From Bradyrhizobium centrolobii (GTDB lineage Bacteria > Pseudomonadota > Alphaproteobacteria > Rhizobiales > Xanthobacteraceae): DNA of 64,000 nt. A model generated the notes under the pieces. That model had not been told where the DNA came from and searched no databases. It saw nothing but the letters and a program-made list of their open reading frames with translations. Position numbers and translations under genes: made by a program. The stretch covers positions 183,042-247,041 of the forward strand of contig NZ_LUUB01000079.1 in the NCBI RefSeq assembly GCF_001641635.1. Direction: 5' to 3'. Positions 1 to 64,000 of this stretch are shown here, in pieces (within the stretch, counting starts at the first letter, position 1; each line of letters starts with the position of its first letter).

Positions 1-556
1 GCCGCAGCTGATCGACCGCCGCGAGCAGGTGCTGGACTCCATGACCGCCTATCAGATCACCGAGCTGATGGAAGGCGTCGTGCAGGCCGGTACAGCGACC
101 GTGGTCAGGGAGGTCGGCAAGCCGATCGCCGGCAAGACCGGCACCACCAACGAGGCCAAGGACGCCTGGTTCGTCGGTTTCTCGCCCGACGTGGCCGTCG
201 CCATCTACATGGGCTACGACAAGCCGCGTCCGCTCGGCAGAGGCAACGCCGCGACCGGCGGCCATTTGGCCGCGCCGATCGCGCGTGACTTCCTGAAGCT
301 CGCGCTCGCCGACAAGCCCGCGGTTCCGTTCAAGGTGCCGGCCGGCATCAAGCTGATCCGCGTCGTCGCCAAGACCGGCATGCGCGCCGGCCCCGGCGAG
401 ACCGGTGGAACCATCCTCGAAGCCTTCAAGCCGGGCACGGCGCCGCCTGACAACTACTCGGTCATCGGCGTGGCCGATGCCGACGGCCGCATGCCGCAGC
501 AGCCGCCGCCGGATTCCGGCTTCTTCATGCGTCCGGGCACCGGCGGGCTGTACTAG
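1..556 (+). CDS. mrcA: Penicillin-binding protein 1A, C-terminal part (5' end outside window)
   Basis: This is the end of a bifunctional class A penicillin-binding protein, an inner-membrane enzyme that polymerises and cross-links peptidoglycan in the periplasm. The open frame enters from the left edge in frame 2. The KTG box of the transpeptidase domain is visible as GKTGTTNEAKDAWFVGF (bases about 131-181), which in this family lines the acyl-serine active site; the catalytic SxxK serine lies upstream of the window. The last residues are a proline/glycine-rich tail ending at the TAG at 554-556. The neighbouring prfB is a common arrangement in Bradyrhizobium and relatives. The family is clear; the choice of 1A rather than another class A protein rests on that context. 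Confidence 0.9.
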   Translation, partial: PQLIDRREQVLDSMTAYQITELMEGVVQAGTATVVREVGKPIAGKTGTTNEAKDAWFVGFSPDVAVAIYMGYDKPRPLGRGNAATGGHLAAPIARDFLKLALADKPAVPFKVPAGIKLIRVVAKTGMRAGPGETGGTILEAFKPGTAPPDNYSVIGVADADGRMPQQPPPDSGFFMRPGTGGLY

Positions 557-672
557 GCCCCTTAGGATAAGACGGACGATCTTAAGCCCCGGCGGTTGCG
601 CTTTGCAGCCGCCGCCGCTACATCCCCATCTCAATTGCACGCGGGAACAATTCCGCGAGACCAGAGAACGAC

Positions 673-1804
673 ATGCGCGCCGAAATCGAACGGTTGGTAG
701 AAGAGATCAAGCAGTCAGTCGGGCTGCTGAGGAGGCATCTTTGACGTCGAGAAATCGACGGCGCGCCTCGCTGAGCTGAACAAGCTCGCTGAAGATCCCA
801 ACCTCTGGAACGATCCCCAGAAAGCCCAGAAGCTGATGCAGGAGCGCACCTCGCTGGAGGATGCGCTATCGGGCATCGGCAAGGTCGAGCAGGAGCTCGA
901 GGACGATATCGGCATGATCGAGCTCGGCGAGGCCGAGGGCGATGAGGGCGTCGTCGCCGAAGCCGAAGCTGCGCTCAAGAACCTGAAGAAGGAAGTCGCG
1001 CGACGCGAGCTCGAGGCGCTGTTGTCGGGCGAGGCCGACCGCTTCGATTCCTATCTCGAGGTCCATGCCGGCGCCGGCGGCACCGAGAGCCAGGACTGGG
1101 CACAGATGCTGCTCCGCATGTACACGCGCTGGGCCGAAACGCACGGCTTCAAGGTTGAGGTGCTGGAGGAGTCCGACGGCGAAGAGGCCGGCATCAAGTC
1201 GGCGACCATCCAGGTCTCCGGCCACAATGCCTATGGCTGGCTGAAGACGGAAGCGGGCGTGCACCGCCTGGTCCGCATCTCGCCATTCGATTCCAATGCG
1301 CGCCGGCACACCTCGTTTTCGAGCGTGCAGGTGTTCCCGGTCATCGACGACAGCATCAAGATCGAGATCAAGGAAGCCGACGTCCGCGTCGACACCATGC
1401 GCTCCGGCGGCGCCGGCGGCCAGCATGTCAACAAGACCGAATCCGCGGTGCGCCTGACGCACATCCCGACCGGCATCGCCGTGGTCTGCCAGGCCGGCCG
1501 CTCCCAGCACAAGAACCGGGCGCAGGCCTGGGACATGCTGCGCGCGCGCCTCTACGAGATCGAGCTGAAGAAGCGCGAGGAGAAGGCCGCCGCCGATCAG
1601 GCCGCCAAGACCGATATCGGCTGGGGCCACCAGATCCGCTCCTACGTGCTCCAGCCCTACCAGATGGTGAAGGATCTGCGCACAGGCGTGCAGACCTCCG
1701 ACACGTCGGGCGTGCTCAACGGCGAGCTCGACGAGTTCATGGCCGCCACGCTGGCGCAGCGCGCCTTTGGCACCACGGCCGGCGAGATCGAGGACGTGGA
1801 CTGA
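673..1804 (+). CDS. prfB: Peptide chain release factor 2, expressed by programmed +1 frameshift
   Basis: RF2 terminates translation at UGA and UAA codons. The frame opens with ATG at 673 and reaches an in-frame TGA at 742-744 after 23 codons. Shifting +1 at CTT-TGA-C (739-745) gives an uninterrupted frame to 1804, for a 376-residue protein. The codon-recognition tripeptide SPF falls at residues 203-205 and the catalytic GGQ at 248-250, within two residues of the E. coli RF2 positions. Callers that ignore the shift would start at an internal ATG (836) and lose about 54 residues. The next gene starts two bases after the stop codon, so the two are probably co-transcribed. Expression is known to be autoregulated, because low RF2 favours the frameshift. 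Confidence 0.97.
730..745 (+). promoter_or_regulatory. prfB programmed +1 frameshift site
   Basis: An internal Shine-Dalgarno-like AGGAGG (730-735) is followed by CAT and then the slippery CTT-TGA-C (739-745). The 3-base spacing between the AGGAGG and CTT matches the classic RF2 recoding signal. After the peptidyl-tRNA slips from CTT to TTT, reading resumes with GAC at 743. Confidence 0.96.
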
Positions 1805-1806
1805 TC

Positions 1807-2694
1807 ATGCCCCGCGTCGCCTTCATCGGATTGGGGCGGATGGGCCATGGCATGGCCGGCCGCTTTCTCGATGCCGGCTTCACGGTGACGCTCTGGAATC
1901 GCAGCAAGGCCAAAGCCGAAGACCTCATCGCGCGCGGCGCGCAGTGGGCGACCTCGCCGGAGGACGCCGCGATCGATGCCGACGCCGTGGTGACCATGGT
2001 CGCCGACGATGAAGCCTCGCGCGCGGTCTGGCTCGGGCCCAAGGGAGCGGCCAAGACCGCCAAGGCCGGAACGATCGCGATCGAATGCTCCACGGTTTCC
2101 TACGACCATGCGCGCGACATGGCCCGCGAACTGAACGGCCGCGGGCTCATCTACATCGACTGCCCGGTGACGGGATTGCCGGATGCCGCCGCGGCGGGAA
2201 AGCTGACGCTGCTGGTCGGTGCCGACGGCGCTGATCTCGACCGCGCGCGGCCATATCTGACGCCGATCGGCTCGACGATCCGCCATTTCGGCGCGGTCGG
2301 CACCGGCACGGTCTACAAGCTCATCAACAATCTGATGGGTGCGATCCAGATCGCAGGGCTCGCCGAGGGACTTGCGATCGCCGAGCAGGCCGGGCTCGAC
2401 ATGAACCTGGTGCTGGAGTCGATCCAGGCGGGCGTTGCCGCCAGCCCCCAGGTGCAGCGTCACTCCAGGCGCATGGTCGCCCGCGACTTCAGCGGCGCGA
2501 CCTTCACGTCCGCGCTGCGGCACAAGGATGCCGCCTATGCCGTGAAGCTCGCCGAGACCCTGCTCGCCGACAAGCCACTGGTCGCGCGCGCCGCCGTCGA
2601 GTCCTACGCGCGGGCGAAAGCCGCGATGCCGGACGACGATGAAGGCAGGATGATCGAGCTTGTCTCGCAACCGAAGACGACGAAGACCTCTTAG
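1807..2694 (+). CDS. NAD(P)-dependent oxidoreductase, 3-hydroxyisobutyrate dehydrogenase family
   Basis: A 295-residue beta-hydroxyacid dehydrogenase, probably soluble. The N-terminal Rossmann motif is GLGRMGHGMAG (residues 8-18). The substrate-binding ECSTVS segment is at about 93-98, and the family catalytic lysine is K171 in VYKLINNLMG. The length is typical for 3-hydroxyisobutyrate, tartronate-semialdehyde or glyoxylate/succinic-semialdehyde reductases. The sequence alone does not settle the substrate. It starts two bases after prfB and precedes an EamA permease by 14 bases, so the genes probably share a transcript; this spacing carries no clear functional meaning. Confidence 0.88.
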   Translation: MPRVAFIGLGRMGHGMAGRFLDAGFTVTLWNRSKAKAEDLIARGAQWATSPEDAAIDADAVVTMVADDEASRAVWLGPKGAAKTAKAGTIAIECSTVSYDHARDMARELNGRGLIYIDCPVTGLPDAAAAGKLTLLVGADGADLDRARPYLTPIGSTIRHFGAVGTGTVYKLINNLMGAIQIAGLAEGLAIAEQAGLDMNLVLESIQAGVAASPQVQRHSRRMVARDFSGATFTSALRHKDAAYAVKLAETLLADKPLVARAAVESYARAKAAMPDDDEGRMIELVSQPKTTKTS

Positions 2695-2708
2695 CCGGTC
2701 GAGGTGAC

Positions 2709-3599
2709 ATGGGGCAGCCTCGGTCGGAACGCGGTCTTGGCATTGCCCTCGTTGTTGCCGCCGCGATTGCCTGGAGCACGGCGCCGTTCTTCACGCGCCT
2801 GCTCCCATTCGATCCCTGGACCATCCTGTTCTGGCGCGGCCTGTTCGGCGGCAGCCTGATCGTCGTGTTTCTCGTCCTGCTGCAGGGACGCGGCGGGCTG
2901 CGGCAACTGGTGGCTCCGGGACGCGGCGGCTGGCTGGTGGCGTCATTGTCGACGCTTGGCATGATCTCGTTCATCCCCGCGCTTCAGATGACAAAGGTGA
3001 TGAACGTGGCCGTGCTGATCGCAACCCAGCCCTTCGTTGCGGCGGCGCTGGCGTGGCTGTGGCTCGGCGAAGCCGCGACGTGGCGCACGCTGATCGCGAG
3101 CCTCATCGCCTTTGCCGGCGTGGTCATCACGGTCGGTGGCGTTGAAGCCGCCGGGGACATCAGCGGAATTGCCCTGGGCTGCCTGATGGTGCTCGCCATC
3201 TCGGCCATGACGGTTGTCATTCGCCGCTACCGGCAGACGTCGATGGTGGCGGCGGCGGCATTGTCGAATTTCCTGGGAAGTCTCGTCAGCCTCCCGTTCG
3301 CCCACAACATTGCCCATGTTGGCGGTAACAACCTTGCAATCCTTGCGATGTTTGGTTGCCTTCAGGTCGCACTTGGCCTGACGTTCTACATGCTCGGCTC
3401 GCGCCTGCTGCCGTCAGGACAAGCGTCTCTGATCGCGACGCTGGAAACGCCATTGATGCCGTTCTGGATCTGGGTTGCCTTCCGCGAGATGCCGGCCGTC
3501 CATGCGCTCATCGGCGGCGCTCTGGTGATCGGGGCGGTGGTCGCTGACATCGCCGGGGATGCGCGGAAGCGTGAGGGAGGCCAGAACGCGGGCCCTTAG
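2709..3599 (+). CDS. EamA/DMT-family permease
   Basis: A 296-residue integral membrane protein with about ten hydrophobic helices, built as the usual tandem of two EamA domains (roughly residues 10-140 and 150-285). The motif WSTAPFFTRLLPFDPWTILFW near the N terminus and VAFREMPAVHALIGGALVIGAV near the C terminus are typical of the family. These proteins generally export amino acids or small metabolites across the inner membrane; the substrate cannot be read from the sequence. It follows the dehydrogenase gene by 14 bases and may be co-transcribed with it. Confidence 0.88.
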   Translation: MGQPRSERGLGIALVVAAAIAWSTAPFFTRLLPFDPWTILFWRGLFGGSLIVVFLVLLQGRGGLRQLVAPGRGGWLVASLSTLGMISFIPALQMTKVMNVAVLIATQPFVAAALAWLWLGEAATWRTLIASLIAFAGVVITVGGVEAAGDISGIALGCLMVLAISAMTVVIRRYRQTSMVAAAALSNFLGSLVSLPFAHNIAHVGGNNLAILAMFGCLQVALGLTFYMLGSRLLPSGQASLIATLETPLMPFWIWVAFREMPAVHALIGGALVIGAVVADIAGDARKREGGQNAGP

Positions 3600-3667
3600 G
3601 GTGCGCGTCTCGGAAATCGGGTGGCAGTGTCCGTCGCGCCGTATTAGGCGAGCAGGCTCGGCCGCCA

Positions 3668-4600
3668 ATGCGAGACGCCATGCCCGCCCACGACAACAGG
3701 ATCGACGCGCGAGACTGGTCGCTGCTCGGCCTGCTCTCGATCCTTTGGGGCGGTTCGTTCTTCTTTAACGGCGCGGCGCTGCGGGAATTGTCGCCGCTGA
3801 CGCTGGTGTTCCTGCGTGTCGGCCTCGGCGCGGCCATTCTGCTGCCGCTGCTGCGCGTGCAGGGGATCGGCTTTCCCAGGGGCATGACGGGCTGGCGGGC
3901 ATTCTTCGCGATCGGGCTGCTGAACAACGTCATTCCGTTCTCGCTGATCGTGATCGGCCAGACTTTTATTCCGAGCGGGCTCGCGTCCATCCTGAACGCG
4001 ACCACGCCGCTGTTCACGGTGATGGTGATGGCCGCGGCGGGCGAAGAGGCCTTGCATGTGCGCCGGGTGGCCGGCGTGGCGCTCGGCCTCGCCGGTGTGA
4101 TCATCCTGCGCGGATGGGGCATCGAGACCAGGCCGGGACAGGGACTCGGCATCCTGCTCTGCCTCGGCGGTGCGTTCAGCTACGGCCTCGCAGCGCTGGC
4201 CGCGCGCCGGCTGCTGAAGGACTCGCCGCCGCTCGGCGCGGCAACCTTTCAGTTGATGGCGTCCACGGTGATGATGGCGATCGTCGCCGGCGTGGTGGAG
4301 GAGCCATGGCGTCTTCCAACGCTAAGCGCAGCAACATGGCTCGCAGTGCTCGGCCTTGCCGCTCTGTCGACGGCGCTCGCCTACATCGTCTTCTTTCAGA
4401 TACTGCAGCGTTCGGGCGCATCCAATGTCATGCTGGTGACGCTGCTCATTCCTGTGACCGCCATTTTTCTGGGATGGCTGGTGCTGGGCGAGCCGATCTC
4501 TATGCGTGAGATCGCGGGCGCCATCGTCATCGGCAGCGCATTGCTCGTGATTGACGGACGCGTGCTGTGGTTGCGGCGGCGCGCTGGTACGATCGTTTAG
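3668..4600 (+). CDS. EamA/DMT-family permease
   Basis: A second drug/metabolite-family permease, 310 residues and about ten membrane helices. WGGSFFFNGAALRELSPLTL opens the first EamA repeat, and GWLVLGEPISMREIAGAIVI closes the second. An ATG at 3680 (MPAHDN) is an alternative start. It is more distant from the preceding EamA protein than a tandem duplicate would be. Its stop codon overlaps that of the convergent sugar isomerase gene by four bases. A degenerate copy of its last 30 or so codons occurs at 10918-11020, on the far side of the catabolic cassette. Confidence 0.88.
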   Translation: MRDAMPAHDNRIDARDWSLLGLLSILWGGSFFFNGAALRELSPLTLVFLRVGLGAAILLPLLRVQGIGFPRGMTGWRAFFAIGLLNNVIPFSLIVIGQTFIPSGLASILNATTPLFTVMVMAAAGEEALHVRRVAGVALGLAGVIILRGWGIETRPGQGLGILLCLGGAFSYGLAALAARRLLKDSPPLGAATFQLMASTVMMAIVAGVVEEPWRLPTLSAATWLAVLGLAALSTALAYIVFFQILQRSGASNVMLVTLLIPVTAIFLGWLVLGEPISMREIAGAIVIGSALLVIDGRVLWLRRRAGTIV

Positions 4601-5412
4601 TCCCGATGATCTGCGAGCGCGATGACGCGCCGCGCGCTTTCTGCCCCAAGTCTCGCGCGCGTCTGCGCGTCGTATCCGCGATCTCGAAGAGCCAGCTCGA
4701 CGCTAACGGTCAGCCCGGCCGGCAGGGTTCGCAGAAGCGACACGAGTGGCAGCTCGCCCTCGCCAGGAAACTCGCGCTGTGTTCGGGCCTCCTCGAGCAT
4801 TGCAGCCGTATCCGCGGGAAGCGCCGCCGGTGCGTCGCAAAGATGCACATAGCCGAAACGTCGTGGGGGAATGCCCGCGATGTCGGCCGGTGTCCCGCCG
4901 CTGCGGGAGAGGTGCAGCGCATCCACAAGAATGCCCGCGTTGTCGCAGCCCATGGCCGCGACAACCTGCTCGGCATCCTTCAGAGTGGGAACCGAGGACC
5001 ACATCATGAACTCCAGATCCACGGAGATATCATGTGGACGCATTCGCTCGCAGATTGCCGCCATCTTGTCCACGACCATGGATCGGTCTGGCTCGACGGC
5101 TGCCACCTTGACCCGACGAGCGCCAAGACGAACGACGGTTTCGAAGAAGGGCTCGAGCAGGCGAATGTCGAGCTCCCGCGTGATCTTGATCTGCTCGACG
5201 TCGAAAACCGGAATGCCGGTTGAGGCCATGCGCTCAAGCGCCTGCCTGATGACCGGCGAGCGAGCGGAAAGATCGTAGGTCTTGTCGCCCGGCGCGACCG
5301 GCAGGAGCCTCAGATCGACGCTGTCGTAGCCCGCATGTCGCGCCGCGGACACCGCGTCGGGTGGCGATAGCTCCGCGACTGTCATGAATGCAAGGGAGAG
5401 GGCGCGCTTCAT
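4597..5412 (-). CDS. Sugar phosphate isomerase/epimerase family (xylose isomerase-like TIM barrel)
   Basis: A 271-residue AP-endonuclease-2/xylose-isomerase-like barrel. The four positions that usually bind a divalent metal are visible: E134 (DLEF), D164 (ILVDALH), H190 (YVHLCD) and E239 (SVEL). Relatives isomerise or epimerise ketoses, hydroxypyruvate, inosose or other small polyol derivatives. It is the last gene of a five-gene minus-strand unit with TRAP transporter and dehydrogenase genes, 16 bases after the zinc dehydrogenase, so it probably acts late in the breakdown of the imported compound. The exact substrate is unknown. Confidence 0.85.
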   Translation of the reverse strand: MKRALSLAFMTVAELSPPDAVSAARHAGYDSVDLRLLPVAPGDKTYDLSARSPVIRQALERMASTGIPVFDVEQIKITRELDIRLLEPFFETVVRLGARRVKVAAVEPDRSMVVDKMAAICERMRPHDISVDLEFMMWSSVPTLKDAEQVVAAMGCDNAGILVDALHLSRSGGTPADIAGIPPRRFGYVHLCDAPAALPADTAAMLEEARTQREFPGEGELPLVSLLRTLPAGLTVSVELALRDRGYDAQTRARLGAESARRVIALADHRD

Positions 5413-5428
5413 GCGAGTGACCAGGCAT

Positions 5429-6430
5429 CTAGTGCGCGAAATTGCGCAGAATGATCTTGGAAGCGCGGACCTCGCCTCGATCGAGAGCGGCGAATGCCTC
5501 CGGCCCCTGAGCCATCGGCCGTTCCTCGACCCAGCTCAGGTCTCCCATCCGGCCGCTGTCGAGCAAGGAGACCGTCTCTCGGAAATCCGCCGCGTCGTAG
5601 CAGAACGAGCCGCTGAACGCGATCTCACCGAGGGTCAGCCGCCGCATGTCCAGCCCGTCATTGCCAGGCAGCAGGCCAAGATGCACGATCGCGCCGCCGA
5701 AGCGGGCAGCGCGCGAGGCCATCGCGCGGGATGCCGCCGAGCCTACCGCGTCGATGACCAGATCGACCGATCCGTCGACGACGGGCTGGGAGGCCGGATC
5801 GAAGACGCCCTCGATCCCGGCTTCGGCGGCGGCTTTGCGACGCAGCGGATTGGTCCCGGCCAAGAGCACCTGTCCGGCATTGCGGGCGCGCAGGACGAGG
5901 GCAGCAGCGAGCCCAATGGCTCCGACCCCGATGACCAGTGCTCGCATAGCGGAAATGGGACGGCGCAGCAGCCGCTCGCCCAGATTGGCGGCGTGATAGG
6001 AAACGGCGACCGGCTCGACCAAGGCGGCCGTCGAGAAGCTCATGCTGTCCGGTATCCGAATGGCATTGCGTGCCGGCACGCGTACGATGTCGGCGAATGC
6101 GCCCGGGCGACCCGGCATGCCGAGGCTCTGCTTGTTCGCGCATAGCTGCGGATTGCCGGCGACGCATTGATCGCAGCTCGTGCAGGCCAGCAGAGGGTTG
6201 ATGACGACGCGCTCGCCGGCCCGCCGCCCTGCGATGATCGAGCCCGCTGCTTCATGCCCCATCACGAGTGGCGGCACGCGGCGTGGATCCTGTCCGTGCC
6301 AGCCGTGCATGTCGGAACCGCAGATGCCGCTGGCTTCCACCCGGATCAGCACTTCCCCGTCGGCTTCCTCCAGGTCAGGTACGTCGCAATAACGCATGGA
6401 AGCGGGCCCGAGAAATACGAGAGCTCGCAT
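5429..6430 (-). CDS. Zinc-dependent alcohol dehydrogenase (MDR superfamily)
   Basis: A 333-residue medium-chain dehydrogenase. Catalytic zinc ligands are C37 (GICGSD) and H59-E60 (VMGHEAAG). The structural zinc site is C83, C86, C89 and C97. The NAD(P)-binding GVGAIG is at about 168-173. The start at 6430 is chosen because GGAGGAAAC lies just upstream and this avoids overlap with the upstream SDR gene; the frame stays open to 6475. Relatives oxidise polyols and sugar acids (sorbitol, idonate, galactitol phosphate). With the neighbouring SDR and isomerase it probably oxidises a polyol or sugar acid brought in by the TRAP transporter. Confidence 0.9.
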   Translation of the reverse strand: MRALVFLGPASMRYCDVPDLEEADGEVLIRVEASGICGSDMHGWHGQDPRRVPPLVMGHEAAGSIIAGRRAGERVVINPLLACTSCDQCVAGNPQLCANKQSLGMPGRPGAFADIVRVPARNAIRIPDSMSFSTAALVEPVAVSYHAANLGERLLRRPISAMRALVIGVGAIGLAAALVLRARNAGQVLLAGTNPLRRKAAAEAGIEGVFDPASQPVVDGSVDLVIDAVGSAASRAMASRAARFGGAIVHLGLLPGNDGLDMRRLTLGEIAFSGSFCYDAADFRETVSLLDSGRMGDLSWVEERPMAQGPEAFAALDRGEVRASKIILRNFAH

Positions 6431-6455
6431 GTTTCCTCCAGAACGGTTGATGCAT

Positions 6456-7196
6456 TCAGTAGGTGGCACGGCCACCCGTCAGATCGAAGACGAAGCCCGT
6501 GGTGAAAGAGCATTCGGGGCCAGCGATCCAGGAGACCATCGAGGCGACCTCGTCGACCTTCAGCAGGCGTCCCATCGGCAACTTGGCCTTGCTGGCGCGG
6601 ATATGCTCCTCGGTCATCTGAGACAGCAGCGCGGTCTCGACCATCGCCGGTGCGACGCAGTTGATCAGGATGCCGTCCTGCGCCAGCTCCTTGGCAACGG
6701 CCTTGGTGAAGGCGATCACGCCCCCCTTGGCCGCCGAATAGGCCGAGATGAACTGCACGCCTTCCTTGCCCGCTATCGAGGCGACATTGATGATGCGGCC
6801 ATAGCCTCTGGCGCGCATGTGCGGAATGGCGGCCCGGCAACAATGGAACACGCCGTTGAGATTGATGCCGATGACCTTTTCCCAGGTCTCGACGGGGTAT
6901 TCCCAGGACGGCGTGACAGGGCCGTTGATTCCGGCGTTGTTGACCAGGATATCGACCGGACCTGCCTGTTCCACAACCGCATCGAATGCCGCCTGCACCT
7001 CCTTTGCCGACGAGACATCGACACGCTGGACAAGCGCGGGTTTGAATTCATCACCGTCCGCTTCGGGTGAGGTCACGTTCAAATCCCAGACGATCACCTC
7101 GGCGCCTCGCTCGGCGATGCGCCGCGCGATGCCGAGCCCGATGCCGCGTATTCCCCCCGTGATGATCGCGCGGCGACCGGCAAGATAGCGTTCCAT
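6456..7196 (-). CDS. Short-chain dehydrogenase/reductase
   Basis: A classical SDR of 246 residues. The cofactor motif TGGIRGIG is at about 13-20, and D38 at the end of beta-2 suggests NAD(H) preference. The NNAG motif is at 86-89, and the catalytic residues are S140, Y153 and K157 (YSAAK). The start at 7196 follows GAGGAA at good spacing; the open frame reaches 7271 but would overlap the permease gene. It lies between the TRAP permease and zinc dehydrogenase genes with gaps of 10 and 25 bases, so it belongs to the same operon. The substrate is probably a hydroxy or keto group on the same imported sugar or polyol. Confidence 0.9.
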   Translation of the reverse strand: MERYLAGRRAIITGGIRGIGLGIARRIAERGAEVIVWDLNVTSPEADGDEFKPALVQRVDVSSAKEVQAAFDAVVEQAGPVDILVNNAGINGPVTPSWEYPVETWEKVIGINLNGVFHCCRAAIPHMRARGYGRIINVASIAGKEGVQFISAYSAAKGGVIAFTKAVAKELAQDGILINCVAPAMVETALLSQMTEEHIRASKAKLPMGRLLKVDEVASMVSWIAGPECSFTTGFVFDLTGGRATY

Positions 7197-7206
7197 TCGT
7201 AGTTCC

Positions 7207-9099
7207 TCAGAGCAAGGCGGTGGTGATGACGGGAAATGTCGCGATGACCAGCAGCGCAAGCAGCAGCACACCGAGATACGGCCAGATGCACTTCATCACC
7301 GTGGAAGGATCCACGCGGCCAATTCCGCAGGCTGCGTAGAACGCCAGGCCGAATGGTGGCGCGAACACGCCGAGGCCCATGGCGAGAATGATCACCATGG
7401 CATAGTGCACGTCGTTGATCTGCAGGGCGCGGGCGACCGGGAACACCAAGGGCCCGAACAGTACGATGACGGGCAGGCCTTCCAGCACGCTGCCGAGCAC
7501 GATGAAGACGAGGATCGACAATGCCATGAACGGCACGACCGAGCCTGTTCCGCTCATGACCTGCACCAGGCCCCGCGAGAATCCGGATTGTGTCAACGCC
7601 CAGGCCATGGCCGTCGCCGCACCGATGATCAGCAGCACGGCGCCCGACAAGGCTGCCGTTTCCACCATGATCGGAAAAAGGCGTCGCCAGGCCACCTTTC
7701 GCCACGTGCAGAGGCCGACAACCAGGCTGTAGAACACGCCGATCGTCGAGACCTCTGTCGCCGTCGTGATGCCTTCCAGCACGAAGAAGCGGATCAGCAG
7801 CGGCAAAAGCAATCCGGGAGCCGCGAGCAGGAAGGCATTCCAAATGTCTCGCGCCGATGCCCGTTCCGACTTGGCCCCGCTTCGGCGGGATTGCAGCGAC
7901 ACAAAGATAACGAGAGCGAGCGCTGCAACTGCGGCCGGCAGAACGCCGCCCGCGAACAATGAGGCGATGGACACTCCGGCAACCGCGCCAACGGTGATGA
8001 GGACGAGGGATGGCGGGATCGTCTCTGCCATGACACCGGACGCGGCGAGCAGAGCCACCATCCGCCCGGGATCATTGCCCAGCTGCTTCATTTCCGGGAG
8101 CAAAACCGGCGCGACGGCCGCCATGTCCGCGACTTTGGAGCCGGATATGCCGGATACCAGGAACATGGCTCCGAGGAGCACGTATTCCAGCCCACCGCGC
8201 ACATGTCCGAGCAAGGTGACGAGAAAGCTCACCATCGTCTTTGCAATGCCCACGACCTCGATCAGGAGACCGAGGAAGATGAACATCGGCACTGCAAGGA
8301 GCAGCATGTTGGACATGCCGACATCCATCCTGATCAATACGATGGTGAGCGGCGTTCCGGTTCCGAAATAGAGATAGGCGATTGTCGCGCTGGCAAAGCA
8401 GAAGGCGATCGGCGCCCCGGAGAAGATGAAAAGGATGACGAGTGGTCCAAAGAACACTGTCAGGCTCATCGGTCCCCATGCCAGCCAGGTTCCCCGAAAG
8501 GCGAACAGCAGAACGAGGATCGCGGCGGCGATCGCGGCCGAGCCGGCGAGATGCGTTGGACGGTGCCGGCCGAGGCGGCCCAACTCGATGAGCAACATGG
8601 CGAGGAAGGCGACGGGCAAGGCGCTGGCCCGCCAGGAATCGGCAATTTCGAGTGCCTGCGTGATCGCGTCCGCCTGGGCAATCGTGTACTGGATCGCATA
8701 CCAGCTCACGATCGCCAGGAATGTCGCACTCACGACGTGGGCGAAGGCGTCAAAGCGCGGCTGCCACGACTGCGGCAGCATATCGACGGCTGCCGTGAGC
8801 CTCATATGCTCGCCGCGCTGAAGGGCGATGACGGCGCCGATCATCGAGAGCCATATGAACAGGATGGTCGCGACTTCGTCGGTCCAGGTCGCCGGATTGT
8901 CGAGCACGTAGCGCGCGAACACGCCCCAACCGAGAATGCCGATCTCGACAACGACCAGCGCGGCGCCGAGGACGCCGGCCGTGGCGCCGACGTACCGTTC
9001 GATGATGTTCGCGGGCAACGTCGGATGGACAACGCCCGCAAGCGCTTCCGGCGGCAGCCGGCTCGGCGCCGAGACGTTCTCGACGACCACGGCGCTCAC
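7207..9099 (-). CDS. TRAP transporter permease, fused small and large subunits (DctQM type)
   Basis: A 630-residue inner-membrane protein. Residues about 30-190 form the four-helix DctQ small subunit (with the ARYVLDNPATWTDE signature). Residues about 200-630 form the DctM large subunit with its many helices and the VSGISGSKVADMAAVAPVL segment. Natural DctQM fusions are known. Together with the DctP gene it forms a sodium- or proton-driven uptake system for an organic acid or related solute. The start is taken as GTG at 9099, which overlaps the stop of dctP as GTGA; the frame is open further upstream but only inside dctP. Confidence 0.92.
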   Translation of the reverse strand: MSAVVVENVSAPSRLPPEALAGVVHPTLPANIIERYVGATAGVLGAALVVVEIGILGWGVFARYVLDNPATWTDEVATILFIWLSMIGAVIALQRGEHMRLTAAVDMLPQSWQPRFDAFAHVVSATFLAIVSWYAIQYTIAQADAITQALEIADSWRASALPVAFLAMLLIELGRLGRHRPTHLAGSAAIAAAILVLLFAFRGTWLAWGPMSLTVFFGPLVILFIFSGAPIAFCFASATIAYLYFGTGTPLTIVLIRMDVGMSNMLLLAVPMFIFLGLLIEVVGIAKTMVSFLVTLLGHVRGGLEYVLLGAMFLVSGISGSKVADMAAVAPVLLPEMKQLGNDPGRMVALLAASGVMAETIPPSLVLITVGAVAGVSIASLFAGGVLPAAVAALALVIFVSLQSRRSGAKSERASARDIWNAFLLAAPGLLLPLLIRFFVLEGITTATEVSTIGVFYSLVVGLCTWRKVAWRRLFPIMVETAALSGAVLLIIGAATAMAWALTQSGFSRGLVQVMSGTGSVVPFMALSILVFIVLGSVLEGLPVIVLFGPLVFPVARALQINDVHYAMVIILAMGLGVFAPPFGLAFYAACGIGRVDPSTVMKCIWPYLGVLLLALLVIATFPVITTALL

Positions 9100-10094
9100 C
9101 CAAGCGCGCCGGTATAACGCTGCAGGGTATCCCAGGCGGCATCGCCGAATTTCGCGCGCCAGTCCTTGTAGTAGGAACTGGCCGACAGCGCGGCGCGGAA
9201 CGAGGCGCGGTCGGGCTCGAGGAAGGTGACCCCGGCGCCCGCGAGCTTCTGGCGCAGGGCATCGGTCGCGGCGCTGATGTCGGCCCGCTCCTCCATGGCG
9301 GCCTGATCGAGGTTGCGCGACAGCACGTCCTTCAGCTGATCGGGAAGCTTTTCCCACGTGCCCTTGTGGCCGAGCATCCACCACCCATCCCATTGATGGG
9401 ACGTCAAGGTGCAGAATTTCTGGACCTCGTAGATCTTGTTGGCCTCGATCAGGGCCAGCGGATTCTCCTGACTATCGACGATCTTCGTCTGAAGCGCGGA
9501 ATAGACCTCGCTCAGATCGATGGTGGTGGGACTGGCGCCGAAAGCGCGCCAGAGCGACACCCAAAGATTTGCCGGGGGAACGCGCAGCTTGAGCCCCTTC
9601 ACATCGGCGACGGTCTTCACCTGCCGGCTGGTGGTCGTGAGCTGACGATAGCCGTTGTCGAACATCTTCGGCACGGCGTAGAAACCGGCCTTCTCGTAGT
9701 CCTTGCAGATCAAGGCGCCGAGCTCGCCGTCCATGGCGCTCCACACCTTCTCATAGTTGTCGAACGCGAATCCTATGCCGCTGATGGCCGCGCCCGGAGC
9801 CTGCACCGCCGCGGTGATTCCGGAAATGCACTGAAACTGCAGCGCTCCGGCCTTGGTTTGCGAAAGCATGTCCACGTCGCCGCCCATCTGGCTGGCCGGG
9901 TAGACCTGAAAGTCGACGAGGCCGTTCGATTGCTCGTTGATGCGCTTGCTCGCCTCCATCAGCCTTATGGACAAGGGGTGGGACGGAGCGGTCGTGATGC
10001 CGCATTTCAGGACGAAGTCCGCGGCAACCGCTCGCCGGACGGCGAAAAGCGGGAGCGCAGCCGTGGCAAGCGCGAACGTTCGACGGGTCAGCAT
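9096..10094 (-). CDS. TRAP transporter substrate-binding protein (DctP family)
   Basis: A 332-residue periplasmic solute receptor that delivers its ligand to the DctQM permease. Residues 1 to about 24 form a secretion signal ending near RAVA-ADF. The mature part has the DctP pattern, including the segment VKTVADVKGLKLRVPPANLW at about 160-180 and the conserved arginine (LKLRVP) that binds a carboxylate in the family. A strong GGAGGAG ribosome site precedes the ATG at 10094. It is the first gene of the minus-strand operon and faces the TetR gene across about 120 bases of AT-rich DNA with repeats. The ligand is probably a carboxylate. Confidence 0.93.
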   Translation of the reverse strand: MLTRRTFALATAALPLFAVRRAVAADFVLKCGITTAPSHPLSIRLMEASKRINEQSNGLVDFQVYPASQMGGDVDMLSQTKAGALQFQCISGITAAVQAPGAAISGIGFAFDNYEKVWSAMDGELGALICKDYEKAGFYAVPKMFDNGYRQLTTTSRQVKTVADVKGLKLRVPPANLWVSLWRAFGASPTTIDLSEVYSALQTKIVDSQENPLALIEANKIYEVQKFCTLTSHQWDGWWMLGHKGTWEKLPDQLKDVLSRNLDQAAMEERADISAATDALRQKLAGAGVTFLEPDRASFRAALSASSYYKDWRAKFGDAAWDTLQRYTGALG

Positions 10095-10114
10095 GTCGTC
10101 TCCTCCATTTTTTT

Positions 10115-10165
10115 TAATTACCTTATTGGATAATTACTGGCACCAATTAATCGGTTGGATAATTG
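10115..10165. promoter_or_regulatory. Operator-like repeats between TRAP operon and TetR gene
   Basis: This AT-rich spacer stands out from the GC-rich surroundings. TAATTA (10115-10120) is repeated after exactly ten bases (10131-10136). TTGGATAATTA (10126-10136) is repeated as TTGGATAATTG (10155-10165), 29 bp or about three helical turns away. The position between divergent genes suggests binding sites for the TetR protein. This is inference from position and symmetry. Confidence 0.5.
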
Positions 10166-10218
10166 ATGTCAATCGGCGTTCGCTGCTACAACTGCCGATG
10201 CAGGAGAACCGACGACAG

Positions 10219-10896
10219 ATGCCCATGGACGTCCAAACCCCACGCAAAGCATCGGGATCGGCCACGGGTCGCGGCCGCAAGCGCGACCGGGAAAGAACCC
10301 GCCAGGAAATTCTGGATGTCGCCTTCCAGGAATTTGCGGAAAAAGGCCTCAGCGGCACCAACACCGACGTGATTGCGGCTCGCGCCAACATCACGAAAAG
10401 GCTCGTCTTCTACTATTTCAACACCAAGGAGAAGTTGTTCACGGCGGTCCTCGAAGAGGCCTATGCCAAGATGCGCGACGCGGAGCGGGATCTCAGGCTG
10501 GACGAACTGGAACCCGAGACGGCCATTCGGACACTGGCGGAATTCACGTTCGATTTCGACAACGATAATCCGGAGTTCGTTCGGCTCGTGACGATCGAGA
10601 ACATCCATCGCGGGCGCCATTTGACCAAATCCCTCAAGGCCCGTGCGATGACGCGGCCCATCATCGCGCAGATCGAGAGGGTCCTGGCTCGCGGAGAGAA
10701 AGCGGGCGTGATCCGGTCGGGAATCGACCCGGTCGAACTCCACATGACGCTTAGCTCATTGTGCTTCTTTTCCGTTGCCAACAGGCACACGTTCCAGCCG
10801 CAATTCGGATACGACATGACATCGAAGAGGGCGCGGCGGCAACGGCGGACGCAAATAAGCGACTTGTTGTGGCTCTACGTTCGCAAGGACGCCTAG
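10219..10896 (+). CDS. TetR/AcrR-family transcriptional regulator
   Basis: About 225 residues from the ATG at 10219. ATGs at 10198 and 10225 are also possible; an AGGAG at 10202 fits 10219 moderately well. The DNA-binding helix-turn-helix spans about residues 28-73 and ends in the family signature TKRLVFYYFNTKEKLF. The C-terminal half is the variable ligand-binding and dimerisation region. It is transcribed away from the TRAP operon and probably represses it, releasing it when an intermediate binds. The repeats at 10115-10165 are the likely sites. The ligand is unknown. Confidence 0.9.
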   Translation: MPMDVQTPRKASGSATGRGRKRDRERTRQEILDVAFQEFAEKGLSGTNTDVIAARANITKRLVFYYFNTKEKLFTAVLEEAYAKMRDAERDLRLDELEPETAIRTLAEFTFDFDNDNPEFVRLVTIENIHRGRHLTKSLKARAMTRPIIAQIERVLARGEKAGVIRSGIDPVELHMTLSSLCFFSVANRHTFQPQFGYDMTSKRARRQRRTQISDLLWLYVRKDA

Positions 10897-10917
10897 CGAG
10901 GTTGGGCAACATCGCCG

Positions 10918-11020
10918 GGAGAGCCCGTCTCTGTACGTGAGATCGTGGGCGCAGTGGTCACCGGCAACGCATCGTTGTGATCAATGGACGCAGTCCGGGT
11001 GCGCTGCAGCGATCTGTACG
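10918..11020 (+). pseudogene. Decayed 3' end of an EamA permease gene
   Basis: The DNA reads as GEPVSVREIVGAVVTGNASL followed by a stop at 10978-10980. It matches the end of the intact permease at 4491-4590 (GEPISMREIAGAIVIGSALL), with roughly three quarters of bases shared by eye, and similarity continues past the stop with a small gap. No upstream part of such a gene is present. It is a remnant left by a duplication or an insertion event around the catabolic cassette. Confidence 0.7.
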
Positions 11021-11158
11021 CCGTCCGCGATCCGCGCTTCCAAACTATGCTGCACACAACTCCATTCCACGCGGCGGAAGATCAGGTCACTTGCCAGCCG
11101 CCGGCCTCCTTGCGACACTCCCGTCAAAACAAGACTACAAAATATAGGGAAGAGAACG

Positions 11159-12394
11159 ATGCCGGGTCGTCGCGGAAGCCTTGCTGCCCTCGCCATGCTT
11201 GTTGCCGGAGTGTTGGCCACAACACCGGCCGAGGCGCAAAAGAAATACGACCCCGGCGCCACCGACACCGAAATCAAGATCGGCAACATCATGCCCTATA
11301 GCGGGCCGGCGTCCTCCTATGGCGTGATCGGCAAGACCGAGGCCGCGTTCTTCAGGATGATCAACGACCAGGGCGGGATCAACGGCCGCAAGATCAACTT
11401 CATCAGCTATGACGACGCCTATTCCCCACCGAAGGCGATCGAGCAGGCGCGCAAGCTCGTCGAGAGCGACGAGGTCTTGCTGATCTTCCAGCCGCTCGGC
11501 ACGCCCTCGAATTCCGCGATCATGAAATACATGAACGCCAAGAAGGTGCCGCAGCTCTTCGTCGCCTCAGGCGGTACCAAGTTCGGCGATCCCAAGAACT
11601 TCCCATGGACCATGGGCTTCCAGCCCAACTACCAGAGCGAGGGGCGGATCTACGCAAAGTACATTCGCGATCATTTCTCGAACGGCAAGATCGCCGTGTT
11701 CTGGCAGAACGACGATGCCGGCAAGGACCAGTTCAAGGGCTTGAAGGATGGGCTTGGCGACAAGGCCAACATGATCATCGCAGACAAGTCCTACGAGGTG
11801 AGCGATCCCTCGATCGACTCGCAGATCGTCGCCTTGCACGATTCGGGCGCCGACATCTTCTTCTCGTGGGCCGCGCCGAAAGGCTCGGCGCAGGCGATCC
11901 GGAAGGTCGGCGAGCTCGGCTGGAAGCCGAAATTCTTCCTGGCCAACACGGCGACGTCGGTGGCCTCGGTGCTGAAGCCGGCGGGGCTTGAATATTCCAA
12001 GGACATCATCTCGACGGTCTATCTGAAAGACCCGACTGATCCGACCTGGGACAAGGATCCGGCCGTGCTGAAATGGCGGGAATTCATGGACAAGTACTAT
12101 CCTGAGGGCGACAAGGCCAATGCCAACAATATCTACGGATATGTTCAGGCCGAGGCGATGGTGCAGGTCCTGAAGCAATGTGGAGACAATCTCACCCGCG
12201 AGAACGTCATGAAGCAGGCCGCGAACCTGAAGAATTTCCACACCGACCTCATGCTGCCCGGCATCATGGTGAACACCTCGCCGGACGATTATTTTCCGAT
12301 CGAGCAGATGCAGCTGATGCGCTTCAACGGCCAGGCCTGGGAGCTGTTCGGCGACGTCATCACTGGCGAGGTCGGCCACGAACGCAGCCAGTAG
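11159..12394 (+). CDS. ABC transporter substrate-binding protein, branched-chain amino acid (Peripla_BP_6) type
   Basis: A 411-residue periplasmic receptor of the LivK-like family. Residues 1 to about 26 are a signal peptide ending AEA-QKK. The mature start ATDTEIKIGNIMPYSGPASS is typical, and the two-lobed type I binding fold runs through the rest. The start at 11159 is preceded by a GGGAAGAG ribosome site. No permease or ATPase genes are adjacent, so it is an orphan receptor; Bradyrhizobium genomes carry many. Ligands in the family include amino acids, amides and aromatic acids; this one is unknown. Its stop is directly followed by the end of the convergent ligase-like gene. Confidence 0.9.
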   Translation: MPGRRGSLAALAMLVAGVLATTPAEAQKKYDPGATDTEIKIGNIMPYSGPASSYGVIGKTEAAFFRMINDQGGINGRKINFISYDDAYSPPKAIEQARKLVESDEVLLIFQPLGTPSNSAIMKYMNAKKVPQLFVASGGTKFGDPKNFPWTMGFQPNYQSEGRIYAKYIRDHFSNGKIAVFWQNDDAGKDQFKGLKDGLGDKANMIIADKSYEVSDPSIDSQIVALHDSGADIFFSWAAPKGSAQAIRKVGELGWKPKFFLANTATSVASVLKPAGLEYSKDIISTVYLKDPTDPTWDKDPAVLKWREFMDKYYPEGDKANANNIYGYVQAEAMVQVLKQCGDNLTRENVMKQAANLKNFHTDLMLPGIMVNTSPDDYFPIEQMQLMRFNGQAWELFGDVITGEVGHERSQ

Positions 12395-13687
12395 TCATGG
12401 TGCGGCGTTGTTCCAACGTTCGGCATTGGCGCGCAGCGCCATGCCGCCGGCGACGCCGACGCCGAGCACATACATCCAGCCCTCGTGGAAATCGAACAGA
12501 TGCGAGTTCAGAAGCGAGCTCGCGATGTTCTGCACCACGACGACGAGGCCGATCCAGGCCGCAAGGCCTCCGCCCGTGAACAGGCGAAGGTGGGCGAGCC
12601 ACATCGCGTAGAGCAGGGCGACGCCCAGAAGGCCCCACTGCACGGCGACATTGAGGGTCTGGTTGTGCGGGTTGCTGACGATTTCTGTGTCGAGGCTACT
12701 CTGGCCGACGGCGGCGCGCTCGAATTGCCGCTTGATCGAGCCGGTGCCGTGCCCGAGCAGCGGCGATTCGGCGAAGGCTATGACTGACTTTCGCCAATAG
12801 GTCAGGCGCTGCGCGGTCGAGGCGCGGCTGATGTCCTCGTGACCGTGCTGATATTCAACCGCAATATCGTTAATGCGCTGGCGCAGATAGGACGATGTCG
12901 TCCAGGCGAGCGCGCTCGCGGCAACGGCGCTCGCGAGCAGGAGCACGGCGGCGCGTCGGCTCAGGTGACGCCAGGCGAACAGCCCCAGCAGGACCGCGAT
13001 GCAGAACAACGCTGTGCGGGCCGAGGCGACGAAGACCATGTTGGTGACGAACAGCAGGATCAGCGCCAGGCAGGCGATCGTCGCAACGGTGTGCCACGCG
13101 CGCCAGAAGCTCAGCGCGGGCAGCGCGAGCGCAAACGCGCACAGGGTGAATTCCTGGCTCTGGTCGATGTAGTTCTTGACGGGAACACCGGCGGACGCGG
13201 TCGCGGTGATCTTCCAGGCGGGATTGAGCAGCACGATCCAGGAGAAGATCGCGAGCAGCGCGCAGGAGCCGAGAAAGGCGAGGCAAACCCATACGCCGCG
13301 CTCCGACCGGCTGAAGCGATAGAGCAGCGGCGGAATCAGCACGAGTTTTGCCACCGGCTTGATCGCATGCAGCCTGTCAGCCCAAGCGCCGTCCGACCAT
13401 AGGGTGCCGACGAGCGCGAGCAGAAGGAAAGCAAAAGGCAAAGCAAGTGCGGGCTTCGCGAGACTGCGCGCGTAGTCGCGCCAGTCGATCGTCGCTGTCA
13501 CCACGAGCAGCCAGAGCCCGACGAAGATAGAAGGCGCCGTGGTCGACCAGGGCAGCGAGGCTGCGATCAGGGCGGCGAGCACGTCGGCAGCTCGAAGCAA
13601 CGTGTCCGGGCTGCGCCAGGCCTGCGACCGGCCGCGCCATGGCTGTGGATCGGCAGGGTCAGACCATGCCGCGGGATCAACTGTCAT
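12395..13687 (-). CDS. O-antigen ligase/polymerase family membrane protein
   Basis: A 430-residue polytopic inner-membrane protein with about ten to twelve helices and a large periplasmic loop. The loop contains YWRKSVIAFAESPLLGHGTG (about residues 295-315), the region typical of Wzy_C/WaaL proteins, which join or polymerise glycan chains from undecaprenyl carriers at the periplasmic face. It follows a glycosyltransferase and an ABC exporter in the same minus-strand run. WaaL (ligase) and Wzy (polymerase) cannot be told apart by eye; the ABC exporter nearby favours a ligase, since that pathway does not need Wzy. Confidence 0.85.
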   Translation of the reverse strand: MTVDPAAWSDPADPQPWRGRSQAWRSPDTLLRAADVLAALIAASLPWSTTAPSIFVGLWLLVVTATIDWRDYARSLAKPALALPFAFLLLALVGTLWSDGAWADRLHAIKPVAKLVLIPPLLYRFSRSERGVWVCLAFLGSCALLAIFSWIVLLNPAWKITATASAGVPVKNYIDQSQEFTLCAFALALPALSFWRAWHTVATIACLALILLFVTNMVFVASARTALFCIAVLLGLFAWRHLSRRAAVLLLASAVAASALAWTTSSYLRQRINDIAVEYQHGHEDISRASTAQRLTYWRKSVIAFAESPLLGHGTGSIKRQFERAAVGQSSLDTEIVSNPHNQTLNVAVQWGLLGVALLYAMWLAHLRLFTGGGLAAWIGLVVVVQNIASSLLNSHLFDFHEGWMYVLGVGVAGGMALRANAERWNNAAP

Positions 13688-13697
13688 GGCGAATTGC

Positions 13698-15077
13698 CTA
13701 TTGCGCAGCCATCAGGCTTTCCGCGGGCATATATTGGCCGAGGAAGTCACGGGCCTGGGTCTGGTAGCCGAAACGTTCCGCAAGCTCGCCGCGTCTTGCC
13801 CGGATCCTGCCGCGGCATTCCTCCTGCCGCGCCAGCACGCGGATGACGGAGGCGGCGATCGAGTCATTGGAGAACGGATCGAAATAGTCCGCGAGTTCGC
13901 CCGCGACCTCGCGGAACACGGCGATATCCGAGCACAGCACCGGCGTATTCGCGGCCAGCGCCTCGATGATCGGCACGCCAAACCCTTCCGCGAAGCTCGG
14001 CATGATCAGGCCGTGCGACTCGGCGATCAGAGCGGCCTTCTCATGTTCGTCGACATAGCCGGCGAAACGGACGTTTGGCGGAAGATTGCGCGTCCGGCTG
14101 ATGTGGCCGGCATAGCCGATCACCACGAGATCGGCCTGAGGCACGTTGCGGAAGGCACGAATGACGGTGGCGACGTTCTTGCGCGGCTCGTTCGACACGA
14201 TGACGACGAAGCTCGGCCGCCCCGGACGCCCCGACGGGGCTGGCAGATGCAGGACATCCGGGGCGTCGAACCGGGTGCGGGGATACACGACCCGCGCCGG
14301 CAGGTGCGCAAATTGCGGCAACAGTTCCCTGAACCGCATCATGCTATAGTTTGAAACGAAGGCGAGCTCGTCGGCCTGACGCAGGCTGGTGAGGAGCCGC
14401 GACAGGAACAGCCGCGTTGCGACGTCGCTGAGCTTGAGGTCGGTGAGCGGCAGCAGGTCGTGGACCACGCAGATCACTTTTGCGTTCGGCCCGCGCTTGA
14501 TCGCGACCCGGGTCGGCGTGTCCACGACGATAACGTCATATTCGCGCGCGTCGATCCGCGGCGGGGGCAGCAGGAAGAAGGCCGAGGAGTCCTGGTAGCT
14601 GTAGAACCCGGGCTCGAGCTGGAAGTCGCGGAACAGTTCGAGGTGGCGCAGGTCCGGCGGGATGTATTCGAGCGCCGCGGTCCGGTTCTCGATGAGCCGC
14701 GCGCCCAAGGTCCGCACACCGATCGCGCGCAGGAAGCAGACGGTGTATTCCCACGACACCGACATCGTGAGGCGATGCCGGAGCCAGTCGAGCGTGCGCC
14801 TGAGGCCGCCGCGCGTCACCGGCTCGCTCATGTTGACCTCGTCGAGGAAGCGGTAGAGAGCGAGCAGCTCGATGTTGCGCGACTGGGCCGGAAACAGCCG
14901 CGTCCGCCGCTCGCGGCTGCGCAGCTTGCGGTAGCGCCGCGTGGTCTCGACCAGCAGCGTGAGCTCGTGGCCTTCGGCCGCAAGCGAGCGCATCAGCTCG
15001 CGCGTGAAGTGGAAGATGCCGCGCTTGTGGTTGGGCTCGCCGAGCGCTTCGGACACGACAAGGATGTTCTGCTTCAT
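13698..15077 (-). CDS. Glycosyltransferase, GT-B fold, family 4-like
   Basis: A 459-residue predicted retaining glycosyltransferase. The donor-binding half has NEPRKNVATVIRAF and then SFAEGFGVPIIEALA at about residues 360-376, carrying the E-x7-E type motif of GT4. The N-terminal acceptor domain begins with ILVVSEALGEPNHKRGIFHF and is longer than usual. The start ATG at 15077 overlaps the stop of the ATPase gene as ATGA, so the frame extending further upstream is not used. In context it adds a sugar to the glycan exported by the neighbouring ABC system. Donor and acceptor are unknown. Confidence 0.87.
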   Translation of the reverse strand: MKQNILVVSEALGEPNHKRGIFHFTRELMRSLAAEGHELTLLVETTRRYRKLRSRERRTRLFPAQSRNIELLALYRFLDEVNMSEPVTRGGLRRTLDWLRHRLTMSVSWEYTVCFLRAIGVRTLGARLIENRTAALEYIPPDLRHLELFRDFQLEPGFYSYQDSSAFFLLPPPRIDAREYDVIVVDTPTRVAIKRGPNAKVICVVHDLLPLTDLKLSDVATRLFLSRLLTSLRQADELAFVSNYSMMRFRELLPQFAHLPARVVYPRTRFDAPDVLHLPAPSGRPGRPSFVVIVSNEPRKNVATVIRAFRNVPQADLVVIGYAGHISRTRNLPPNVRFAGYVDEHEKAALIAESHGLIMPSFAEGFGVPIIEALAANTPVLCSDIAVFREVAGELADYFDPFSNDSIAASVIRVLARQEECRGRIRARRGELAERFGYQTQARDFLGQYMPAESLMAAQ

Positions 15078-15814
15078 GCGCGTTTCTCGCGGAGCTCGAA
15101 AGGGTGTGTTGACGGCGGCTCGACCACGGCGGTCGAGGCGACGCGCCCATGGTCGAGATTGATGATCCGGGTGCAGGTGCGGCGCAGCAGCGGCTGGTCG
15201 TGCGAGGCGATGATCACGATCGCGGCCTGCGAGACGAGGTTCAGCAGGCGCGTCTGCGCCTTTTCCGCGAAACGTTCGTCGACCACGCTCAGCCATTCGT
15301 CGAGCAGGAGGATGTCGGCCGGAAAGGCGGTGGCGGTCGCGAACAGCACCCGCATCAGCATGCCCGAGGAGAACATGCGCAGAGGCAGCCGCTGCATGCG
15401 CTCCTCGAGCTCGGTGAAGGCCCAGATCTCGTCGATGACGGCGCGGCTCGGCTTGCGTCCGCTGATCCGCAGCAAGAGCGCGATGTTGTCCTCCGCCACG
15501 AAATCCAGGTTGACGCCGGCGTTCAGGCCGAGCAAGGGCACGACGTTGCCCTTGATCGCGACGCTGCCGCTGCTCGGCGGGTAGACGCCGGCGATGAGGC
15601 GCAGCAATGTCGACTTGCCTGAGCCGTTGGGGCCGGCGAGGCCGATGCGGCTGCCTGCTTCCGCCTCGATCGAGACGTTGTCGACGGCGCGGATGATCCG
15701 CATCTCGCCCTGTTCGCGGATGAGGTGGCCGAGCAGCCGCCGCTTCAGCGAGAAGTCGTAGGCGCCATAGAGCGGATAATCGAGACAGACGTTGCGCAGA
15801 CTGATCGAGACCAT
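15074..15814 (-). CDS. Polysaccharide-export ABC transporter ATPase (Wzt/KpsT-like)
   Basis: A 246-residue nucleotide-binding subunit. Walker A is GPNGSGKST (61-69), Walker B is DILLLDE (about 167-173), and the signature is FSSGM (148-152). The SSGM form in place of LSGGQ is typical of polysaccharide and teichoic acid exporters. It lacks the extra C-terminal carbohydrate-binding domain of some Wzt proteins. The partner permease is the C-terminal half of the adjacent fusion protein, whose stop lies three bases downstream of this gene's start region in transcription order. Together they would move lipid-linked glycan across the inner membrane. Confidence 0.92.
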   Translation of the reverse strand: MVSISLRNVCLDYPLYGAYDFSLKRRLLGHLIREQGEMRIIRAVDNVSIEAEAGSRIGLAGPNGSGKSTLLRLIAGVYPPSSGSVAIKGNVVPLLGLNAGVNLDFVAEDNIALLLRISGRKPSRAVIDEIWAFTELEERMQRLPLRMFSSGMLMRVLFATATAFPADILLLDEWLSVVDERFAEKAQTRLLNLVSQAAIVIIASHDQPLLRRTCTRIINLDHGRVASTAVVEPPSTHPFELREKRA

Positions 15815-15817
15815 GCG

Positions 15818-17743
15818 TCAGATCCAGAAAGCTGCTTTGCGCAGATGCACCAGGGTCAGCGCGCTCGCAAGGATCAAGAGCGCCAGCGCGACCAGGACGT
15901 AGACGATGCTGACGGTGTCGACGTGACCGCCCACCAGCGGCTCGCGCCAGACCGCGAACAGATGCGTCAGCGGATTGAGCCGCATTACCGTCGAGCGGTG
16001 ATTGATCATGTCGGACGACCAGATCACCGGCGAGGACAGGAAGGCGAGCATCAACGAGGATTCGATGATCGGCTTGAGGTCGCGATAGCGCGTTGCCATC
16101 GCGCCGAGGACGAGGCTGAGAGCAAACGTACAGGCAACGAACAGCAGCAGGCCCGGCACCGCTTCGAGCGCGCCGGAGAAATTGCGCGGGGTCAGGACGA
16201 GCCAAAGGATGAGCGGAACGCAGGCGTTGTGCAGCGCGAACAGCGCCTGGCGGAACGTGCATTGCAGGAGGAAGATCACCGGCGGCAGTGCGCGGTCGCG
16301 GATCAGGCTCGCCGAGCCCTGCAGCGCCGTGGTCGCATCGAGCACGACGCTATTCAGGAAGGTCCAGGCGGTCATCGAGAGTGCGAGCATGGGCAGGCGC
16401 GCCAGCACGCCGGCATTGGACATCTGGCCGATGACCGAGCCCAGGACCGCGACCACGATCGCCATCTGGAGCGACATCCAGAACGGACCGAGCAGTGAGC
16501 GCACATAGCGGTGGCGCATGTCGGACCAGGCCAGCGCTGCAGCGATCCTGACGGTGTCGGGCCAGCCACTGGCCTGCCGCAGCTCGGCGGTGGCCGTGGC
16601 CTCCTTGCACGGCGTGGCGATGGCCTCGCGGTAGACGGTTTCCATGCCTTCCTTGAAGGCTGTGGCGGAATAGCGGGTCACGGCCCGTGTCCGCGCCGAC
16701 AGGCCCATGCGGCGGCGGCGCTCGGGATCGCGGATCAGCGTGTCGATGGCATCGCCGAGCTTCCCGGCGTCGCCGGGCGGCACCGTGATCGCCTCCATGC
16801 CGTGACGGGCGACGCGGGGCACTGCGGTGTCCAGCGCGGTGTTCACGACCGGGCGGCCGGCGGCCATGGCCTCCAGCTGGGCGAGGCCGAAGGTCTCGGC
16901 ATTGGTGAGCGACGGCATCACGAAGACATCGGCGATGCACATCAGCTTGATGCGCTCGCAGTCATTGACGGAGCCGAGCAGGCGGACACGGTTGCGAAGG
17001 CCGAGCTCGCGGATCAGTTGCTCGAGCCGCGGCCGCTCGACGCCCTCGCCGATGATCCAGACCTCGAAGTTGTGCGCAGCCGCGGCGCGGATCAGTACAT
17101 CAAATCCCTTGTAGGGAACGAGTCGGCCGCAGGCGAGCACGAGTCGGCCGCGATCGTTGACGTGATGGGGTTCGATCTTCGACCAGTCATATGTCGTGGT
17201 GTCGATACCGAACGGCACGACATGACATTTGTCCTCGAATTCCCGCAGCAGCGGCGTGTTGTCGACCAGCACGTGGTCGGACACGATGATCGCTTTCGCG
17301 CGCCGCAGCGTCCGGCGCATCAAGGGCTCGATGAACCAGCGCAGGCCGGCATGGGTGACGATGTCGGCATGCCAGTGCACGACCAGCGGCCGCTTGCGCC
17401 CGAATCCGAAGGCGAAGACGAGGTCGGCGAGCGGGAAGGGCGCGTGGAGCGCGAGCAGGTCGTGCTCCGGGATCCGCCGCCACAGCCGCCAAGGATAGGC
17501 GGGGGCGGCCGGAAGCGATAGCACGTTGCCGAACGAGCGCACACGCTCGACCTCGACGTCGTTGATGACCTCGCGCCGCTTTGACGATTGCGAGCAGACC
17601 AGCACGGCGGAGGCAAAGCTGTCCCTCAGGCTCGCGCAGATGTCGCGGATCACCGTGAGCGTGCCGCCGAACAGGTCGGGATAGTAGATCTTGAAGATGT
17701 GCAGCACCGATGGGCGGCGCGTGGTTTCGCTGGCGGAGTTCAT
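15818..17743 (-). CDS. Fusion of GT4 glycosyltransferase and ABC-2 polysaccharide permease (Wzm-like)
   Basis: A 641-residue protein with two functions in one frame. Residues about 12-375 are a GT-B glycosyltransferase: LVLACGRLVPYKGFDVLI at about 201-218, and the E-x7-E motif as E283 and E291 in AETFGLAQLEAMAAGRPVV. Residues about 395-641 are an ABC-2 permease: WSDMRHRYVRSLLGPFWMS (about 406-424) is the classic amphipathic start of Wzm/KpsM proteins, followed by six hydrophobic segments. These are usually separate genes. The chosen start at 17743 lies eight bases after a 54-codon gene. The fusion would tether glycan synthesis to export in the inner membrane with the Wzt-type ATPase encoded next. 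Confidence 0.85.
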   Translation of the reverse strand: MNSASETTRRPSVLHIFKIYYPDLFGGTLTVIRDICASLRDSFASAVLVCSQSSKRREVINDVEVERVRSFGNVLSLPAAPAYPWRLWRRIPEHDLLALHAPFPLADLVFAFGFGRKRPLVVHWHADIVTHAGLRWFIEPLMRRTLRRAKAIIVSDHVLVDNTPLLREFEDKCHVVPFGIDTTTYDWSKIEPHHVNDRGRLVLACGRLVPYKGFDVLIRAAAAHNFEVWIIGEGVERPRLEQLIRELGLRNRVRLLGSVNDCERIKLMCIADVFVMPSLTNAETFGLAQLEAMAAGRPVVNTALDTAVPRVARHGMEAITVPPGDAGKLGDAIDTLIRDPERRRRMGLSARTRAVTRYSATAFKEGMETVYREAIATPCKEATATAELRQASGWPDTVRIAAALAWSDMRHRYVRSLLGPFWMSLQMAIVVAVLGSVIGQMSNAGVLARLPMLALSMTAWTFLNSVVLDATTALQGSASLIRDRALPPVIFLLQCTFRQALFALHNACVPLILWLVLTPRNFSGALEAVPGLLLFVACTFALSLVLGAMATRYRDLKPIIESSLMLAFLSSPVIWSSDMINHRSTVMRLNPLTHLFAVWREPLVGGHVDTVSIVYVLVALALLILASALTLVHLRKAAFWI

Positions 17744-17751
17744 GATGGCGA

Positions 17752-17916
17752 TCAGCCTGCGAGGAGCGCGGCGACGAACGGCGCGGCCACCAAAGACATG
17801 AAGATAACCACCCGCACGAGCGCCAGCAGCGTCGAGTCGACCAGGTCGCGACGACATTGGTCGAGAATCGGAACAACACGCGGTGAGCTGGAAATGCGGG
17901 CCAAACGGTCGGCCAT
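17752..17916 (-). CDS. Small single-pass membrane protein, unknown function
   Basis: A 54-residue reading frame starting MADRLARISSSPRVVPI and ending with a hydrophobic stretch, LLALVRVVIFMSLVAAPFVA, then ALLAG and TGA. An AGAAGGGAC ribosome site sits at suitable spacing before the ATG at 17916. It is eight bases upstream of the glycosyltransferase-permease fusion, so it is probably the first gene of the polysaccharide operon. I do not recognise a family. The basic N terminus followed by one helix suggests a small inner-membrane accessory protein. It is also possible that it is spurious. Confidence 0.5.
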   Translation of the reverse strand: MADRLARISSSPRVVPILDQCRRDLVDSTLLALVRVVIFMSLVAAPFVAALLAG

Positions 17917-18041
17917 GGTCAATGTCCCTTCTAGTCGCGCCCTCAGTGGCGTCTCGTATATGTGGGAAAATTTACCACGTCAATCGGCAGCTGGGAAAAA
18001 GTGGGATTGTGTCCCACGCGGAGCACCGGTAATATTCGGTC

Positions 18042-18920
18042 ATGAATGCCAAGCTCGGGTCCAAGGCGGCTGATAAGTCGGCATCCCCACAGCCGAACGC
18101 CGCAGCGAAGCTGCACGCGCCGCTGGCGCGGCTGCTGCGCCCGTTGGTGCGGCTGTGCATCCGCAGCGGCATGACGTTCCCGGCGCTGGCGCAGCTCTTG
18201 CGCGAGCTCTTCGTCAACGTCGCCGAGCACGATTTCGCCCTCGAGGGAAAGGAGCAGACCGACAGCCGCGTCAGCCTGCTCACGGGAATCCACCGCAAGG
18301 AGGTGGCGCGGCTGCGCGGGGCCGGCGCGCCCGTGCACGAGGCGCCGGCGGCGGTGTCGCTGACGAGCGCGGTGATCGCGCGCTGGCTCGCTGCGCCCGA
18401 ATTCACCGATGCGAAAGGCGAACCGCTCGCCTTGCCGCGTACCGCCGAGGACGATGCACCGTCATTCGAGCAGCTCGTTGCCTCCGTCACCAAGGACGTG
18501 CGCCCGCGCGCGGTGCTCGACGAATGGCTCGACCGCAAGCTCGTCACCATTAACGGCGACGACGAGATCGAGCTGGTCGAGGCGGCCTTCGTCCCAACCG
18601 GCGAGGACGACAGCAAATGGCACTATCTTGGCCGCAACCTGCATGACCATATCGCGGCCGCCGCACAGAACGTGTCCGGGCCGGCGCCGCGTTTCCTCGA
18701 GCGCGCGGTTCACTACAACAATATCTCGCCGAAGCTCGCCCGGCGCCTCGAGGCGCGCTCGCGCGAGCTCGCGATGGACGCGCTGAAGACCGCCAACCGC
18801 GAGGCGAACCGCGCGCTCGCCAAGGACAAGGGCGGCGACGCCCGCTGGAATTTCGGCATCTACATCTATTGCGAGGATGCCGACGACGAAGGTGACGGAA
18901 ACGAAGGCGGTTCTTCATGA
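18042..18920 (+). CDS. DUF6502-family protein
   Basis: A 292-residue protein of unknown function. The segment LLRPLVRLCIRSGMTFPALA followed by QLLRELFVNVAE (about residues 29-60) and TDSRVSLLTGIHRKEVARLR (about 74-93) resemble a winged-helix region and match the DUF6502 pattern as I recall it. There is no signal peptide. Its stop overlaps the next start as ATGA (18917-18920), so it is translationally coupled to the DUF5666 protein. The helix-turn-helix-like start suggests, without proof, a regulatory role. An unusual AT-richer stretch lies just upstream at 17945-18040. Confidence 0.8.
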   Translation: MNAKLGSKAADKSASPQPNAAAKLHAPLARLLRPLVRLCIRSGMTFPALAQLLRELFVNVAEHDFALEGKEQTDSRVSLLTGIHRKEVARLRGAGAPVHEAPAAVSLTSAVIARWLAAPEFTDAKGEPLALPRTAEDDAPSFEQLVASVTKDVRPRAVLDEWLDRKLVTINGDDEIELVEAAFVPTGEDDSKWHYLGRNLHDHIAAAAQNVSGPAPRFLERAVHYNNISPKLARRLEARSRELAMDALKTANREANRALAKDKGGDARWNFGIYIYCEDADDEGDGNEGGSS

Positions 18921-20119
18921 GCCGGCCGCCGCTCATCTCTCGCCGTCTGCTGCTGACAGGGTTTTGGCTCGCCGGAACAGCCATTGCCCGCGCACAGGTC
19001 AAGCGCGGCACCGACCAGGGAATCGGCGGCACCGGCATCACGCGTGGCGACGATCACGGCATCGGCGGCACCGGCATCGTCGGCGTGATCCAGCGCTTCG
19101 GCAGCATCTACGTCAATGGCGAGCGCATCACTTACGCGAGCGACGTGCCGGTCCGCATCGACGGCGATGCGGCGAGCACGAAGGCCTTGCGCATCGGCCA
19201 GCTCGCGCGCGTGGTCGCGACCCGCCAGGCCGACGGCACACTCGTCACCCGCAACATCACCATCGCAAGCGAAGTCTCGGGTCCGATCGAGTCGGTGAAG
19301 GGCAACGAGCTGACCGTGCTCGGCCAGAAGGTGCTGTCGGGCGGCAGGGAGAGCTGGCGCCGCGCGGGCACCGTGGTCGCGGTCTTCGGCTTGCGCCGTA
19401 CCGACGGCGTGATCGTCGCAAGCCTGGTCGAACAGCGTGGCAATGCCGTGCCGCGCGTCACCGGTCTGGTCGAGCGCAGCCCCGACGGGCTGCACATTGG
19501 CGGGCTGAAGCTGAACGGCGTGGATCCCTTGCTGGTCGGCCAGCGCGTCCAGATCGAAGGCAGCACGAGCCAGGGCGTGATGCAGGCGTCGCGCACGCGG
19601 ATCGACGACTTCTCCGACCTCGTCGGCGCGAGCCGGCTATCGATCGAGGCCTATGTGCAGCGGGCGGGCGCGAACCTGCAGCTCGGCTCCGGGCTCGTGG
19701 CCCATGACGGGTCGCGCTTCGGGCCGGCGGCGGGTGAGGCGCGCATGGTGATCAACGGCGTGTTCGATCGTTCGCGCGGGCTGCAGGTCGATTCCGCGCA
19801 AGCGGTCGGCCAATTCCCGGGATCGCCGGCGCAGTCGCCGGGACGGAGCGCCCCCGGTGCGCCCGGCCACGCGCCCGGCGGCTCGATCCTGCATCCCCAA
19901 AGCGGCGCGCCCAGCCCGGCCGGCGGCCCGGGTGCGCCTGGTGCCCCCGGCACTGGCTCCGCGCCCGGACCGACTCCGGGTCCTGCGCCTTCGGGCCCTG
20001 GCATGCCGTCTGGACCCGGCGGCATGGGATCGCCCGGCGGGCCGATGGGGCCTGGTGGTGGAATGGGTGGTGGAGGCTTCGGCGGTCCCGGCGGCGGCAT
20101 GGGTGGCGGCCGGCGCTAA
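18917..20119 (+). CDS. DUF5666-domain exported protein with Gly/Pro-rich tail
   Basis: A 400-residue protein with an N-terminal export signal (SRRLLLTGFWLAGTAIARA). The twin arginine followed by LLL is compatible with Tat export. After it come two copies of a GIGGTGI element (about residues 35-41 and 48-54), then repeated small beta-rich units of the DUF5666 type (for example GSIYVNGERITYASDVPVRI). From about residue 300 the chain is low-complexity proline and glycine, ending in GGGMGGGRR. Function unknown. Coupling to the DUF6502 gene by a four-base overlap suggests they work together in the envelope. Confidence 0.8.
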   Translation: MSRPPLISRRLLLTGFWLAGTAIARAQVKRGTDQGIGGTGITRGDDHGIGGTGIVGVIQRFGSIYVNGERITYASDVPVRIDGDAASTKALRIGQLARVVATRQADGTLVTRNITIASEVSGPIESVKGNELTVLGQKVLSGGRESWRRAGTVVAVFGLRRTDGVIVASLVEQRGNAVPRVTGLVERSPDGLHIGGLKLNGVDPLLVGQRVQIEGSTSQGVMQASRTRIDDFSDLVGASRLSIEAYVQRAGANLQLGSGLVAHDGSRFGPAAGEARMVINGVFDRSRGLQVDSAQAVGQFPGSPAQSPGRSAPGAPGHAPGGSILHPQSGAPSPAGGPGAPGAPGTGSAPGPTPGPAPSGPGMPSGPGGMGSPGGPMGPGGGMGGGGFGGPGGGMGGGRR

Positions 20120-20124
20120 GATTC

Positions 20125-20145
20125 GGCGCGCATTAGCGGCGCGCC
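20125..20145. terminator. Hairpin between convergent genes
   Basis: GGCGCGC (20125-20131) pairs with GCGCGCC (20139-20145) over a seven-base loop between the ends of the DUF5666 and M23 genes. No T-run follows on either strand, so an intrinsic terminator is possible but weak. Confidence 0.35.
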
Positions 20146-20155
20146 CTCGAGGAGA

Positions 20156-21517
20156 CTAGCCCGCGCTCAGCCGCACGCCGGCGCGAAGAAATTTCTGCGG
20201 ATCGACCGCTTCGCCGTCGATGCGCGTTTCATAATGCAGGTGCGGGCCGGTCGAGCGGCCGGTCGATCCGACGAGACCGACCACCTGGCCAATCTTCACG
20301 ATCTCGCCGACCTTCACGTTGATCTCGGAGAGATGGCCGTAGCGGGTCGAAAGGCCATTGCCATGATCGACCTCGACCATGCGGCCGTAGCCTCCCGACC
20401 AGCCGGCCGAGACCACCTTGCCGTTGGCAGTGACGCGAACGGGATCGCCGGTCGCGGCGCGGAAGTCGAGCCCGGTATGCATCGCCGGCCGGCCGAGGAA
20501 GGGGTCGCTGCGCACGCCGAAGCCGGAGGTGAATTCGACCTCGCCGATGACGGGCTTTCGATAGGGCACGAGCGCCAGCGTGCGGTTGAGCCGGTCCATC
20601 TCGGCGCGGGTGGTGTTGATTCGATAGAGCTGCTTCTCGAACGGCCCGGCATTCGCGGTTAGTTTGACAGGTACAAAAGGTCCGCCCATGGCGCTGCGCG
20701 GCACGGCCGCCTCGAGGTCGGCGAGGTTCAGGCCGAGATCGCTGACGACGCCCCGCATCCGGCGCACCCGCGATTCCATGCCGTCCTCGACGGCGCTGAG
20801 CGCCGCTATTTGCCGACGCTCCACCTGATCAAGAGAGTTCTGCAGCCGGACCAGGACATTGTCGAAACCCTGGTTCTTGGCGAACTGACTGGGCGGCGGG
20901 CTGGCGACGGCAGGCGTACGCGATTCAAGCCGCGCTTCGCGATCCGGCGGCGCCACGAAGATGACGGTGTCGCTGATCGGCGAGGGCTTCGGCGTGCCCT
21001 GCATCGCGCCCTGGTTTGCATCGCCACGTTGCGGGGCGACGCGGGGAATCGATCCGGTGACGTCAGGCATGGCGCCGAGCGCTGTCGCCCGGGACTCCAG
21101 CGCCGTCTGGCGCTTCATGATCTGGTCGAGCTTTTGGTCGAATTGCTCCTGGTCGAGCAGCTGACGGCTGGTGGTGCGGTCGACCTTCGCGCGCAGCTCG
21201 GCGATCCGGTCCTCATAGGCATATTGCATCTCGGCCTGGCGGGCGATCAGCCGGGTCAGGACGTCGTCGCGAAAGGCGAAATAGGTGGCGGTCGCAGCCG
21301 ACCACAGTCCGAGCAGCACCACTGTGCCGACCACGATCCAGAACACCACAGGCCCGAAGCGGACCTGCTTGCCGGCGTGGACGATGGTGTAGGCGTCGTC
21401 CGTTGCGGGGAGGGGAATCGCGGCCGCTGCAGCGACGGGGCGCCGGTTGGAGGGCCGGCCGTGGTCGTGAGGATGATGTTGGGGGTAGTGCGAGTAGTGG
21501 GCAGAACTTTTCGACAT
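20156..21517 (-). CDS. M23-family metallopeptidase (LytM/NlpD-type endopeptidase)
   Basis: A 453-residue predicted peptidoglycan endopeptidase or divisome activator, anchored in the inner membrane by one helix (about residues 54-78, VVFWIVVGTVVLLGLW). A coiled-coil-rich middle part (about 85-300) links to a C-terminal LytM domain with HTGLDFRAATGDPV, GYGRMVEVDHGNG and GPHLHYE. The HxxxD and HxH zinc ligands are intact, so it should be catalytically active. The ATG at 21517 is favoured because GGGAG sits seven bases before it; an in-frame GTG at 21523 is too close to that site. Confidence 0.9.
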   Translation of the reverse strand: MSKSSAHYSHYPQHHPHDHGRPSNRRPVAAAAAIPLPATDDAYTIVHAGKQVRFGPVVFWIVVGTVVLLGLWSAATATYFAFRDDVLTRLIARQAEMQYAYEDRIAELRAKVDRTTSRQLLDQEQFDQKLDQIMKRQTALESRATALGAMPDVTGSIPRVAPQRGDANQGAMQGTPKPSPISDTVIFVAPPDREARLESRTPAVASPPPSQFAKNQGFDNVLVRLQNSLDQVERRQIAALSAVEDGMESRVRRMRGVVSDLGLNLADLEAAVPRSAMGGPFVPVKLTANAGPFEKQLYRINTTRAEMDRLNRTLALVPYRKPVIGEVEFTSGFGVRSDPFLGRPAMHTGLDFRAATGDPVRVTANGKVVSAGWSGGYGRMVEVDHGNGLSTRYGHLSEINVKVGEIVKIGQVVGLVGSTGRSTGPHLHYETRIDGEAVDPQKFLRAGVRLSAG

Positions 21518-21628
21518 CGGCACTCCCGCGCCGGTCGGAAAGGTTCCTTGCGGCCTAATTGCCGCAGCAATCTGGGTCGGTCATGGTTAATTTTCCGGAA
21601 ACGGGAACATTCGAATTCGAAGGCCTGG

Positions 21629-22324
21629 TTAAAGAAGGCTTCTTGCCGCGGCGAGCACGTCGTCGGCATGACCTTCGACGCGGACGTTGCGCCAGATCCT
21701 GGCTATTTTGCCGTTGGCGCCGATCAGCACCGTGGTGCGAAGAATCCCCAGGAAGGTCTTGCCATACATGGATTTTTCGCCCCAGGCGCCATACGCCTCC
21801 AGCATCTCATGCTGCTCGTCCGAAATGAGAGGAACGCCGAGCTTGTGCTTGTCGCGGAATTTCTCCTGGGCTTTGACCGGGTCGGCGGAGATGCCGAGCA
21901 CGGCCGCGCCGGCCTCAGCGAACGCGTCCGCGAGGCGCGTGAAGTCGATGGCCTCGCGGGTACAGCCCGGGGTGTCGGCGCGGGGATAGAAGAACAGCAC
22001 GAGCTTGCGGCCGGCGTAGTCCGACAGCGTGGCCACGCCGCCGCCGTCGCGGGGCAGGCGGAACGCGGGGGCGTTATGGCCCTCGGTCAGGGCGACTTTG
22101 GCGGTGGTCGCAGACGCGGCGGCGGGTTTGGAAGATGTTAACCGTTTCGATGTGGCCTTATGCGATGCTGCCTTTGCTGTTGTCTTGCCTGACTTGCTTG
22201 CTGGCGCCCGTTGCGATTTCGCGGGCTTTGCTTGTGCCGATGCCCGCGTTTTCGGGGCCTTCTTCCTTGCTGTCGGACCGCCGGAGGCTGTTTTGGACGA
22301 TTTCTTTCGGGATTTCTTGGACAT
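21629..22324 (-). CDS. Peroxiredoxin (BCP/PrxQ type) with lysine/alanine-rich N-terminal extension
   Basis: A 231-residue thiol peroxidase that reduces hydrogen peroxide and organic peroxides. The peroxidatic cysteine is C121 in YPRADTPGCTREA. The residue five places on, a resolving cysteine in E. coli BCP, is isoleucine here, and I see no other cysteine, so it must be regenerated by an external thiol. Residues 1 to about 75 form a basic, low-complexity tail (repeated KKSRKK, KKAPK, KPAK, SKSGK), making the protein about 75 residues longer than the usual 155. The start at 22324 follows GGAAGG. It diverges from the AsmA-like gene. Confidence 0.9.
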   Translation of the reverse strand: MSKKSRKKSSKTASGGPTARKKAPKTRASAQAKPAKSQRAPASKSGKTTAKAASHKATSKRLTSSKPAAASATTAKVALTEGHNAPAFRLPRDGGGVATLSDYAGRKLVLFFYPRADTPGCTREAIDFTRLADAFAEAGAAVLGISADPVKAQEKFRDKHKLGVPLISDEQHEMLEAYGAWGEKSMYGKTFLGILRTTVLIGANGKIARIWRNVRVEGHADDVLAAARSLL

Positions 22325-22615
22325 ACGCCTTCCTTTCGTCGCTTTCGGCGGGTCAACCAAAGAGGTATTGCAGCTCCCGTCAGGTGTGGCGGATTCGCGC
22401 CCTCGGCTGGGCAAGTCTGACGGCGGCGGAGTATGGTTACAAGGAATTCCAAGCATCACCCCACTGCTCGTTGAACGCGCTCCCGGGGCTAAATGACGAA
22501 CAGCAGGAATATTCGAGGAATGGCGGCAATGCCGGCGCGGGGGCCTTCGATCCCCCTCGACGGGTGCGGCCCCGGCGGCGCTCAATCCTACGATGGGCGC
22601 CTGTATCGAGAGGCA

Positions 22616-25600
22616 ATGGCAAGGGACACGTCGCCCCAGGATCAATATCGGGATTACGATCGGCGCGGCGGCGTCGAGGCGCCGCAGGAATGGGACGAGG
22701 CCGACTGGGATCCGGATCAGGAGGAGGCGGCGGGCGATCGTGCACGCCGGCTGTTGTCGCGTTCCGGTTCGGGCTTCCATCGCTTCGGTGGCGGTTTTGG
22801 CTCCTTCCGGCGGTGGCTGGCCGCTGATCGCTGGCTGAAGCGACTAGCCGTCGTCGTCGGTGCCCTCATCGTTATCTTCGTCGGCTGTTTCGGCGCGCTG
22901 TGGTGGCGGCTCGGCGCCGGCCCCATCAACCTCGACATCGCGACGCCCTGGCTCGCGGCGGCGATCGAGGACAATATCGGCAACGGTAACACCGTCGAGG
23001 TCGGCGGCACCCAGATCGAGCGGGCCGGCCGGATCCGTATCGCTGTGCGCATCCGCGACATCATCGTTCGCGACCGCGACCGCGCCATCGTGGCAAGCGC
23101 GCCCAAGGCCGAGGTGAGGCTGTCCGGCACCGCGCTGCTGATGGGCCGGCTGCGCGCCGAGAGTCTTAATCTGGTCGATGCCGAGCTTGCTATCCGCATC
23201 GCGCCTGACGGGACCGTCACGGTGTCGGCCGGCGACACCGCCAAGCCTCTGGCGACCGGAGTCGCGTCGAAGAAGGAAGCCGGCTTCCCGCCGACGTTCC
23301 CGCGCAACGGATCTGCGCCGCCGCCCGCGGCGGTGACACCCGATGCATCTGCCAGCCCCAACGCGCCGGCGGCGGCACCTGCGAGCAACGCCCAGAGCGG
23401 CATTCTCGCTGGTCTCGATTGGCTCGACAGCCTGAGCATGACCGGGCTCGACGGCCAGAACCTCAACGAGATCGGTCTCAAGAACGGCAATCTGATCGTC
23501 GACGATCAGCAGCGCGGCAGCAAATGGACGTTCGAGAACATCACGCTCAACCTGCGCCGGCCAAGCCATGGTGGCGTCGCGCTCAGCCTCGGCGAGGAAG
23601 GTGCGCGCCCATGGATGCTGCGCGCCACGATCGGGCCGGTCGAGAACGGCGTGCGCTCGGTCGACATCCGCGCCGACAAGGTTTCGACCTCCAACATCCT
23701 CCTGGCGCTGCGGGTCAAGGACCTGACCTACAACGCCGACCTGCCGCTGACCGGCGAGCTCAAGGGCGAGCTTGGCCGCGACGGCGTGCCGACCTATTTC
23801 CGCGGCAAGATCGCAGTCGGCGAGGGCAACATCATCGACACCGATACGCCCGATTATCCGATGGCGATCGATTCCGCCGAGATCAATGTCGAGTGGGATG
23901 CCGGCCGGCGTGTGCTGGTCGCGCCGTTCAAGATCATCTCGGGCGCCAACCGTGTCACGCTTCTGGCGCATCTCGAGCCGCCCAACGGCACCACCAACGA
24001 CTGGCAGCTCGGCTTCAGCGGCGGTTCGATTCTCCTCGGCGGCATCGACAACGAGCCGCCCCTGGTCTTCAACCGCATCGCGATCGGCTTCCGCTTCGAC
24101 TCCGACCACAAGCGCGTGCTGCTGACACAGGCCGATATCAGCAATGGCGAGATCGGCGTCGCCGGCACGGGCGCCATTGACTATTCGGGCGAGCCGCGGC
24201 TGACGCTGGGGTTTGCCGGGACGCCGATGTCGGCCTCCGCCCTGAAGCGGATGTGGCCGACGCTTATTGTTCCAGAGCTACGCGAATGGGTGATCGAGCG
24301 GATCGAGCGCGGCACGCTCCAGCGCATCGAGATCGGCATCAACTCGCCGGTGCGCAACCTTCCGCGCAAGGGGCCGCCGATCCCCGACGACGGCCTGTCG
24401 GTCAACATCGTGGCGAACGGCGTGGCGGTTCGTCCCGTCGATGGCATGCCGGTGGTGCATGATGCCGATCTGAAGGCGCGCGTGACCGGGCGCACGGCGA
24501 CCGTGACGATCGGGCAGGGCATTGCGGATACGCCTGCCGGACGCAAGATCACGATCTCCGACTTCACCTTCGAGGTGCCGGACATGGCGCCAAAGCCGTC
24601 GCCCTCGCGGAGCAAATTCCGCGTTGACGGACCCGTGCCTGCGGCGGCCGAAATGCTCGCCAATGATCGCCTGAGTGATCTGTCGGCGACCGTCGTCGAT
24701 CCCAACACCAGCAAGGGGACGTTCTCGGCGAACATCCAGCTCGGCATGCCGGTCAAGGGCGAGCTGACCAAGGCCGACACCACCTATGCCGTCACCGCCG
24801 ATCTCAACGGCTTCGCCGCCGACAAGCTGGTGATGAACCAGAAGCTCGAAGCCAACAATCTCAAGATCGTCGCCAATAATCAGGGTTATCAGGTCAAGGG
24901 CGACGTCAAGATCAACGGGCAGGCGGCTTCGCTCGACTATCGCAAGCCGGCTGAAGGCGATGCGGACGTCCGTTTGCAGGCCACGCTCGACGACGCGAGC
25001 CGGGCGCGTCTGGGCTTCGATCTCAGCCCCGCCGTCAGCGGCTCGCTGCCGATCAAGGTCTCCGGCAAGATTGCAAGTGGCCCCGACCAGACGACTAAGC
25101 TCGGCATCGAGGCCGACCTGACTTCGGTCAAGCTCGACAACATCCTGCCTGGCTGGGTCAAGCTGCCGGGCAAATCGGGCAAGGCCACCTTCAAGGTGGT
25201 GCCGACGGCGCAATCGACGCGTCTCGAAGATATCGTCATCGAAGGCAGCGGCGCCTCGATCAAGGGCTCGCTCGAGGTCGATCAGAACGGCGATCTGATG
25301 AATGCGAACTTCCCGACCTACGCGCCCTCCGACGGCGACAAGGCGTCGTTGAAGGTCGAGCGCGGTCCCGACGGCGTAATTCGCGGCAGCATGCGCGGCG
25401 ACGTGTTCGACGGCCGCGGTTTCCTCAAGTCGGCGATCTCGGGCAATTCCAAGGACGACGGCAAGAGCAAGCTGAAGAATGTCGACTTCGACATCGACGT
25501 GAAGCTCGGCGCGGTTGCCGGTTTCAACGGCGAGGCGATGCGCAGCGTCGATGCCAAGATGTCGAAACGCAATGGTGCCGTCAAAGCTTTCACCCTGAGC

Positions 25601-26341
25601 GGCAAGGTCGGCCGCGACACGCCGGTGGCAGCCGATCTGCGTGGCGGTCGCGCGCAGGGCAGCCGCGAGGTGATCTATCTCCAGACCAACGACGCTGGCG
25701 CCTTCCTGCGTTTCACCGACACCTACACCAAGGCCGTCGGCGGCCAGATGGTGGTGGCGATGGAGCCGCCGACGTCAGAGCCTTCGACCGCCAGGGAAGG
25801 CCTGATCAACGTCCGCGACTTCACGGTGAAGGGCGAAGCGCAGCTCGAGCGCGTTGCCGCAGGCGCGCCCAACGGGACGGGGAGCGGCGTCTCCTTCAGC
25901 GCGCTGCGCGCGGAGTTCACGCGGCAAAACGGCGCGCTGACGATCCGCGACGGCGTGGTCAAGGGGCCGATGATCGGCGCCACCATCGAGGGCTCGATCG
26001 ACTATCCCGGCAACCAGGTCTGCATGAGCGGCACCTTCGTGCCGATGTACGGCGTCAACAACATCTTCGGCCAGATACCCTTGTTCGGCATCTTCCTCGG
26101 CGGCGGCAACAATGAGGGCCTGATCGGCGTGACCTATGAGGTCGTCGGCACGCCCGCCGCGCCGGTGATGCGCGTCAATCCGATCTCCGCGATGGCGCCG
26201 GGCCTGTTCCGCAAGATCTTCGAGTTCAACACCGGCAAGCAGAACTCGCCGATCGACGAGCTCCCGTCGCAGCAGTCGAACGATCCGCCCGGACCGTCAT
26301 CGCGTCAGCTGTCGAACGGCTGCAACCTCGCGCGGCGATAG
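22616..26341 (+). CDS. Large AsmA-like protein with DUF3971 (YhdP/TamB-type lipid transport family)
   Basis: A protein of about 1241 residues. A charged cytoplasmic N terminus is followed by one membrane helix (LAVVVGALIVIFVGCFGALWW) and a very long periplasmic beta-rich region. The C-terminal block with GNQVCMSGTFVPMYGVNNIF and IPLFGIFLGGGNNEGLIGVT is typical of AsmA_2/DUF3971 proteins, which are thought to form bridges for phospholipids between the membranes. The start is uncertain. The frame is open from ATG 22493, and ATG 22529 has GAGGA nine bases upstream; 22616 (MARDTSP) is preferred because the protein becomes charged and plausible there and GAGAGG precedes it. It diverges from the peroxiredoxin gene. 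Confidence 0.85.
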   Translation: MARDTSPQDQYRDYDRRGGVEAPQEWDEADWDPDQEEAAGDRARRLLSRSGSGFHRFGGGFGSFRRWLAADRWLKRLAVVVGALIVIFVGCFGALWWRLGAGPINLDIATPWLAAAIEDNIGNGNTVEVGGTQIERAGRIRIAVRIRDIIVRDRDRAIVASAPKAEVRLSGTALLMGRLRAESLNLVDAELAIRIAPDGTVTVSAGDTAKPLATGVASKKEAGFPPTFPRNGSAPPPAAVTPDASASPNAPAAAPASNAQSGILAGLDWLDSLSMTGLDGQNLNEIGLKNGNLIVDDQQRGSKWTFENITLNLRRPSHGGVALSLGEEGARPWMLRATIGPVENGVRSVDIRADKVSTSNILLALRVKDLTYNADLPLTGELKGELGRDGVPTYFRGKIAVGEGNIIDTDTPDYPMAIDSAEINVEWDAGRRVLVAPFKIISGANRVTLLAHLEPPNGTTNDWQLGFSGGSILLGGIDNEPPLVFNRIAIGFRFDSDHKRVLLTQADISNGEIGVAGTGAIDYSGEPRLTLGFAGTPMSASALKRMWPTLIVPELREWVIERIERGTLQRIEIGINSPVRNLPRKGPPIPDDGLSVNIVANGVAVRPVDGMPVVHDADLKARVTGRTATVTIGQGIADTPAGRKITISDFTFEVPDMAPKPSPSRSKFRVDGPVPAAAEMLANDRLSDLSATVVDPNTSKGTFSANIQLGMPVKGELTKADTTYAVTADLNGFAADKLVMNQKLEANNLKIVANNQGYQVKGDVKINGQAASLDYRKPAEGDADVRLQATLDDASRARLGFDLSPAVSGSLPIKVSGKIASGPDQTTKLGIEADLTSVKLDNILPGWVKLPGKSGKATFKVVPTAQSTRLEDIVIEGSGASIKGSLEVDQNGDLMNANFPTYAPSDGDKASLKVERGPDGVIRGSMRGDVFDGRGFLKSAISGNSKDDGKSKLKNVDFDIDVKLGAVAGFNGEAMRSVDAKMSKRNGAVKAFTLSGKVGRDTPVAADLRGGRAQGSREVIYLQTNDAGAFLRFTDTYTKAVGGQMVVAMEPPTSEPSTAREGLINVRDFTVKGEAQLERVAAGAPNGTGSGVSFSALRAEFTRQNGALTIRDGVVKGPMIGATIEGSIDYPGNQVCMSGTFVPMYGVNNIFGQIPLFGIFLGGGNNEGLIGVTYEVVGTPAAPVMRVNPISAMAPGLFRKIFEFNTGKQNSPIDELPSQQSNDPPGPSSRQLSNGCNLARR

Positions 26342-26372
26342 CGCATGCCAGTTTGAGGCGGTCGGCCGTTCA

Positions 26373-26535
26373 GATCACCTCTCCCCAGCGGGGAGAGGTC
26401 GAATTGCGCCTGGCGATGCGGAGCATCGTCCAGTGCAATCCGGGTGAGGGGCCGCAGCGCTCAGTGAGACCGTAACCCCTCACCCGGATCGCATCTTTCG
26501 ATGCGATCCGACCTCTCCCTACGGGAGAGGTGATC
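26373..26535. repeat. Palindromic intergenic repeat element (REP/MITE-like)
   Basis: A 163-bp element whose ends are inverted (GATCACCTCTCC at 26373, GGAGAGGTGATC at 26524-26535). Each end is itself a hairpin: CCTCTCCCC-agc-GGGGAGAGG on the left and CCTCTCCC-tac-GGGAGAGG on the right. Inside, CCGGGTGAGGGG (about 26440) pairs with CCCCTCACCCGG (about 26476). Elements of this kind are dispersed in Bradyrhizobium genomes. It lies between the convergent AsmA-like and chemoreceptor genes. Confidence 0.85.
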
Positions 26536-26631
26536 CGTGTTCTGGGCTCTCTCTGAGTTCGACCAAACCGCATTGCGCTTCAGCGCGAACTCGTTCCCGC
26601 GGATCAATTGCTGTGAGGGTGGTTGCGCCGC

Positions 26632-28326
26632 CTAGGCGGCGCGGACGCCCGCGAGGAAGGTGCCGACTTCGCCGGAGAGCTGCTCGGCCTGCTTGGAGAG
26701 GTTCGACGCTGCCGCGAGCACCATGCCGGCCGCATTGCCGGTCTCGTTGGCCGCGGTGCTGACGCCGCCGATATTGGTGGTGACTTCCCTGGTCGCTTCG
26801 GCGGTCTGCGAGACGCTGCGGGCGATCTCGGCGGTCGCCGCACCTTGCTCCTCGATCGCAGCCCCGATCGAGGTCGCGATGCGGCTGACTTCCTCGATGG
26901 TGGCGGTGATGCCACCGATCGCCTCCACGGCCTCCTTGGTTGCGCCCTGGATCTGCGCGATCTTGTCGCCGATCTCGCGGGTGGCTTCCGCGGTCTGGCT
27001 GGCGAGCGATTTCACCTCGGAGGCGACGACGGCAAAGCCGCGGCCGGCATCGCCCGCGCGCGCGGCCTCGATGGTGGCGTTGAGCGCGAGCAGGTTGGTC
27101 TGGGCCGCGATGCTGGAGATCAGTTCGGCAACATGCTCGATCTGCTGGGCGCCGTCGGACAGCGCGCGGACGATGGTGTCGGTGCGGCGTGCGCTGTCCA
27201 CCGCGCGGCCGGTGACCTCGGCGGATTGCGCGACCTGGCGGCTGATCTCGGTGATGGAGGAGGAGAGCTCCTCGGCGGCGGCCGCGACCGTCTGGACGCG
27301 CTGGCTGGCTTCGGTCGCCGCGGAGCCGACCACGGCGGCGCGGCGGTTGGTGCCCTCGGCGGTCGAGGACATCGACTTGGCGGTGGTCTCGAGTTCGCCG
27401 GAGCCCGAGGCCATCAGGCCGACGAGCTGGCCGACCGAGGCATCGAAACGATCGGCGAGCGCGATCAGGGCCTCCCGCTTCTCCTGCTCGCTGCGCGCCT
27501 TGGTGGCGACCTGCTCGGCTTCCAGCGCACGCGCCGTCAGCGCGGTCTTGCGCAGCACTTCCAGCGTCTCGGCCATGCGGCCGATCTCGTCGCCGCGGTC
27601 GGTCTCCTCGACCGGCTTGTCGAGAGCGCCTTCCGAAATCTCCTGCATGCGGTTCTTCTGGCGGTCGAGCGCGCCGAGCACGTCGCGGGCGATCAGCCAG
27701 GACAGCGTGGCCATCAGCAGCATCAGGCCGATGCCGATCGCGCCGAGCTCCAGCGTCAGGGCGCGCACGTCGGCGTCGATGTCGTCGACATAGAGACCGT
27801 AGCTGATCGTCGCGTTCCAGGGCGCGAACTTGCGCGCGAACACCATCTTGCGCACGGGCTCAGTCTGGCCGGGGCGCGGATAGAGATAGGACGTCACGCC
27901 GCCCTGGGCACTCTGATTGGCGACGTTCATGATCGCGTCGGCGATCATGACGCCGTTGGAGTCCACGGCGCCGGTGATCTTGCCTTCGAGCTGCTGGTTG
28001 GCCCCGTTCACGAGGAGCGACGTGTCGGGATTATAGACGACGGGATAGCCTTGGCCGCCGTTGAAGCTCATGCGTCGGCCGCGCTGGTGGAACTGGGCCT
28101 TGGCCTCGGCCTGCGTCAGCTTGCCGGCGGCAACATCGTCCTGGAGCGATTGGGCCAGGCTGTAGAGCATATCGACCGCGGTCCGCATCTGCTGGACGCG
28201 GTCATCCATCATGCGGCTCTTGCTGAGGACGGCCGATACCCCGATGATGGCTGTGACCGTGAGCGCCGCAAGACAAACCATGCTGGCAAGCTTGGTGCGG
28301 ATTCTCAGATGACTCAGCAGCTTCAT
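26632..28326 (-). CDS. Methyl-accepting chemotaxis protein with Cache sensor
   Basis: A 564-residue transmembrane chemoreceptor. Helix 1 is at about 11-33. The periplasmic sensor (about 35-185) has the single-Cache look ([20 protein letters not shown]), and helix 2 is at about 192-213 ([19 protein letters not shown]). A HAMP region follows, then the signalling domain with the highly conserved hairpin tip [20 protein letters not shown]. The C terminus (GVRAA) lacks the NWETF-type pentapeptide that tethers CheR/CheB. Cache domains usually bind small organic acids or amino acids directly. No chemotaxis operon is adjacent, so it is an orphan receptor. Confidence 0.94.
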
Positions 28327-28543
28327 CGCGGCCTCTACGGAATGGTTGTTATTGCTCGCGTCGGTAGCATGAAGTTCTTACCAATCATGAATGGACGCCT
28401 GCGACGCGCCGCCGCGCGGTGGACCTCCGCAGTCATATGCGCAATTGTGCAAACAAAAGCCCACGGACCGACTTGCGCCGGTTCATGAGCTGGAGAAAAT
28501 CGATCTTAAACTTTGGTGGCTACCGAGCCTGGTCGGACCGGCA

Positions 28544-28630
28544 ATGAACCGATTCGTTCACCGCATCATCTTGTCCGTGCTGCTCGTCGCGGCCCTGGCG
28601 ATCATCTGGATTGTGCTGGGCACACGGTGA
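28544..28630 (+). CDS. Possible 28-residue membrane peptide
   Basis: The frame reads MNRFVHRIILSVLLVAALAI then IWIVLGTR and TGA: one hydrophobic helix with basic ends. The stop is followed immediately by a perfect 13-bp hairpin, which suggests a short transcription unit. There is no clear ribosome site and no family I recognise. The frame is open upstream to 28391, but that part looks non-coding. The rest of the 28327-28674 gap shows no other gene. Confidence 0.35.
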   Translation: MNRFVHRIILSVLLVAALAIIWIVLGTR

Positions 28631-28660
28631 GATGGCACCGGCAAATGTGCCGGTGCCATC
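28631..28660 (+). terminator. Perfect 13-bp hairpin
   Basis: GATGGCACCGGCA and TGCCGGTGCCATC form a perfect stem over an AATG loop. It directly follows the stop of the 28-codon frame and is followed by TTACT, a weak T-tract. It could also stop transcription coming the other way, past the end of the DoxX gene. Confidence 0.6.
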
Positions 28661-28674
28661 TTACTCGGGGAGAC

Positions 28675-29106
28675 TCAGCGCCGCGCGTACGCGCCGCCCG
28701 GCTCGCCACTCTCCCTGCCGATCAGCGCATCGATGCTGATCGGGCCGCCGCCGGCGGCAGAGAGGTAGAGGCAGGCGAAGCAGAACAGGATGGCGGCGGT
28801 GCCGCCGTTGATCAGCGGCAGGAACACCGGCGTGCCGGTCTTGAACATGTGGCCCAAGAAGTATGCGAAGGCCATCTCACCCGACAGGATGAAAGCCGAG
28901 AGCCGGGTGAAGAGGCCGAGCATCAGGGTCGCGCCGAGCACTAGCTCGAGCGTACCGGCCGCATAGATCAGCGGCGGGATGTCGGCGAAGTAGGGAAGCA
29001 CCGGAAACTTGAACAGCTTGGCCACGCCGTACTGGAACAGCAGGAGTCCGGTGATCAAGCGAAACAGGCTCAGGAGAGCCGGCTGAAAGCGAGAGAGAAA
29101 GTTCAT
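28675..29106 (-). CDS. DoxX-family membrane protein
   Basis: A 143-residue four-helix inner-membrane protein. LFRLITGLLLFQYGVAKLF (about residues 14-32) and AAGTLELVLGATLMLGLFTR (about 49-68) match the DoxX pattern. Members are poorly understood; some act in thiol/redox stress complexes. The start at 29106 is chosen because the hydrophobic protein begins there and an AGGG precedes it; the longer open frame upstream has no membrane character. A symmetric element at 29175-29205 lies in its promoter region. Confidence 0.88.
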   Translation of the reverse strand: MNFLSRFQPALLSLFRLITGLLLFQYGVAKLFKFPVLPYFADIPPLIYAAGTLELVLGATLMLGLFTRLSAFILSGEMAFAYFLGHMFKTGTPVFLPLINGGTAAILFCFACLYLSAAGGGPISIDALIGRESGEPGGAYARR

Positions 29107-29174
29107 GAGTTGCGCCCTTCCATCCAATACAGCGACTTGAATCGCATTCGGTTCCACCCTGCAAGCTGCACGTT

Positions 29175-29205
29175 TTACATTCGCGCTGACATTTTCGTCA
29201 TGTAA
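29175..29205. promoter_or_regulatory. Inverted repeat upstream of the DoxX gene
   Basis: TTACAT (29175-29180) and ATGTAA (29200-29205) flank an inner GAC/GTC pair, giving a 31-bp dyad about 70 bp upstream of the DoxX start. It is AT-richer than the surroundings. The size and position fit a repressor or activator site; the protein is unknown. Confidence 0.4.
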
Positions 29206-29326
29206 GAACAAAACACCGTAGACGGGGACTTGAGCCCTACACGATCCGCATTTTTGCGTGTATCGGCGACACGTCAGCCCGTATTTTCCCGGTGACGTCG
29301 ATGATCGCAGGTTACCTTGGGGAGAC

Positions 29327-30574
29327 TTACCGCCGCAAGGCAGGCACAACCAGGAATGGAATCATGCCGAGCACGACGCTCGCAAGTGCGAAGACGAGCA
29401 GCGCGTTGTAGCCGTGGGTCGCGTCGTGGATCAGGCCGCCGCTCCAGGAGCCGAACGCCGAGCCTAGTCCGCTGCCGATCGAAATGGTGCCGTAGATGGT
29501 GCCGACACGTTCGCCGCGAAAGATCTTCATCGCGGTCGCGGTGATCAGCGGTCCGCGCGAGCCCATCATGCTGCCGAAGCAGACGACGAAGCCGGTGAGC
29601 AGAATGATGTTCGGATAATACTGCAGCAGCCAGAGCAGGAGGATGCCGAGGATCGAGATCGCGTAGCTCAGCAGCACGGACGGTCGGCGTCCGATCAGGC
29701 CATCGAGCGCGGAGACGCCGAGCATGCCGAACACCAGCACGATGCCGGAGAATCCCCAGGCAGTTGCGGCCTGCAGCGGCGGAAAGCCGGCGTCGATCAG
29801 ATAGGCCACGATCTGCGCCGCAATTGCATACATGCCGACGGCGGTGAAGAAGAAGGTCGAGAACAGCGCCCAGAAGGCGTGGTGTCGCATGGCGCTCAGA
29901 AGCGTCCAGCCGTGATCGACGAAATGCGGATCGGTCTTCTTGACGACATGAGGCGAGCCCGAGGCAAACAGCCGCCACGGCAGCAGCATCAAGGGCACCA
30001 ACAGCGCGAGTGTGGCAAAGCCGAACACCTGATAGGTCTCGCGCCAACCGAGATGATCGATCAGGAGTTGTGAGGCCGGCAGCAGCGCCAGCACGCCGCC
30101 GCCCATCGCCGAATAGACCACCGCCATTGCCGTCGGCAGCCGCGGCCCGAACCAGCGGCCGAGCAGGATCGAATTCGGCACGTTGCCGATGAAGGCAACG
30201 CCGATGCCGACGCAGATGCCGATCGAGAGCTGGAATTGCCAGAGCGCCTGCGCGCGGCTTGCGATCAGGAAGGCCGAGCCGAGCAATAGCAGCCCGAGCG
30301 CATAGACGATGCGCGGTCCGGAATGATCGAACAGGCGTCCGACCAGCGGCGCGGTCAGTCCGCTGATGAGCCACGTCAGTGAATAGATCGAAACGACCTG
30401 GCCGCGATCCCAGCCAAAGCTTTCCGAGATCGGCTTCAGGAAGACGGTGAAGCTTTCGCTGAGGCCGCGGCCGAGCACGGCCAGCGTGAAGCACAGCGCG
30501 AGCACGACGAGTGCAACACGTACGGCTTCTTGCCGTGTCGCCGTTACTTGTTCCCTGGGCGTGTTCTGGTCCAT
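29327..30574 (-). CDS. Major facilitator superfamily transporter
   Basis: A 415-residue, twelve-helix inner-membrane carrier. The conserved loop between helices 2 and 3 reads GRLFDHSGPRIVYALG, and GRRPSVLLSYAISILG marks the equivalent loop in the second half. The N terminus, GRGLSESFTVFLKPISESFG followed by WDRGQVVSIYSL, resembles oxalate/monocarboxylate-type carriers (OFA/MCT-like). This would suggest an organic acid as substrate, but that is a weak inference. It lies downstream of tyrS on the same strand with a 56-base gap. Confidence 0.9.
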   Translation of the reverse strand: MDQNTPREQVTATRQEAVRVALVVLALCFTLAVLGRGLSESFTVFLKPISESFGWDRGQVVSIYSLTWLISGLTAPLVGRLFDHSGPRIVYALGLLLLGSAFLIASRAQALWQFQLSIGICVGIGVAFIGNVPNSILLGRWFGPRLPTAMAVVYSAMGGGVLALLPASQLLIDHLGWRETYQVFGFATLALLVPLMLLPWRLFASGSPHVVKKTDPHFVDHGWTLLSAMRHHAFWALFSTFFFTAVGMYAIAAQIVAYLIDAGFPPLQAATAWGFSGIVLVFGMLGVSALDGLIGRRPSVLLSYAISILGILLLWLLQYYPNIILLTGFVVCFGSMMGSRGPLITATAMKIFRGERVGTIYGTISIGSGLGSAFGSWSGGLIHDATHGYNALLVFALASVVLGMIPFLVVPALRR

Positions 30575-30630
30575 TGCCGATCAGGGAGCGCGCTTCGGCG
30601 CTTCCTGACAAGCATCAAAAGCTCATACGC

Positions 30631-31884
30631 CTATGCAGGCTTGACGAGGACGTGCTTCTTCTTGCCGAACGACAGCTTGATCACGCCTTCCGGCGTCAGA
30701 TTGGCCGGAGAGAGCGTCATCTTCTCGTCAGTGACGGGTTCGTCATTGACGCGCAGGCCGCCGCCCTTGATCTGGCGCCGCGCCTCGCCGTTGGAGGCGA
30801 CGAGGCCCGCCTTGACGAAGGCGTTGAGCACGCCGAGGCCTGAGTCCAGTTCGCCGCGCGGAATTTCCACCGACGGCAAGGTCTCGGCCAGCGCGCCTTC
30901 CTCGAAGGTGCGGCGCGCGGTTTCGGCGGCTTCATTGGCGGCGTCGCGGCCGTGCAGCAGCGCGGTCGCCTCGGTGGCGAGCACCTTCTTGGCCTCGTTG
31001 ATCTCCGAGCCCGCGAGCGCCTCGAGCTTCCTGATCTCGCTCATCGGCAGCGTCGTGAACAGTTTGAGGAACTTGCCGACATCGGCGTCCTCGGTGTTTC
31101 GCCAGTACTGCCAGAAATCGTAAGGCGAGAACTGGTCGGCGTTGAGCCAGACCGCGCCTTGCGCGGTCTTGCCCATCTTGGCGCCCGATGCCGTGGTGAG
31201 CAGCGGCGTGGTCAGTGCGAACAGCTGGTGCGCTCCCATGCGGCGGCCGAGATCGACGCCCATGATGATGTTGCCCCACTGATCCGAGCCGCCCATCTGC
31301 AGGCGGCAGCCAGTGCGCTTGGCGAGCTCGACGAAGTCGTAGGCCTGGCAGACCATGTAGTTGAACTCGATGAAGCTCATCTCGTGCTCGCGCTCGAGGC
31401 GCAGGCGCACGGAGTCCATGGTCAGCATGCGGTTGACCGAGAAGTGCTTGCCGATGTCGCGCAGCATCTCGATCCAGTTGAGCTTGGTCAGCCACTCGGC
31501 GTTGTCGAGCATGATGGCGTCGCTGGCGCCGTCACTGTAACGCAGCACCTTGGCGAACACGCCGCGAATCGAGGCCTTGTTGGCCTCGATCTCGGCGACG
31601 GTGCGGATCGCACGCGTCTCGTCCTTGCCGGAGGGGTCGCCGACCATGGTGGTGCCGCCGCCCATCAGCGTGATCGGCTTGTTGCCGGACTGCTGCAGCC
31701 AGTACAGCATCATCATGGTCAGGAAGTTGCCGATATGCAGCGAGGGGGCCGTGCAGTCGTAGCCGACATAGGCGGTCGCTTCGCCCTTGGCGGCAAGCGC
31801 GTCCAGCCCCTCGAAATCGGAGCACTGGTGGATAAAACCACGTTCCTGCAAGGTGTTGAGGAAATCCGATTTAAATGCAGTCAT
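30631..31884 (-). CDS. tyrS: Tyrosyl-tRNA synthetase
   Basis: A 417-residue class I synthetase that charges tRNA-Tyr. The HIGH-type motif is PSLHIGN (48-54). The GGSDQWGN motif that recognises tyrosine and ATP is present. The KMSKS loop is KMGKT (about 234-238), as often seen in bacterial TyrRS. An S4 RNA-binding domain forms the C terminus (about 350-415). It diverges from anmK with 160 bases between them, an arrangement widespread in alphaproteobacteria. I see no T-box or other leader structure. Confidence 0.97.
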
Positions 31885-32044
31885 CTGTCGGCGGCTCTGA
31901 TCATTCTTATTTTACGGTAATTGCGGCAAGTTGCGGAACCCGCGCCAACCGGGCTGACGCCACAAAGCGCGCTGTGGCATTATAAGATGTGCTTGTTTGA
32001 TACAAGCCAGGCGTCGGGGTAGGAAGACGTCGAGGCTTACTGGG

Positions 32045-33148
32045 ATGATGTTAACTGCGCTCGGTCTGATGAGCGGGACCTCGCTTGACGGGGTCGACGT
32101 TGCACTGATCGAAACCGATGGAAAGCAGGTGAAGGCGTTCGGGCCGTCCGGCTACCGGCCCTACAATCCTGCCGAGCGCAGCCTGCTGCGCCGGGCGCTC
32201 ACCGAGGCCGTGAACCTGCCGCAGCGTGATGCCCGGCCCGGGGTGCTGGCCGAGGCCGAGCGCGCGGTGACGCTGGCGCATGCCGAGGCGGTGGCCGCCT
32301 TCACCGCCCAGAACCGGATGAAGCCGGAGGACATCGACATCGTCGGCTTCCACGGCCAGACGGTACTGCACCGGCCCGAACGGCGGATGACGGTGCAGAT
32401 CGGCGATGCGCCGGCGCTGGCGAAAGCGATCCATATTCCCGTGATGCATGATTTCCGTGCGGCCGATGTCGAGGCTGGCGGGCAGGGCGCGCCCTTCGTT
32501 CCGGTCTACCACCGGGCGCTGGCGCAATCGCTGGAGCGCGAGGGACCGATCTGCGTCGTCAATATCGGCGGCGTTTCCAACATCACCTATATCGACGGCA
32601 ACGAGACGCTGATCGCCTGCGATACCGGGCCCGGCAACGCGCTGCTCGACGATTTCATGTACCGCACCATGAACCAGGCGTTCGATGCGGAGGGAAAATT
32701 CGCGGCGCTCGGCAAGGCGGACGAGGCCTGGATCGCACGGGCGCTGGGGCTGCCGTTCTTCGCGCTGCCGCCGCCCAAATCGCTCGACCGCAACGATTTT
32801 GCCGCGCTCAAGCTCGGCGAAGTCGCGCCGGCCGACGGCGCCGCGACGCTCACCGCCTTCACCGCGGCGGCGATCGCCCGCGTTATTCCACTCTTGCCGA
32901 GACGGCCGCGGAGCTGGATCGTCTGCGGCGGCGGCGCCCGCAACCTGACCATGCTGCGTATGCTGCGGGAGCGGGTGGGATCGGCCACCGTCGAGGCCGC
33001 CGAGACGCTCGGCTGGGCATCCGATGCCATCGAGGCGCAGGCGTTCGGCTTCCTTGCCGCCCGTGGCCTGAAAGGCCTGCCGCTGTCCTATCCCGCTACG
33101 ACGGGCGTGCCGATGCCGATGACGGGCGGCGTGATCGCGCGGCCCTGA
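32045..33148 (+). CDS. anmK: Anhydro-N-acetylmuramic acid kinase
   Basis: A 367-residue sugar kinase of cell-wall recycling. It opens and phosphorylates 1,6-anhydro-MurNAc to MurNAc-6-phosphate. Diagnostic motifs are LGLMSGTSLDGVD (about 7-19), VNIGGVSNITYI, CDTGPGNALLDDF and VCGGGARN. Two adjacent ATGs (32045 and 32048) are possible starts; a GAGG lies upstream. A small dyad GCTTGT-ttgat-ACAAGC (31991-32007) sits in the shared region with tyrS and may be a protein site or part of a promoter. MurQ, the next enzyme of the pathway, is not encoded here. Confidence 0.96.
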   Translation: MMLTALGLMSGTSLDGVDVALIETDGKQVKAFGPSGYRPYNPAERSLLRRALTEAVNLPQRDARPGVLAEAERAVTLAHAEAVAAFTAQNRMKPEDIDIVGFHGQTVLHRPERRMTVQIGDAPALAKAIHIPVMHDFRAADVEAGGQGAPFVPVYHRALAQSLEREGPICVVNIGGVSNITYIDGNETLIACDTGPGNALLDDFMYRTMNQAFDAEGKFAALGKADEAWIARALGLPFFALPPPKSLDRNDFAALKLGEVAPADGAATLTAFTAAAIARVIPLLPRRPRSWIVCGGGARNLTMLRMLRERVGSATVEAAETLGWASDAIEAQAFGFLAARGLKGLPLSYPATTGVPMPMTGGVIARP

Positions 33149-33186
33149 GCGAGGGGGCGCCACCGGCAGGCATTAGGAAAATTGAA

Positions 33187-33375
33187 ATGAACGGTTCTGC
33201 GGAAGATCCCCGTCCGGGTAACTCTTATAATTTGCAGGGCACTTGTATCCATTGCCAGCACCCCATTGGCTATCACCATCTGGAGGGCGATAGGTGTAGC
33301 TGCAAAGACTGCGCCTGTCCGGGATTTGAAGACCTTCCGCGCCCCGCAAACTCAAACTCGAGACTCCCCCGATAG
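33187..33375 (+). CDS. Small cysteine-rich protein, putative zinc-binding
   Basis: A 62-residue protein with six cysteines arranged as C20-x2-C23 and C37-x-C39-x2-C42-x-C44, plus a HH pair at 30-31. The pattern TCIHCQHPIGYHH then GDRCSCKDCACPGFED resembles a compact zinc ribbon. AGGAAA lies before the ATG at 33187 at good spacing, which supports translation. It follows anmK by 38 bases and precedes a promoter with operator-like repeats. I know no function for it. A 2Fe-2S or zinc role is conceivable; zinc is more likely from the spacing. Confidence 0.6.
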   Translation: MNGSAEDPRPGNSYNLQGTCIHCQHPIGYHHLEGDRCSCKDCACPGFEDLPRPANSNSRLPR

Positions 33376-33388
33376 TTCACAGGCGATT

Positions 33389-33450
33389 GATGCGAATGCA
33401 TCGATCTTGACGAATGTATGCAGGTGCATCTATCTTGGATGCAGTTGCAT
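33389..33450 (+). promoter_or_regulatory. Promoter with three palindromic operator-like sites
   Basis: A sigma70-like promoter is visible: TTGACG (33407-33412), an 18-base spacer and TATCTT (33431-33436). Two perfect palindromes, ATGCA-gg-TGCAT (33418-33429) and ATGCA-gt-TGCAT (33439-33450), lie 21 bp apart, one in the spacer and one just after the -10 box. A related dyad, GATGC-gaat-GCATC (33389-33402), lies upstream of the -35 box. A repressor bound there would block the promoter of the transferase gene. Confidence 0.6.
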
Positions 33451-33465
33451 TCAACCGCCGGGATC

Positions 33466-34149
33466 ATGGCCATGACCGCAGCCCTCAAACTGATCAGCCA
33501 CAAGCTTTGCCCCTATGTGCAGCGCGCGGTGATCGCGCTCTCCGAGAAGGGCGTCCCGTTCGAGCGGATCGACATCGATCTCGCCAACAAGCCGGACCGG
33601 TTTTTGAAGCTGTCGCCGCTCGGCAAGGTGCCGGTGCTGGTGGTGACGACCGAGCAGGCCGAGGTCGCGCTGTTCGAGAGCAACGTGATCTGCGAGTACA
33701 TCGAGGAGACGCAAGGCGGTGCGAAGCTGCATCCGGCCGATGCGCTGAAGCGGGCCGAGCACCGCGCCTGGATGGAGTTCGGCTCGGCGATCCTCGGTGA
33801 CCTCTGGGGACTGGAGACCACGACCGATCCCGCGACCTTCGAGAGCAAGCGCCAAGCCATCGCCGGCAAATTCGCCCGCGTCGAGGCCGCTCTCGGCGCT
33901 GGTCCGTTCTTCGCCGGCGAGCAGTTCAGCATGGTCGACGCGGTGTTCGCTCCAATATTCCGGTATTTCGACGTGTTCGATGAACTGGCCGAACTCGGCA
34001 TCTTCAAGGATGCGCCGAAGGTGCGGGCGTGGCGGGCGGAGCTTGCGAAGCGTGGAAGCGTGCGCACGGCGGTCGGCGCGGACTATCCGCAATTGCTGCG
34101 CGCCTTCCTCGCGCGCCACGACGCACATCTGCTTAAGCTCGCGGCCTAA
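33466..34149 (+). CDS. Glutathione S-transferase family protein
   Basis: A 227-residue soluble protein. The thioredoxin-like N-terminal domain (about 6-85) carries CPYV (C15-V18) in LISHKLCPYVQRAV, an omega-class type site where cysteine rather than serine or tyrosine contacts glutathione. ESNVICEYIEE gives the gamma-glutamyl-binding loop. The C-terminal helical domain follows. Reactions in this class include glutathione-dependent reduction and dehalogenation. Two ATGs, 33466 and 33472, are close together. The palindromic promoter just upstream suggests substrate- or stress-dependent control. Confidence 0.92.
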   Translation: MAMTAALKLISHKLCPYVQRAVIALSEKGVPFERIDIDLANKPDRFLKLSPLGKVPVLVVTTEQAEVALFESNVICEYIEETQGGAKLHPADALKRAEHRAWMEFGSAILGDLWGLETTTDPATFESKRQAIAGKFARVEAALGAGPFFAGEQFSMVDAVFAPIFRYFDVFDELAELGIFKDAPKVRAWRAELAKRGSVRTAVGADYPQLLRAFLARHDAHLLKLAA

Positions 34150-34159
34150 GGGCAGGGCG

Positions 34160-34504
34160 ATGTCACCGTCATTGGCGTGGCTCACGCTCGTGATTGCAGG
34201 CGCGCTCGATGTCGGCTGGGCGATCTCGATGAAATATGCCGAAGGCTATACGCGCCTTGGCTGGAGTGTCGCCTCGCTCGTGCTGCTCGCCGCCTTCGTC
34301 TTCCTGCTCGGGCGGGCCTTGAAGGTGCTGGAGGTCGGCGTCGCCTATTCGGTCTGGACCGGCATCTATTCGGTCTGGACCGGCATCGGCGCGGCGGGCA
34401 CTTTTCTCATGGGCGTCGTCCTGTTCGGCGAGACGCTGAGCGCGCTGAAGGTCGCAGGAATCGTGCTGGTGCTGATGGGAATCGCCGCGCTCAAGTTGGC
34501 CTAA
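34160..34504 (+). CDS. Small multidrug resistance (SMR/SugE-like) transporter with internal duplication
   Basis: A 114-residue inner-membrane protein of the Gdx/SugE group, which exports guanidinium and related cations as a dimer. The N terminus WLTLVIAGALDVGWAISMKY shows the membrane glutamate position of EmrE-type proteins replaced by aspartate (D17). The family is usually about 105-107 residues; the extra seven come from an exact 21-bp tandem repeat (34346-34387) that gives YSVWTGI twice. Membrane helix 3 is therefore longer than normal. It follows the transferase gene by 10 bases and is probably co-transcribed. Confidence 0.85.
   Translation: MSPSLAWLTLVIAGALDVGWAISMKYAEGYTRLGWSVASLVLLAAFVFLLGRALKVLEVGVAYSVWTGIYSVWTGIGAAGTFLMGVVLFGETLSALKVAGIVLVLMGIAALKLA
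34346..34387 (+). repeat. Exact 21-bp tandem duplication inside the SMR gene
   Basis: The 21-base unit starting TATTCGGTCTGG occurs twice with no mismatch (34346-34366 and 34367-34387). It keeps the frame and adds seven residues (YSVWTGI) to a transmembrane segment. Perfect identity suggests a recent event, or an assembly error. Confidence 0.92.
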
Positions 34505-34518
34505 CGTGCAGGCAGCGA

Positions 34519-34809
34519 TCAGGTGCAGCCGTCGGCAAGCAGCAGTCTGCTCGTCGTCGTTGCGTGGCGCAGCTTGAAGAGCTCTTGAATGTCGGGATCG
34601 CTCAGGAAGGCCTCTGCCTTCTCGCGCTCCGGAAATTCGATGATGACGAGGCGCTCTGGTGTCCAGTCGCCTTCAATCGTCGTCGGCTGGACGCCGCGAA
34701 CGATGTAGCGTCCCGAATGCCTGGCGATGAAAGCCGGGATTTCAGTGATGTATGTCTTGAAGCCGGCAAAGTCGTTCACCGACAGGTCGAGCACCAGATA
34801 CGCTTTCAT
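34519..34809 (-). CDS. DUF1330 domain protein
   Basis: A 96-residue small soluble protein with the ferredoxin-like dimeric alpha/beta barrel look of DUF1330: YLVLDLSVNDFAGFKTYITE, then GRYIVRGVQPTTIEGDW and RLVIIEFPEREKAEAFLSDP. The family has no settled function. The start is the ATG at 34809. It lies two bases after the end of the DUF1697 gene, and its end converges on the SMR gene with 14 bases between. Confidence 0.88.
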   Translation of the reverse strand: MKAYLVLDLSVNDFAGFKTYITEIPAFIARHSGRYIVRGVQPTTIEGDWTPERLVIIEFPEREKAEAFLSDPDIQELFKLRHATTTSRLLLADGCT

Positions 34810-34811
34810 TG

Positions 34812-35324
34812 CTAGAGTTCCGCGGCCATCTTCGCCAGCGTCGCGATCGTGTTCATGTTGCGCGCGGTGCCGGTTTTCGCGGCGGGGATGACGAGCTTCG
34901 ACGTCCCCATGCCGTCGCCATAATGTACGTAGATCTCGCGGCGGCCGAGACGCAGCTCTTCGTTCATCTTTCCGCGGATGCCGGCGAGTGCATCGGCCGG
35001 CGGGGCCTTGTCGAGGAAGATCGCGACGGTGCGGTTGGGCGCGGCCTTCGGAAAGGGATTTTCGGCCGCGACCCGCGCCATCTCGGCGGCGCTGCGCACG
35101 AGCACGCCGACCGGCGCGCCGGCATAGGCGTGCAGGCGCCTTTCGAGTGCGGTCTTGATGGCGGCCTCCGACTTGCGGCACGTGAACACCACGTTGCCGC
35201 TGGCGATGTAGGTGCGCACGGCGGCGAGGCCGAGCTCCTCACACATCTCCTTGAGCTCGCTCATCGGCAACTTGCCGGTGCCGCCGACATTCACGGCACG
35301 CAGCAAGGCGACGAAGGAGCCCAC
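34812..35324 (-). CDS. DUF1697 domain protein
   Basis: A 170-residue protein with the DUF1697 N terminus FVALLRAVNVGGTGKLPMSE and the segment RTYIASGNVVFTC. The start is a GTG at 35324, eight bases after the hydrolase stop, with TGAGG before it. The family is widespread and uncharacterised, with a ferredoxin-like fold. It is probably co-transcribed with the hydrolase and the DUF1330 gene. No substrate or partner is evident. Confidence 0.88.
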   Translation of the reverse strand: MGSFVALLRAVNVGGTGKLPMSELKEMCEELGLAAVRTYIASGNVVFTCRKSEAAIKTALERRLHAYAGAPVGVLVRSAAEMARVAAENPFPKAAPNRTVAIFLDKAPPADALAGIRGKMNEELRLGRREIYVHYGDGMGTSKLVIPAAKTGTARNMNTIATLAKMAAEL

Positions 35325-35332
35325 TTGAGGCC

Positions 35333-35980
35333 TCAGCGCACGTTGGCGAGCCGCATGTCGAGATAGGCGGTGATGGTCTCCATCAACGGCTCGAGCTTGC
35401 CGTCGAAGAAGTGGTTGGCGCCAGGGATGACCTGCTGGTCGATCACGATGCCCTTCTGCGTCTTCAGCTTTTCGACCAACGTGTTGACGTCCTTGGGCGG
35501 CACCACCGCATCCTTCTCGCCGTGCACGATCAGCCCGGAGGACGGGCAGGGCGCGAGGAACGAGAAATCATAGAGATTGGCCGGCGGCGCGATCGAGATA
35601 AAACCCTCGACCTCCGGGCGGCGCATCAGGAGCTGCATGCCGATCCAGGCGCCGAAGGAGAAGCCGGCGACCCAGCAGGCGCGCGCTTCGGGATTGATGG
35701 TCTGCGCCCAGTCGAGCGCAGCTGCGGCATCCGACAACTCGCCGGTGCCGTGATCGAACGAGCCCTGGCTGCGGCCGACGCCGCGGAAGTTGAAGCGCAG
35801 CACGGAGAATCCGCGATGCGCGAAGGCGTAGTAGCACTGGTACACGATCTGATGATTCATCGTGCCGTGAAACTGCGGATGCGGATGCAGGATCATCGCG
35901 ATCGGCGCGTTCTTCTGCTTGGCCGGGTGATAGCGGCCTTCGAGGCGGCCTGCGGGGCCGGCGAAAATGACTTCAGGCAT
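35333..35980 (-). CDS. Alpha/beta hydrolase
   Basis: A 215-residue hydrolase with the triad visible: S108 in GFSFGA, D157 in HGEKDAVVP and H190 in GANHFF. The oxyanion region HPHPQFHGTMNH (32-43) is typical of a group of short bacterial serine hydrolases annotated as KANL3/Tex30-like or dienelactone-hydrolase-like. The start at 35980 is the first residue of the conserved part (MPEVIF). It is the first gene of a three-gene run with the DUF1697 and DUF1330 genes. The substrate, probably an ester or thioester, is unknown. Confidence 0.88.
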   Translation of the reverse strand: MPEVIFAGPAGRLEGRYHPAKQKNAPIAMILHPHPQFHGTMNHQIVYQCYYAFAHRGFSVLRFNFRGVGRSQGSFDHGTGELSDAAAALDWAQTINPEARACWVAGFSFGAWIGMQLLMRRPEVEGFISIAPPANLYDFSFLAPCPSSGLIVHGEKDAVVPPKDVNTLVEKLKTQKGIVIDQQVIPGANHFFDGKLEPLMETITAYLDMRLANVR

Positions 35981-36327
35981 CGATGATCTCTTGATTGATT
36001 CCCTTGAGAGACGATCCTCAGCAATCAACCGTTTGTGCCGGCTTCATCGGCTGCTCCGCCGACGAAAGCGCAAATGGGGTGAAAGGGCGCCTTCGGATGA
36101 TGCGCGAGAGGCGCGCGGTGACTTGACGCGCGCGTTCTAACATAGGCTGAGGGTCAAAAAGCAAGCATCTTGAACATCTCCCAATGTGGTCAAGATGTTA
36201 GCCTGTCACCGCTGCGTCATCGCGAGCCGCGGATCTGGAATCGAGGTTGCCAAGCGCGTGGCCACGGCCCATGTCGAGCGATCGATGCGCAGACCATGTC
36301 CCGCAGGTTTAGGTAATATATTACTCT
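35981..36327. other. Intergenic region upstream of the Fe-S island, with an inverted repeat
   Basis: This 347-base gap separates the divergent hydrolase and desulfurase genes. CATCTTGA (36166-36173) and TCAAGATG (36190-36197) form a dyad with 16 bases between them. TAATATATTA, an AT-rich perfect palindrome, lies about ten bases before the desulfurase ATG. No open frame here looks like a gene. The gap therefore probably holds the promoter and operator of the suf island. Confidence 0.45.
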
Positions 36328-37467
36328 ATGCGCAACCGCGTCTATCTCGACTGGAATGCGACCACACCGCTCCGCGCGGAAGCGCGGGCAGCGATGCTGG
36401 CCGCCTGGGACCTCATCGGCAATCCGTCCTCGGTCCATGCCGAGGGCCGCGAGGCACGACGGCTGGTCGAGGAGGCGCGCGGGGTGCTGGCCTCGGCCGT
36501 GCGTGCCCTGCCGCGGAATGTCGTCTTCACCTCGGCCGGAACCGAAGCCAATGCGCTGGCGCTGTCGCCCGGTCTGCGAGGGCCGGCTGGCGGGCCGGTG
36601 GAACGACTGCTGGTCTCGGCGGTCGAACATGCCTCGGTGCTGGCTGGCGGCCGGTTCCCGGCCGACAGGATCGGCCAGATCCGGGTCACGCGGTCGGGCG
36701 TGGTCGATCTCGACCACCTCAAGGCCTTGCTCGGCGCCGGCCCGCCGGCGCTGGTCTCCATCATGGCTGCCAACAACGAGACGGGCGCGCTTCAGCCGGT
36801 CGCGGAGGCGGCGGCGATGGTGCACGAGGCCGGCGGCCTGCTGCACGTCGATGCGATCCAGGTACTCGGCAAGATGCCGTTCGATATCAAGGCGGCAGGT
36901 GCAGACCTTGCGACCTTTTCTGCACACAAGATCGGCGGCCCCAAGGGCGTCGGCGCGCTGGTCGTGGCCGAGGGGGTTGCTGGACTTGAGCCCGTACTGC
37001 GCGGCGGCGGGCAGGAGCTCGGCCGCCGGGCGGGAACTGAGAATGTCGCGGGCATTGCCGGCTTCGGTGCGGCGGTGAGAGTAGCCGTTCGGGTTCTCCC
37101 GGAAGAGGCGGAGCGCATGACAACCCTCAGAGATCATTTGGAAAATGGGCTCCGCACCGTTGCCGGCGCGACGATCTTTTCCGAGAACGTTCAGCGGTTG
37201 CCAAATACCGTCCTGTTCACCGCGCCCGGGCTGAAGGCCGAGACCGCCGTGATCGGATTTGACCTCGAAGGCATCGCGGTGTCCTCGGGCTCGGCCTGTT
37301 CATCAGGAAAGGTGCAGCCGTCCCATGTGCTTTCGGCCATGGGATTCGGTCCCGCCGTCGCTCAGGGAGCGGTGCGCCTCAGTCTGGGCTGGTCCACGCA
37401 GGCCGAGGACATCAATAGGGCGTTAGAGGCTTGGCGAAAGCTGAGTAATACCCTACTTAGGGAATAA
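36328..37467 (+). CDS. Cysteine desulfurase, NifS/IscS-like (group I)
   Basis: A 379-residue PLP enzyme that takes sulfur from cysteine for Fe-S clusters. The N terminus VYLDWNATTPLR is typical. The PLP lysine is K201 in FSAHKIGGPKG, and the persulfide cysteine is C324 in SSGSACSSGKVQPSH, on a long mobile loop as in group I enzymes. It is the first gene of the suf island, 113 bases before sufB. The island also has a group II SufS, so two desulfurases serve it. No IscR- or SufE-type gene is adjacent. A palindrome AAGCACGTGCTT (37495-37506) lies between this gene and sufB. Confidence 0.92.
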   Translation: MRNRVYLDWNATTPLRAEARAAMLAAWDLIGNPSSVHAEGREARRLVEEARGVLASAVRALPRNVVFTSAGTEANALALSPGLRGPAGGPVERLLVSAVEHASVLAGGRFPADRIGQIRVTRSGVVDLDHLKALLGAGPPALVSIMAANNETGALQPVAEAAAMVHEAGGLLHVDAIQVLGKMPFDIKAAGADLATFSAHKIGGPKGVGALVVAEGVAGLEPVLRGGGQELGRRAGTENVAGIAGFGAAVRVAVRVLPEEAERMTTLRDHLENGLRTVAGATIFSENVQRLPNTVLFTAPGLKAETAVIGFDLEGIAVSSGSACSSGKVQPSHVLSAMGFGPAVAQGAVRLSLGWSTQAEDINRALEAWRKLSNTLLRE

Positions 37468-37580
37468 GCGACGAAACACGGCTTGAATGGTTCTAAGCAC
37501 GTGCTTTCCGCCGAGAAACATCGTAATAGTCGTCCGAGTTTGATCCACCGCGGTCCTTGAAACCGCGAGCGGAGGATGGA

Positions 37581-39077
<1,497 letters not shown>

Positions 39078-39140
39078 TCGCCGACCCTCGCGGTGCGCAT
39101 CTCGCGCTCCATGCATCATTTGAATAGACTGGAAACCAAG

Positions 39141-39893
39141 ATGGCTTTGCTTGAAGTGAAGGATTTGAAGGTTCGTGTCGAGGAACGTGAGATCCTCCAC
39201 GGGCTGACGCTAACCGTGAACGAGGGCGAGATCCACGCCATCATGGGCCCGAATGGCTCCGGCAAGTCGACGCTCTCCCACGTCATTGCCGGCAAGCCTG
39301 GCTATGAGGTCACCGACGGCCAGATCCTGTTTAGGGGCGAGGACCTCCTGGAGATGGACCCGGAAGAGCGCGCCGCGAAGGGTGTGTTCCTGGCGTTCCA
39401 GTATCCGGTCGAGATCCCCGGAGTCGCCACCATGACCTTCCTGCGCACTGCGCTGAACGCGCAGCGCAAGGCGCGCGGCGAGGATGAATATTCGACGCCG
39501 GATTTCCTCAGGAAAGTCCGCGAGGTCTCGAAGTCGCTGAACATCCCGCAGGACATGCTCAAGCGCGGCGTCAATGTCGGCTTCTCCGGCGGCGAGAAGA
39601 AGCGCAACGAGGTGCTTCAGATGGCGCTGTTCGAGCCTGCCCTGTGCATCCTCGATGAGATGGACTCGGGGCTCGACATCGACGCGCTGCGCATTGCCGC
39701 CGATGGCGTCAACGCGCTGCGCACGCCCAAGCGCGCGATAGTGGTCATCACCCACTATCAGCGTCTGCTGAACTACATCATACCCGATTTCGTGCACGTG
39801 ATGTCGCGTGGCCGCGTCGTGAAGAGCGGCGACAAGCAACTGGCGCTGGAGCTGGAGGAGTCCGGCTACGCCCAGTTCGAGGATGCGGCGTAA
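39141..39893 (+). CDS. sufC: Fe-S cluster assembly ATPase SufC
   Basis: A 250-residue ABC-type ATPase that drives conformational change in SufB and SufD. Walker A is GPNGSGKST (about 36-44), the signature is FSGGEKKRNEVLQ and Walker B is CILDEMDSGLD. The start at 39141 gives the family length; the open frame extends further upstream but the family starts with MALLEVKDL. It is followed by sufD after 11 bases. Confidence 0.97.
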   Translation: MALLEVKDLKVRVEEREILHGLTLTVNEGEIHAIMGPNGSGKSTLSHVIAGKPGYEVTDGQILFRGEDLLEMDPEERAAKGVFLAFQYPVEIPGVATMTFLRTALNAQRKARGEDEYSTPDFLRKVREVSKSLNIPQDMLKRGVNVGFSGGEKKRNEVLQMALFEPALCILDEMDSGLDIDALRIAADGVNALRTPKRAIVVITHYQRLLNYIIPDFVHVMSRGRVVKSGDKQLALELEESGYAQFEDAA

Positions 39894-39904
39894 AGGATTT
39901 CAGG

Positions 39905-41209
39905 ATGAACGTTGCTGTGGCAAAGACCGAGAGCGGCCGCGCGGTGAGCGATCTCTTCGCCAGCGCCGAAGGCCGCCTGCCGGGTTCGCCGGCGGTCGTT
40001 GCGGTGCGCCGCGAGGCATTCGAGACCTATGAGCGTCTCGGCCTGCCGCACCGCCGGCTCGAAGAGTGGAAATATACCGATCTGCGCGCGATGGTCGGCG
40101 AGGTGCTGCCGCTGGCGGTTGCGCCCGACGCTGCCGCGCTGTCGCGCGCGGCGGACGCCGTGAAGGCACATGCGTTTGAAGGCGCCCGCAAGCTGGTGCT
40201 GGTCGATGGCGTGTTCACGGCCGATCTGTCGGACGTGAAGGCGCTGCCTGCCGGGGTGAGCGTGACGACGCTGCGCGAGACACTGGACAAGACCGCTGAT
40301 CTCCTGACGACCGCATCGACCGACGCGGTGATCTCGCTGAACGCGGCGATGGCGACCGATGGCGTCGTGCTGTCGATCGCGGACGGTGCCCAGCCCTCCG
40401 CGCCCGTCCAGATTATTCACGTTGCAACAGCTCCTTCCGCGTCGGCCTTCACCCGCTCGCAGGTGCGGATCGGGAAGGGCGCTCGCCCCACCATCATCGA
40501 GAGCTTCGTGTCGGCCGGCGCCAGCGCCTACCAGGTCAACGACGCCGTCCTCGTCTCGATCGGCGATGACGCCGATGTCGCGCATATCCGCCTGATGGAT
40601 GATGCGCCTGACGCGGTGAACATCACCTCGCAATTCGTGACCGTCGGCGCCAATGTGAAGCTCAACTACTTCAACATGACGACCGGCGGCGCCGTCAGCC
40701 GCCTGCAGGGCTTCATCACGTTTGCGGGCGAGGGCAGCGAGCTCTCGGTCAACGGCGTGAATCTATTGAAGAAGACCGAGCACGGCGACTTGACGCTGTT
40801 GGTTGATCATGCCGTGCCGAACTGCATGAGCCGCGAGACTTTTCGCGCGGTGATCGATGATCGTGCCCATTCGGTGTTCCAGGGCCGCATCATCGTCCGT
40901 CCCGACGCGCAGAAGACCGACGGCAAGATGATGACCCGCGCGCTGCTGCTCTCGGACGAGGCGGAAGCCGACAACAAGCCCGAGCTCGAGATTTTCGCCG
41001 ACGACGTCTCCTGCGGCCACGGCGCCACCGCCGGCGCGCTGGACGACAGCCTGCTGTTCTATCTGCGCGCCCGCGGGCTGCCGGAGAAGGACGCGCAGGC
41101 GCTGTTGATCCAGGCCTTCGTGGGCGAGGCGATCGAGCAGATCGCCGATGATGATTTGCGCGAGCACGTGATCGGCGTCGCCGAGCGCTGGCTGGGGCGG
41201 CGGTCATGA
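39905..41209 (+). CDS. sufD: Fe-S cluster assembly protein SufD
   Basis: A 434-residue SufB paralogue that completes the SufBC2D complex and helps iron entry. The conserved C-terminal parts are visible: VFQGRIIVRPDAQKTDGKMM, then CGHGATAGALDDSLLFYLRARGL in pieces, including the histidine of CGHGAT implicated in cluster assembly. The stop overlaps the sufS start as ATGA (41206-41209), so translation is coupled. Confidence 0.96.
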   Translation: MNVAVAKTESGRAVSDLFASAEGRLPGSPAVVAVRREAFETYERLGLPHRRLEEWKYTDLRAMVGEVLPLAVAPDAAALSRAADAVKAHAFEGARKLVLVDGVFTADLSDVKALPAGVSVTTLRETLDKTADLLTTASTDAVISLNAAMATDGVVLSIADGAQPSAPVQIIHVATAPSASAFTRSQVRIGKGARPTIIESFVSAGASAYQVNDAVLVSIGDDADVAHIRLMDDAPDAVNITSQFVTVGANVKLNYFNMTTGGAVSRLQGFITFAGEGSELSVNGVNLLKKTEHGDLTLLVDHAVPNCMSRETFRAVIDDRAHSVFQGRIIVRPDAQKTDGKMMTRALLLSDEAEADNKPELEIFADDVSCGHGATAGALDDSLLFYLRARGLPEKDAQALLIQAFVGEAIEQIADDDLREHVIGVAERWLGRRS

Positions 41210-42453
41210 GCGCGCATCCGGCGGTCCTGAACGGCGCCTACGATGTTGCGCGCGTGCGCCAGGATTTTCCGGCGCTCACCATGCAGATCTACGGCAAGCC
41301 GCTGGTCTATCTCGACAACGCCGCGTCGGCCCAGAAGCCGCAGGCCGTGCTCGACCGCATGACCAAGGCCTATATATCCGAATACGCCAACGTGCATCGC
41401 GGCCTGCATTACCTCGCCAATGCCGCCACCGAAGCCTATGAGGACGCGCGCGCAAAAGTTGCGCAGTTCGTCAACGCGCGGCGTACCGACGAGATCATCT
41501 TCACCCGCAACGTCACCGAGGCGATCAACCTCGTGGCGTCGTCCTGGGGCGAACCGAACATCAAGGCCGGCGACGAGATCGTCCTCTCGATCATGGAGCA
41601 CCATTCCAACATCGTGCCCTGGCATTTCCTCAGGGAACGCCACGGCGCGGTGATCAAATGGGCGCCGGTCGACGACGAAGGCAACTTCCTGATCGACGAG
41701 TTCGAGAAGCTGCTGACTCCGAAGACCAAGCTTGTCGCCATCACCCAGATGTCGAACGCGCTCGGCACGTTCGTTCCGATCAAGGAGGTCGTGCGGCTGG
41801 CTCACGACCGCGGCATTCCGGTACTGGTCGACGGCGCGCAAGGTGCGGTGCATCTGCCCATCGACGTGCAGGACCTCGACTGCGATTTCTACGCTTTCAC
41901 GGGCCACAAGGTCTATGGCCCGACGGGCATCGGCGCACTCTATGCCAAGCACGAGCACCTCGTCGCGATGCGGCCGTTCAACGGCGGCGGCGAGATGATC
42001 CGCGAGGTCGCGAAGGACTGGATCACTTATGGCGATCCGCCGCACAAGTTCGAGGCGGGCACCCCGCCGATCGTCGAAGCGATCGGCCTTGGCGCCGCCA
42101 TCGATTACGTCAATTCGATCGGCAAGGAGCGCATCGCCGCGCACGAGCACGACCTCGTCACCTACGCCCAGGAGCGGCTGCGCGAGATCAATTCGTTGCG
42201 GATGTTCGGAACAGCCCGCAACAAGGGCCCGGTGATCTCCTTCGAGCTCAAGGGCGCGCATGCCCACGACGTCGCCACCGTAATCGACCGCCAGGGCATC
42301 GCGGTCCGCGCCGGCACCCATTGCGTGATGCCGCTTTTAGAGCGGTTCAACGTCACCGCCACATGCCGCGCTTCGTTCGGCATGTATAATACGCGGGAAG
42401 AAGTCGACCATCTGGCTCAGGCGCTGCTGAAGGCGCGGGATTTGTTCGCATGA
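41206..42453 (+). CDS. sufS: Cysteine desulfurase SufS (group II)
   Basis: A 415-residue PLP-dependent desulfurase. The N terminus has YLDNAASAQKP; the PLP lysine is K235 in FTGHKVYGPTG; the catalytic cysteine is C373 in RAGTHCVMPL, on the short group II loop. Enzymes of this group usually hand sulfur to SufE or SufU; neither gene is in this cluster, so the acceptor must be encoded elsewhere. Both ends overlap neighbours by four bases (ATGA), fixing it within the operon. Confidence 0.96.
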   Translation: MSAHPAVLNGAYDVARVRQDFPALTMQIYGKPLVYLDNAASAQKPQAVLDRMTKAYISEYANVHRGLHYLANAATEAYEDARAKVAQFVNARRTDEIIFTRNVTEAINLVASSWGEPNIKAGDEIVLSIMEHHSNIVPWHFLRERHGAVIKWAPVDDEGNFLIDEFEKLLTPKTKLVAITQMSNALGTFVPIKEVVRLAHDRGIPVLVDGAQGAVHLPIDVQDLDCDFYAFTGHKVYGPTGIGALYAKHEHLVAMRPFNGGGEMIREVAKDWITYGDPPHKFEAGTPPIVEAIGLGAAIDYVNSIGKERIAAHEHDLVTYAQERLREINSLRMFGTARNKGPVISFELKGAHAHDVATVIDRQGIAVRAGTHCVMPLLERFNVTATCRASFGMYNTREEVDHLAQALLKARDLFA

Positions 42454-42821
42454 CCGATACGGCCGAAATCAAAGCCAATCCGATGGAAACCCATTCGGCG
42501 CTGCCGCCGGAGGAGACCGAGCGGCTGACGCGCGAGATCATCGCGGGCCTGAAGACCGTGTTCGATCCGGAAATCCCGGCCGACATCTACGAGCTCGGCC
42601 TGATCTACAAGGTCGAGATCAAGGACGACCGCTCCGTCGACGTGCTGATGACGCTGACGACGCCGAACTGCCCGGCCGCCGGCGAGCTGCCGACCATGGT
42701 GGAGAACGCGGTTGCCAGCGTTCCCGGCGTCGGCGTGGTCGACGTCAAGGTCGTCTGGGAGCCGGCCTGGTCACCCGAACGCATGAGCGACGAGGCGCGC
42801 CTCGTGCTCAACATGTGGTGA
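42450..42821 (+). CDS. SUF-associated DUF59/MIP18 protein (SufT-like)
   Basis: A 123-residue protein with a DUF59 core: IIAGLKTVFDPEIPADIYEL, IYKVEIKDDRSVDVLMTLTT, then PNCPAAGELP, whose cysteine (about residue 72) and the preceding acidic residues are conserved in the family. Members help mature or transfer Fe-S clusters at high demand. The first ~25 residues are a variable extension. The start overlaps the end of sufS as ATGA. The gene name sufT is used for such neighbours in other bacteria. Confidence 0.9.
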   Translation: MTDTAEIKANPMETHSALPPEETERLTREIIAGLKTVFDPEIPADIYELGLIYKVEIKDDRSVDVLMTLTTPNCPAAGELPTMVENAVASVPGVGVVDVKVVWEPAWSPERMSDEARLVLNMW

Positions 42822-42860
42822 GGGCGCCTCCGGCATTGAATTTGCTCCGCAACGGACCAC

Positions 42861-43280
42861 ATGAGTGACATGACCCAGATATCTTCGGGCTCGACACCAG
42901 CTTCCACCCCCAAGCCGCGGCGGCCGCGCCCGCAGGTGATGCGGCTGACGGACGCTGCAGCGCAGCGCATCACCGAGCTGACCCAGCGCGCCGACTCCGA
43001 GATCGTGGGCCTGCGCGTCGGCGTGAAGAACGGCGGTTGCGCCGGCCAGTCCTACACCGTCGAATACGCCCACGAGATCCGCCCGACCGACGAGGTCGTC
43101 GAGGACAAGGGCGTCAAGATCCTGGTCGATCCCAAGGCCGTGCTGTTTCTGCTCGGCACTGAGATGGACTACAAGGCCGACAAGATGCAGGCCCAGTTCG
43201 TCTTCAACAACCCCAACCAGGTTTCCGCCTGCGGCTGCGGCGAGTCCGTCGAGCTGCGGCCGGCGAAGGTTGAGGGGTAG
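42861..43280 (+). CDS. A-type Fe-S carrier protein (SufA/IscA/ErpA family)
   Basis: A 139-residue HesB-type carrier. The three cluster-binding cysteines are C60 (KNGGCAGQSY), C124 and C126 (SACGCGES). An N-terminal extension of about 25 residues, rich in proline and basic residues, precedes the core. An alternative start is ATG at 42870. It is the last gene of the suf island, 39 bases after the SufT-like gene. SufA is the likely name by context; ErpA cannot be excluded. Confidence 0.92.
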   Translation: MSDMTQISSGSTPASTPKPRRPRPQVMRLTDAAAQRITELTQRADSEIVGLRVGVKNGGCAGQSYTVEYAHEIRPTDEVVEDKGVKILVDPKAVLFLLGTEMDYKADKMQAQFVFNNPNQVSACGCGESVELRPAKVEG

Positions 43281-43294
43281 CCCAACACAAGGTC

Positions 43295-43431
43295 GTCGTC
43301 CCGGCGAAGGCCGGGACCCATACCGCGTGATCTCTCGTTGACGCGAGATATCCGTACCGGCGATGGCACGGCTGGCAATCTTCGCTAAACTGCTCCCTGG
43401 GGTTATGGGTCCCGGCCTTCGCCGGGACGAC
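43295..43431. repeat. Palindromic intergenic repeat with 28-bp terminal inverted repeats
   Basis: GTCGTCCCGGCGAAGGCCGG opens a 28-base arm (43295-43322) that is repeated perfectly inverted at 43404-43431. Each arm also contains its own hairpin, CCCGGCGAAGGCCGGG. The 81-base core shows a GATCTCTCG/CGAGATATC-type dyad. This is a widely dispersed class of element in Bradyrhizobium. It lies between the A-type carrier and TfoX-like genes. Confidence 0.9.
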
Positions 43432-43451
43432 CATGGGGAGGCATGTGGGCC

Positions 43452-43904
43452 ATGGACCGCGAATTCCTGATCGATCTGTTCGCCGATTTCGGCCCCGTCA
43501 CCATCCGAAAAATGTTCTCCGGCTACGGCATCTCCGCCGACGGCACCAATTTCGCGCTCGCCTTGCGCGCCGGCCTGTTCTTTCGCGCCGATGAGCAGAC
43601 CATCCCTGACTACGAAGCAGAGGGCTCAGGGCCGTTCCAGTATTCGACCCGCGCCAAGACCGTGACGGTCAACTCCTACTGGCAACTGCCCGCGCGTCTG
43701 TTCGACGATTCCGAGGAGCTTGCGCAATGGGCGAGGGCAGCGCTAGCCGCCGCGCAGCGCGCCAAGGTGAAGAAGCGGCCGAAGAAGGCGGCCGCCAAGG
43801 TTGCGAAAGCGCCGGCGAAGAAGCCGGGCAAGAAAGCTGTAGCCAAGAAGGCTGCAGTTCGTAGGGTGGGCAAAGCGAAGCGTGCCCACCGCTCAAGATC
43901 GTGA
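43452..43904 (+). CDS. TfoX/Sxy N-terminal domain protein with Lys/Ala-rich tail
   Basis: About 150 residues. The TfoX_N domain fills residues 1-90 (LFADFGPVTIRKMFSGYGIS and VNSYWQLPARLFDDSEELAQ). The rest is a basic low-complexity tail (KKRPKKAAAKVAKAPAKKPG) that may bind nucleic acid. The last residues, VGKAKRAHRSRS, are encoded by an intergenic repeat (43860-43953) that has run into the gene. ATG 43452 is preferred to 43443 because GGGGAGG lies 11 bases before it. TfoX regulates competence in gammaproteobacteria; the role here is unknown. Confidence 0.8.
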   Translation: MDREFLIDLFADFGPVTIRKMFSGYGISADGTNFALALRAGLFFRADEQTIPDYEAEGSGPFQYSTRAKTVTVNSYWQLPARLFDDSEELAQWARAALAAAQRAKVKKRPKKAAAKVAKAPAKKPGKKAVAKKAAVRRVGKAKRAHRSRS

Positions 43905-43953
43905 TCTCGGAGAGATGGTGGGCTCGGCGCGGTGCGCCTTTGTCCACCCTACG
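43860..43953. repeat. Inverted repeat element overlapping the 3' end of the TfoX-like gene
   Basis: CGTAGGGTGG (43860-43869) and CCACCCTACG (43944-43953) are inverted ends; inside, GTGGGCAAAGCG and CGCCTTTGTCCAC continue the dyad. The left arm lies within the coding sequence and supplies its last codons and stop. Elements with GGTGGGCAAAGCG ends are dispersed in Bradyrhizobium. Confidence 0.75.
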
Positions 43954-43958
43954 GCTGA

Positions 43959-45026
43959 TTACGCCACCCTGTTGTGCGTCTCGATCGCATATTCCGGATC
44001 GGCCTCGCAGATCACGCGGTTGCGGCCGTTGCGCTTGGCGGCGTAGAGGCAGGCGTCGGCGCGCTCGATCAGGGAGTCGGTGTCGTCGCCCGGTTTGAGC
44101 ATGGAGACGCCGACGGAAATGGTGACGCGGCCGAGGATCTCGCCGGTGGATTTCTTCTTCAATTCCTTCGCCATTACGGCGCGGCGGATGTGATCGGCAA
44201 CCGTGAGGGCCTGGCGCAGCGAGGTGTTGGGCAGCACGACCGCGAACTCCTCGCCGCCGTAGCGAGCGGTGATGTCCTGGCCCTTGATGGTCTGCTTCAG
44301 CGACAGGCCGACCAGGCGCAGCACCTGATCGCCGGTGAGATGGCCGTAGGAATCATTGAACGATTTGAAATGGTCGATGTCGAGCAGCAGCAGCGACAAC
44401 GGTTCGCCCGAGGCGAGCGCGCTCTGCACGGCCATGCCGATCATGCGGTCGAAATATTTGCGATTTCCCAGGCCCGTGAGCGGATCGGTCAGACTCTCGG
44501 CGCGGATCGCCTCCAGGCTCTGCTGGAGATTGCTGATCTCGTTCTTCGACAGCGACAGCCGGTCTTCGAGCGCCTTGTTGGTCTCGCGCATCTCGCGGGT
44601 CGATCGCACCAGCGTCTCGACGATCGACTTGATCTGCTCGCGGCTCGTGGCCGACGACAGTTTTTCCGCCGCGCCCGACAGGCTGGCATCGTAAGAGCTG
44701 GTCATGCCTAGCGCTTCGCTCAGCACCGTCACCACGTCGTCAATCTCGCCGATGACGCGCGCGCCGACCTTGTCGATGCGGTCGGTCGTCTTGATGTGGG
44801 AGAGATAGGTCTCGTAGATCTGCTCGAGATCGGCTTCGGTCAGCTTGCCGTTGCGCGCCAGCGTCTCGTTGATGATCTTGTTCAGCGGCGCGTTATAGCC
44901 CGTGGCGTAGACGTACCAGATCTCGTAATTGCGGGGGATTGCAGTTTGTCGAAGTGACCGGATCTGACCGAGCGCCACCTCGGCGAACGCCATCGTGCGT
45001 TCGTGTTCGTCGAGCACGTTGACCAC
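43959..45026 (-). CDS. Diguanylate cyclase (GGDEF domain)
   Basis: A 355-residue protein predicted to make cyclic di-GMP from two GTP. The active-site loop is GGEEF (257-261), an active variant. The usual RxxD inhibitory site five residues before it reads KGQD (248-251): the aspartate is kept but arginine is replaced by lysine, so feedback inhibition may be weak. The N-terminal part (about 1-170) is helical, with no membrane segment, ending in a coiled coil. It stands alone between the TfoX-like and helicase genes. Confidence 0.93.
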   Translation of the reverse strand: MVNVLDEHERTMAFAEVALGQIRSLRQTAIPRNYEIWYVYATGYNAPLNKIINETLARNGKLTEADLEQIYETYLSHIKTTDRIDKVGARVIGEIDDVVTVLSEALGMTSSYDASLSGAAEKLSSATSREQIKSIVETLVRSTREMRETNKALEDRLSLSKNEISNLQQSLEAIRAESLTDPLTGLGNRKYFDRMIGMAVQSALASGEPLSLLLLDIDHFKSFNDSYGHLTGDQVLRLVGLSLKQTIKGQDITARYGGEEFAVVLPNTSLRQALTVADHIRRAVMAKELKKKSTGEILGRVTISVGVSMLKPGDDTDSLIERADACLYAAKRNGRNRVICEADPEYAIETHNRVA

Positions 45027-45129
45027 TGAACATTCCCCACGGCGATCGGTGCGCGGCCGATCGCTGCAATGCTTAAATTATGTTCGTAGGCTAACGGACG
45101 ATCGTGAACGGCCGGTAAACGGCCGTTCC

Positions 45130-46575
45130 TTACGCGCCCGCGGGCGAGCGTACCGGTCGCAGCAGAAACGCGGGGAGATGCGAGTGATCGCCGGGCTCGG
45201 TGTCGACCTCGCGCTGGCGGCGCGGTTCCGGTCGGCCGATCGACGGCACGTGCGAGGCGTGGGGCTGTTGACGCGAACCGCGACGCGGCTCGGGCGCATG
45301 CCTGGGTTCGGAATCGTGACGCGCTTCGCTGCGCGGTTCGTGGCTGCGCTGTTGACCGCGCGCCGATTTGCCGCGGCCGCCGCGGGAGCGTTCGCGGCCG
45401 CGCTGCTCGCGCGGGCGCTCGCTCTGCTCGGCTGCATCAGTGTGGACTTCGTAATCGCCTTCGGCGCGCGGAATGCTCTGGCCGATCAGCTTTTCGATCG
45501 CGGCGATCGACTTCTGGTCGAGCGGCGTCACGATCGAGATCGCGGTGCCGGTGCGGCCCGCGCGGCCGGTGCGGCCGATGCGGTGAACGTAATCGTCGGG
45601 ATGATGGGGAACGTCGAAATTGAAGACGTGGCTCACTTCGGGAATATCGAGGCCGCGGGCGGCGACGTCGGAAGCAACCAGCAGCGGCAGCTCACCCTTG
45701 CGGAACTGATCCAGCGCCGCCATGCGGGCCGGCTGGTCCATGTCGCCGTGTAGCGCGCCGACGCTAAAACCGTGCTTCTGAAGTGACTTGTGAACGATGG
45801 CGACTTCGCGCTTGCGATTGCAGAAGATGATCGCGTTCTTGAGGTCTTTGGCTTCGCGGAGCAGGCGGCGGAGCAATTCGCGCTTCTCATGCGCCTCGCG
45901 ACCTGCGGGGACCTGGGACTGCGTGACGGTGACGGCGGTGGTGGCGGGCTTGGAAACTTCGACCTTCTGCGGATTGTGCAGGAAAGCCTCGGTGATGCGC
46001 CGGATCTCGGCCGGCATGGTCGCGGTGAAGAACAGGGTCTGCCGCGTGAAGGGGACGAGCTTGCAGATGCGTTCAATGTCGGGAATGAAGCCCATGTCCA
46101 GCATGCGGTCGGCTTCGTCGATGACGAGCAGTTCGACGCCGGTGAGCAGGAGGCCGCCGCGCTCGGTGTGGTCGAGCAGGCGGCCCGGCGTTGCGATCAG
46201 GACATCGACGCCCCGCATCAGCTTGGCATCCTGGTCGCCGAAAGAGACGCCGCCGATCAGGAGCGCGACGTTGAGTTTCTGCCCGGCGCCGTAGCGGTCG
46301 AAGTTTTCCTTGACCTGCGCCGCGAGCTCGCGGGTCGGCTCCAGGATCAGCGTGCGTGGCATGCGCGCCCGGGCGCGCCCCTTCTCGAGGATGGTGAGCA
46401 TCGGCAGCACGAAGGCCGCGGTCTTGCCGGTGCCGGTCTGGGCGATGCCGAGGACGTCCCGCCGAGCGAGCACGTGGGGGATCGCCTGTTCCTGAATGGG
46501 GGTGGGGTTGGTGTAACCGGTGGCCGCCACTGCGGCGAGGACTTTTTCGGATAGTCCGAGATTTGAAAAGGACAT
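45130..46575 (-). CDS. DEAD-box RNA helicase (RhlE-like)
   Basis: A 481-residue ATP-dependent RNA helicase. The Q motif is PTPIQEQ (24-30), motif I AQTGTGKT (45-52), motif Ia PTRELAAQ (80-87), motif II DEAD (153-156), motif III TAT (in FFTATMP) and motif VI HRIGRTGRAGRTG. The C terminus from about residue 390 is a long arginine-rich, disordered tail, probably RNA-binding. It is likely to act in ribosome assembly or mRNA turnover. An upstream leader of up to about 170 bases (to roughly 46740) is free of genes and could hold cold-responsive control. Confidence 0.95.
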   Translation of the reverse strand: MSFSNLGLSEKVLAAVAATGYTNPTPIQEQAIPHVLARRDVLGIAQTGTGKTAAFVLPMLTILEKGRARARMPRTLILEPTRELAAQVKENFDRYGAGQKLNVALLIGGVSFGDQDAKLMRGVDVLIATPGRLLDHTERGGLLLTGVELLVIDEADRMLDMGFIPDIERICKLVPFTRQTLFFTATMPAEIRRITEAFLHNPQKVEVSKPATTAVTVTQSQVPAGREAHEKRELLRRLLREAKDLKNAIIFCNRKREVAIVHKSLQKHGFSVGALHGDMDQPARMAALDQFRKGELPLLVASDVAARGLDIPEVSHVFNFDVPHHPDDYVHRIGRTGRAGRTGTAISIVTPLDQKSIAAIEKLIGQSIPRAEGDYEVHTDAAEQSERPREQRGRERSRGGRGKSARGQQRSHEPRSEARHDSEPRHAPEPRRGSRQQPHASHVPSIGRPEPRRQREVDTEPGDHSHLPAFLLRPVRSPAGA

Positions 46576-46785
46576 TGAGCCTCTGGTCGAAACCGCCGTT
46601 CGGAATCGAGGGTAAAAAGGCTGCCGCGCTCCACCCCGAAACGGCGCGCTCTCAAGGAAGCTGGGGGTGCTGACTTACGCGAACAAAGCGCCAGGCTCAG
46701 GAATCGCTCTTCGACACCGAGCCGCGTCGACCGGAACATAGGGTGGAATCGGCCAAAGTCAATGGAGCAGGCGCGGGAAGACCCT

Positions 46786-46803
46786 AAAAACCCTAAGGTT
46801 TTT
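46786..46803. terminator. AT-rich hairpin downstream of the AraC gene
   Basis: AAAAACC (46786-46792) pairs with GGTTTTT (46797-46803) around CTAA. On the minus strand it ends in a T5 run about 60 bases after the AraC gene stop, so it may act as a weak terminator. The surroundings also show two CCCTAA repeats. Confidence 0.4.
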
Positions 46804-46863
46804 GCTCAAATTGCGGGCGCGGCTCGGCTTTTCCGCCTCTGCCAGCCGGTCCGGCGGGAACCG

Positions 46864-47895
46864 TCAGCGCCCTTCGGAGCCCTGGGCCCGGAAATCACCG
46901 GGGGCCATGCCGTAGGCGGCATTGAACACCCGGTAATAGGTCGCCAGGCTCTCGAAGCCGCAGGCCGTAGCGATATCCGCGATCAGCCGCTCCGGCGCTT
47001 CGCGCATCAGGCGGCGGCTCTGCTTCAGTCGTTCGTCCGTCACGGTCTGCGAGAAGCTCTTCTCGGCCATCTCGAACAGCATGTGCAGGTGGCGTACGGA
47101 GACGCCGAGCAGGTCCGCCACCATCGCCGGCGTCAGGTCCGGGTTTTTCAGATGCTGCGCGATCAGGCGGCGCGCCAGCGACAGGCGGGCGGTCCGCAGC
47201 GCGGCCTGGCCACGCCGGCTGCCCGGGCCGACGATACCACGCTCGATCAGCGCCAGATGCGCCAACGCCTGGACGAGCGTCGTGGTCTCGGGCGATCCGT
47301 CGTCCCCGGCGGTCTCGCCGAGATCGGCAAAGCAGGAGTTGAGCAGGGGGGCCAGGGCGGGATCGTTGAAGGTCTTCGGCACAAGCTCGCGCATGCGCCG
47401 GTCCTGGGTGGGAATGCCGCCGACAGGGACCTTCAGGATCCGCAGGTGGAATCCGGCGGCTCCGAGCGGCACGGTGCGGTAGGGCAGGTCGGTATGGCTG
47501 GTGGCAAAGCTGCCATTGGGGATCGCGAAATCGCTGCCGCGCATGCCGCCGAACCAGCCGCCGCCACCGAGCTGCTGATAGACGCACACGCTGTCACCCG
47601 GCGCGTAGGCGATGTCCGCCTTGCTGCGCTCGACGGTGTAGGGCGAGGCCTTGAGCTCGACGAAGCCGGCGCCGCCGAGCTGACGCAGCGAGAACTCGCC
47701 GAAAAAGTCCGCGCGCCGTTCGCGCTCGAGCTCCGCCGTGACGCCGAACAGTCCCTTGGCGCGGACCTCGCGCCAGTAGTCGAAGCGTTCGTGCGGTTCG
47801 ACCTCGTCGGTGCACCAGCGATACACGGCAATCCCCGGCCTCAAACGGAATCGACAAAGAAAAAGCAGATTCCGCCAGAATCTGCCATAGGTCAT
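46864..47895 (-). CDS. AraC-family transcriptional regulator
   Basis: A 343-residue regulator. The C terminus (about 240-340) has two helix-turn-helix units with MVADLLGVSVRHLHMLFEMA and DIATACGFESLATYYRVFNA. The N-terminal part (about 25-200) resembles the AraC-binding-like domain (PF14525) found in regulators of aromatic or alkane metabolism, such as FeaR or AlkR-like proteins. It diverges from the caspase-like gene with 129 bases between; no obvious catabolic target lies next to it. The first residues may be over-extended. Confidence 0.9.
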   Translation of the reverse strand: MTYGRFWRNLLFLCRFRLRPGIAVYRWCTDEVEPHERFDYWREVRAKGLFGVTAELERERRADFFGEFSLRQLGGAGFVELKASPYTVERSKADIAYAPGDSVCVYQQLGGGGWFGGMRGSDFAIPNGSFATSHTDLPYRTVPLGAAGFHLRILKVPVGGIPTQDRRMRELVPKTFNDPALAPLLNSCFADLGETAGDDGSPETTTLVQALAHLALIERGIVGPGSRRGQAALRTARLSLARRLIAQHLKNPDLTPAMVADLLGVSVRHLHMLFEMAEKSFSQTVTDERLKQSRRLMREAPERLIADIATACGFESLATYYRVFNAAYGMAPGDFRAQGSEGR

Positions 47896-48024
47896 ATGAC
47901 GCGGCGGGCTGTCCTGCCTGTTGAACCGCCGCCGCCACTCGGCCGACTATGACATCAGCAGCGGCAGGGGCAAAGGGCCGGTCGATGGAACCGGTCGGGG
48001 AGCCTTCCCGCAACGGGGATTTCG

Positions 48025-49548
48025 ATGGCACGTCGGCTTTTCAGAATCTTGGCGGCGCTTGGCCTTGCGGCCAGCCTGAGCGGCTTCGCTAGTGTCGCCT
48101 ACGCCGAAAAGCGCGTCGCGCTCGTCGTCGGCAACAATGACTACAAGAACGTTCCGAAACTCCTGAAGGCCGTCAATGACGCCCGCACGATGGGCGACAC
48201 GCTGAAGCAGCTCGGCTTCGCGGTGATGGTCGCTGAAAACCAGAACCGGCAGCAGTTCTCCGAGACGCTGCTCGCTTTCGACAAGGCGATCGAGCCCGGC
48301 GACACCGCGTTCTTCTTCTATGCCGGCCACGGCTTCGAGATCGCGGGCCAGAACTTTCTGCTGCCGACCGACGTGCCGGCGGCGACCGAGGGCCAGGAAG
48401 AGCTGGTCCGCGACGCCTCCATCCTGGCCGACCGCATCATCGAGCGGCTTCAGAACAAGAAGGCGCGGACCTCGATCCTGGTGTTCGACGCCTGCCGCAA
48501 CAATCCGTTCGAGCGTGCCGGCACGCGCGCCGTTGCCGGCGGCGGAGGGCTTGCGCCGATGACGCAGCTGCCCGAGGGCGTGTTCTCGGTGTTCTCGGCA
48601 GGTCCCCGCCAGACCGCGCTCGATCGCCTCTCCAACGACGATGCCAATCCCAATTCGGTGTTCACCCGCACTTTCGCGAAAGAGCTGCTGCAGCCCGGCG
48701 AGAACCTCGTGCAGGTGGCGCAGCGGACCCGCCGTCTCGTCAGCGAGATGGCCGAGACCGTCAAGCACAAGCAGGTGCCGGTCTATTTCGACCAGATGGT
48801 CGATGACGTCTTCCTGAGCGGCCCGGCGAAGGATGTGGCCGCCGCAGCTGCCCGGCCGGCCGAACCGCCGCCGCAGAAAGTCGCGGCGCTGCCGCCGGTG
48901 TCGGTGCCGCGCGTGCCGAAGGAGGAATCCACCAACGCGCCGATCGCGAGCTTCTCGCGTCACAATGGCGGCTGGACCGTGGTGTTCTCCTTCGCCGATC
49001 CGACGCTCGGAATTTCCTGGCGCATGGCCGGCGGCGGCGACTTCCGCGAGACCGGTTTCATCGACACGCTCGATCCGCGCACGCGCAAGCGGATGCCGAA
49101 CCCGTCGATCGAGCTGCCTGCCGACGCACAGTCCGGCACGATCGAGGTCCGCTATGTCGATCAATCCGGCGACATGCAGGGTCCGTTCCCGATCAAGTTC
49201 GATCCCGAGGCTGCGCTGATCCGCGACCAGCGCAAGATCCTCGACATGACCGCGACGAGCTGGCTGTCGTTCCGCGAGTTCAACGGGCTGCTCGTCTACT
49301 ACACGCATCTCGTGTCGTATCGCTGCGCGATCCGCGAGGTCCGCATCGGCATCGACACGGCCGTGCCCAATCAGGTGCTGAAGATGCCGGCTTGCGACAT
49401 GCGCGATCCCAGCGCGATCACGGCCGGCATGCCGCTCTACATGAAGCTCGCGCCGGCCACGCAGTTCATCTCGGTCGAGCTGACCTATCGCGACGGCAGC
49501 GTCTCGGAGATCAAGAGCTTCCGCACGGCGAACCGCAGCAACAATTGA
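48025..49548 (+). CDS. Secreted caspase-like protein (peptidase C14 family)
   Basis: A 507-residue protein with a signal peptide (1 to about 27, ending VAYA-EK). The caspase-like fold follows: RVALVVGNNDYKNVPKL (30-46), the catalytic H102 in FYAGHG and C157 in FDACRNNP. So the dyad is complete. The C-terminal half (about 320-500) is a beta-rich domain of unknown type. Bacterial orthocaspases cut after basic residues, and periplasmic or exported forms are common in rhizobia. The target is unknown. It diverges from an AraC gene. Confidence 0.9.
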   Translation: MARRLFRILAALGLAASLSGFASVAYAEKRVALVVGNNDYKNVPKLLKAVNDARTMGDTLKQLGFAVMVAENQNRQQFSETLLAFDKAIEPGDTAFFFYAGHGFEIAGQNFLLPTDVPAATEGQEELVRDASILADRIIERLQNKKARTSILVFDACRNNPFERAGTRAVAGGGGLAPMTQLPEGVFSVFSAGPRQTALDRLSNDDANPNSVFTRTFAKELLQPGENLVQVAQRTRRLVSEMAETVKHKQVPVYFDQMVDDVFLSGPAKDVAAAAARPAEPPPQKVAALPPVSVPRVPKEESTNAPIASFSRHNGGWTVVFSFADPTLGISWRMAGGGDFRETGFIDTLDPRTRKRMPNPSIELPADAQSGTIEVRYVDQSGDMQGPFPIKFDPEAALIRDQRKILDMTATSWLSFREFNGLLVYYTHLVSYRCAIREVRIGIDTAVPNQVLKMPACDMRDPSAITAGMPLYMKLAPATQFISVELTYRDGSVSEIKSFRTANRSNN

Positions 49549-49594
49549 GCGTGCACTGACGCCCCGAGTTGAGCGTCTCCTCTGCGGGCAGCCG

Positions 49595-49879
49595 CTATTC
49601 GCGATGCTTCCTGATGAAGCTCTTGATGGAGTCGATCGCCTCCATCAAAAGCGGCGCGAGCGAAAAGAACGCACCCAGGGCGATCGAGATGATGACGTGG
49701 CGGAACAAGGTTTTGTCCTGCTCCTCCAACGGATGGGTGTTCTGGTCGACCCGCACCGGGGCAAGCAGACCGGGCTCTCCTGGATCCGATTTTCGCGGCT
49801 TGCGCGGCGGGAGCATGACCACGACAAAAAGCACGTTGATCAATATCCAGACGCCGACCAATAGAAGTATCGTGCGCAA
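49595..49879 (-). CDS. Small membrane protein, unknown function
   Basis: A 94-residue protein with two hydrophobic helices: TILLLVGVWILINVLFVVVM (3-22) and HVIISIALGAFFSLAPLLME (61-80). Between them is a proline-rich loop, PPRKPRKSDPGEPG. The C terminus is basic. No family is recognised. It stands alone on the minus strand between two plus-strand genes and diverges from the FAD oxidoreductase gene, which supports it being real. Confidence 0.6.
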   Translation of the reverse strand: MRTILLLVGVWILINVLFVVVMLPPRKPRKSDPGEPGLLAPVRVDQNTHPLEEQDKTLFRHVIISIALGAFFSLAPLLMEAIDSIKSFIRKHRE

Positions 49880-50000
49880 CGCGACAATCCTGAAATCGGT
49901 AGTATTCTGCGGCCTAATTACTGGTCATTCGCGACAGCGGCAAATCAATTCCGGTTCGCTGCGGTGCGATGAGGACTAAAGTCTTAGCGGAGAGCTGATC

Positions 50001-51260
50001 GTGGAACCAGGCACGTCGCAACAGCCGCTCGAAGGTCGCACCCTCAAAGTCCGCTGCTGCATCGTTGGCGGGGGGCCCGCCGGCATGATGCTTGGCTATC
50101 TCCTGGGGCGCGCCGGCGTCGATGTCGTGGTGCTGGAGAAGCATGCGGATTTCTTCCGCGACTTTCGCGGCGACACCGTGCATCCCTCGACGCTCGAGGT
50201 GATGGACGAACTCGGGCTGATCGACGGCTTCCTGACGCTGCCGCATCAACGCCTGCAGAAGATGGAAGGCCTGTTCGGCGGTACGCACGTGCGGATCGCC
50301 GATCTCAGCCGGCTCCACACCAAATATCCTTTCATCGCCTTCATGCCGCAATGGGACTTTCTGAATTTCCTGCGTGAGGCCGGCGAGCGCTTCGCTTCGC
50401 TCAAGGTGATGATGAGCACGGAGGCTGTCGATCTGATCCGCCGCGGCGAGACGGTCACCGGCGTGCGCGCGACAACGCCCGAGGGGCCGATCGACATCGA
50501 AGCGGATATCACCATCGCCTGCGACGGCCGGCATTCGATCGTGCGCGAGCGCGCGGGCCTCACCGTCGAGGAAATCGGTGCACCGATGGACGTGCTGTGG
50601 TTCCGCGTCGGCCGCAGGGCGAACGAGACCGAGAACCTGTTCGCGCGCATCGAGCCTGGCAAGATGATGGTCACCTTCGACCGCGGCGACTACTGGCAAT
50701 GCGCCTATGTCATCGCCAAGGGACAGTATGAGGCCGTGAAGGCGAAGGGATTGCAGGCGCTGCTCGACGACGTCGTGCGTATGGCGCCGATCCTCCGCTC
50801 CGGAATTGCCGACGTGAAGAGCTTTGACGACGTCAAGCTGCTCACCGTCGCGATCAATCGGCTGAAGCGCTGGACGCGGCCGGGGCTTCTCTGCATCGGT
50901 GATGCCGCGCATGCGATGTCACCGGTCGGTGGCGTCGGTGTCAATCTCGCCGTGCAGGACGCGGTCGCGACCGCGAACCTCCTGGCCGACAGGATCAGTC
51001 GGGGTTGTCCGTCCGAGGAGGAGCTCGACGCCGTGCGCGCTCGGCGCGAATTTCCGGTGAAGATGACGCAGGCGATGCAGGTGGTCGTGCAGAACCACAT
51101 CATCAGCGGTGCCTTGAAGCCCGGCAACCAGCCGCTGAAGGTGCCGTTGATCATTCGTCTGATCACGGCGCTGCCGTGGCTCCAGGGCATTCCGGCGCGC
51201 CTGCTCGCGCTCGGCATCCGTCCTGAACATGTGCATTCCAAAGCCGCGCAAACGTCGTGA
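50001..51260 (+). CDS. FAD-dependent monooxygenase (UbiH/PHBH-like, FAD_binding_3)
   Basis: A 419-residue flavoprotein hydroxylase. The dinucleotide motif is GGGPAG (23-28), in a beta-alpha-beta fold ending VVVLEKHAD. The second FAD motif is IGDAAHAMSPVGGVG (around 297-311), and the DG-type motif sits at ACDGRHS (around 174). Such enzymes hydroxylate aromatic or related substrates with NAD(P)H and oxygen. The start is a GTG at 50001 with GGAGAG upstream. No partner or pathway gene lies beside it, so the substrate is unknown. Confidence 0.9.
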   Translation: MEPGTSQQPLEGRTLKVRCCIVGGGPAGMMLGYLLGRAGVDVVVLEKHADFFRDFRGDTVHPSTLEVMDELGLIDGFLTLPHQRLQKMEGLFGGTHVRIADLSRLHTKYPFIAFMPQWDFLNFLREAGERFASLKVMMSTEAVDLIRRGETVTGVRATTPEGPIDIEADITIACDGRHSIVRERAGLTVEEIGAPMDVLWFRVGRRANETENLFARIEPGKMMVTFDRGDYWQCAYVIAKGQYEAVKAKGLQALLDDVVRMAPILRSGIADVKSFDDVKLLTVAINRLKRWTRPGLLCIGDAAHAMSPVGGVGVNLAVQDAVATANLLADRISRGCPSEEELDAVRARREFPVKMTQAMQVVVQNHIISGALKPGNQPLKVPLIIRLITALPWLQGIPARLLALGIRPEHVHSKAAQTS

Positions 51261-51454
51261 TCGCAAGCGTTGAGCAAACAAGAATTCGGTAGGGATAACA
51301 GCGCATTAAAGCCATCGCCGCGCGTTGCGCTGCTGCAACAGCCCGAGCAGATTCGAAGTGTCGAAAAGCGAATCCCGACACGCCCGATCGGTTGATTCCA
51401 ATTTTAGTAAGAACTGCATGTGAGCGTGCGCCCATCGAGGACAAGGGGTGTACC

Positions 51455-52225
51455 ATGCGTTCCCAATTGATTGCTGCTTTTGCCTGCACGACCGCGCTCG
51501 TTTCGACTGGCGCTGCTTCCGCCGCTGATCTTGCCGCGCGGCCCTACACCAAGGCGCCCGCCTATATCGAGCCGCTCTTCAACTGGACCGGCTTCTATGT
51601 CGGCGGCCACATCGGCGGCGCCTGGACCAACGAGCAGTTCATCAACAACGGGACCGGTGCCGCGTTCGGCGATCTGACGCCGGGGCAGGGCTATCGTCAG
51701 CGTGGATCAGGCGTCATGGGCGGTGCCCAGATCGGCTACAACTGGCAGGCCAACAACTACGTGTTCGGCATGGAAGGCACGATCTCCGGGCTGGACAACC
51801 ACGGTACGGTCGTCAACACCGCGTTCGGCGCGGCTGACGATGTCTTCACCTGGCGCGCCAACGTGCTCGCGACGATTGTCGGCCGCGCCGGCTTCGCCGT
51901 GCAGAACAACCTCTTCTACATCAAGGGCGGCTATGCCGGCGTGAACAACCGTCTCAACGTCAGTGACACGGTCGGACCGGCAACGGGCTCGGGCGGTCAG
52001 ACCCACTGGGCCAACGGCTGGACCGTCGGTGCCGGCTGGGAATACGGCATCACCCGCAACTGGATCGTCGGCCTCGAGTACAACTACGCGGCCTTCGGCA
52101 GCCAGACCTATCAGCTCGGCGGCACCGCAGGTAATTACACGTTCGATGCGAAGCCGCGCGACATTCAGTGGGCTGTCGTCCGTGCGAGCTACAAGTTCGA
52201 CGCGCCGGTCATCGCGCGCTACTGA
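51455..52225 (+). CDS. Outer-membrane beta-barrel protein (OMP31/porin-like family)
   Basis: A 256-residue outer-membrane protein. The signal peptide is residues 1-23, cut after ASA before ADLAARPYTKAP, and the rest is an eight-strand-type barrel ending with a hydrophobic strand and a terminal RY. NWTGFYVGGHIGGAWTN (about 39-55) is characteristic of the rhizobial family. The frame is open further upstream, but the signal peptide fixes the start; AAGGGG precedes it. A strong terminator follows at 52250. A paralogue lies at 53552-54340. Confidence 0.93.
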   Translation: MRSQLIAAFACTTALVSTGAASAADLAARPYTKAPAYIEPLFNWTGFYVGGHIGGAWTNEQFINNGTGAAFGDLTPGQGYRQRGSGVMGGAQIGYNWQANNYVFGMEGTISGLDNHGTVVNTAFGAADDVFTWRANVLATIVGRAGFAVQNNLFYIKGGYAGVNNRLNVSDTVGPATGSGGQTHWANGWTVGAGWEYGITRNWIVGLEYNYAAFGSQTYQLGGTAGNYTFDAKPRDIQWAVVRASYKFDAPVIARY

Positions 52226-52249
52226 GCTGCGCAACGTCAAGACCGAAGC

Positions 52250-52280
52250 AAAGCCCCGGGCGCTGCCCGGGGCTTTTTTT
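52250..52280 (+). terminator. Rho-independent terminator of the outer-membrane protein gene
   Basis: AAAGCCCCGGGC pairs with GCCCGGGGCTTT around GCT and is followed by a T-run (52274-52280). It lies 25 bases after the stop codon. The strong GC stem and T-tract make it convincing. Confidence 0.93.
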
Positions 52281-52297
52281 CATTGCACGCAGCGATC

Positions 52298-53068
52298 TTA
52301 CGCCATCACCGAGAAGCCGCCATCGACGGGAATCGCAGTGCCGGTGACGAAGTCCGATGCGGGTGATGCCAGAAACACAGCGATGCCGGCAAAATCGTCG
52401 ATCGCGCCCCAGCGTGCGGCTGGCGTGCGCGCGAGCACACGCTCGTAGAGACCGGCGACCTGCTGGCGCGCGCCGCGCGTGAGGTCGGTGTCGATCCAGC
52501 CGGGCAGGATGGCGTTGACCTGGATGTTGTCGGGCGCCCAGGCGTTGGCACAGGCGCGCGTGAACTGCACGATGCCGCCCTTGCTGGCCGCGTAGGCCGG
52601 CGCAAAGCTCGCGCCGAAGATCGACATCATCGAGCCGATATTGATCACCTTGCCGCTGCCCGATGCCTTCAGCGCGGGGTAGGCGGCCTTGGAGCACAGG
52701 AAGGCGCTGGTGAGGTTGGTGTCGATCACCTTGCTCCATTCGTCGAGCTCGAGCTCGTGCGGCGGCTTGCGGATGCTCATACCAGCGTTGTTGACGAGGA
52801 TGTCGATGCGGCCGAGCTCCTTCACGACGCGCGCGACCATGGCTTCGATCGCGGCTTTGTCAGTGACGTCGGTCGCGACGGCGATGGCCTTGACGCCGCG
52901 CTGTTTGAGCTCTTCGACCGCCGCTTTCGACTTCGCTTCGTTGCGTCCGACGACGGCGATGTCGGCCCCGGCGTCGGCGAGCCCGCGGGCCATTCCGAGG
53001 CCGATACCGCCATTGCCTCCCGTGACGACCGCGACCTTGCCGCGGAGATCGAACCGACTGGTTGTCAT
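52298..53068 (-). CDS. SDR family oxidoreductase
   Basis: A 256-residue short-chain dehydrogenase. The cofactor motif is TGGNGGIG (about 16-23); the next strand ends in VGRN, with an arginine that suggests NADP(H). NNAGMS is at about 92-97, serine in INIGSMMS, and YAASK gives the tyrosine and lysine. Relatives are glucose 1-dehydrogenase-like or KduD-like. It is followed closely in transcription order by the convergent porin terminator, and preceded by a small membrane protein gene, 21 bases away on the same strand. Confidence 0.9.
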   Translation of the reverse strand: MTTSRFDLRGKVAVVTGGNGGIGLGMARGLADAGADIAVVGRNEAKSKAAVEELKQRGVKAIAVATDVTDKAAIEAMVARVVKELGRIDILVNNAGMSIRKPPHELELDEWSKVIDTNLTSAFLCSKAAYPALKASGSGKVINIGSMMSIFGASFAPAYAASKGGIVQFTRACANAWAPDNIQVNAILPGWIDTDLTRGARQQVAGLYERVLARTPAARWGAIDDFAGIAVFLASPASDFVTGTAIPVDGGFSVMA

Positions 53069-53089
53069 GCTTTTATTCCCTCGTTTCTT

Positions 53090-53275
53090 CTATTGGTTGC
53101 TCTGCCAGATCAGGACCAGCCCGAAGCCGGCCATGGCTGCGCCATAGCCGGCCCATTGCAGCTGGTCGATCATGAAGCTCGATCGGGGCCAGGCGATGAT
53201 GCCCGTGCCTTGTCCGATCCAGAGCAAGCCGACGGCGAGGGCAAACAGGCCTGCGATCAGCAGAAATCTGCGCAT
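53090..53275 (-). CDS. Small two-helix membrane protein
   Basis: A 61-residue protein starting MRRFLLIAGLFALAVGLLWI, with a second helix AGYGAAMAGFGLVLIWQSNQ at the C terminus. GGGGAGG lies just before the ATG at 53275, strong support for translation. Similar short proteins occur in many rhizobia without known function. It is transcribed just upstream of the SDR gene and may be in the same operon. Confidence 0.75.
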   Translation of the reverse strand: MRRFLLIAGLFALAVGLLWIGQGTGIIAWPRSSFMIDQLQWAGYGAAMAGFGLVLIWQSNQ

Positions 53276-53500
53276 CGTGTCCTCCCCATCAGTCCGCTTC
53301 TGTCGCGTTGCGGCAGGAACGATTGCGCATCGTCCGGCCGTCGCCGCGAAAACTTGGGCGCAGACTAACCGTAGCTTCGGTGCGGATACAATGCCGGCGG
53401 TCGCAGCGCGGCGCGCCGATTGGGCGGCGATCGAGGCGCAGCTCGTCGGCGCGTACGGAGCGCTCAAGGGTGAGCGTCAGCCGCTGAGATGTCCAAAACG

Positions 53501-53528
53501 AAAAAGCCCCGGACGATGCCGGGGCTTT
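53501..53528 (-). terminator. Rho-independent terminator of the second outer-membrane protein gene
   Basis: AAAGCCCCGG (53503-53512) pairs with CCGGGGCTTT (53519-53528) over a six-base loop. Read on the minus strand it ends in TTTTT (complement of 53501-53505), 24 bases after the stop of the porin-like gene. Confidence 0.92.
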
Positions 53529-53551
53529 GACGTCTGGCGATTTACGCCGGA

Positions 53552-54340
53552 TCAGTACTTCGCGACGACCGGGCCGGTCCAGTTGAAGCGATAGACTAGC
53601 GAGGTCGAGATCGTCTGGTTCCAGCTGTTGGCGCGGATGTCGTGACCCGTGATGGCCGGGAGATTGGTGACGTTGTCCAGCTCGGTCTGGTTCTTCGCGT
53701 TGTAGAAGGCCGAACGATACTCGGTCTTCATGAACCAGCCCGGCGCAGTGATGCCGAAGATGTTCAGGTTGTTTTCCACGCCGCCACCGATGAACCAGCC
53801 GTTGCGGTTGAAGCCGTTGAGGTGGATACCGGTGGGAGCGCCAGCGAGCGTCAGGAAGTTCGTGCTGCCGAAGTGAGCGCCCGAGTAACCGCCGTTGACG
53901 TAGGAGAGAACGTTCGGAGCGACCAGCCAGCCGAGGCGAACACCAGCAGCCCAGGAGTCTTCCAGCTTCTGGTTGCCAGTGATGCCGGCGATCGGATCCT
54001 GCACGGTGGCGCGGATGCTGCCGAACTGACCGTCAGCGAACACGCCGGCGACCCAGGTGCCGCTGAACTGCCAGTCGTAGCCGAGACCGACGGTGCCGAA
54101 CCAGCCCGAACCACCCTGACGTTGGGTGATCGTGAGCGGGATCTGGCCGACCGTGCTCTGGACGGACTGGTCAGAAGCCGAGACGCCGCCGCCGCCGCCA
54201 CCGAAGACGTAGAAGCCGGTCCAGTTGGCAACCGGCGCGGGGGCCGGGGCCTTCACGTAGGGGCGGGCCGCAAGGTCGGCCGCCGAGGCCGAGCCCGTCA
54301 TCGCCGCAACCGCGGTCAGAGCGAGCAAAATCTTCTTCAT
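53552..54340 (-). CDS. Outer-membrane beta-barrel protein (OMP31/porin-like family)
   Basis: A 262-residue paralogue of the protein at 51455. The signal peptide is residues 1-20 (cut before ADLAARPYVKAP), followed by a proline-rich linker, then ANWTGFYVFGGGGGGVSASD and a beta-barrel. The final residues PVVAKY fit a C-terminal barrel strand ending in an aromatic residue. Both proteins may shape outer-membrane permeability or host recognition. A terminator follows at 53501. Confidence 0.92.
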   Translation of the reverse strand: MKKILLALTAVAAMTGSASAADLAARPYVKAPAPAPVANWTGFYVFGGGGGGVSASDQSVQSTVGQIPLTITQRQGGSGWFGTVGLGYDWQFSGTWVAGVFADGQFGSIRATVQDPIAGITGNQKLEDSWAAGVRLGWLVAPNVLSYVNGGYSGAHFGSTNFLTLAGAPTGIHLNGFNRNGWFIGGGVENNLNIFGITAPGWFMKTEYRSAFYNAKNQTELDNVTNLPAITGHDIRANSWNQTISTSLVYRFNWTGPVVAKY

Positions 54341-54569
54341 GTTGAAATCCCCAACCTTAGGTCTGTCCGGCAGGCGCGAGCGCGCTGAAGTCCGTGTGAT
54401 CTGATGCCCGGACTATAGACGGTTCCTGCCAAAATGCTGTTGCCGGGCAGGCACAGTCGCCGGAAAAGACCAGCCGGCAGGGATTTGGGGCGTCGTTGCC
54501 TGGCCCATTAAAAATCGCATAATTTCAATGCGTTGCGGGAAATCTCGGACCTGGAATTTCGGTAATGTC
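54341..54569. other. Intergenic region upstream of the porin-like gene
   Basis: About 230 bases with the promoter side of the minus-strand porin-like gene and no gene that I can support. It borders a decayed parE fragment at 54570-54625. I could not place -10 and -35 boxes with confidence. Confidence 0.4.
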
Positions 54570-54625
54570 TCGTTAGCAAATTCGGCCTTGTCCGAAATGA
54601 AGGCAAGGCGTGCTCCACCTTGGGG
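54570..54625 (-). pseudogene. Decayed copy of the parE 3' end
   Basis: On the minus strand this reads ARLAFISDKAEFANETLPKF, against ARFAFISDKAEFANEELLDV at the end of the intact parE. The DNA matches 54771-54826 with an offset of 201 bases. Only the last codons are present, without a stop at the same place. It is a leftover of a partial duplication of the parE end. Confidence 0.75.
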
Positions 54626-54692
54626 CCAACCAGCCCATTGGCCGAGTCGCGGCGATTCGATTCTGGGCTGCCAACGGCCGCGATGTTGCCGT

Positions 54693-54731
54693 GCAAAAAG
54701 CAAAGCCCCGGCCCGAGGCCAGGGGCTTTGC
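54693..54731 (-). terminator. Rho-independent terminator of parE
   Basis: GCAAAGCCCC (54700-54709) pairs with GGGGCTTTGC (54722-54731); on the minus strand TTTTTGC follows the stem. It lies 20 bases after the parE stop. The stem is G/C-rich next to the loop and the T-run is clear. Confidence 0.9.
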
Positions 54732-54751
54732 GCGTGATGTCAGGAAGCTGC

Positions 54752-56797
54752 TCAGACGTCGAGCAGCTCTTCGTTGGCAAACTCGGCCTTGTCCGAGATG
54801 AACGCGAAGCGCGCCTCGGCCTTGGTGCCCATGAGGCGCTCGACCGAATCCGCCGTGGTGTCGCGATCGTCGGCGAGCAGCACCACCTTCAGCAGCGTCC
54901 GCTTGCTCGGGTCCATGGTGGTTTCCTTGAGCTGCGCCGGCATCATCTCGCCGAGGCCTTTGAAGCGATTCACCTCGACCTTGGCATTGGCGTTGAACTC
55001 GCTCTTGAGCAGCGCCTCCTTGTGCGCATCGTCGCGGGCGTAGACCGACTTGGAGCCGTGGGTGAGCTTGTAGAGCGGCGGCACGGCCAGGAAGAGGTGG
55101 CCCTCATCGATCAGCCGCGGCATCTGCCGGTAGAAGAAGGTGATCAGCAGTGAAGCGATGTGTGCGCCGTCGACGTCGGCGTCGGTCATGATGATGATGC
55201 GCTGATAGCGCAGATCCTCTTCGCGATAATGCGCAAGCTGGCCGCAGCCGATCGCCTGCACGAGATCGGAGAGCTGGGCGTTCGCCGTCAACTTGTCCTT
55301 GCCGGCTGAGGCGACGTTGAGGATCTTGCCGCGGAGCGGCAGCACGGCTTGCGTCTTGCGATCGCGCGCCTGCTTGGCGCTGCCGCCGGCCGAGTCACCC
55401 TCGACGATGAAGAGCTCGGAGCCTTCGGTGCCGGCGTCGGTGCAGTCCGCGAGCTTGCCGGGGAGGCGAAGCTTCTTGCCGGCGGTCTTGCGTGCGGTCT
55501 CCTTCTCCTGGCGGCGGCGCAGGCGCTCCTCGGCGCGATCGATCACGAAGTCGAGGAGCCTGTTGGCCTGGTTCGGATTGCCCGAGAGCCAGTGGTCGAA
55601 CGGATCCTTCATCGCCTGTTCGACGATGCGCTGCGCTTCGGCGGTGGCGAGACGATCCTTGGTCTGGCCCTGGAATTCAGGCTCGCGCACGAAGACCGAG
55701 AGCATCACGGCCGCACCGACCATCACGTCTTCCGAGGTGACGGAGGCCGCGCGCTTGCCCTGGCCGACGCGTTCGGCGTGATCCTTCAGGCCGCGCAGCA
55801 GCGCACTTCGCAGGCCAGACTCATGCGTACCGCCATCGGGCGTCGGCACGGTGTTGGTGTAGGACGACAGGAAGCCGTCGGCATCCGCGGTCCAGGCGAC
55901 GGCCCATTCGCAGGCGCCGTGCGCGCCGTTGCGGCCCGACTTGCCGGAGAAGATGTCGGGATGCACCAGCGTGTCGGCGTGGATCGCGGCGGCGAGATAA
56001 TCCTTCAGGCCGCCGGGGAAGTGGAACGTCGCTTCCGCCGGCACGTCCTCGACGCCCTTGAGCAGTTCGGGCGCGCAATTCCAGCGGATCTCGACGCCGC
56101 CGAACAGATACGCCTTCGAGCGCGTCATCTTGAACAGGCGCTGTGGCCTGAACGTGGCCTTGGCGCCGAAGATGTCGGTGTCCGGTTTGAAGCGCACGCG
56201 CGTGCCGCGGCGGTTGTTGACCTTGCCGAGGTCCTCGAGCTTGCCCTTCGGGTGGCCGCGCTCGAACGTCATGCGATAGAGTTTCTGGCTGCGCGCGACT
56301 TCCACCTCGAGGCGCGAGGAGAGGGCGTTCACAACGGAGATGCCGACGCCGTGCAAACCGCCCGAGGTCTCATAGACCTTGGAGTCGAACTTGCCGCCCG
56401 AGTGCAGCGTGCACATGATGACTTCGAGTGCTGACTTCTTGGGGAATTTCGGATGCGGATCGACCGGGATGCCGCGACCGTTGTCGGTGACGGTCAGGAA
56501 CCCGTCCGCGCTTAAGTCCACCTCGATGAAGGTCGCATGGCCCGCCAGCGCCTCGTCCATCGAGTTGTCGATGACTTCGGCGAAGAGGTGATGCAGCGCC
56601 TTCTCGTCGGTGCCGCCGATATACATGCCGGGCCGGCGCCGGACCGGCTCCAGGCCTTCCAGCACCTCGATGTCGGCGGCCGTGTATTCGGCTTCGCCGC
56701 CGCTTGCCCGTGATGCGGCCTTCGCCGGGGCGCGAGGCTTCGGCTCGTTACCGTTGAACAGATCGTCTTTTGTTTTCGTTTTCAACTGCTTGGACAT
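54752..56797 (-). CDS. parE: DNA topoisomerase IV subunit B
   Basis: A 681-residue GHKL ATPase subunit that, with ParC, separates linked daughter chromosomes. The ATPase motifs are EVIDNSMDEALAG, DNGRGIPVD and GGLHGVGISVVNALS. The TOPRIM domain follows with ELFIVEGDSAGGSAKQARDR, then MTDADVDGAHI, and the C terminus ends FISDKAEFANEELLDV. The N-terminal 35 residues are a variable lysine-rich extension. ParE rather than GyrB is inferred from the length (GyrB is about 800) and the RRRPGMYIGGTDE form. A terminator follows at 54693, and a decayed copy of its end lies beyond. Confidence 0.94.
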   Translation of the reverse strand: MSKQLKTKTKDDLFNGNEPKPRAPAKAASRASGGEAEYTAADIEVLEGLEPVRRRPGMYIGGTDEKALHHLFAEVIDNSMDEALAGHATFIEVDLSADGFLTVTDNGRGIPVDPHPKFPKKSALEVIMCTLHSGGKFDSKVYETSGGLHGVGISVVNALSSRLEVEVARSQKLYRMTFERGHPKGKLEDLGKVNNRRGTRVRFKPDTDIFGAKATFRPQRLFKMTRSKAYLFGGVEIRWNCAPELLKGVEDVPAEATFHFPGGLKDYLAAAIHADTLVHPDIFSGKSGRNGAHGACEWAVAWTADADGFLSSYTNTVPTPDGGTHESGLRSALLRGLKDHAERVGQGKRAASVTSEDVMVGAAVMLSVFVREPEFQGQTKDRLATAEAQRIVEQAMKDPFDHWLSGNPNQANRLLDFVIDRAEERLRRRQEKETARKTAGKKLRLPGKLADCTDAGTEGSELFIVEGDSAGGSAKQARDRKTQAVLPLRGKILNVASAGKDKLTANAQLSDLVQAIGCGQLAHYREEDLRYQRIIIMTDADVDGAHIASLLITFFYRQMPRLIDEGHLFLAVPPLYKLTHGSKSVYARDDAHKEALLKSEFNANAKVEVNRFKGLGEMMPAQLKETTMDPSKRTLLKVVLLADDRDTTADSVERLMGTKAEARFAFISDKAEFANEELLDV

Positions 56798-57067
56798 ATA
56801 TCTTGATGCGTTTTGGGGGCCGCGCAGGCGGCGAATCGGTTGGCCTGACTATGCCACGGCTGGCCCGGAAAAGGTGACCGCAAGGCCGGCCTGGCGGTGG
56901 GGTTGGGAGCTAATCCCGGCGATTTTACGCCGGCGCCCACCAATTCGCGGCAATTTGACGGTCCCGTCCACGTCCGGCCGGGCTTTGTGACTTGATGTCA
57001 CGCAAGCCCTTGGCTTACCAGTCTTTTCCATCTGACAGGACCTTACGGGGCGGGAGAGCTATCTGGA

Positions 57068-57598
57068 ATGGAGCAGTTTGCGCACGCACTGGCCGATTTC
57101 GTGCGTGTCCACCAGGTCTGGGCCGCCCCGATCGTGTTCCTGCTGGCCTTCGGGGAGTCGCTGGCCTTCATCTCGCTCCTGATCCCGGCCTGGGGCGCGC
57201 TGGTGGCGATCGGCGCGCTGATCGGAGCCAGCGGCATCAGCTTCTATCCGGTCTGGATTGCCGGCAGCCTCGGCGCCGCCCTCGGCGATTGGGTCTCCTA
57301 CTGGTTCGGCTATCGCTACAAGGAACAGGTCGCCCAGATGTGGCCCTTGTCGCGCTATCCGGAAATCCTCCCCAAGGGCGAGGCCTTTGTGCGCAGCTGG
57401 GGCGTGCCCAGCATCTTCATCGGCCGATTCTTCGGTCCGTTGCGCGCCTCTGTGCCGCTCGCCGCCGGCATTTTCGAGATGCCCTATTGGAGCTTCCAGG
57501 CCGCCAATTTCATTTCCGCGCTGGTCTGGGCGGCGGCTCTGCTGCTGTTCGGCGACGTGATCGCGAAGGTCATGGAATGGATCTGGCGCTTGGTGTGA
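57068..57598 (+). CDS. DedA-family membrane protein
   Basis: A 176-residue inner-membrane protein of the DedA/SNARE-associated family. The signature GRFFGPLRASVPLAAGIFEM (about 119-138) holds the conserved arginines, and GSLGAALGDWVSYWFGYRYK is the first conserved acidic region. Recent work links the family to undecaprenyl phosphate or phospholipid flipping, and E. coli members support division and pH homeostasis. It diverges from parE by 270 bases. Confidence 0.92.
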   Translation: MEQFAHALADFVRVHQVWAAPIVFLLAFGESLAFISLLIPAWGALVAIGALIGASGISFYPVWIAGSLGAALGDWVSYWFGYRYKEQVAQMWPLSRYPEILPKGEAFVRSWGVPSIFIGRFFGPLRASVPLAAGIFEMPYWSFQAANFISALVWAAALLLFGDVIAKVMEWIWRLV

Positions 57599-57728
57599 TT
57601 GGGCCCGGCTCGCCCCCCAACGGATCGCCCGGGCAGAAGAAACTTAAAAGGCGTTGTTTCTGAGAGTGTCGCTGGTAAGTTTCGCCTGCTAGTTGAGCTG
57701 CGGACTTGGTTGGCCGAGCGCTCAATAG

Positions 57729-60386
57729 ATGATCGTACGAATTTATTCAGCCTTCCTGGCGATGCTGCTCCTCTCGTCGCCATGCATGACATCGTATGCC
57801 GCTGAATCATCCGGCTCGGATACGAAGCCCGGCTGGATCGACGCGGGTTGGCGGCGAACGGTGGCGCGCCATACCGTTACATTCGATGAGACAGGGCTGA
57901 GCACCGAGGTTTTCGAGTTCGAGATCAAGGCGCTCGACGAGAAGGGCGCCGAGGCGATCGCGCAGCAGAGTTTTCAGTACAACAGCTATTTTGACGATTT
58001 GTCGTCAACGTCGCTTGCCACCCTCAAGGCAGATGGCAGCGTGGTCGCGGTCGACGAGCGTGCCATCCGCGATCAACCGGCCTCGACAGATTCCTCTTCG
58101 CCCTATTTCGACGAGGTTCGCGACAGGATCATCGCCTTTCCGCACGTTGCTCCCGGCGACAGCATCCGCGGGCGTTTGATCTACAAGGCGAAGCAGGCGA
58201 GATTTGCAGGCGAGTTTGCGCGGTTTTGGAGCGAGCCGGCGAGCCAACCGCCCGAATTGCTCGAAGTGATCGTGGACGGACCGGCATCCAGGCCGCTGCG
58301 GATCGCACTGCGCAATGTCGAGCATCGGGAAGAGAGGGTAAACGATCGAATCGTCCATCGCGTGCATTTCCGGCACGACGCGCCGAGACCCGGCCAGATC
58401 GACGATGAGGCTCTCTCATATGCCGCGCGTTTCGAGGTGAGCACATTTGCCGACTATTCCGCTTTCGCGGCGACGCTGAACGCCCGCAACGCGCTCATGG
58501 CGCGACCGGACGAGAAGATCACGAGACTCTCGCGGGAGATCGCCGGCGACGCCGTCGGCTCACGCGCGAAGATCGAGCGCATTTACAATTGGGTGGCCCG
58601 CAACATCCGCTACGTCGGAATTGGACTGGAGGACGGCGGCTGGACGTCACAGCCGGCCTCGGCCGTGCTTGCGTCGCGCTACGGCGATTGCAAGGCGCAT
58701 GCGACGCTGTTCAAGGCATTGCTTGCTGCCCAGGGCATAGAGGCAAATTTGGTCGCAGTGAACTCGGACGCAAGGTACACGCTCACCGAAATTGCCACGC
58801 CGAATTTCGATCACGCGATCGCCTATGTCCCGGAGATCGACCAGTATCTCGATCCGACCGCCTCACTCTTTGCCTTCGGCTCCCTGCCGCCGGATCTCGC
58901 GGGCAAGCCGGCCCTCAACATCGACAAGGGCACTATGGGACGCATCCCCATGATCGACCCGGCACGCTTCCGCCTAGCTGCGGAAACGGACTACGTCCTC
59001 GGCAAGGATGGGAAACGCGAGGCACGGTCGATCCTGTCCGGCGCTGGCGTCGGCGCGCAACTGGGACGCGTGGTCGCACAAGGACTGGATGATGCAGACC
59101 GGCAGATGACCGCCAAGCGCCTGATCGAGCAGGCCGGCCTGACCGGCACCGGCGACTACACCTATCCAAATCCGCGCGACCTGACGGACGACTACGCTAT
59201 CACGTCGACGTTTCAGATCAGCAAGGCCGTCGATCTCGATCGGCCTGCGCGCGTCAGGGTGTTGCCGTTGACTGATCCAAGGCGACCGTTGCTGCGGTTG
59301 GCTGCCCGCCAGACGAACGGCCGGCCCTTCGTTTGCCGGCCGATGGAATACCGCGAGGCCGCTTCGCTCACGGTCCCCGAGAACATCTTCTTCTACGAGA
59401 AACCGGCACCCGTCGCCTATTCGGCCACGTTCGAAGGGCGGACGGGCTATGGAGCCGTGCACGGCCGGATCGAGGTCAGCGGCACGATTGACCTCGATGG
59501 CCGAACCATTCGCTCCAATGCCGTTCTTCGCCTGACGCTCGATGCGCCGGTCTGCCCGGCGGAGTTTGCCCCCGCAATCGAGAAGGGGTTTGATAAGCTC
59601 GACGAGTTCAAATACGGGCTGATCGGCCTGACCCCGAAAGCGGGGGCCTCCGTCATCGACGTTGGCGCCGACTTCAGGGACGGCGTGAGCGCATATCTCG
59701 CCCATGATTTCGAACGCGCGATGGAGCGGTTGAAGCCGCTGGCCGAAATCGGCAGCGCACGTGCGCAGTCCTATCTGGGGGCGATGTACCGGGACGGAAG
59801 CGGAACGAAGCGCGACAGCGCGGAGGCGATCAAATGGTTTCGCTTGTCGGCCGAACAGGGCGATGCCTACGGCCAGGAGAATCTTGCTTACGTCTACGAG
59901 ATGGGCCTGGGAACAGCTCGGGACGAGAAGCAGGCGGCCGACTGGTACGCCAAGGCCGCGGATCAGGGCAACGCCTATAGCCAGTCCCGCCTTGCGGCCA
60001 TGTACCGGGACGGACGCAGTGTTCCCCAGGACTATGCGCTGGCTTTCGATCTGTTTTCGAAGGCAGCTGACCAGGGATTGACGTTCGCGCAGACGAACCT
60101 CGCCCTCCTGCACATCAAGGGCGAAGGCGTGCCGCAGGATTTCGCCAAGGGCATATCGCTGCTGCGCAAGGCCGCCGAACAGAACGACGGGCTGGCCCAA
60201 TACAATTTGGGGTGGGCGTATGAGAGCGGCACGGGTGTGGCCAAGGATACCCGGCAGGCGATCAAGTGGTACAGCAAGGCGTCCGATCTCGGAAACGGGC
60301 AGGCAAGCGCTCATTTGTACGAGCTGACCCGCGGAGGTTCCTTTTGGGAAACGCTCTTCGGCCGTCTCGGCCTAGCCAGATGGTAA
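57729..60386 (+). CDS. Exported DUF3857-transglutaminase-like protein with Sel1 repeats
   Basis: An 885-residue protein with three parts. The N-terminal signal peptide (1 to about 25) and DUF3857 region (about 45-240) are followed by a transglutaminase-like domain with C321 (SRYGDCKAHATLFKALL), H362 (FDHAIAYVP) and D375 (YLDPTAS), a complete triad. From about residue 680 there are five Sel1/TPR-like repeats (AQSYLGAMYRDGSGTKRDSA, AYGQENLAYVYEMGLGTARD and so on). The enzyme part could cross-link or hydrolyse amide bonds; the repeats would bind partners. This combination is unusual. The gene stands alone after a 130-base gap. Confidence 0.9.
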   Translation: MIVRIYSAFLAMLLLSSPCMTSYAAESSGSDTKPGWIDAGWRRTVARHTVTFDETGLSTEVFEFEIKALDEKGAEAIAQQSFQYNSYFDDLSSTSLATLKADGSVVAVDERAIRDQPASTDSSSPYFDEVRDRIIAFPHVAPGDSIRGRLIYKAKQARFAGEFARFWSEPASQPPELLEVIVDGPASRPLRIALRNVEHREERVNDRIVHRVHFRHDAPRPGQIDDEALSYAARFEVSTFADYSAFAATLNARNALMARPDEKITRLSREIAGDAVGSRAKIERIYNWVARNIRYVGIGLEDGGWTSQPASAVLASRYGDCKAHATLFKALLAAQGIEANLVAVNSDARYTLTEIATPNFDHAIAYVPEIDQYLDPTASLFAFGSLPPDLAGKPALNIDKGTMGRIPMIDPARFRLAAETDYVLGKDGKREARSILSGAGVGAQLGRVVAQGLDDADRQMTAKRLIEQAGLTGTGDYTYPNPRDLTDDYAITSTFQISKAVDLDRPARVRVLPLTDPRRPLLRLAARQTNGRPFVCRPMEYREAASLTVPENIFFYEKPAPVAYSATFEGRTGYGAVHGRIEVSGTIDLDGRTIRSNAVLRLTLDAPVCPAEFAPAIEKGFDKLDEFKYGLIGLTPKAGASVIDVGADFRDGVSAYLAHDFERAMERLKPLAEIGSARAQSYLGAMYRDGSGTKRDSAEAIKWFRLSAEQGDAYGQENLAYVYEMGLGTARDEKQAADWYAKAADQGNAYSQSRLAAMYRDGRSVPQDYALAFDLFSKAADQGLTFAQTNLALLHIKGEGVPQDFAKGISLLRKAAEQNDGLAQYNLGWAYESGTGVAKDTRQAIKWYSKASDLGNGQASAHLYELTRGGSFWETLFGRLGLARW

Positions 60387-60462
60387 CGACAGCAACGGGA
60401 CGCCGGCCGCTTGCGCTCGCCGTGTACTCCGGATCCAGGCCTCGAACAACGGTTCCAAAACC

Positions 60463-60491
60463 TTGACGTTCGGCCGATATGGCCTTATAGC
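60463..60491 (+). promoter_or_regulatory. Sigma70-type promoter upstream of the leader frame and paiB-argC
   Basis: TTGACG (60463-60468), a 17-base spacer and TATAGC (60486-60491) form a good promoter. The start codon of the leader frame begins only nine bases after the -10 box, so transcripts may begin at or near its A (60500). This would make the leader mRNA leaderless, as reported for the rhizobial trpL leader. Confidence 0.65.
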
Positions 60492-60499
60492 CGCGCGCC

Positions 60500-60577
60500 A
60501 TGATCAACGCCGCGACCATCCTGTTCGCCCGTCGCCGCCGCCGCAGCTTAGCGGTTTGGGCGGTCGATCGCGTTTGA
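60500..60577 (+). CDS. Putative arginine-rich leader peptide upstream of paiB-argC
   Basis: A 25-codon frame (MINAATILFARRRRR then SLAVWAVDRV, TGA at 60575-60577). It contains five consecutive arginine codons (CGT CGC CGC CGC CGC, about 60530-60544). It starts nine bases after a promoter -10 box, without room for a Shine-Dalgarno sequence. It ends 101 bases before the paiB start. Arginine codons in a leader followed by alternative hairpins and then argC suggest ribosome stalling when arginyl-tRNA is short. The alternative is chance, since GC-rich DNA makes CGC runs easily. Confidence 0.5.
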   Translation: MINAATILFARRRRRSLAVWAVDRV

Positions 60578-60590
60578 GATCATCGTCTTT

Positions 60591-60648
60591 GCCGCTGGAT
60601 CCGATCCGCGGCATTCTCTCTCCTGTCAGCGCGATCTGATCCGGCGGC
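60591..60648 (+). promoter_or_regulatory. Putative attenuator with mutually exclusive hairpins
   Basis: GCCGCTGGATC (60591-60601) can pair with GATCCGCGGC (60603-60612), a near-perfect compact hairpin with one bulge, followed by the pyrimidine-rich ATTCTCTCTCCTG. The same segment can instead pair with GATCCGGCGGC (60638-60648), with one wobble. In addition, CGGCGGC in the latter is complementary to the GCCGCCG of the arginine codon run. The segments therefore compete. There is no classic T-run terminator, so the mechanism is uncertain. Confidence 0.45.
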
Positions 60649-60678
60649 TCCCCAGAGGAGGCCCAGCAGGAGACCACG

Positions 60679-61344
60679 ATGTACACGCCACCCTTTTTCA
60701 AGCAGGACCGCGCCGCCAGCCTCAAATTCGCGGATGAGCGCGGCTTCGGCACGATGTGCGCCTTCGACGGCCACAAGCCGGTCGCCTCCGCGCTGCCGTT
60801 CTACCTGACCTACGCCGACGACGGCACGCCGCACGTGGCCTTTCACGTTGCCCGTCACAATCCGCTGGTAAAGCTTGCGGACGGCACGACGTCCTGGCTG
60901 CTCGCGGTCAACGGCCCCGATGCCTATGTGTCGCCGGACTGGTACGTCTCGCCGGACCAGGTGCCGACCTGGCTCTACCAGTCGGTTCACCTGACCGGCC
61001 CGGTGCGGCTGCTGTCGGGCGACGAGTTGTCGGTGCAGATCGACACGCTCAGCGACAAGTTCGAGAGCTGGCTGTTGCCGAAGGCGCCGTGGACGTCGGC
61101 CAAGATGACGGCCGGGCGGCTCGAGACGATGAAGAAGGCGATCGTTGGTCTGGTCATGACGGTTGAAGAGGTCGAGGGCAGCTTCAAGCTCAACCAGCAC
61201 AAGTCGGATGCCGATTTCGCGGCGGTCGCGAACGCGCTTGGCGACGGCGATGCCGACGCGAAGCAGATCTCACACTTGATGCGGCAGACCCGGCCGCTAG
61301 CTTTTGCAGACGACACGAACATGCTCGAAAGGAGCGCGCCATGA
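60679..61344 (+). CDS. PaiB-like FMN-binding protein (pyridoxamine phosphate oxidase fold)
   Basis: A 221-residue protein. The first half has the FMN-binding split-barrel pattern of PaiB ([40 protein letters not shown] and ARHNPLVKL). PaiB proteins are described as negative regulators of degradative enzymes and sporulation in Bacillus, but their flavin or heme-like cofactor role in proteobacteria is unclear. GCAGGAGACC lies before the ATG. Its stop overlaps the argC start as ATGA, so the two are translationally coupled. This makes a link to arginine metabolism plausible. Confidence 0.88.
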
Positions 61345-62324
61345 GCCTCGCTGATACCAAGCAAGCACCGACCACCGGCGTTGCGAAGAAGCCCGCCACC
61401 GTTTTCGTCGACGGCGGCTCCGGCACGACCGGGCTCGGCATCAACGAGCGGCTCAAGCTCCAGAGCGACGTCGCGGTGAAGACCATCGCCGACGACAAGC
61501 GCAAGGATCCCGCGGCCAAGAAGGCGCTGATGGAGGAGGTGGATCTCGTCATCCTCTGCCTGCCCGATGATGCCGCAAAGGAGACGGTTGCGCTGGTCGA
61601 CAGCATGGGCGCCTCGGCGCCGAAGGTGCTGGACGCCTCCACTGCGTACCGGGTCGCGCCCGACTGGGCCTATGGCTTTCCGGAGCTGACGCCCGACCAG
61701 GCCGGCAAGATCAAGGCCGCGAAAAAGGTCTCCAATCCCGGCTGCTATCCGACCGGTGCGATCGCGCTGCTGCGGCCGATCGTCGATGCCGGCCTGCTGC
61801 CTCAGGACTATCCCGTCACCGTCAACGCGGTGAGCGGCTATTCCGGCGGCGGCAAGTCGATGATCGCGAGTTTCGAGGACGGCAGCGCGCCGTCGTTCGA
61901 GCTCTACGGTCTCGGCTTCGAGCACAAGCATCTGCCGGAGATGCAGCTTTACTCCAACCTGACGCGGCGGCCGATCTTCATCCCCTCGGTCGGCAACTAC
62001 CGGCAGGGCATGCTGGTCTCGGTGCCGCTGCAGCTCGACACGCTGCCGGGCAAGCCTGATGGCGCGGACCTGCAGGCCGCGCTGGCAAAGCGCTACGCCG
62101 GTTCAAAATACGTCTCGGTGATGCCGCTTCAGAACGAGGCGACCAAGGGCGGCCGGCTCGAGCCGGAGGCGCTGAACGAGACCAACATGCTCGAGCTCTA
62201 CGTCTTCGCCAGCGACAAGTATCACCAGGCGGTGCTGGTCGCGCGGCTCGACAATCTCGGCAAGGGTGCGTCCGGCGCTGCCGTGCAGAACATGCGGCTG
62301 ATGCTGGGCCTGCCGGAGGAGTAG
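61341..62324 (+). CDS. argC: N-acetyl-gamma-glutamyl-phosphate reductase (type 2)
   Basis: A 327-residue arginine-biosynthesis enzyme that reduces N-acetylglutamyl phosphate with NADPH to the semialdehyde. The nucleotide-binding N terminus is [17 protein letters not shown] (about 21-37), the catalytic cysteine is C135 in NPGCYPTGA, and [16 protein letters not shown] is a conserved substrate region. The length is that of the short type 2 ArgC. It overlaps the PaiB-like gene. The other arginine genes are not near. The leader frame at 60500 may control it. Confidence 0.95.
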
Positions 62325-62343
62325 AGCTCCTCGTGCCCCCGAC

Positions 62344-62410
62344 GCAGCGCAGCGCTTCTTTCGGCGGTGCGCTGCAGAGCCGGAGCCCACCCCAACGGGT
62401 CTCGTTGGGG
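62344..62410. repeat. Dispersed palindromic element between convergent genes
   Basis: GCAGCGC (62349-62355) pairs with GCGCTGC (62369-62375), and CCCCAACG (62390-62397) pairs with CGTTGGGG (62403-62410). The neighbouring text (GCGGTGCGCTGCAG, CCGGAGCCCA) resembles intergenic repeats seen through Bradyrhizobium genomes. It lies between the ends of argC and the carbamoyltransferase homologue and may help end transcription. Confidence 0.55.
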
Positions 62411-62502
62411 CCACCGCCCGTACCGAAGCCACCGGCGGCCGCGGCGGAGCTTTTGGAGGCTTCAGGTCCCTTGAAAATCGCAGGTGCGCCAGCTCGAAGG
62501 GG

Positions 62503-63369
62503 CTATGCGACGATCCATTCGAGCAGGGCGTTCTGGGCGTGCAGAAGATAGGCTTTTGCAGCCGGACTCTGGCAGGCCGGATGTGACATCGCGTCGGCGC
62601 TGACCTCCTGGCCCCTGGTCACGGGCGGGCAGGGCAGGAAAATGACGTCGGGGCGGCATCTATCGAGCAGCGATGCCGATATCTGATATTTGAGAAGCTC
62701 ATCCTCGCGCGCGCCGTCAGGCCAGCAGTCGGTGATGATCACGTCCGCATCGAACAAGGGATCCAGGCGGGACGTGGCGGTGAAGTTTGGACTCGCGATG
62801 TCCTTGATATGCCAGTCTTCCGGATAGATCTGGGTCACCTGGAGCGGCAGCGCGATCGAGGCTTCAACCCATGAGCGGAGTATGTTTGCGGCGGGGGACA
62901 CGCCGACGACCTTCAGGCCATCGAGCCTGGCTCTCTTGCTCCTGACATAGGCGAGATCGCCGAGCGTTTCACAGGGGTGATTTGATCGCGTTCTCGCATT
63001 CACGACCGGCGCGCCGGCGCTCGATGCAAGCTCTCGCAGCGCCGACAGCTCCCTGGTGCGCACCATCAGGACGTCGAACCAGTTGTCGAGATATTTCCCC
63101 AGATCGGCAGTTGTTTCGCGGACATTGAATCTGATCGGCGTCTGGACGCAGACGCCGCCCATTGCCTGCACGCCGAGATCGAAGGCCGTGGTATTCCTCC
63201 ATCCACCGTCGTCGACAATGAGAGCCACGCGCTTGCCGGCAAGGCTCAGCGGCATGCTACGGTCGTTCCAGGCTGCCGCCAGGACCTGCGCGCGGTCGAC
63301 GATCGACAGGACGGTGTCCGGTCGCAGATCGTGGAATTCGAGAAAGTCCCGGTTCAACTCGCGACGCAT
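62503..63369 (-). CDS. Aspartate/ornithine carbamoyltransferase-fold protein with altered active site
   Basis: A 288-residue member of the transcarbamylase superfamily. NHPCETLGDLAYVRSKR (about 130-146) and PCPPVTRGQEVSADAM (about 252-267) are clear family landmarks. The carbamoyl-phosphate loop, normally STRTR, reads GGWRN (55-59), and the HPxQ motif is HPCE. R104 (LMVRTRE) and H131 are kept. It is about 20-30 residues shorter than typical ornithine carbamoyltransferase. It may use a different substrate or be a non-catalytic paralogue. It faces argC, whose end it converges on, which could be coincidence or a link to arginine metabolism. Confidence 0.85.
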   Translation of the reverse strand: MRRELNRDFLEFHDLRPDTVLSIVDRAQVLAAAWNDRSMPLSLAGKRVALIVDDGGWRNTTAFDLGVQAMGGVCVQTPIRFNVRETTADLGKYLDNWFDVLMVRTRELSALRELASSAGAPVVNARTRSNHPCETLGDLAYVRSKRARLDGLKVVGVSPAANILRSWVEASIALPLQVTQIYPEDWHIKDIASPNFTATSRLDPLFDADVIITDCWPDGAREDELLKYQISASLLDRCRPDVIFLPCPPVTRGQEVSADAMSHPACQSPAAKAYLLHAQNALLEWIVA

Positions 63370-63397
63370 CCAGGTCTCGGTGCTCGACAGGCCGGGG

Positions 63398-63418
63398 CCC
63401 GGACGCAGCGCGTCCGGG
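63398..63418. repeat. GC hairpin between the carbamoyltransferase homologue and MAPEG gene
   Basis: CCCGGACGC (63398-63406) and GCGTCCGGG (63410-63418) form a perfect nine-base stem with an AGC loop. It lies 57 bases or less from both genes and belongs to the same class of dispersed GC palindromes. No T-run follows. Confidence 0.55.
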
Positions 63419-63426
63419 ACGCGAGA

Positions 63427-63825
63427 TCAGAATACCTTGAAGATCGCCAGCGCCAGCACGGCCTGCGCGAGGAAGCCGACGGTGAAGGCCAGCGTGCGGA
63501 ACACCGGCAGGCCGAGCGTATAGACGATCAGATGCGCAACGCGGGCCCAGAAATAGACGGCGCAGGCGAACACGGTCCATTTCGTGGAATAGTCGATCGC
63601 GTTCAGGATCAGCACCAGCGGCGCGAAGATCACGAGGTTCTCGACCGCGTTGTCATGCGCGAACATCAGCCGGTTGGCCCATTCGGCATGCGGCTTGTCA
63701 CCGCGCGAGGGATTGGCCATCGCGCCGGAGAGGCCGCGAACCTGGCAGCGGTTGATGATGTAGGGGATCCAGAGAATACCGGTCAGGATCACCGTCAGTG
63801 TCAGCCAGAACAATTCGCGCGTCAT
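63427..63825 (-). CDS. MAPEG-family membrane protein
   Basis: A 132-residue four-helix integral membrane protein. The conserved stretch WANRLMFAHDNAVENLVIFA (about 49-68) holds the Asn-rich motif of the MAPEG group (membrane-associated proteins in eicosanoid and glutathione metabolism). ARVAHLIVYTLGLPVFRTLA matches the second conserved region. Bacterial members may bind glutathione; the function is undefined. It is transcribed in the same direction as the carbamoyltransferase homologue, 57 bases upstream of it. Confidence 0.9.
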   Translation of the reverse strand: MTRELFWLTLTVILTGILWIPYIINRCQVRGLSGAMANPSRGDKPHAEWANRLMFAHDNAVENLVIFAPLVLILNAIDYSTKWTVFACAVYFWARVAHLIVYTLGLPVFRTLAFTVGFLAQAVLALAIFKVF

Positions 63826-63888
63826 AACCCGGTCCCCTCTGGTCGCTGTGCCGAGAAGAAAGCTTATACAAAAACGCGAGAGATTCCG

Positions 63889-64000
63889 CTATGCGCGAAC
63901 GCGGACATAGCTGCCGGGCGCGTCCTCGATCGGGGGCAGGGCGTCGCTGCCGACCGCGCGGGCCGGGACCTCCTCCGGATCGAGCTCACCCAGCCATTGG
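63889..64000 (-). CDS. C-terminal fragment of an unidentified protein (5' end outside window)
   Basis: The last 36 residues of a minus-strand gene, ending GSYVRVRA and TAG (63889-63891). The visible text starts QWLGELDPEEVPARAVGSDA and is acidic and proline-rich. It is too short to name. It is upstream of the MAPEG gene on the same strand with about 60 bases between; whether they share a transcript is not clear. Confidence 0.6.
   Translation of the reverse strand, partial: QWLGELDPEEVPARAVGSDALPPIEDAPGSYVRVRA

Follow-up and report, generated by a model that had tools for sequence, protein, structure and literature searches.

Arginine-codon leaders upstream of argC and argD as candidate transcription attenuators in Bradyrhizobium and related genera

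Introduction

Textbooks treat arginine synthesis as the standard example of repression by a protein, ArgR; leader-peptide attenuators are known for other amino acids, in the trp, his, leu, ilv, thr and phe systems. ArgR and AhrC are both protein repressors of arginine genes. In searches of an open-access library we found no report of an arginine attenuator acting on a bacterial operon for arginine synthesis; two earlier works, Lopatovskaya 2010 and Vitreschak 2004, could list arginine leaders. The closest case found to the leader described here is orf34 of the Salmonella speF leader, in which two consecutive Arg codons report on arginine by making the ribosome pause and so shifting the mRNA between alternative structures, with Rho termination, unfolding of the ribosome-binding site and RNase G all taking part and with ornithine decarboxylase as the target (PMC6386406). 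In fungi, the arginine attenuator peptide of arg-2 and CPA1 is encoded by an upstream open reading frame (ORF) and acts at high arginine by arrest of the nascent chain at its stop codon, a mechanism described for eukaryotes (PMC11550727). A leader that begins directly with its start codon is found in Sinorhizobium, where rnTrpL starts with the AUG of trpL (PMC10117765).

Here we analyse a putative leader of this general kind in Bradyrhizobium centrolobii, a member of a genus that NCBI taxonomy places in the Nitrobacteraceae. It lies in a stretch of 64,000 nucleotides (hereafter the window; contig NZ_LUUB01000079.1, positions 183,042 to 247,041) and precedes an operon containing argC. Like trp-type attenuators, it combines a short ORF rich in codons for the end product with alternating RNA segments that can form either a putative antiterminator or a putative terminator; unlike those systems, it concerns arginine, stands before argC (with a further leader before argD), possesses an extra distal helix and, in Bradyrhizobium, ends in a weak U tail. 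With speF orf34 it shares consecutive Arg codons within a leader ORF, but it precedes an arginine-synthesis operon rather than an ornithine-decarboxylase gene (PMC6386406). It resembles the fungal arginine attenuator peptide (PMC11550727) in placing an ORF before an arginine-synthesis gene, and Sinorhizobium trpL (PMC10117765) in its leaderless layout, which for the argC leader we infer from promoter spacing.

Results

A short frame with five arginine codons upstream of paiB-argC

A promoter-like element read from the sequence, TTGACG-N17-TATAGC (60463..60491, + strand; TTGACG at 60463-60468, a 17-base spacer, TATAGC at 60486-60491), is followed, nine bases 3' of its -10 box, by the ATG (60500) of a 25-codon leader ORF, MINAATILFARRRRRSLAVWAVDRV, which closes with TGA at 60575-60577 (60500..60577, +) and contains the presumptive control codons, CGT CGC CGC CGC CGC, as a run of five Arg (60530..60544, +). 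The promoter with its N17 spacer, the ATG nine bases on, the frame and the Arg run had all been named in the original prediction, and each is confirmed. The leader occupies the interval between the end of a Sel1/transglutaminase gene (60386) and paiB (60679), its ATG lying 179 nt 5' of paiB-argC. The promoter spacing would put the start of transcription at or near the leader ATG, making the transcript leaderless; a stricter sigma-70 promoter scan did not list this promoter. Rfam gave no match in 59800-61400 at E ≤ 1, and an NCBIfam search with the 25-residue leader peptide found nothing.

ATG-started ORFs of 12-40 codons with at least five consecutive Arg occur once in the window and 1.1 times per simulated 64 kb (60 windows of the same composition), so that the Arg run alone is not significant, much as the original prediction had warned in calling CGC runs common in GC-rich DNA. 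Arg runs of at least three behind TTGAC-N15-20-TAT were found once in the window, in the argC leader itself, and in none of the 60 simulated windows.

The operon anticipated downstream is present. Its first structural gene is paiB (FMN_bind_2; 60679..61344, +), which overlaps argC (61341..62324, +; TIGR01851 argC_other, 420.5 bits) by four bases, and this argC is the sole gene in the genome above the cut-off of either ArgC model (TIGR01850 or TIGR01851). Beyond argC lies a convergent ornithine-carbamoyltransferase-like gene (62503-63369, -) that scores 151.7 against 306 bits for PRK00779, well under the cut-offs for that enzyme, and is perhaps a divergent carbamoyltransferase. The ArgR model TIGR01529 had no match in the genome at E ≤ 1, the same search being positive in 11 of 14 control genomes. 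The leader would share with ArgR and AhrC the end-product control of arginine synthesis, unlike them without a protein repressor.

Immediately before paiB, a UCC stretch and the Shine-Dalgarno sequence AGGAG (60668-60672) can form a small hairpin, seen by eye (60649..60672, +). In three paiB-bearing loci of other genera (L204, L205 and L223), a near-perfect hairpin, again seen by eye, covers the paiB Shine-Dalgarno sequence, which suggests a second, translational layer there.

Conservation of the leader within Bradyrhizobium

A 374-base query matched 194 of 195 genomes of the genus; since 82 of its bases belong to paiB and some of the matches are weak, they do not prove the leader in each of the 194. 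Direct reading identified the leader in 121 of 121 Bradyrhizobium-type loci (80 named records, 40 others and the window), among which some genomes occur twice, so that counts of distinct sequences (94 leaders, 91 in the folding analysis) are more trustworthy than 121. Two loci dropped by the TATA[GC] filter, L079 and L100, both carry the leader. CTTGAC, TATA and ATG are invariant in all 35 aligned leaders (35 of the 42 non-redundant ones) and the promoter-to-ATG spacing is kept; the ORFs of the 94 distinct leaders are 24 or 25 codons long, with a longest Arg run of five in 58, four in 31 and three in 5.

In every one of the 118 script-parsed genus loci besides the window, argC lies downstream. 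The order is leader-paiB-argC with an ArgC of TIGR01851 type in 100 and with one of TIGR01850 type in 6, and in the remaining 12, all of them checked, the leader precedes paiB and a tandem argC(01850)-argC(01851). These tandem pairs under one leader (L119, L122, L133, L134, L139, L140, L074, L094 and L106-L109) are possibly an intermediate of enzyme exchange. One record, titled Frankia sp. RB7 (L105), has a Bradyrhizobium-type leader-paiB locus with 85% protein identity and is probably a mislabelled or contaminated assembly.

Distribution across the family and order

An RNA model built from 32 genus sequences was run on 149 genomes of the family, 7 of them in the genus. At E ≤ 1e-4 it matched 65 of the 142 non-genus genomes, and argC followed on the same strand in 65 of 65 (its position behind the leader being taken from coordinates for G316 and G330). 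Fifty-seven of these loci were parsed by pattern, L173 and L176 by a second pattern, and L224, L225, L229 and L329 separately; L328 (R-C-R-R) and L231 (R-C-R) were judged by eye, and L328 and L329 enter no statistic. Gene orders were counted in 177 parsed loci besides the window, those of the genus included, with ArgC types assigned by best similarity: in the family the leader stands directly before argC(01850), without paiB, in 26 loci, before paiB-argC(01850) in 15 and before paiB-argC(01851) in 17. Four TIGR01850 proteins were confirmed above the cut-off. Whether or not paiB intervenes, and whichever of two distant families the ArgC belongs to, the leader stands ahead of argC; paiB as its true target is ruled out by the 26 loci that place it directly before argC. 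At one locus (L195), a different open frame takes the place of paiB and argC begins 636 nt from the leader ATG.

We find the leader in 32 of the 47 family genera sampled: 27 script-parsed, including Bradyrhizobium itself, two more (g27 and g42), and three (g11, g29 and g31) recognized in the argC upstream regions of genomes that the model did not match at this threshold. Among the 77 of 142 non-genus genomes that lacked a match at E ≤ 1e-4, 20 were read, of which 5 carry a leader and 15 do not, indicating that the element is patchy. An eroded leader precedes argC in L231, from another genus, where promoter and ATG remain, the Arg run is down to R-C-R and the hairpin is altered.

A survey of the order (82 of 120 genomes had a TIGR01850-type argC; 71 upstream regions were read) yielded an Arg leader with a terminator in 4 of 70 regions outside the family, the negatives being called by pattern and by eye and several Arg runs resembling the end of the preceding gene; the one in-family region, L266, showed no leader. 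All four come from a single other family (f20), in which 4 of 4 genomes have a 16-codon leader (MFSTVTTRRRRILIQR, MITAATSTRRRILIQR, MNTLSTWTRRRHLTLR and MSPAFTRSRRSIFIQR) and a canonical U-run terminator before argC; the fourth, L330, reads R-S-R-R. Folding predicted a clean switch in one of the three f20 leaders folded, and in the other two the stalled and fed states hardly differ. On plasmids, the search gave nothing beyond matches of 38 bases within an Aminobacter gene of the YeiH family.

Coding constraint on the leader peptide

The distance from the ATG to a GCGG anchor that lies after the Arg run falls in a single phase for all 94 distinct genus leaders and for 56 of 57 scored family leaders, taking values of 43, 46, 49, 52 and 55, with 38 once. 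The distance from the stop codon to the hairpin is distributed 21/20/18 over the three phases for family leaders and 82/12/0 for those of the genus. The longest Arg run is 2-5 in 59 of 59 script-parsed family leaders, and the Arg residues stay constant while their codons change among CGC, CGT and, once, AGG. The remaining residues differ widely from genus to genus, a pattern that speaks against arrest by the nascent peptide. In-frame length changes and a kept Arg run together are what a trp-type, product-codon-rich leader ORF would display, and predict that the frame is translated.

Mutually exclusive helices and a terminator-like hairpin

Four helices, 1:2, 2:3, 3:4 and 3:5, are possible among five RNA segments, the first of which coincides with the control codons. 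Segment 2 (60551..60564, +) pairs either with segment 1 (60541-60544) or with segment 3 (60582..60601, +), the partner common to segments 2, 4 and 5: the Arg run has its partner in 60551-60554, and segment 2 as a whole pairs also with 60582-60595. Helix 3:4 is a GC-rich, terminator-like hairpin (60591..60612, +; segment 4 is 60605-60612) in which 60591-60595 pairs with 60608-60612 and 60597-60599 with 60605-60607, followed by a U-rich to pyrimidine tail (60613..60623, +). Segment 5 (60638..60648, +), an 11-bp partner of 60591-60601 in helix 3:5, becomes available only after read-through.

The original prediction had proposed two exclusive hairpins, of which the perfect 11-bp pairing of 60591-60601 with 60638-60648 stands, and the pairing of 60591-60601 with 60603-60612 in full does not, as it leaves a one-base loop. 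It had also paired the Arg run with the last segment and missed the main, kept partner, 60551-60554; pairing mainly with the last segment is ruled out. We therefore revise the likely switch to 2:3 versus 3:4 with its U-rich tail, while retaining helix 3:5 as real.

The pairs of helix 3:4 are each kept in 31 or 32 of 32 genus sequences, with almost no variation; those of 1:2 likewise hold in nearly all of the 32, and 2:3 and 3:5 include weaker pairs. Just outside 3:4, 46 of 54 family loci have a C-G, G-C, A-U or G-U pair at the flanking positions. Beyond the genus this outer pair shows covariation, with 23 of 33 entries paired once they are collapsed by genus (permutation p 0.0007); within Bradyrhizobium it is formed in only 4 of 119. 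The corresponding test position in 2:3 was paired in 16 of 29 entries after genus collapse, which is not significant (p 0.17), and in 3 of 119 within the genus. Scored against dinucleotide-shuffled segment 2, the duplex of segments 2 and 3 has a mean z of -2.95 in 80 of the 94 genus leaders and -2.03 in 59 family leaders. Under the patterns used, no hairpin was called in L218, L223 and L228, and no segment-2 motif in L214, L221, L232 and L234.

Tails with at least five U in eight positions follow the hairpin in 68% of 119 genus loci versus 1.3% of control positions, in 48% of the 25 family loci with argC directly downstream versus 3.4%, and in 29% of 31 family paiB loci versus 1.4%. The tail of the Bradyrhizobium argC leader, AUUCUCUCUCC, contains no U run, and a terminator scan of the window did not list hairpin 3:4. 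The hairpin core, GCCGC[CT]GG...CCGCGGC, is almost invariant across the family, more so than intrinsic termination should need; a protein or a trans-acting RNA may make use of it. For helix 3:5, the best 12-nt pairing averages 10.46 in 102 genus loci, 10.10 in 31 family paiB loci and 9.32 in 25 direct-argC loci, compared with 8.25, 8.12 and 8.36 for shuffled downstream sequence. The helix lies beyond the putative terminator and may act in translation or on the stability of the RNA. Together with the near-invariant hairpin it hints at a second, post-transcriptional layer.

Predicted switching with simulated ribosome positions

We folded the leader with a ribosome placed at successive codons, its edge assumed at P-site +16 and kinetics ignored. 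In the window, the predicted probability of helix 3:4, P(3:4), is 1.00 both with the ribosome at the stop codon and without a ribosome, and 0.20, 0.09, 0.06, 1.00 and 1.00 at Arg1 to Arg5; the full formation of 3:4 at Arg4-5 counts against an attenuator. Over 91 genus, 25 direct-argC and 31 family paiB leaders, respectively, mean P(3:4) is 1.00, 0.97 and 0.98 with the ribosome at the stop, 0.37, 0.33 and 0.42 at Arg1, and 0.91, 0.80 and 0.84 without a ribosome. Placing the stall at codon 5, ahead of the Arg run, gives 0.76, 0.33 and 0.52, so that in the family the drop in the fold model is not specific to Arg codons. Shuffling the stretch from the Arg run to the stop raised P(3:4) at Arg1 from 0.33 to 0.64 in the genus (a sample of 37 leaders), from 0.33 to 0.65 in the direct-argC group and from 0.42 to 0.88 in the family paiB group, removing about half of the drop in the first two groups and most of it in the third. 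In the model, then, the leaders behave as a trp-type attenuator should, the genus most clearly so: helices 2:3 and 3:4 exclude each other in silico, and a protector helix is predicted to restore 3:4 when the leader is not translated.

A second arginine-rich leader upstream of argD

The second match of the RNA model in the B. centrolobii genome (C45:29836-29975, E 0.0087) identifies a leader before argD, which encodes acetylornithine transaminase (PRK03715, 648.5 bits versus a cut-off of 568). This locus (L159, C45:29785-30095) has the layout of the argC leader: CTTGAC, a weak -10 box and an ATG that opens the frame for the peptide MINSRTNRRAAFRRRTRDDDGLRHVRRRR, then a canonical terminator, GGCCGCACCCGCAAAGTGCGGCC with TTTCTGCTTTT after it, directly before argD. 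Its DNA was matched in 57 of 60 genus genomes, and in the best 30 of the 57 matched loci (L332-L361) the leader is present in 30 of 30, with an ORF of 29-30 residues of which 10-13 are Arg; 14 of these 30 failed the promoter pattern, and all show the leader. The terminator lies in the region 186-219 nt upstream of argD, again in the best 30 of 57. In the fold model, this terminator is kept in nearly all ribosome positions (mean probabilities 1.00, 1.00, 0.99, 0.93 and 1.00), with no clear antiterminator. The next six matches of the RNA model (L160-L165) showed no leader in the pattern test.

Discussion

We interpret the argC leader as an arginine-specific, ribosome-mediated transcription attenuator of the (paiB-)argC operon, a reading to which we assign a probability of about 0.78. 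Conservation, coding constraint, gene linkage, helices and predicted switching were computed; the transcription start, termination and the response to arginine are inferred. Supporting this reading are the presence of argC behind all 65 non-genus matches, the in-frame length changes, the predicted switch, the U-rich tails, the covariation at 3:4, the canonical terminators of f20, the argD leader and the empty search for ArgR. The attenuation that the original prediction had ventured gains further from a leader that stays linked to argC where paiB is absent and across ArgC families. Loss of the frame or of the Arg run among relatives, which that prediction had named as grounds for refutation, is not what we observe: the ATG, the run and the paired segments persist in the 121 genus loci read and in many other genera. 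Our confidence is lowered by the control with a stall before the Arg run and by the partial effect of shuffling, and raised by the second Arg-rich leader, at argD.

Under this attenuator model, RNA polymerase would begin at the leader ATG or close to it, and the first ribosome would translate the leader behind the polymerase. With charged tRNA-Arg plentiful, the ribosome would reach the stop codon and cover segment 2, leaving segment 3 free to form hairpin 3:4, whose U-rich tail would then end transcription (predicted P 1.00). When charged tRNA-Arg is short, the ribosome would stall at the first Arg codons and cover segment 1, so that 2:3 would pair, 3:4 would be blocked (predicted P(3:4) 0.06-0.20) and polymerase would continue into paiB-argC. 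If the leader is not translated, 1:2 would form and termination would be kept. Helix 3:5 could form after read-through.

The Arg codons might instead act mainly on translation, with the leader ribosome choosing among 2:3, 3:5 and a hairpin over the paiB Shine-Dalgarno sequence and thereby regulating translation of paiB(-argC) rather than termination. Helix 3:5 is kept, its sequence changes occurring in step to give 12 of 12 pairs in L204, L210 and L211, and the Shine-Dalgarno hairpins seen by eye in L204, L205 and L223, together with a Bradyrhizobium tail that is not a U run, point the same way. Yet in 26 family loci argC comes straight after the leader, and there helix 3:5 is weaker and the tails are U-rich; both the f20 and the argD leaders have canonical terminators, and the starved state would leave segment 5 free and favour the Shine-Dalgarno hairpin, the wrong direction for such control. 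We consider this explanation rather unlikely. A basic run of residues could itself slow the ribosome, and the peptide is conserved within Bradyrhizobium, as it might be if the nascent peptide stalled the ribosome on arginine or another ligand in the manner of TnaC or the fungal arginine attenuator peptide; but outside the Arg run the peptide varies strongly across the family, the argD leader encodes a different one, and much of the C-terminal conservation coincides with RNA pairing, so we give such arrest very little weight.

The near-invariance of the 3:4 core would also suit a leader that functions chiefly as a small trans-acting RNA or a functional peptide, as rnTrpL and peTrpL do in Sinorhizobium, its linkage to argC being secondary. 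That linkage nevertheless held in all 65 non-genus matches and the peptide body is not conserved, which makes a principal role of this kind scarcely probable, though the leader may have it as a second role. As for a CGC run that arose by chance in GC-rich DNA and regulates nothing, a five-Arg run is expected about once per 64 kb and would by itself be at chance level, yet it is conserved in the genus and in many other genera of the family; this contradicts chance as the explanation, and we regard its likelihood as negligible.

Beyond the single operon, we think it on balance likely that the attenuators form an arginine regulon acting in place of ArgR, with Arg-codon leaders controlling at least argC and argD in Bradyrhizobium. 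They would be the first arginine-specific attenuators of bacterial arginine synthesis, and the argC leader, present in 32 of 47 family genera sampled, would have stayed fixed while the ArgC family was exchanged and paiB came and went. If this is true, the exchange of ArgC types under one leader would be a natural experiment in which control is tied to the place and not to the enzyme, and the leaders, in a genome without a detectable ArgR, would supply a direct explanation of arginine sensing in Bradyrhizobium and its relatives, one that bears on nitrogen metabolism in the nodule.
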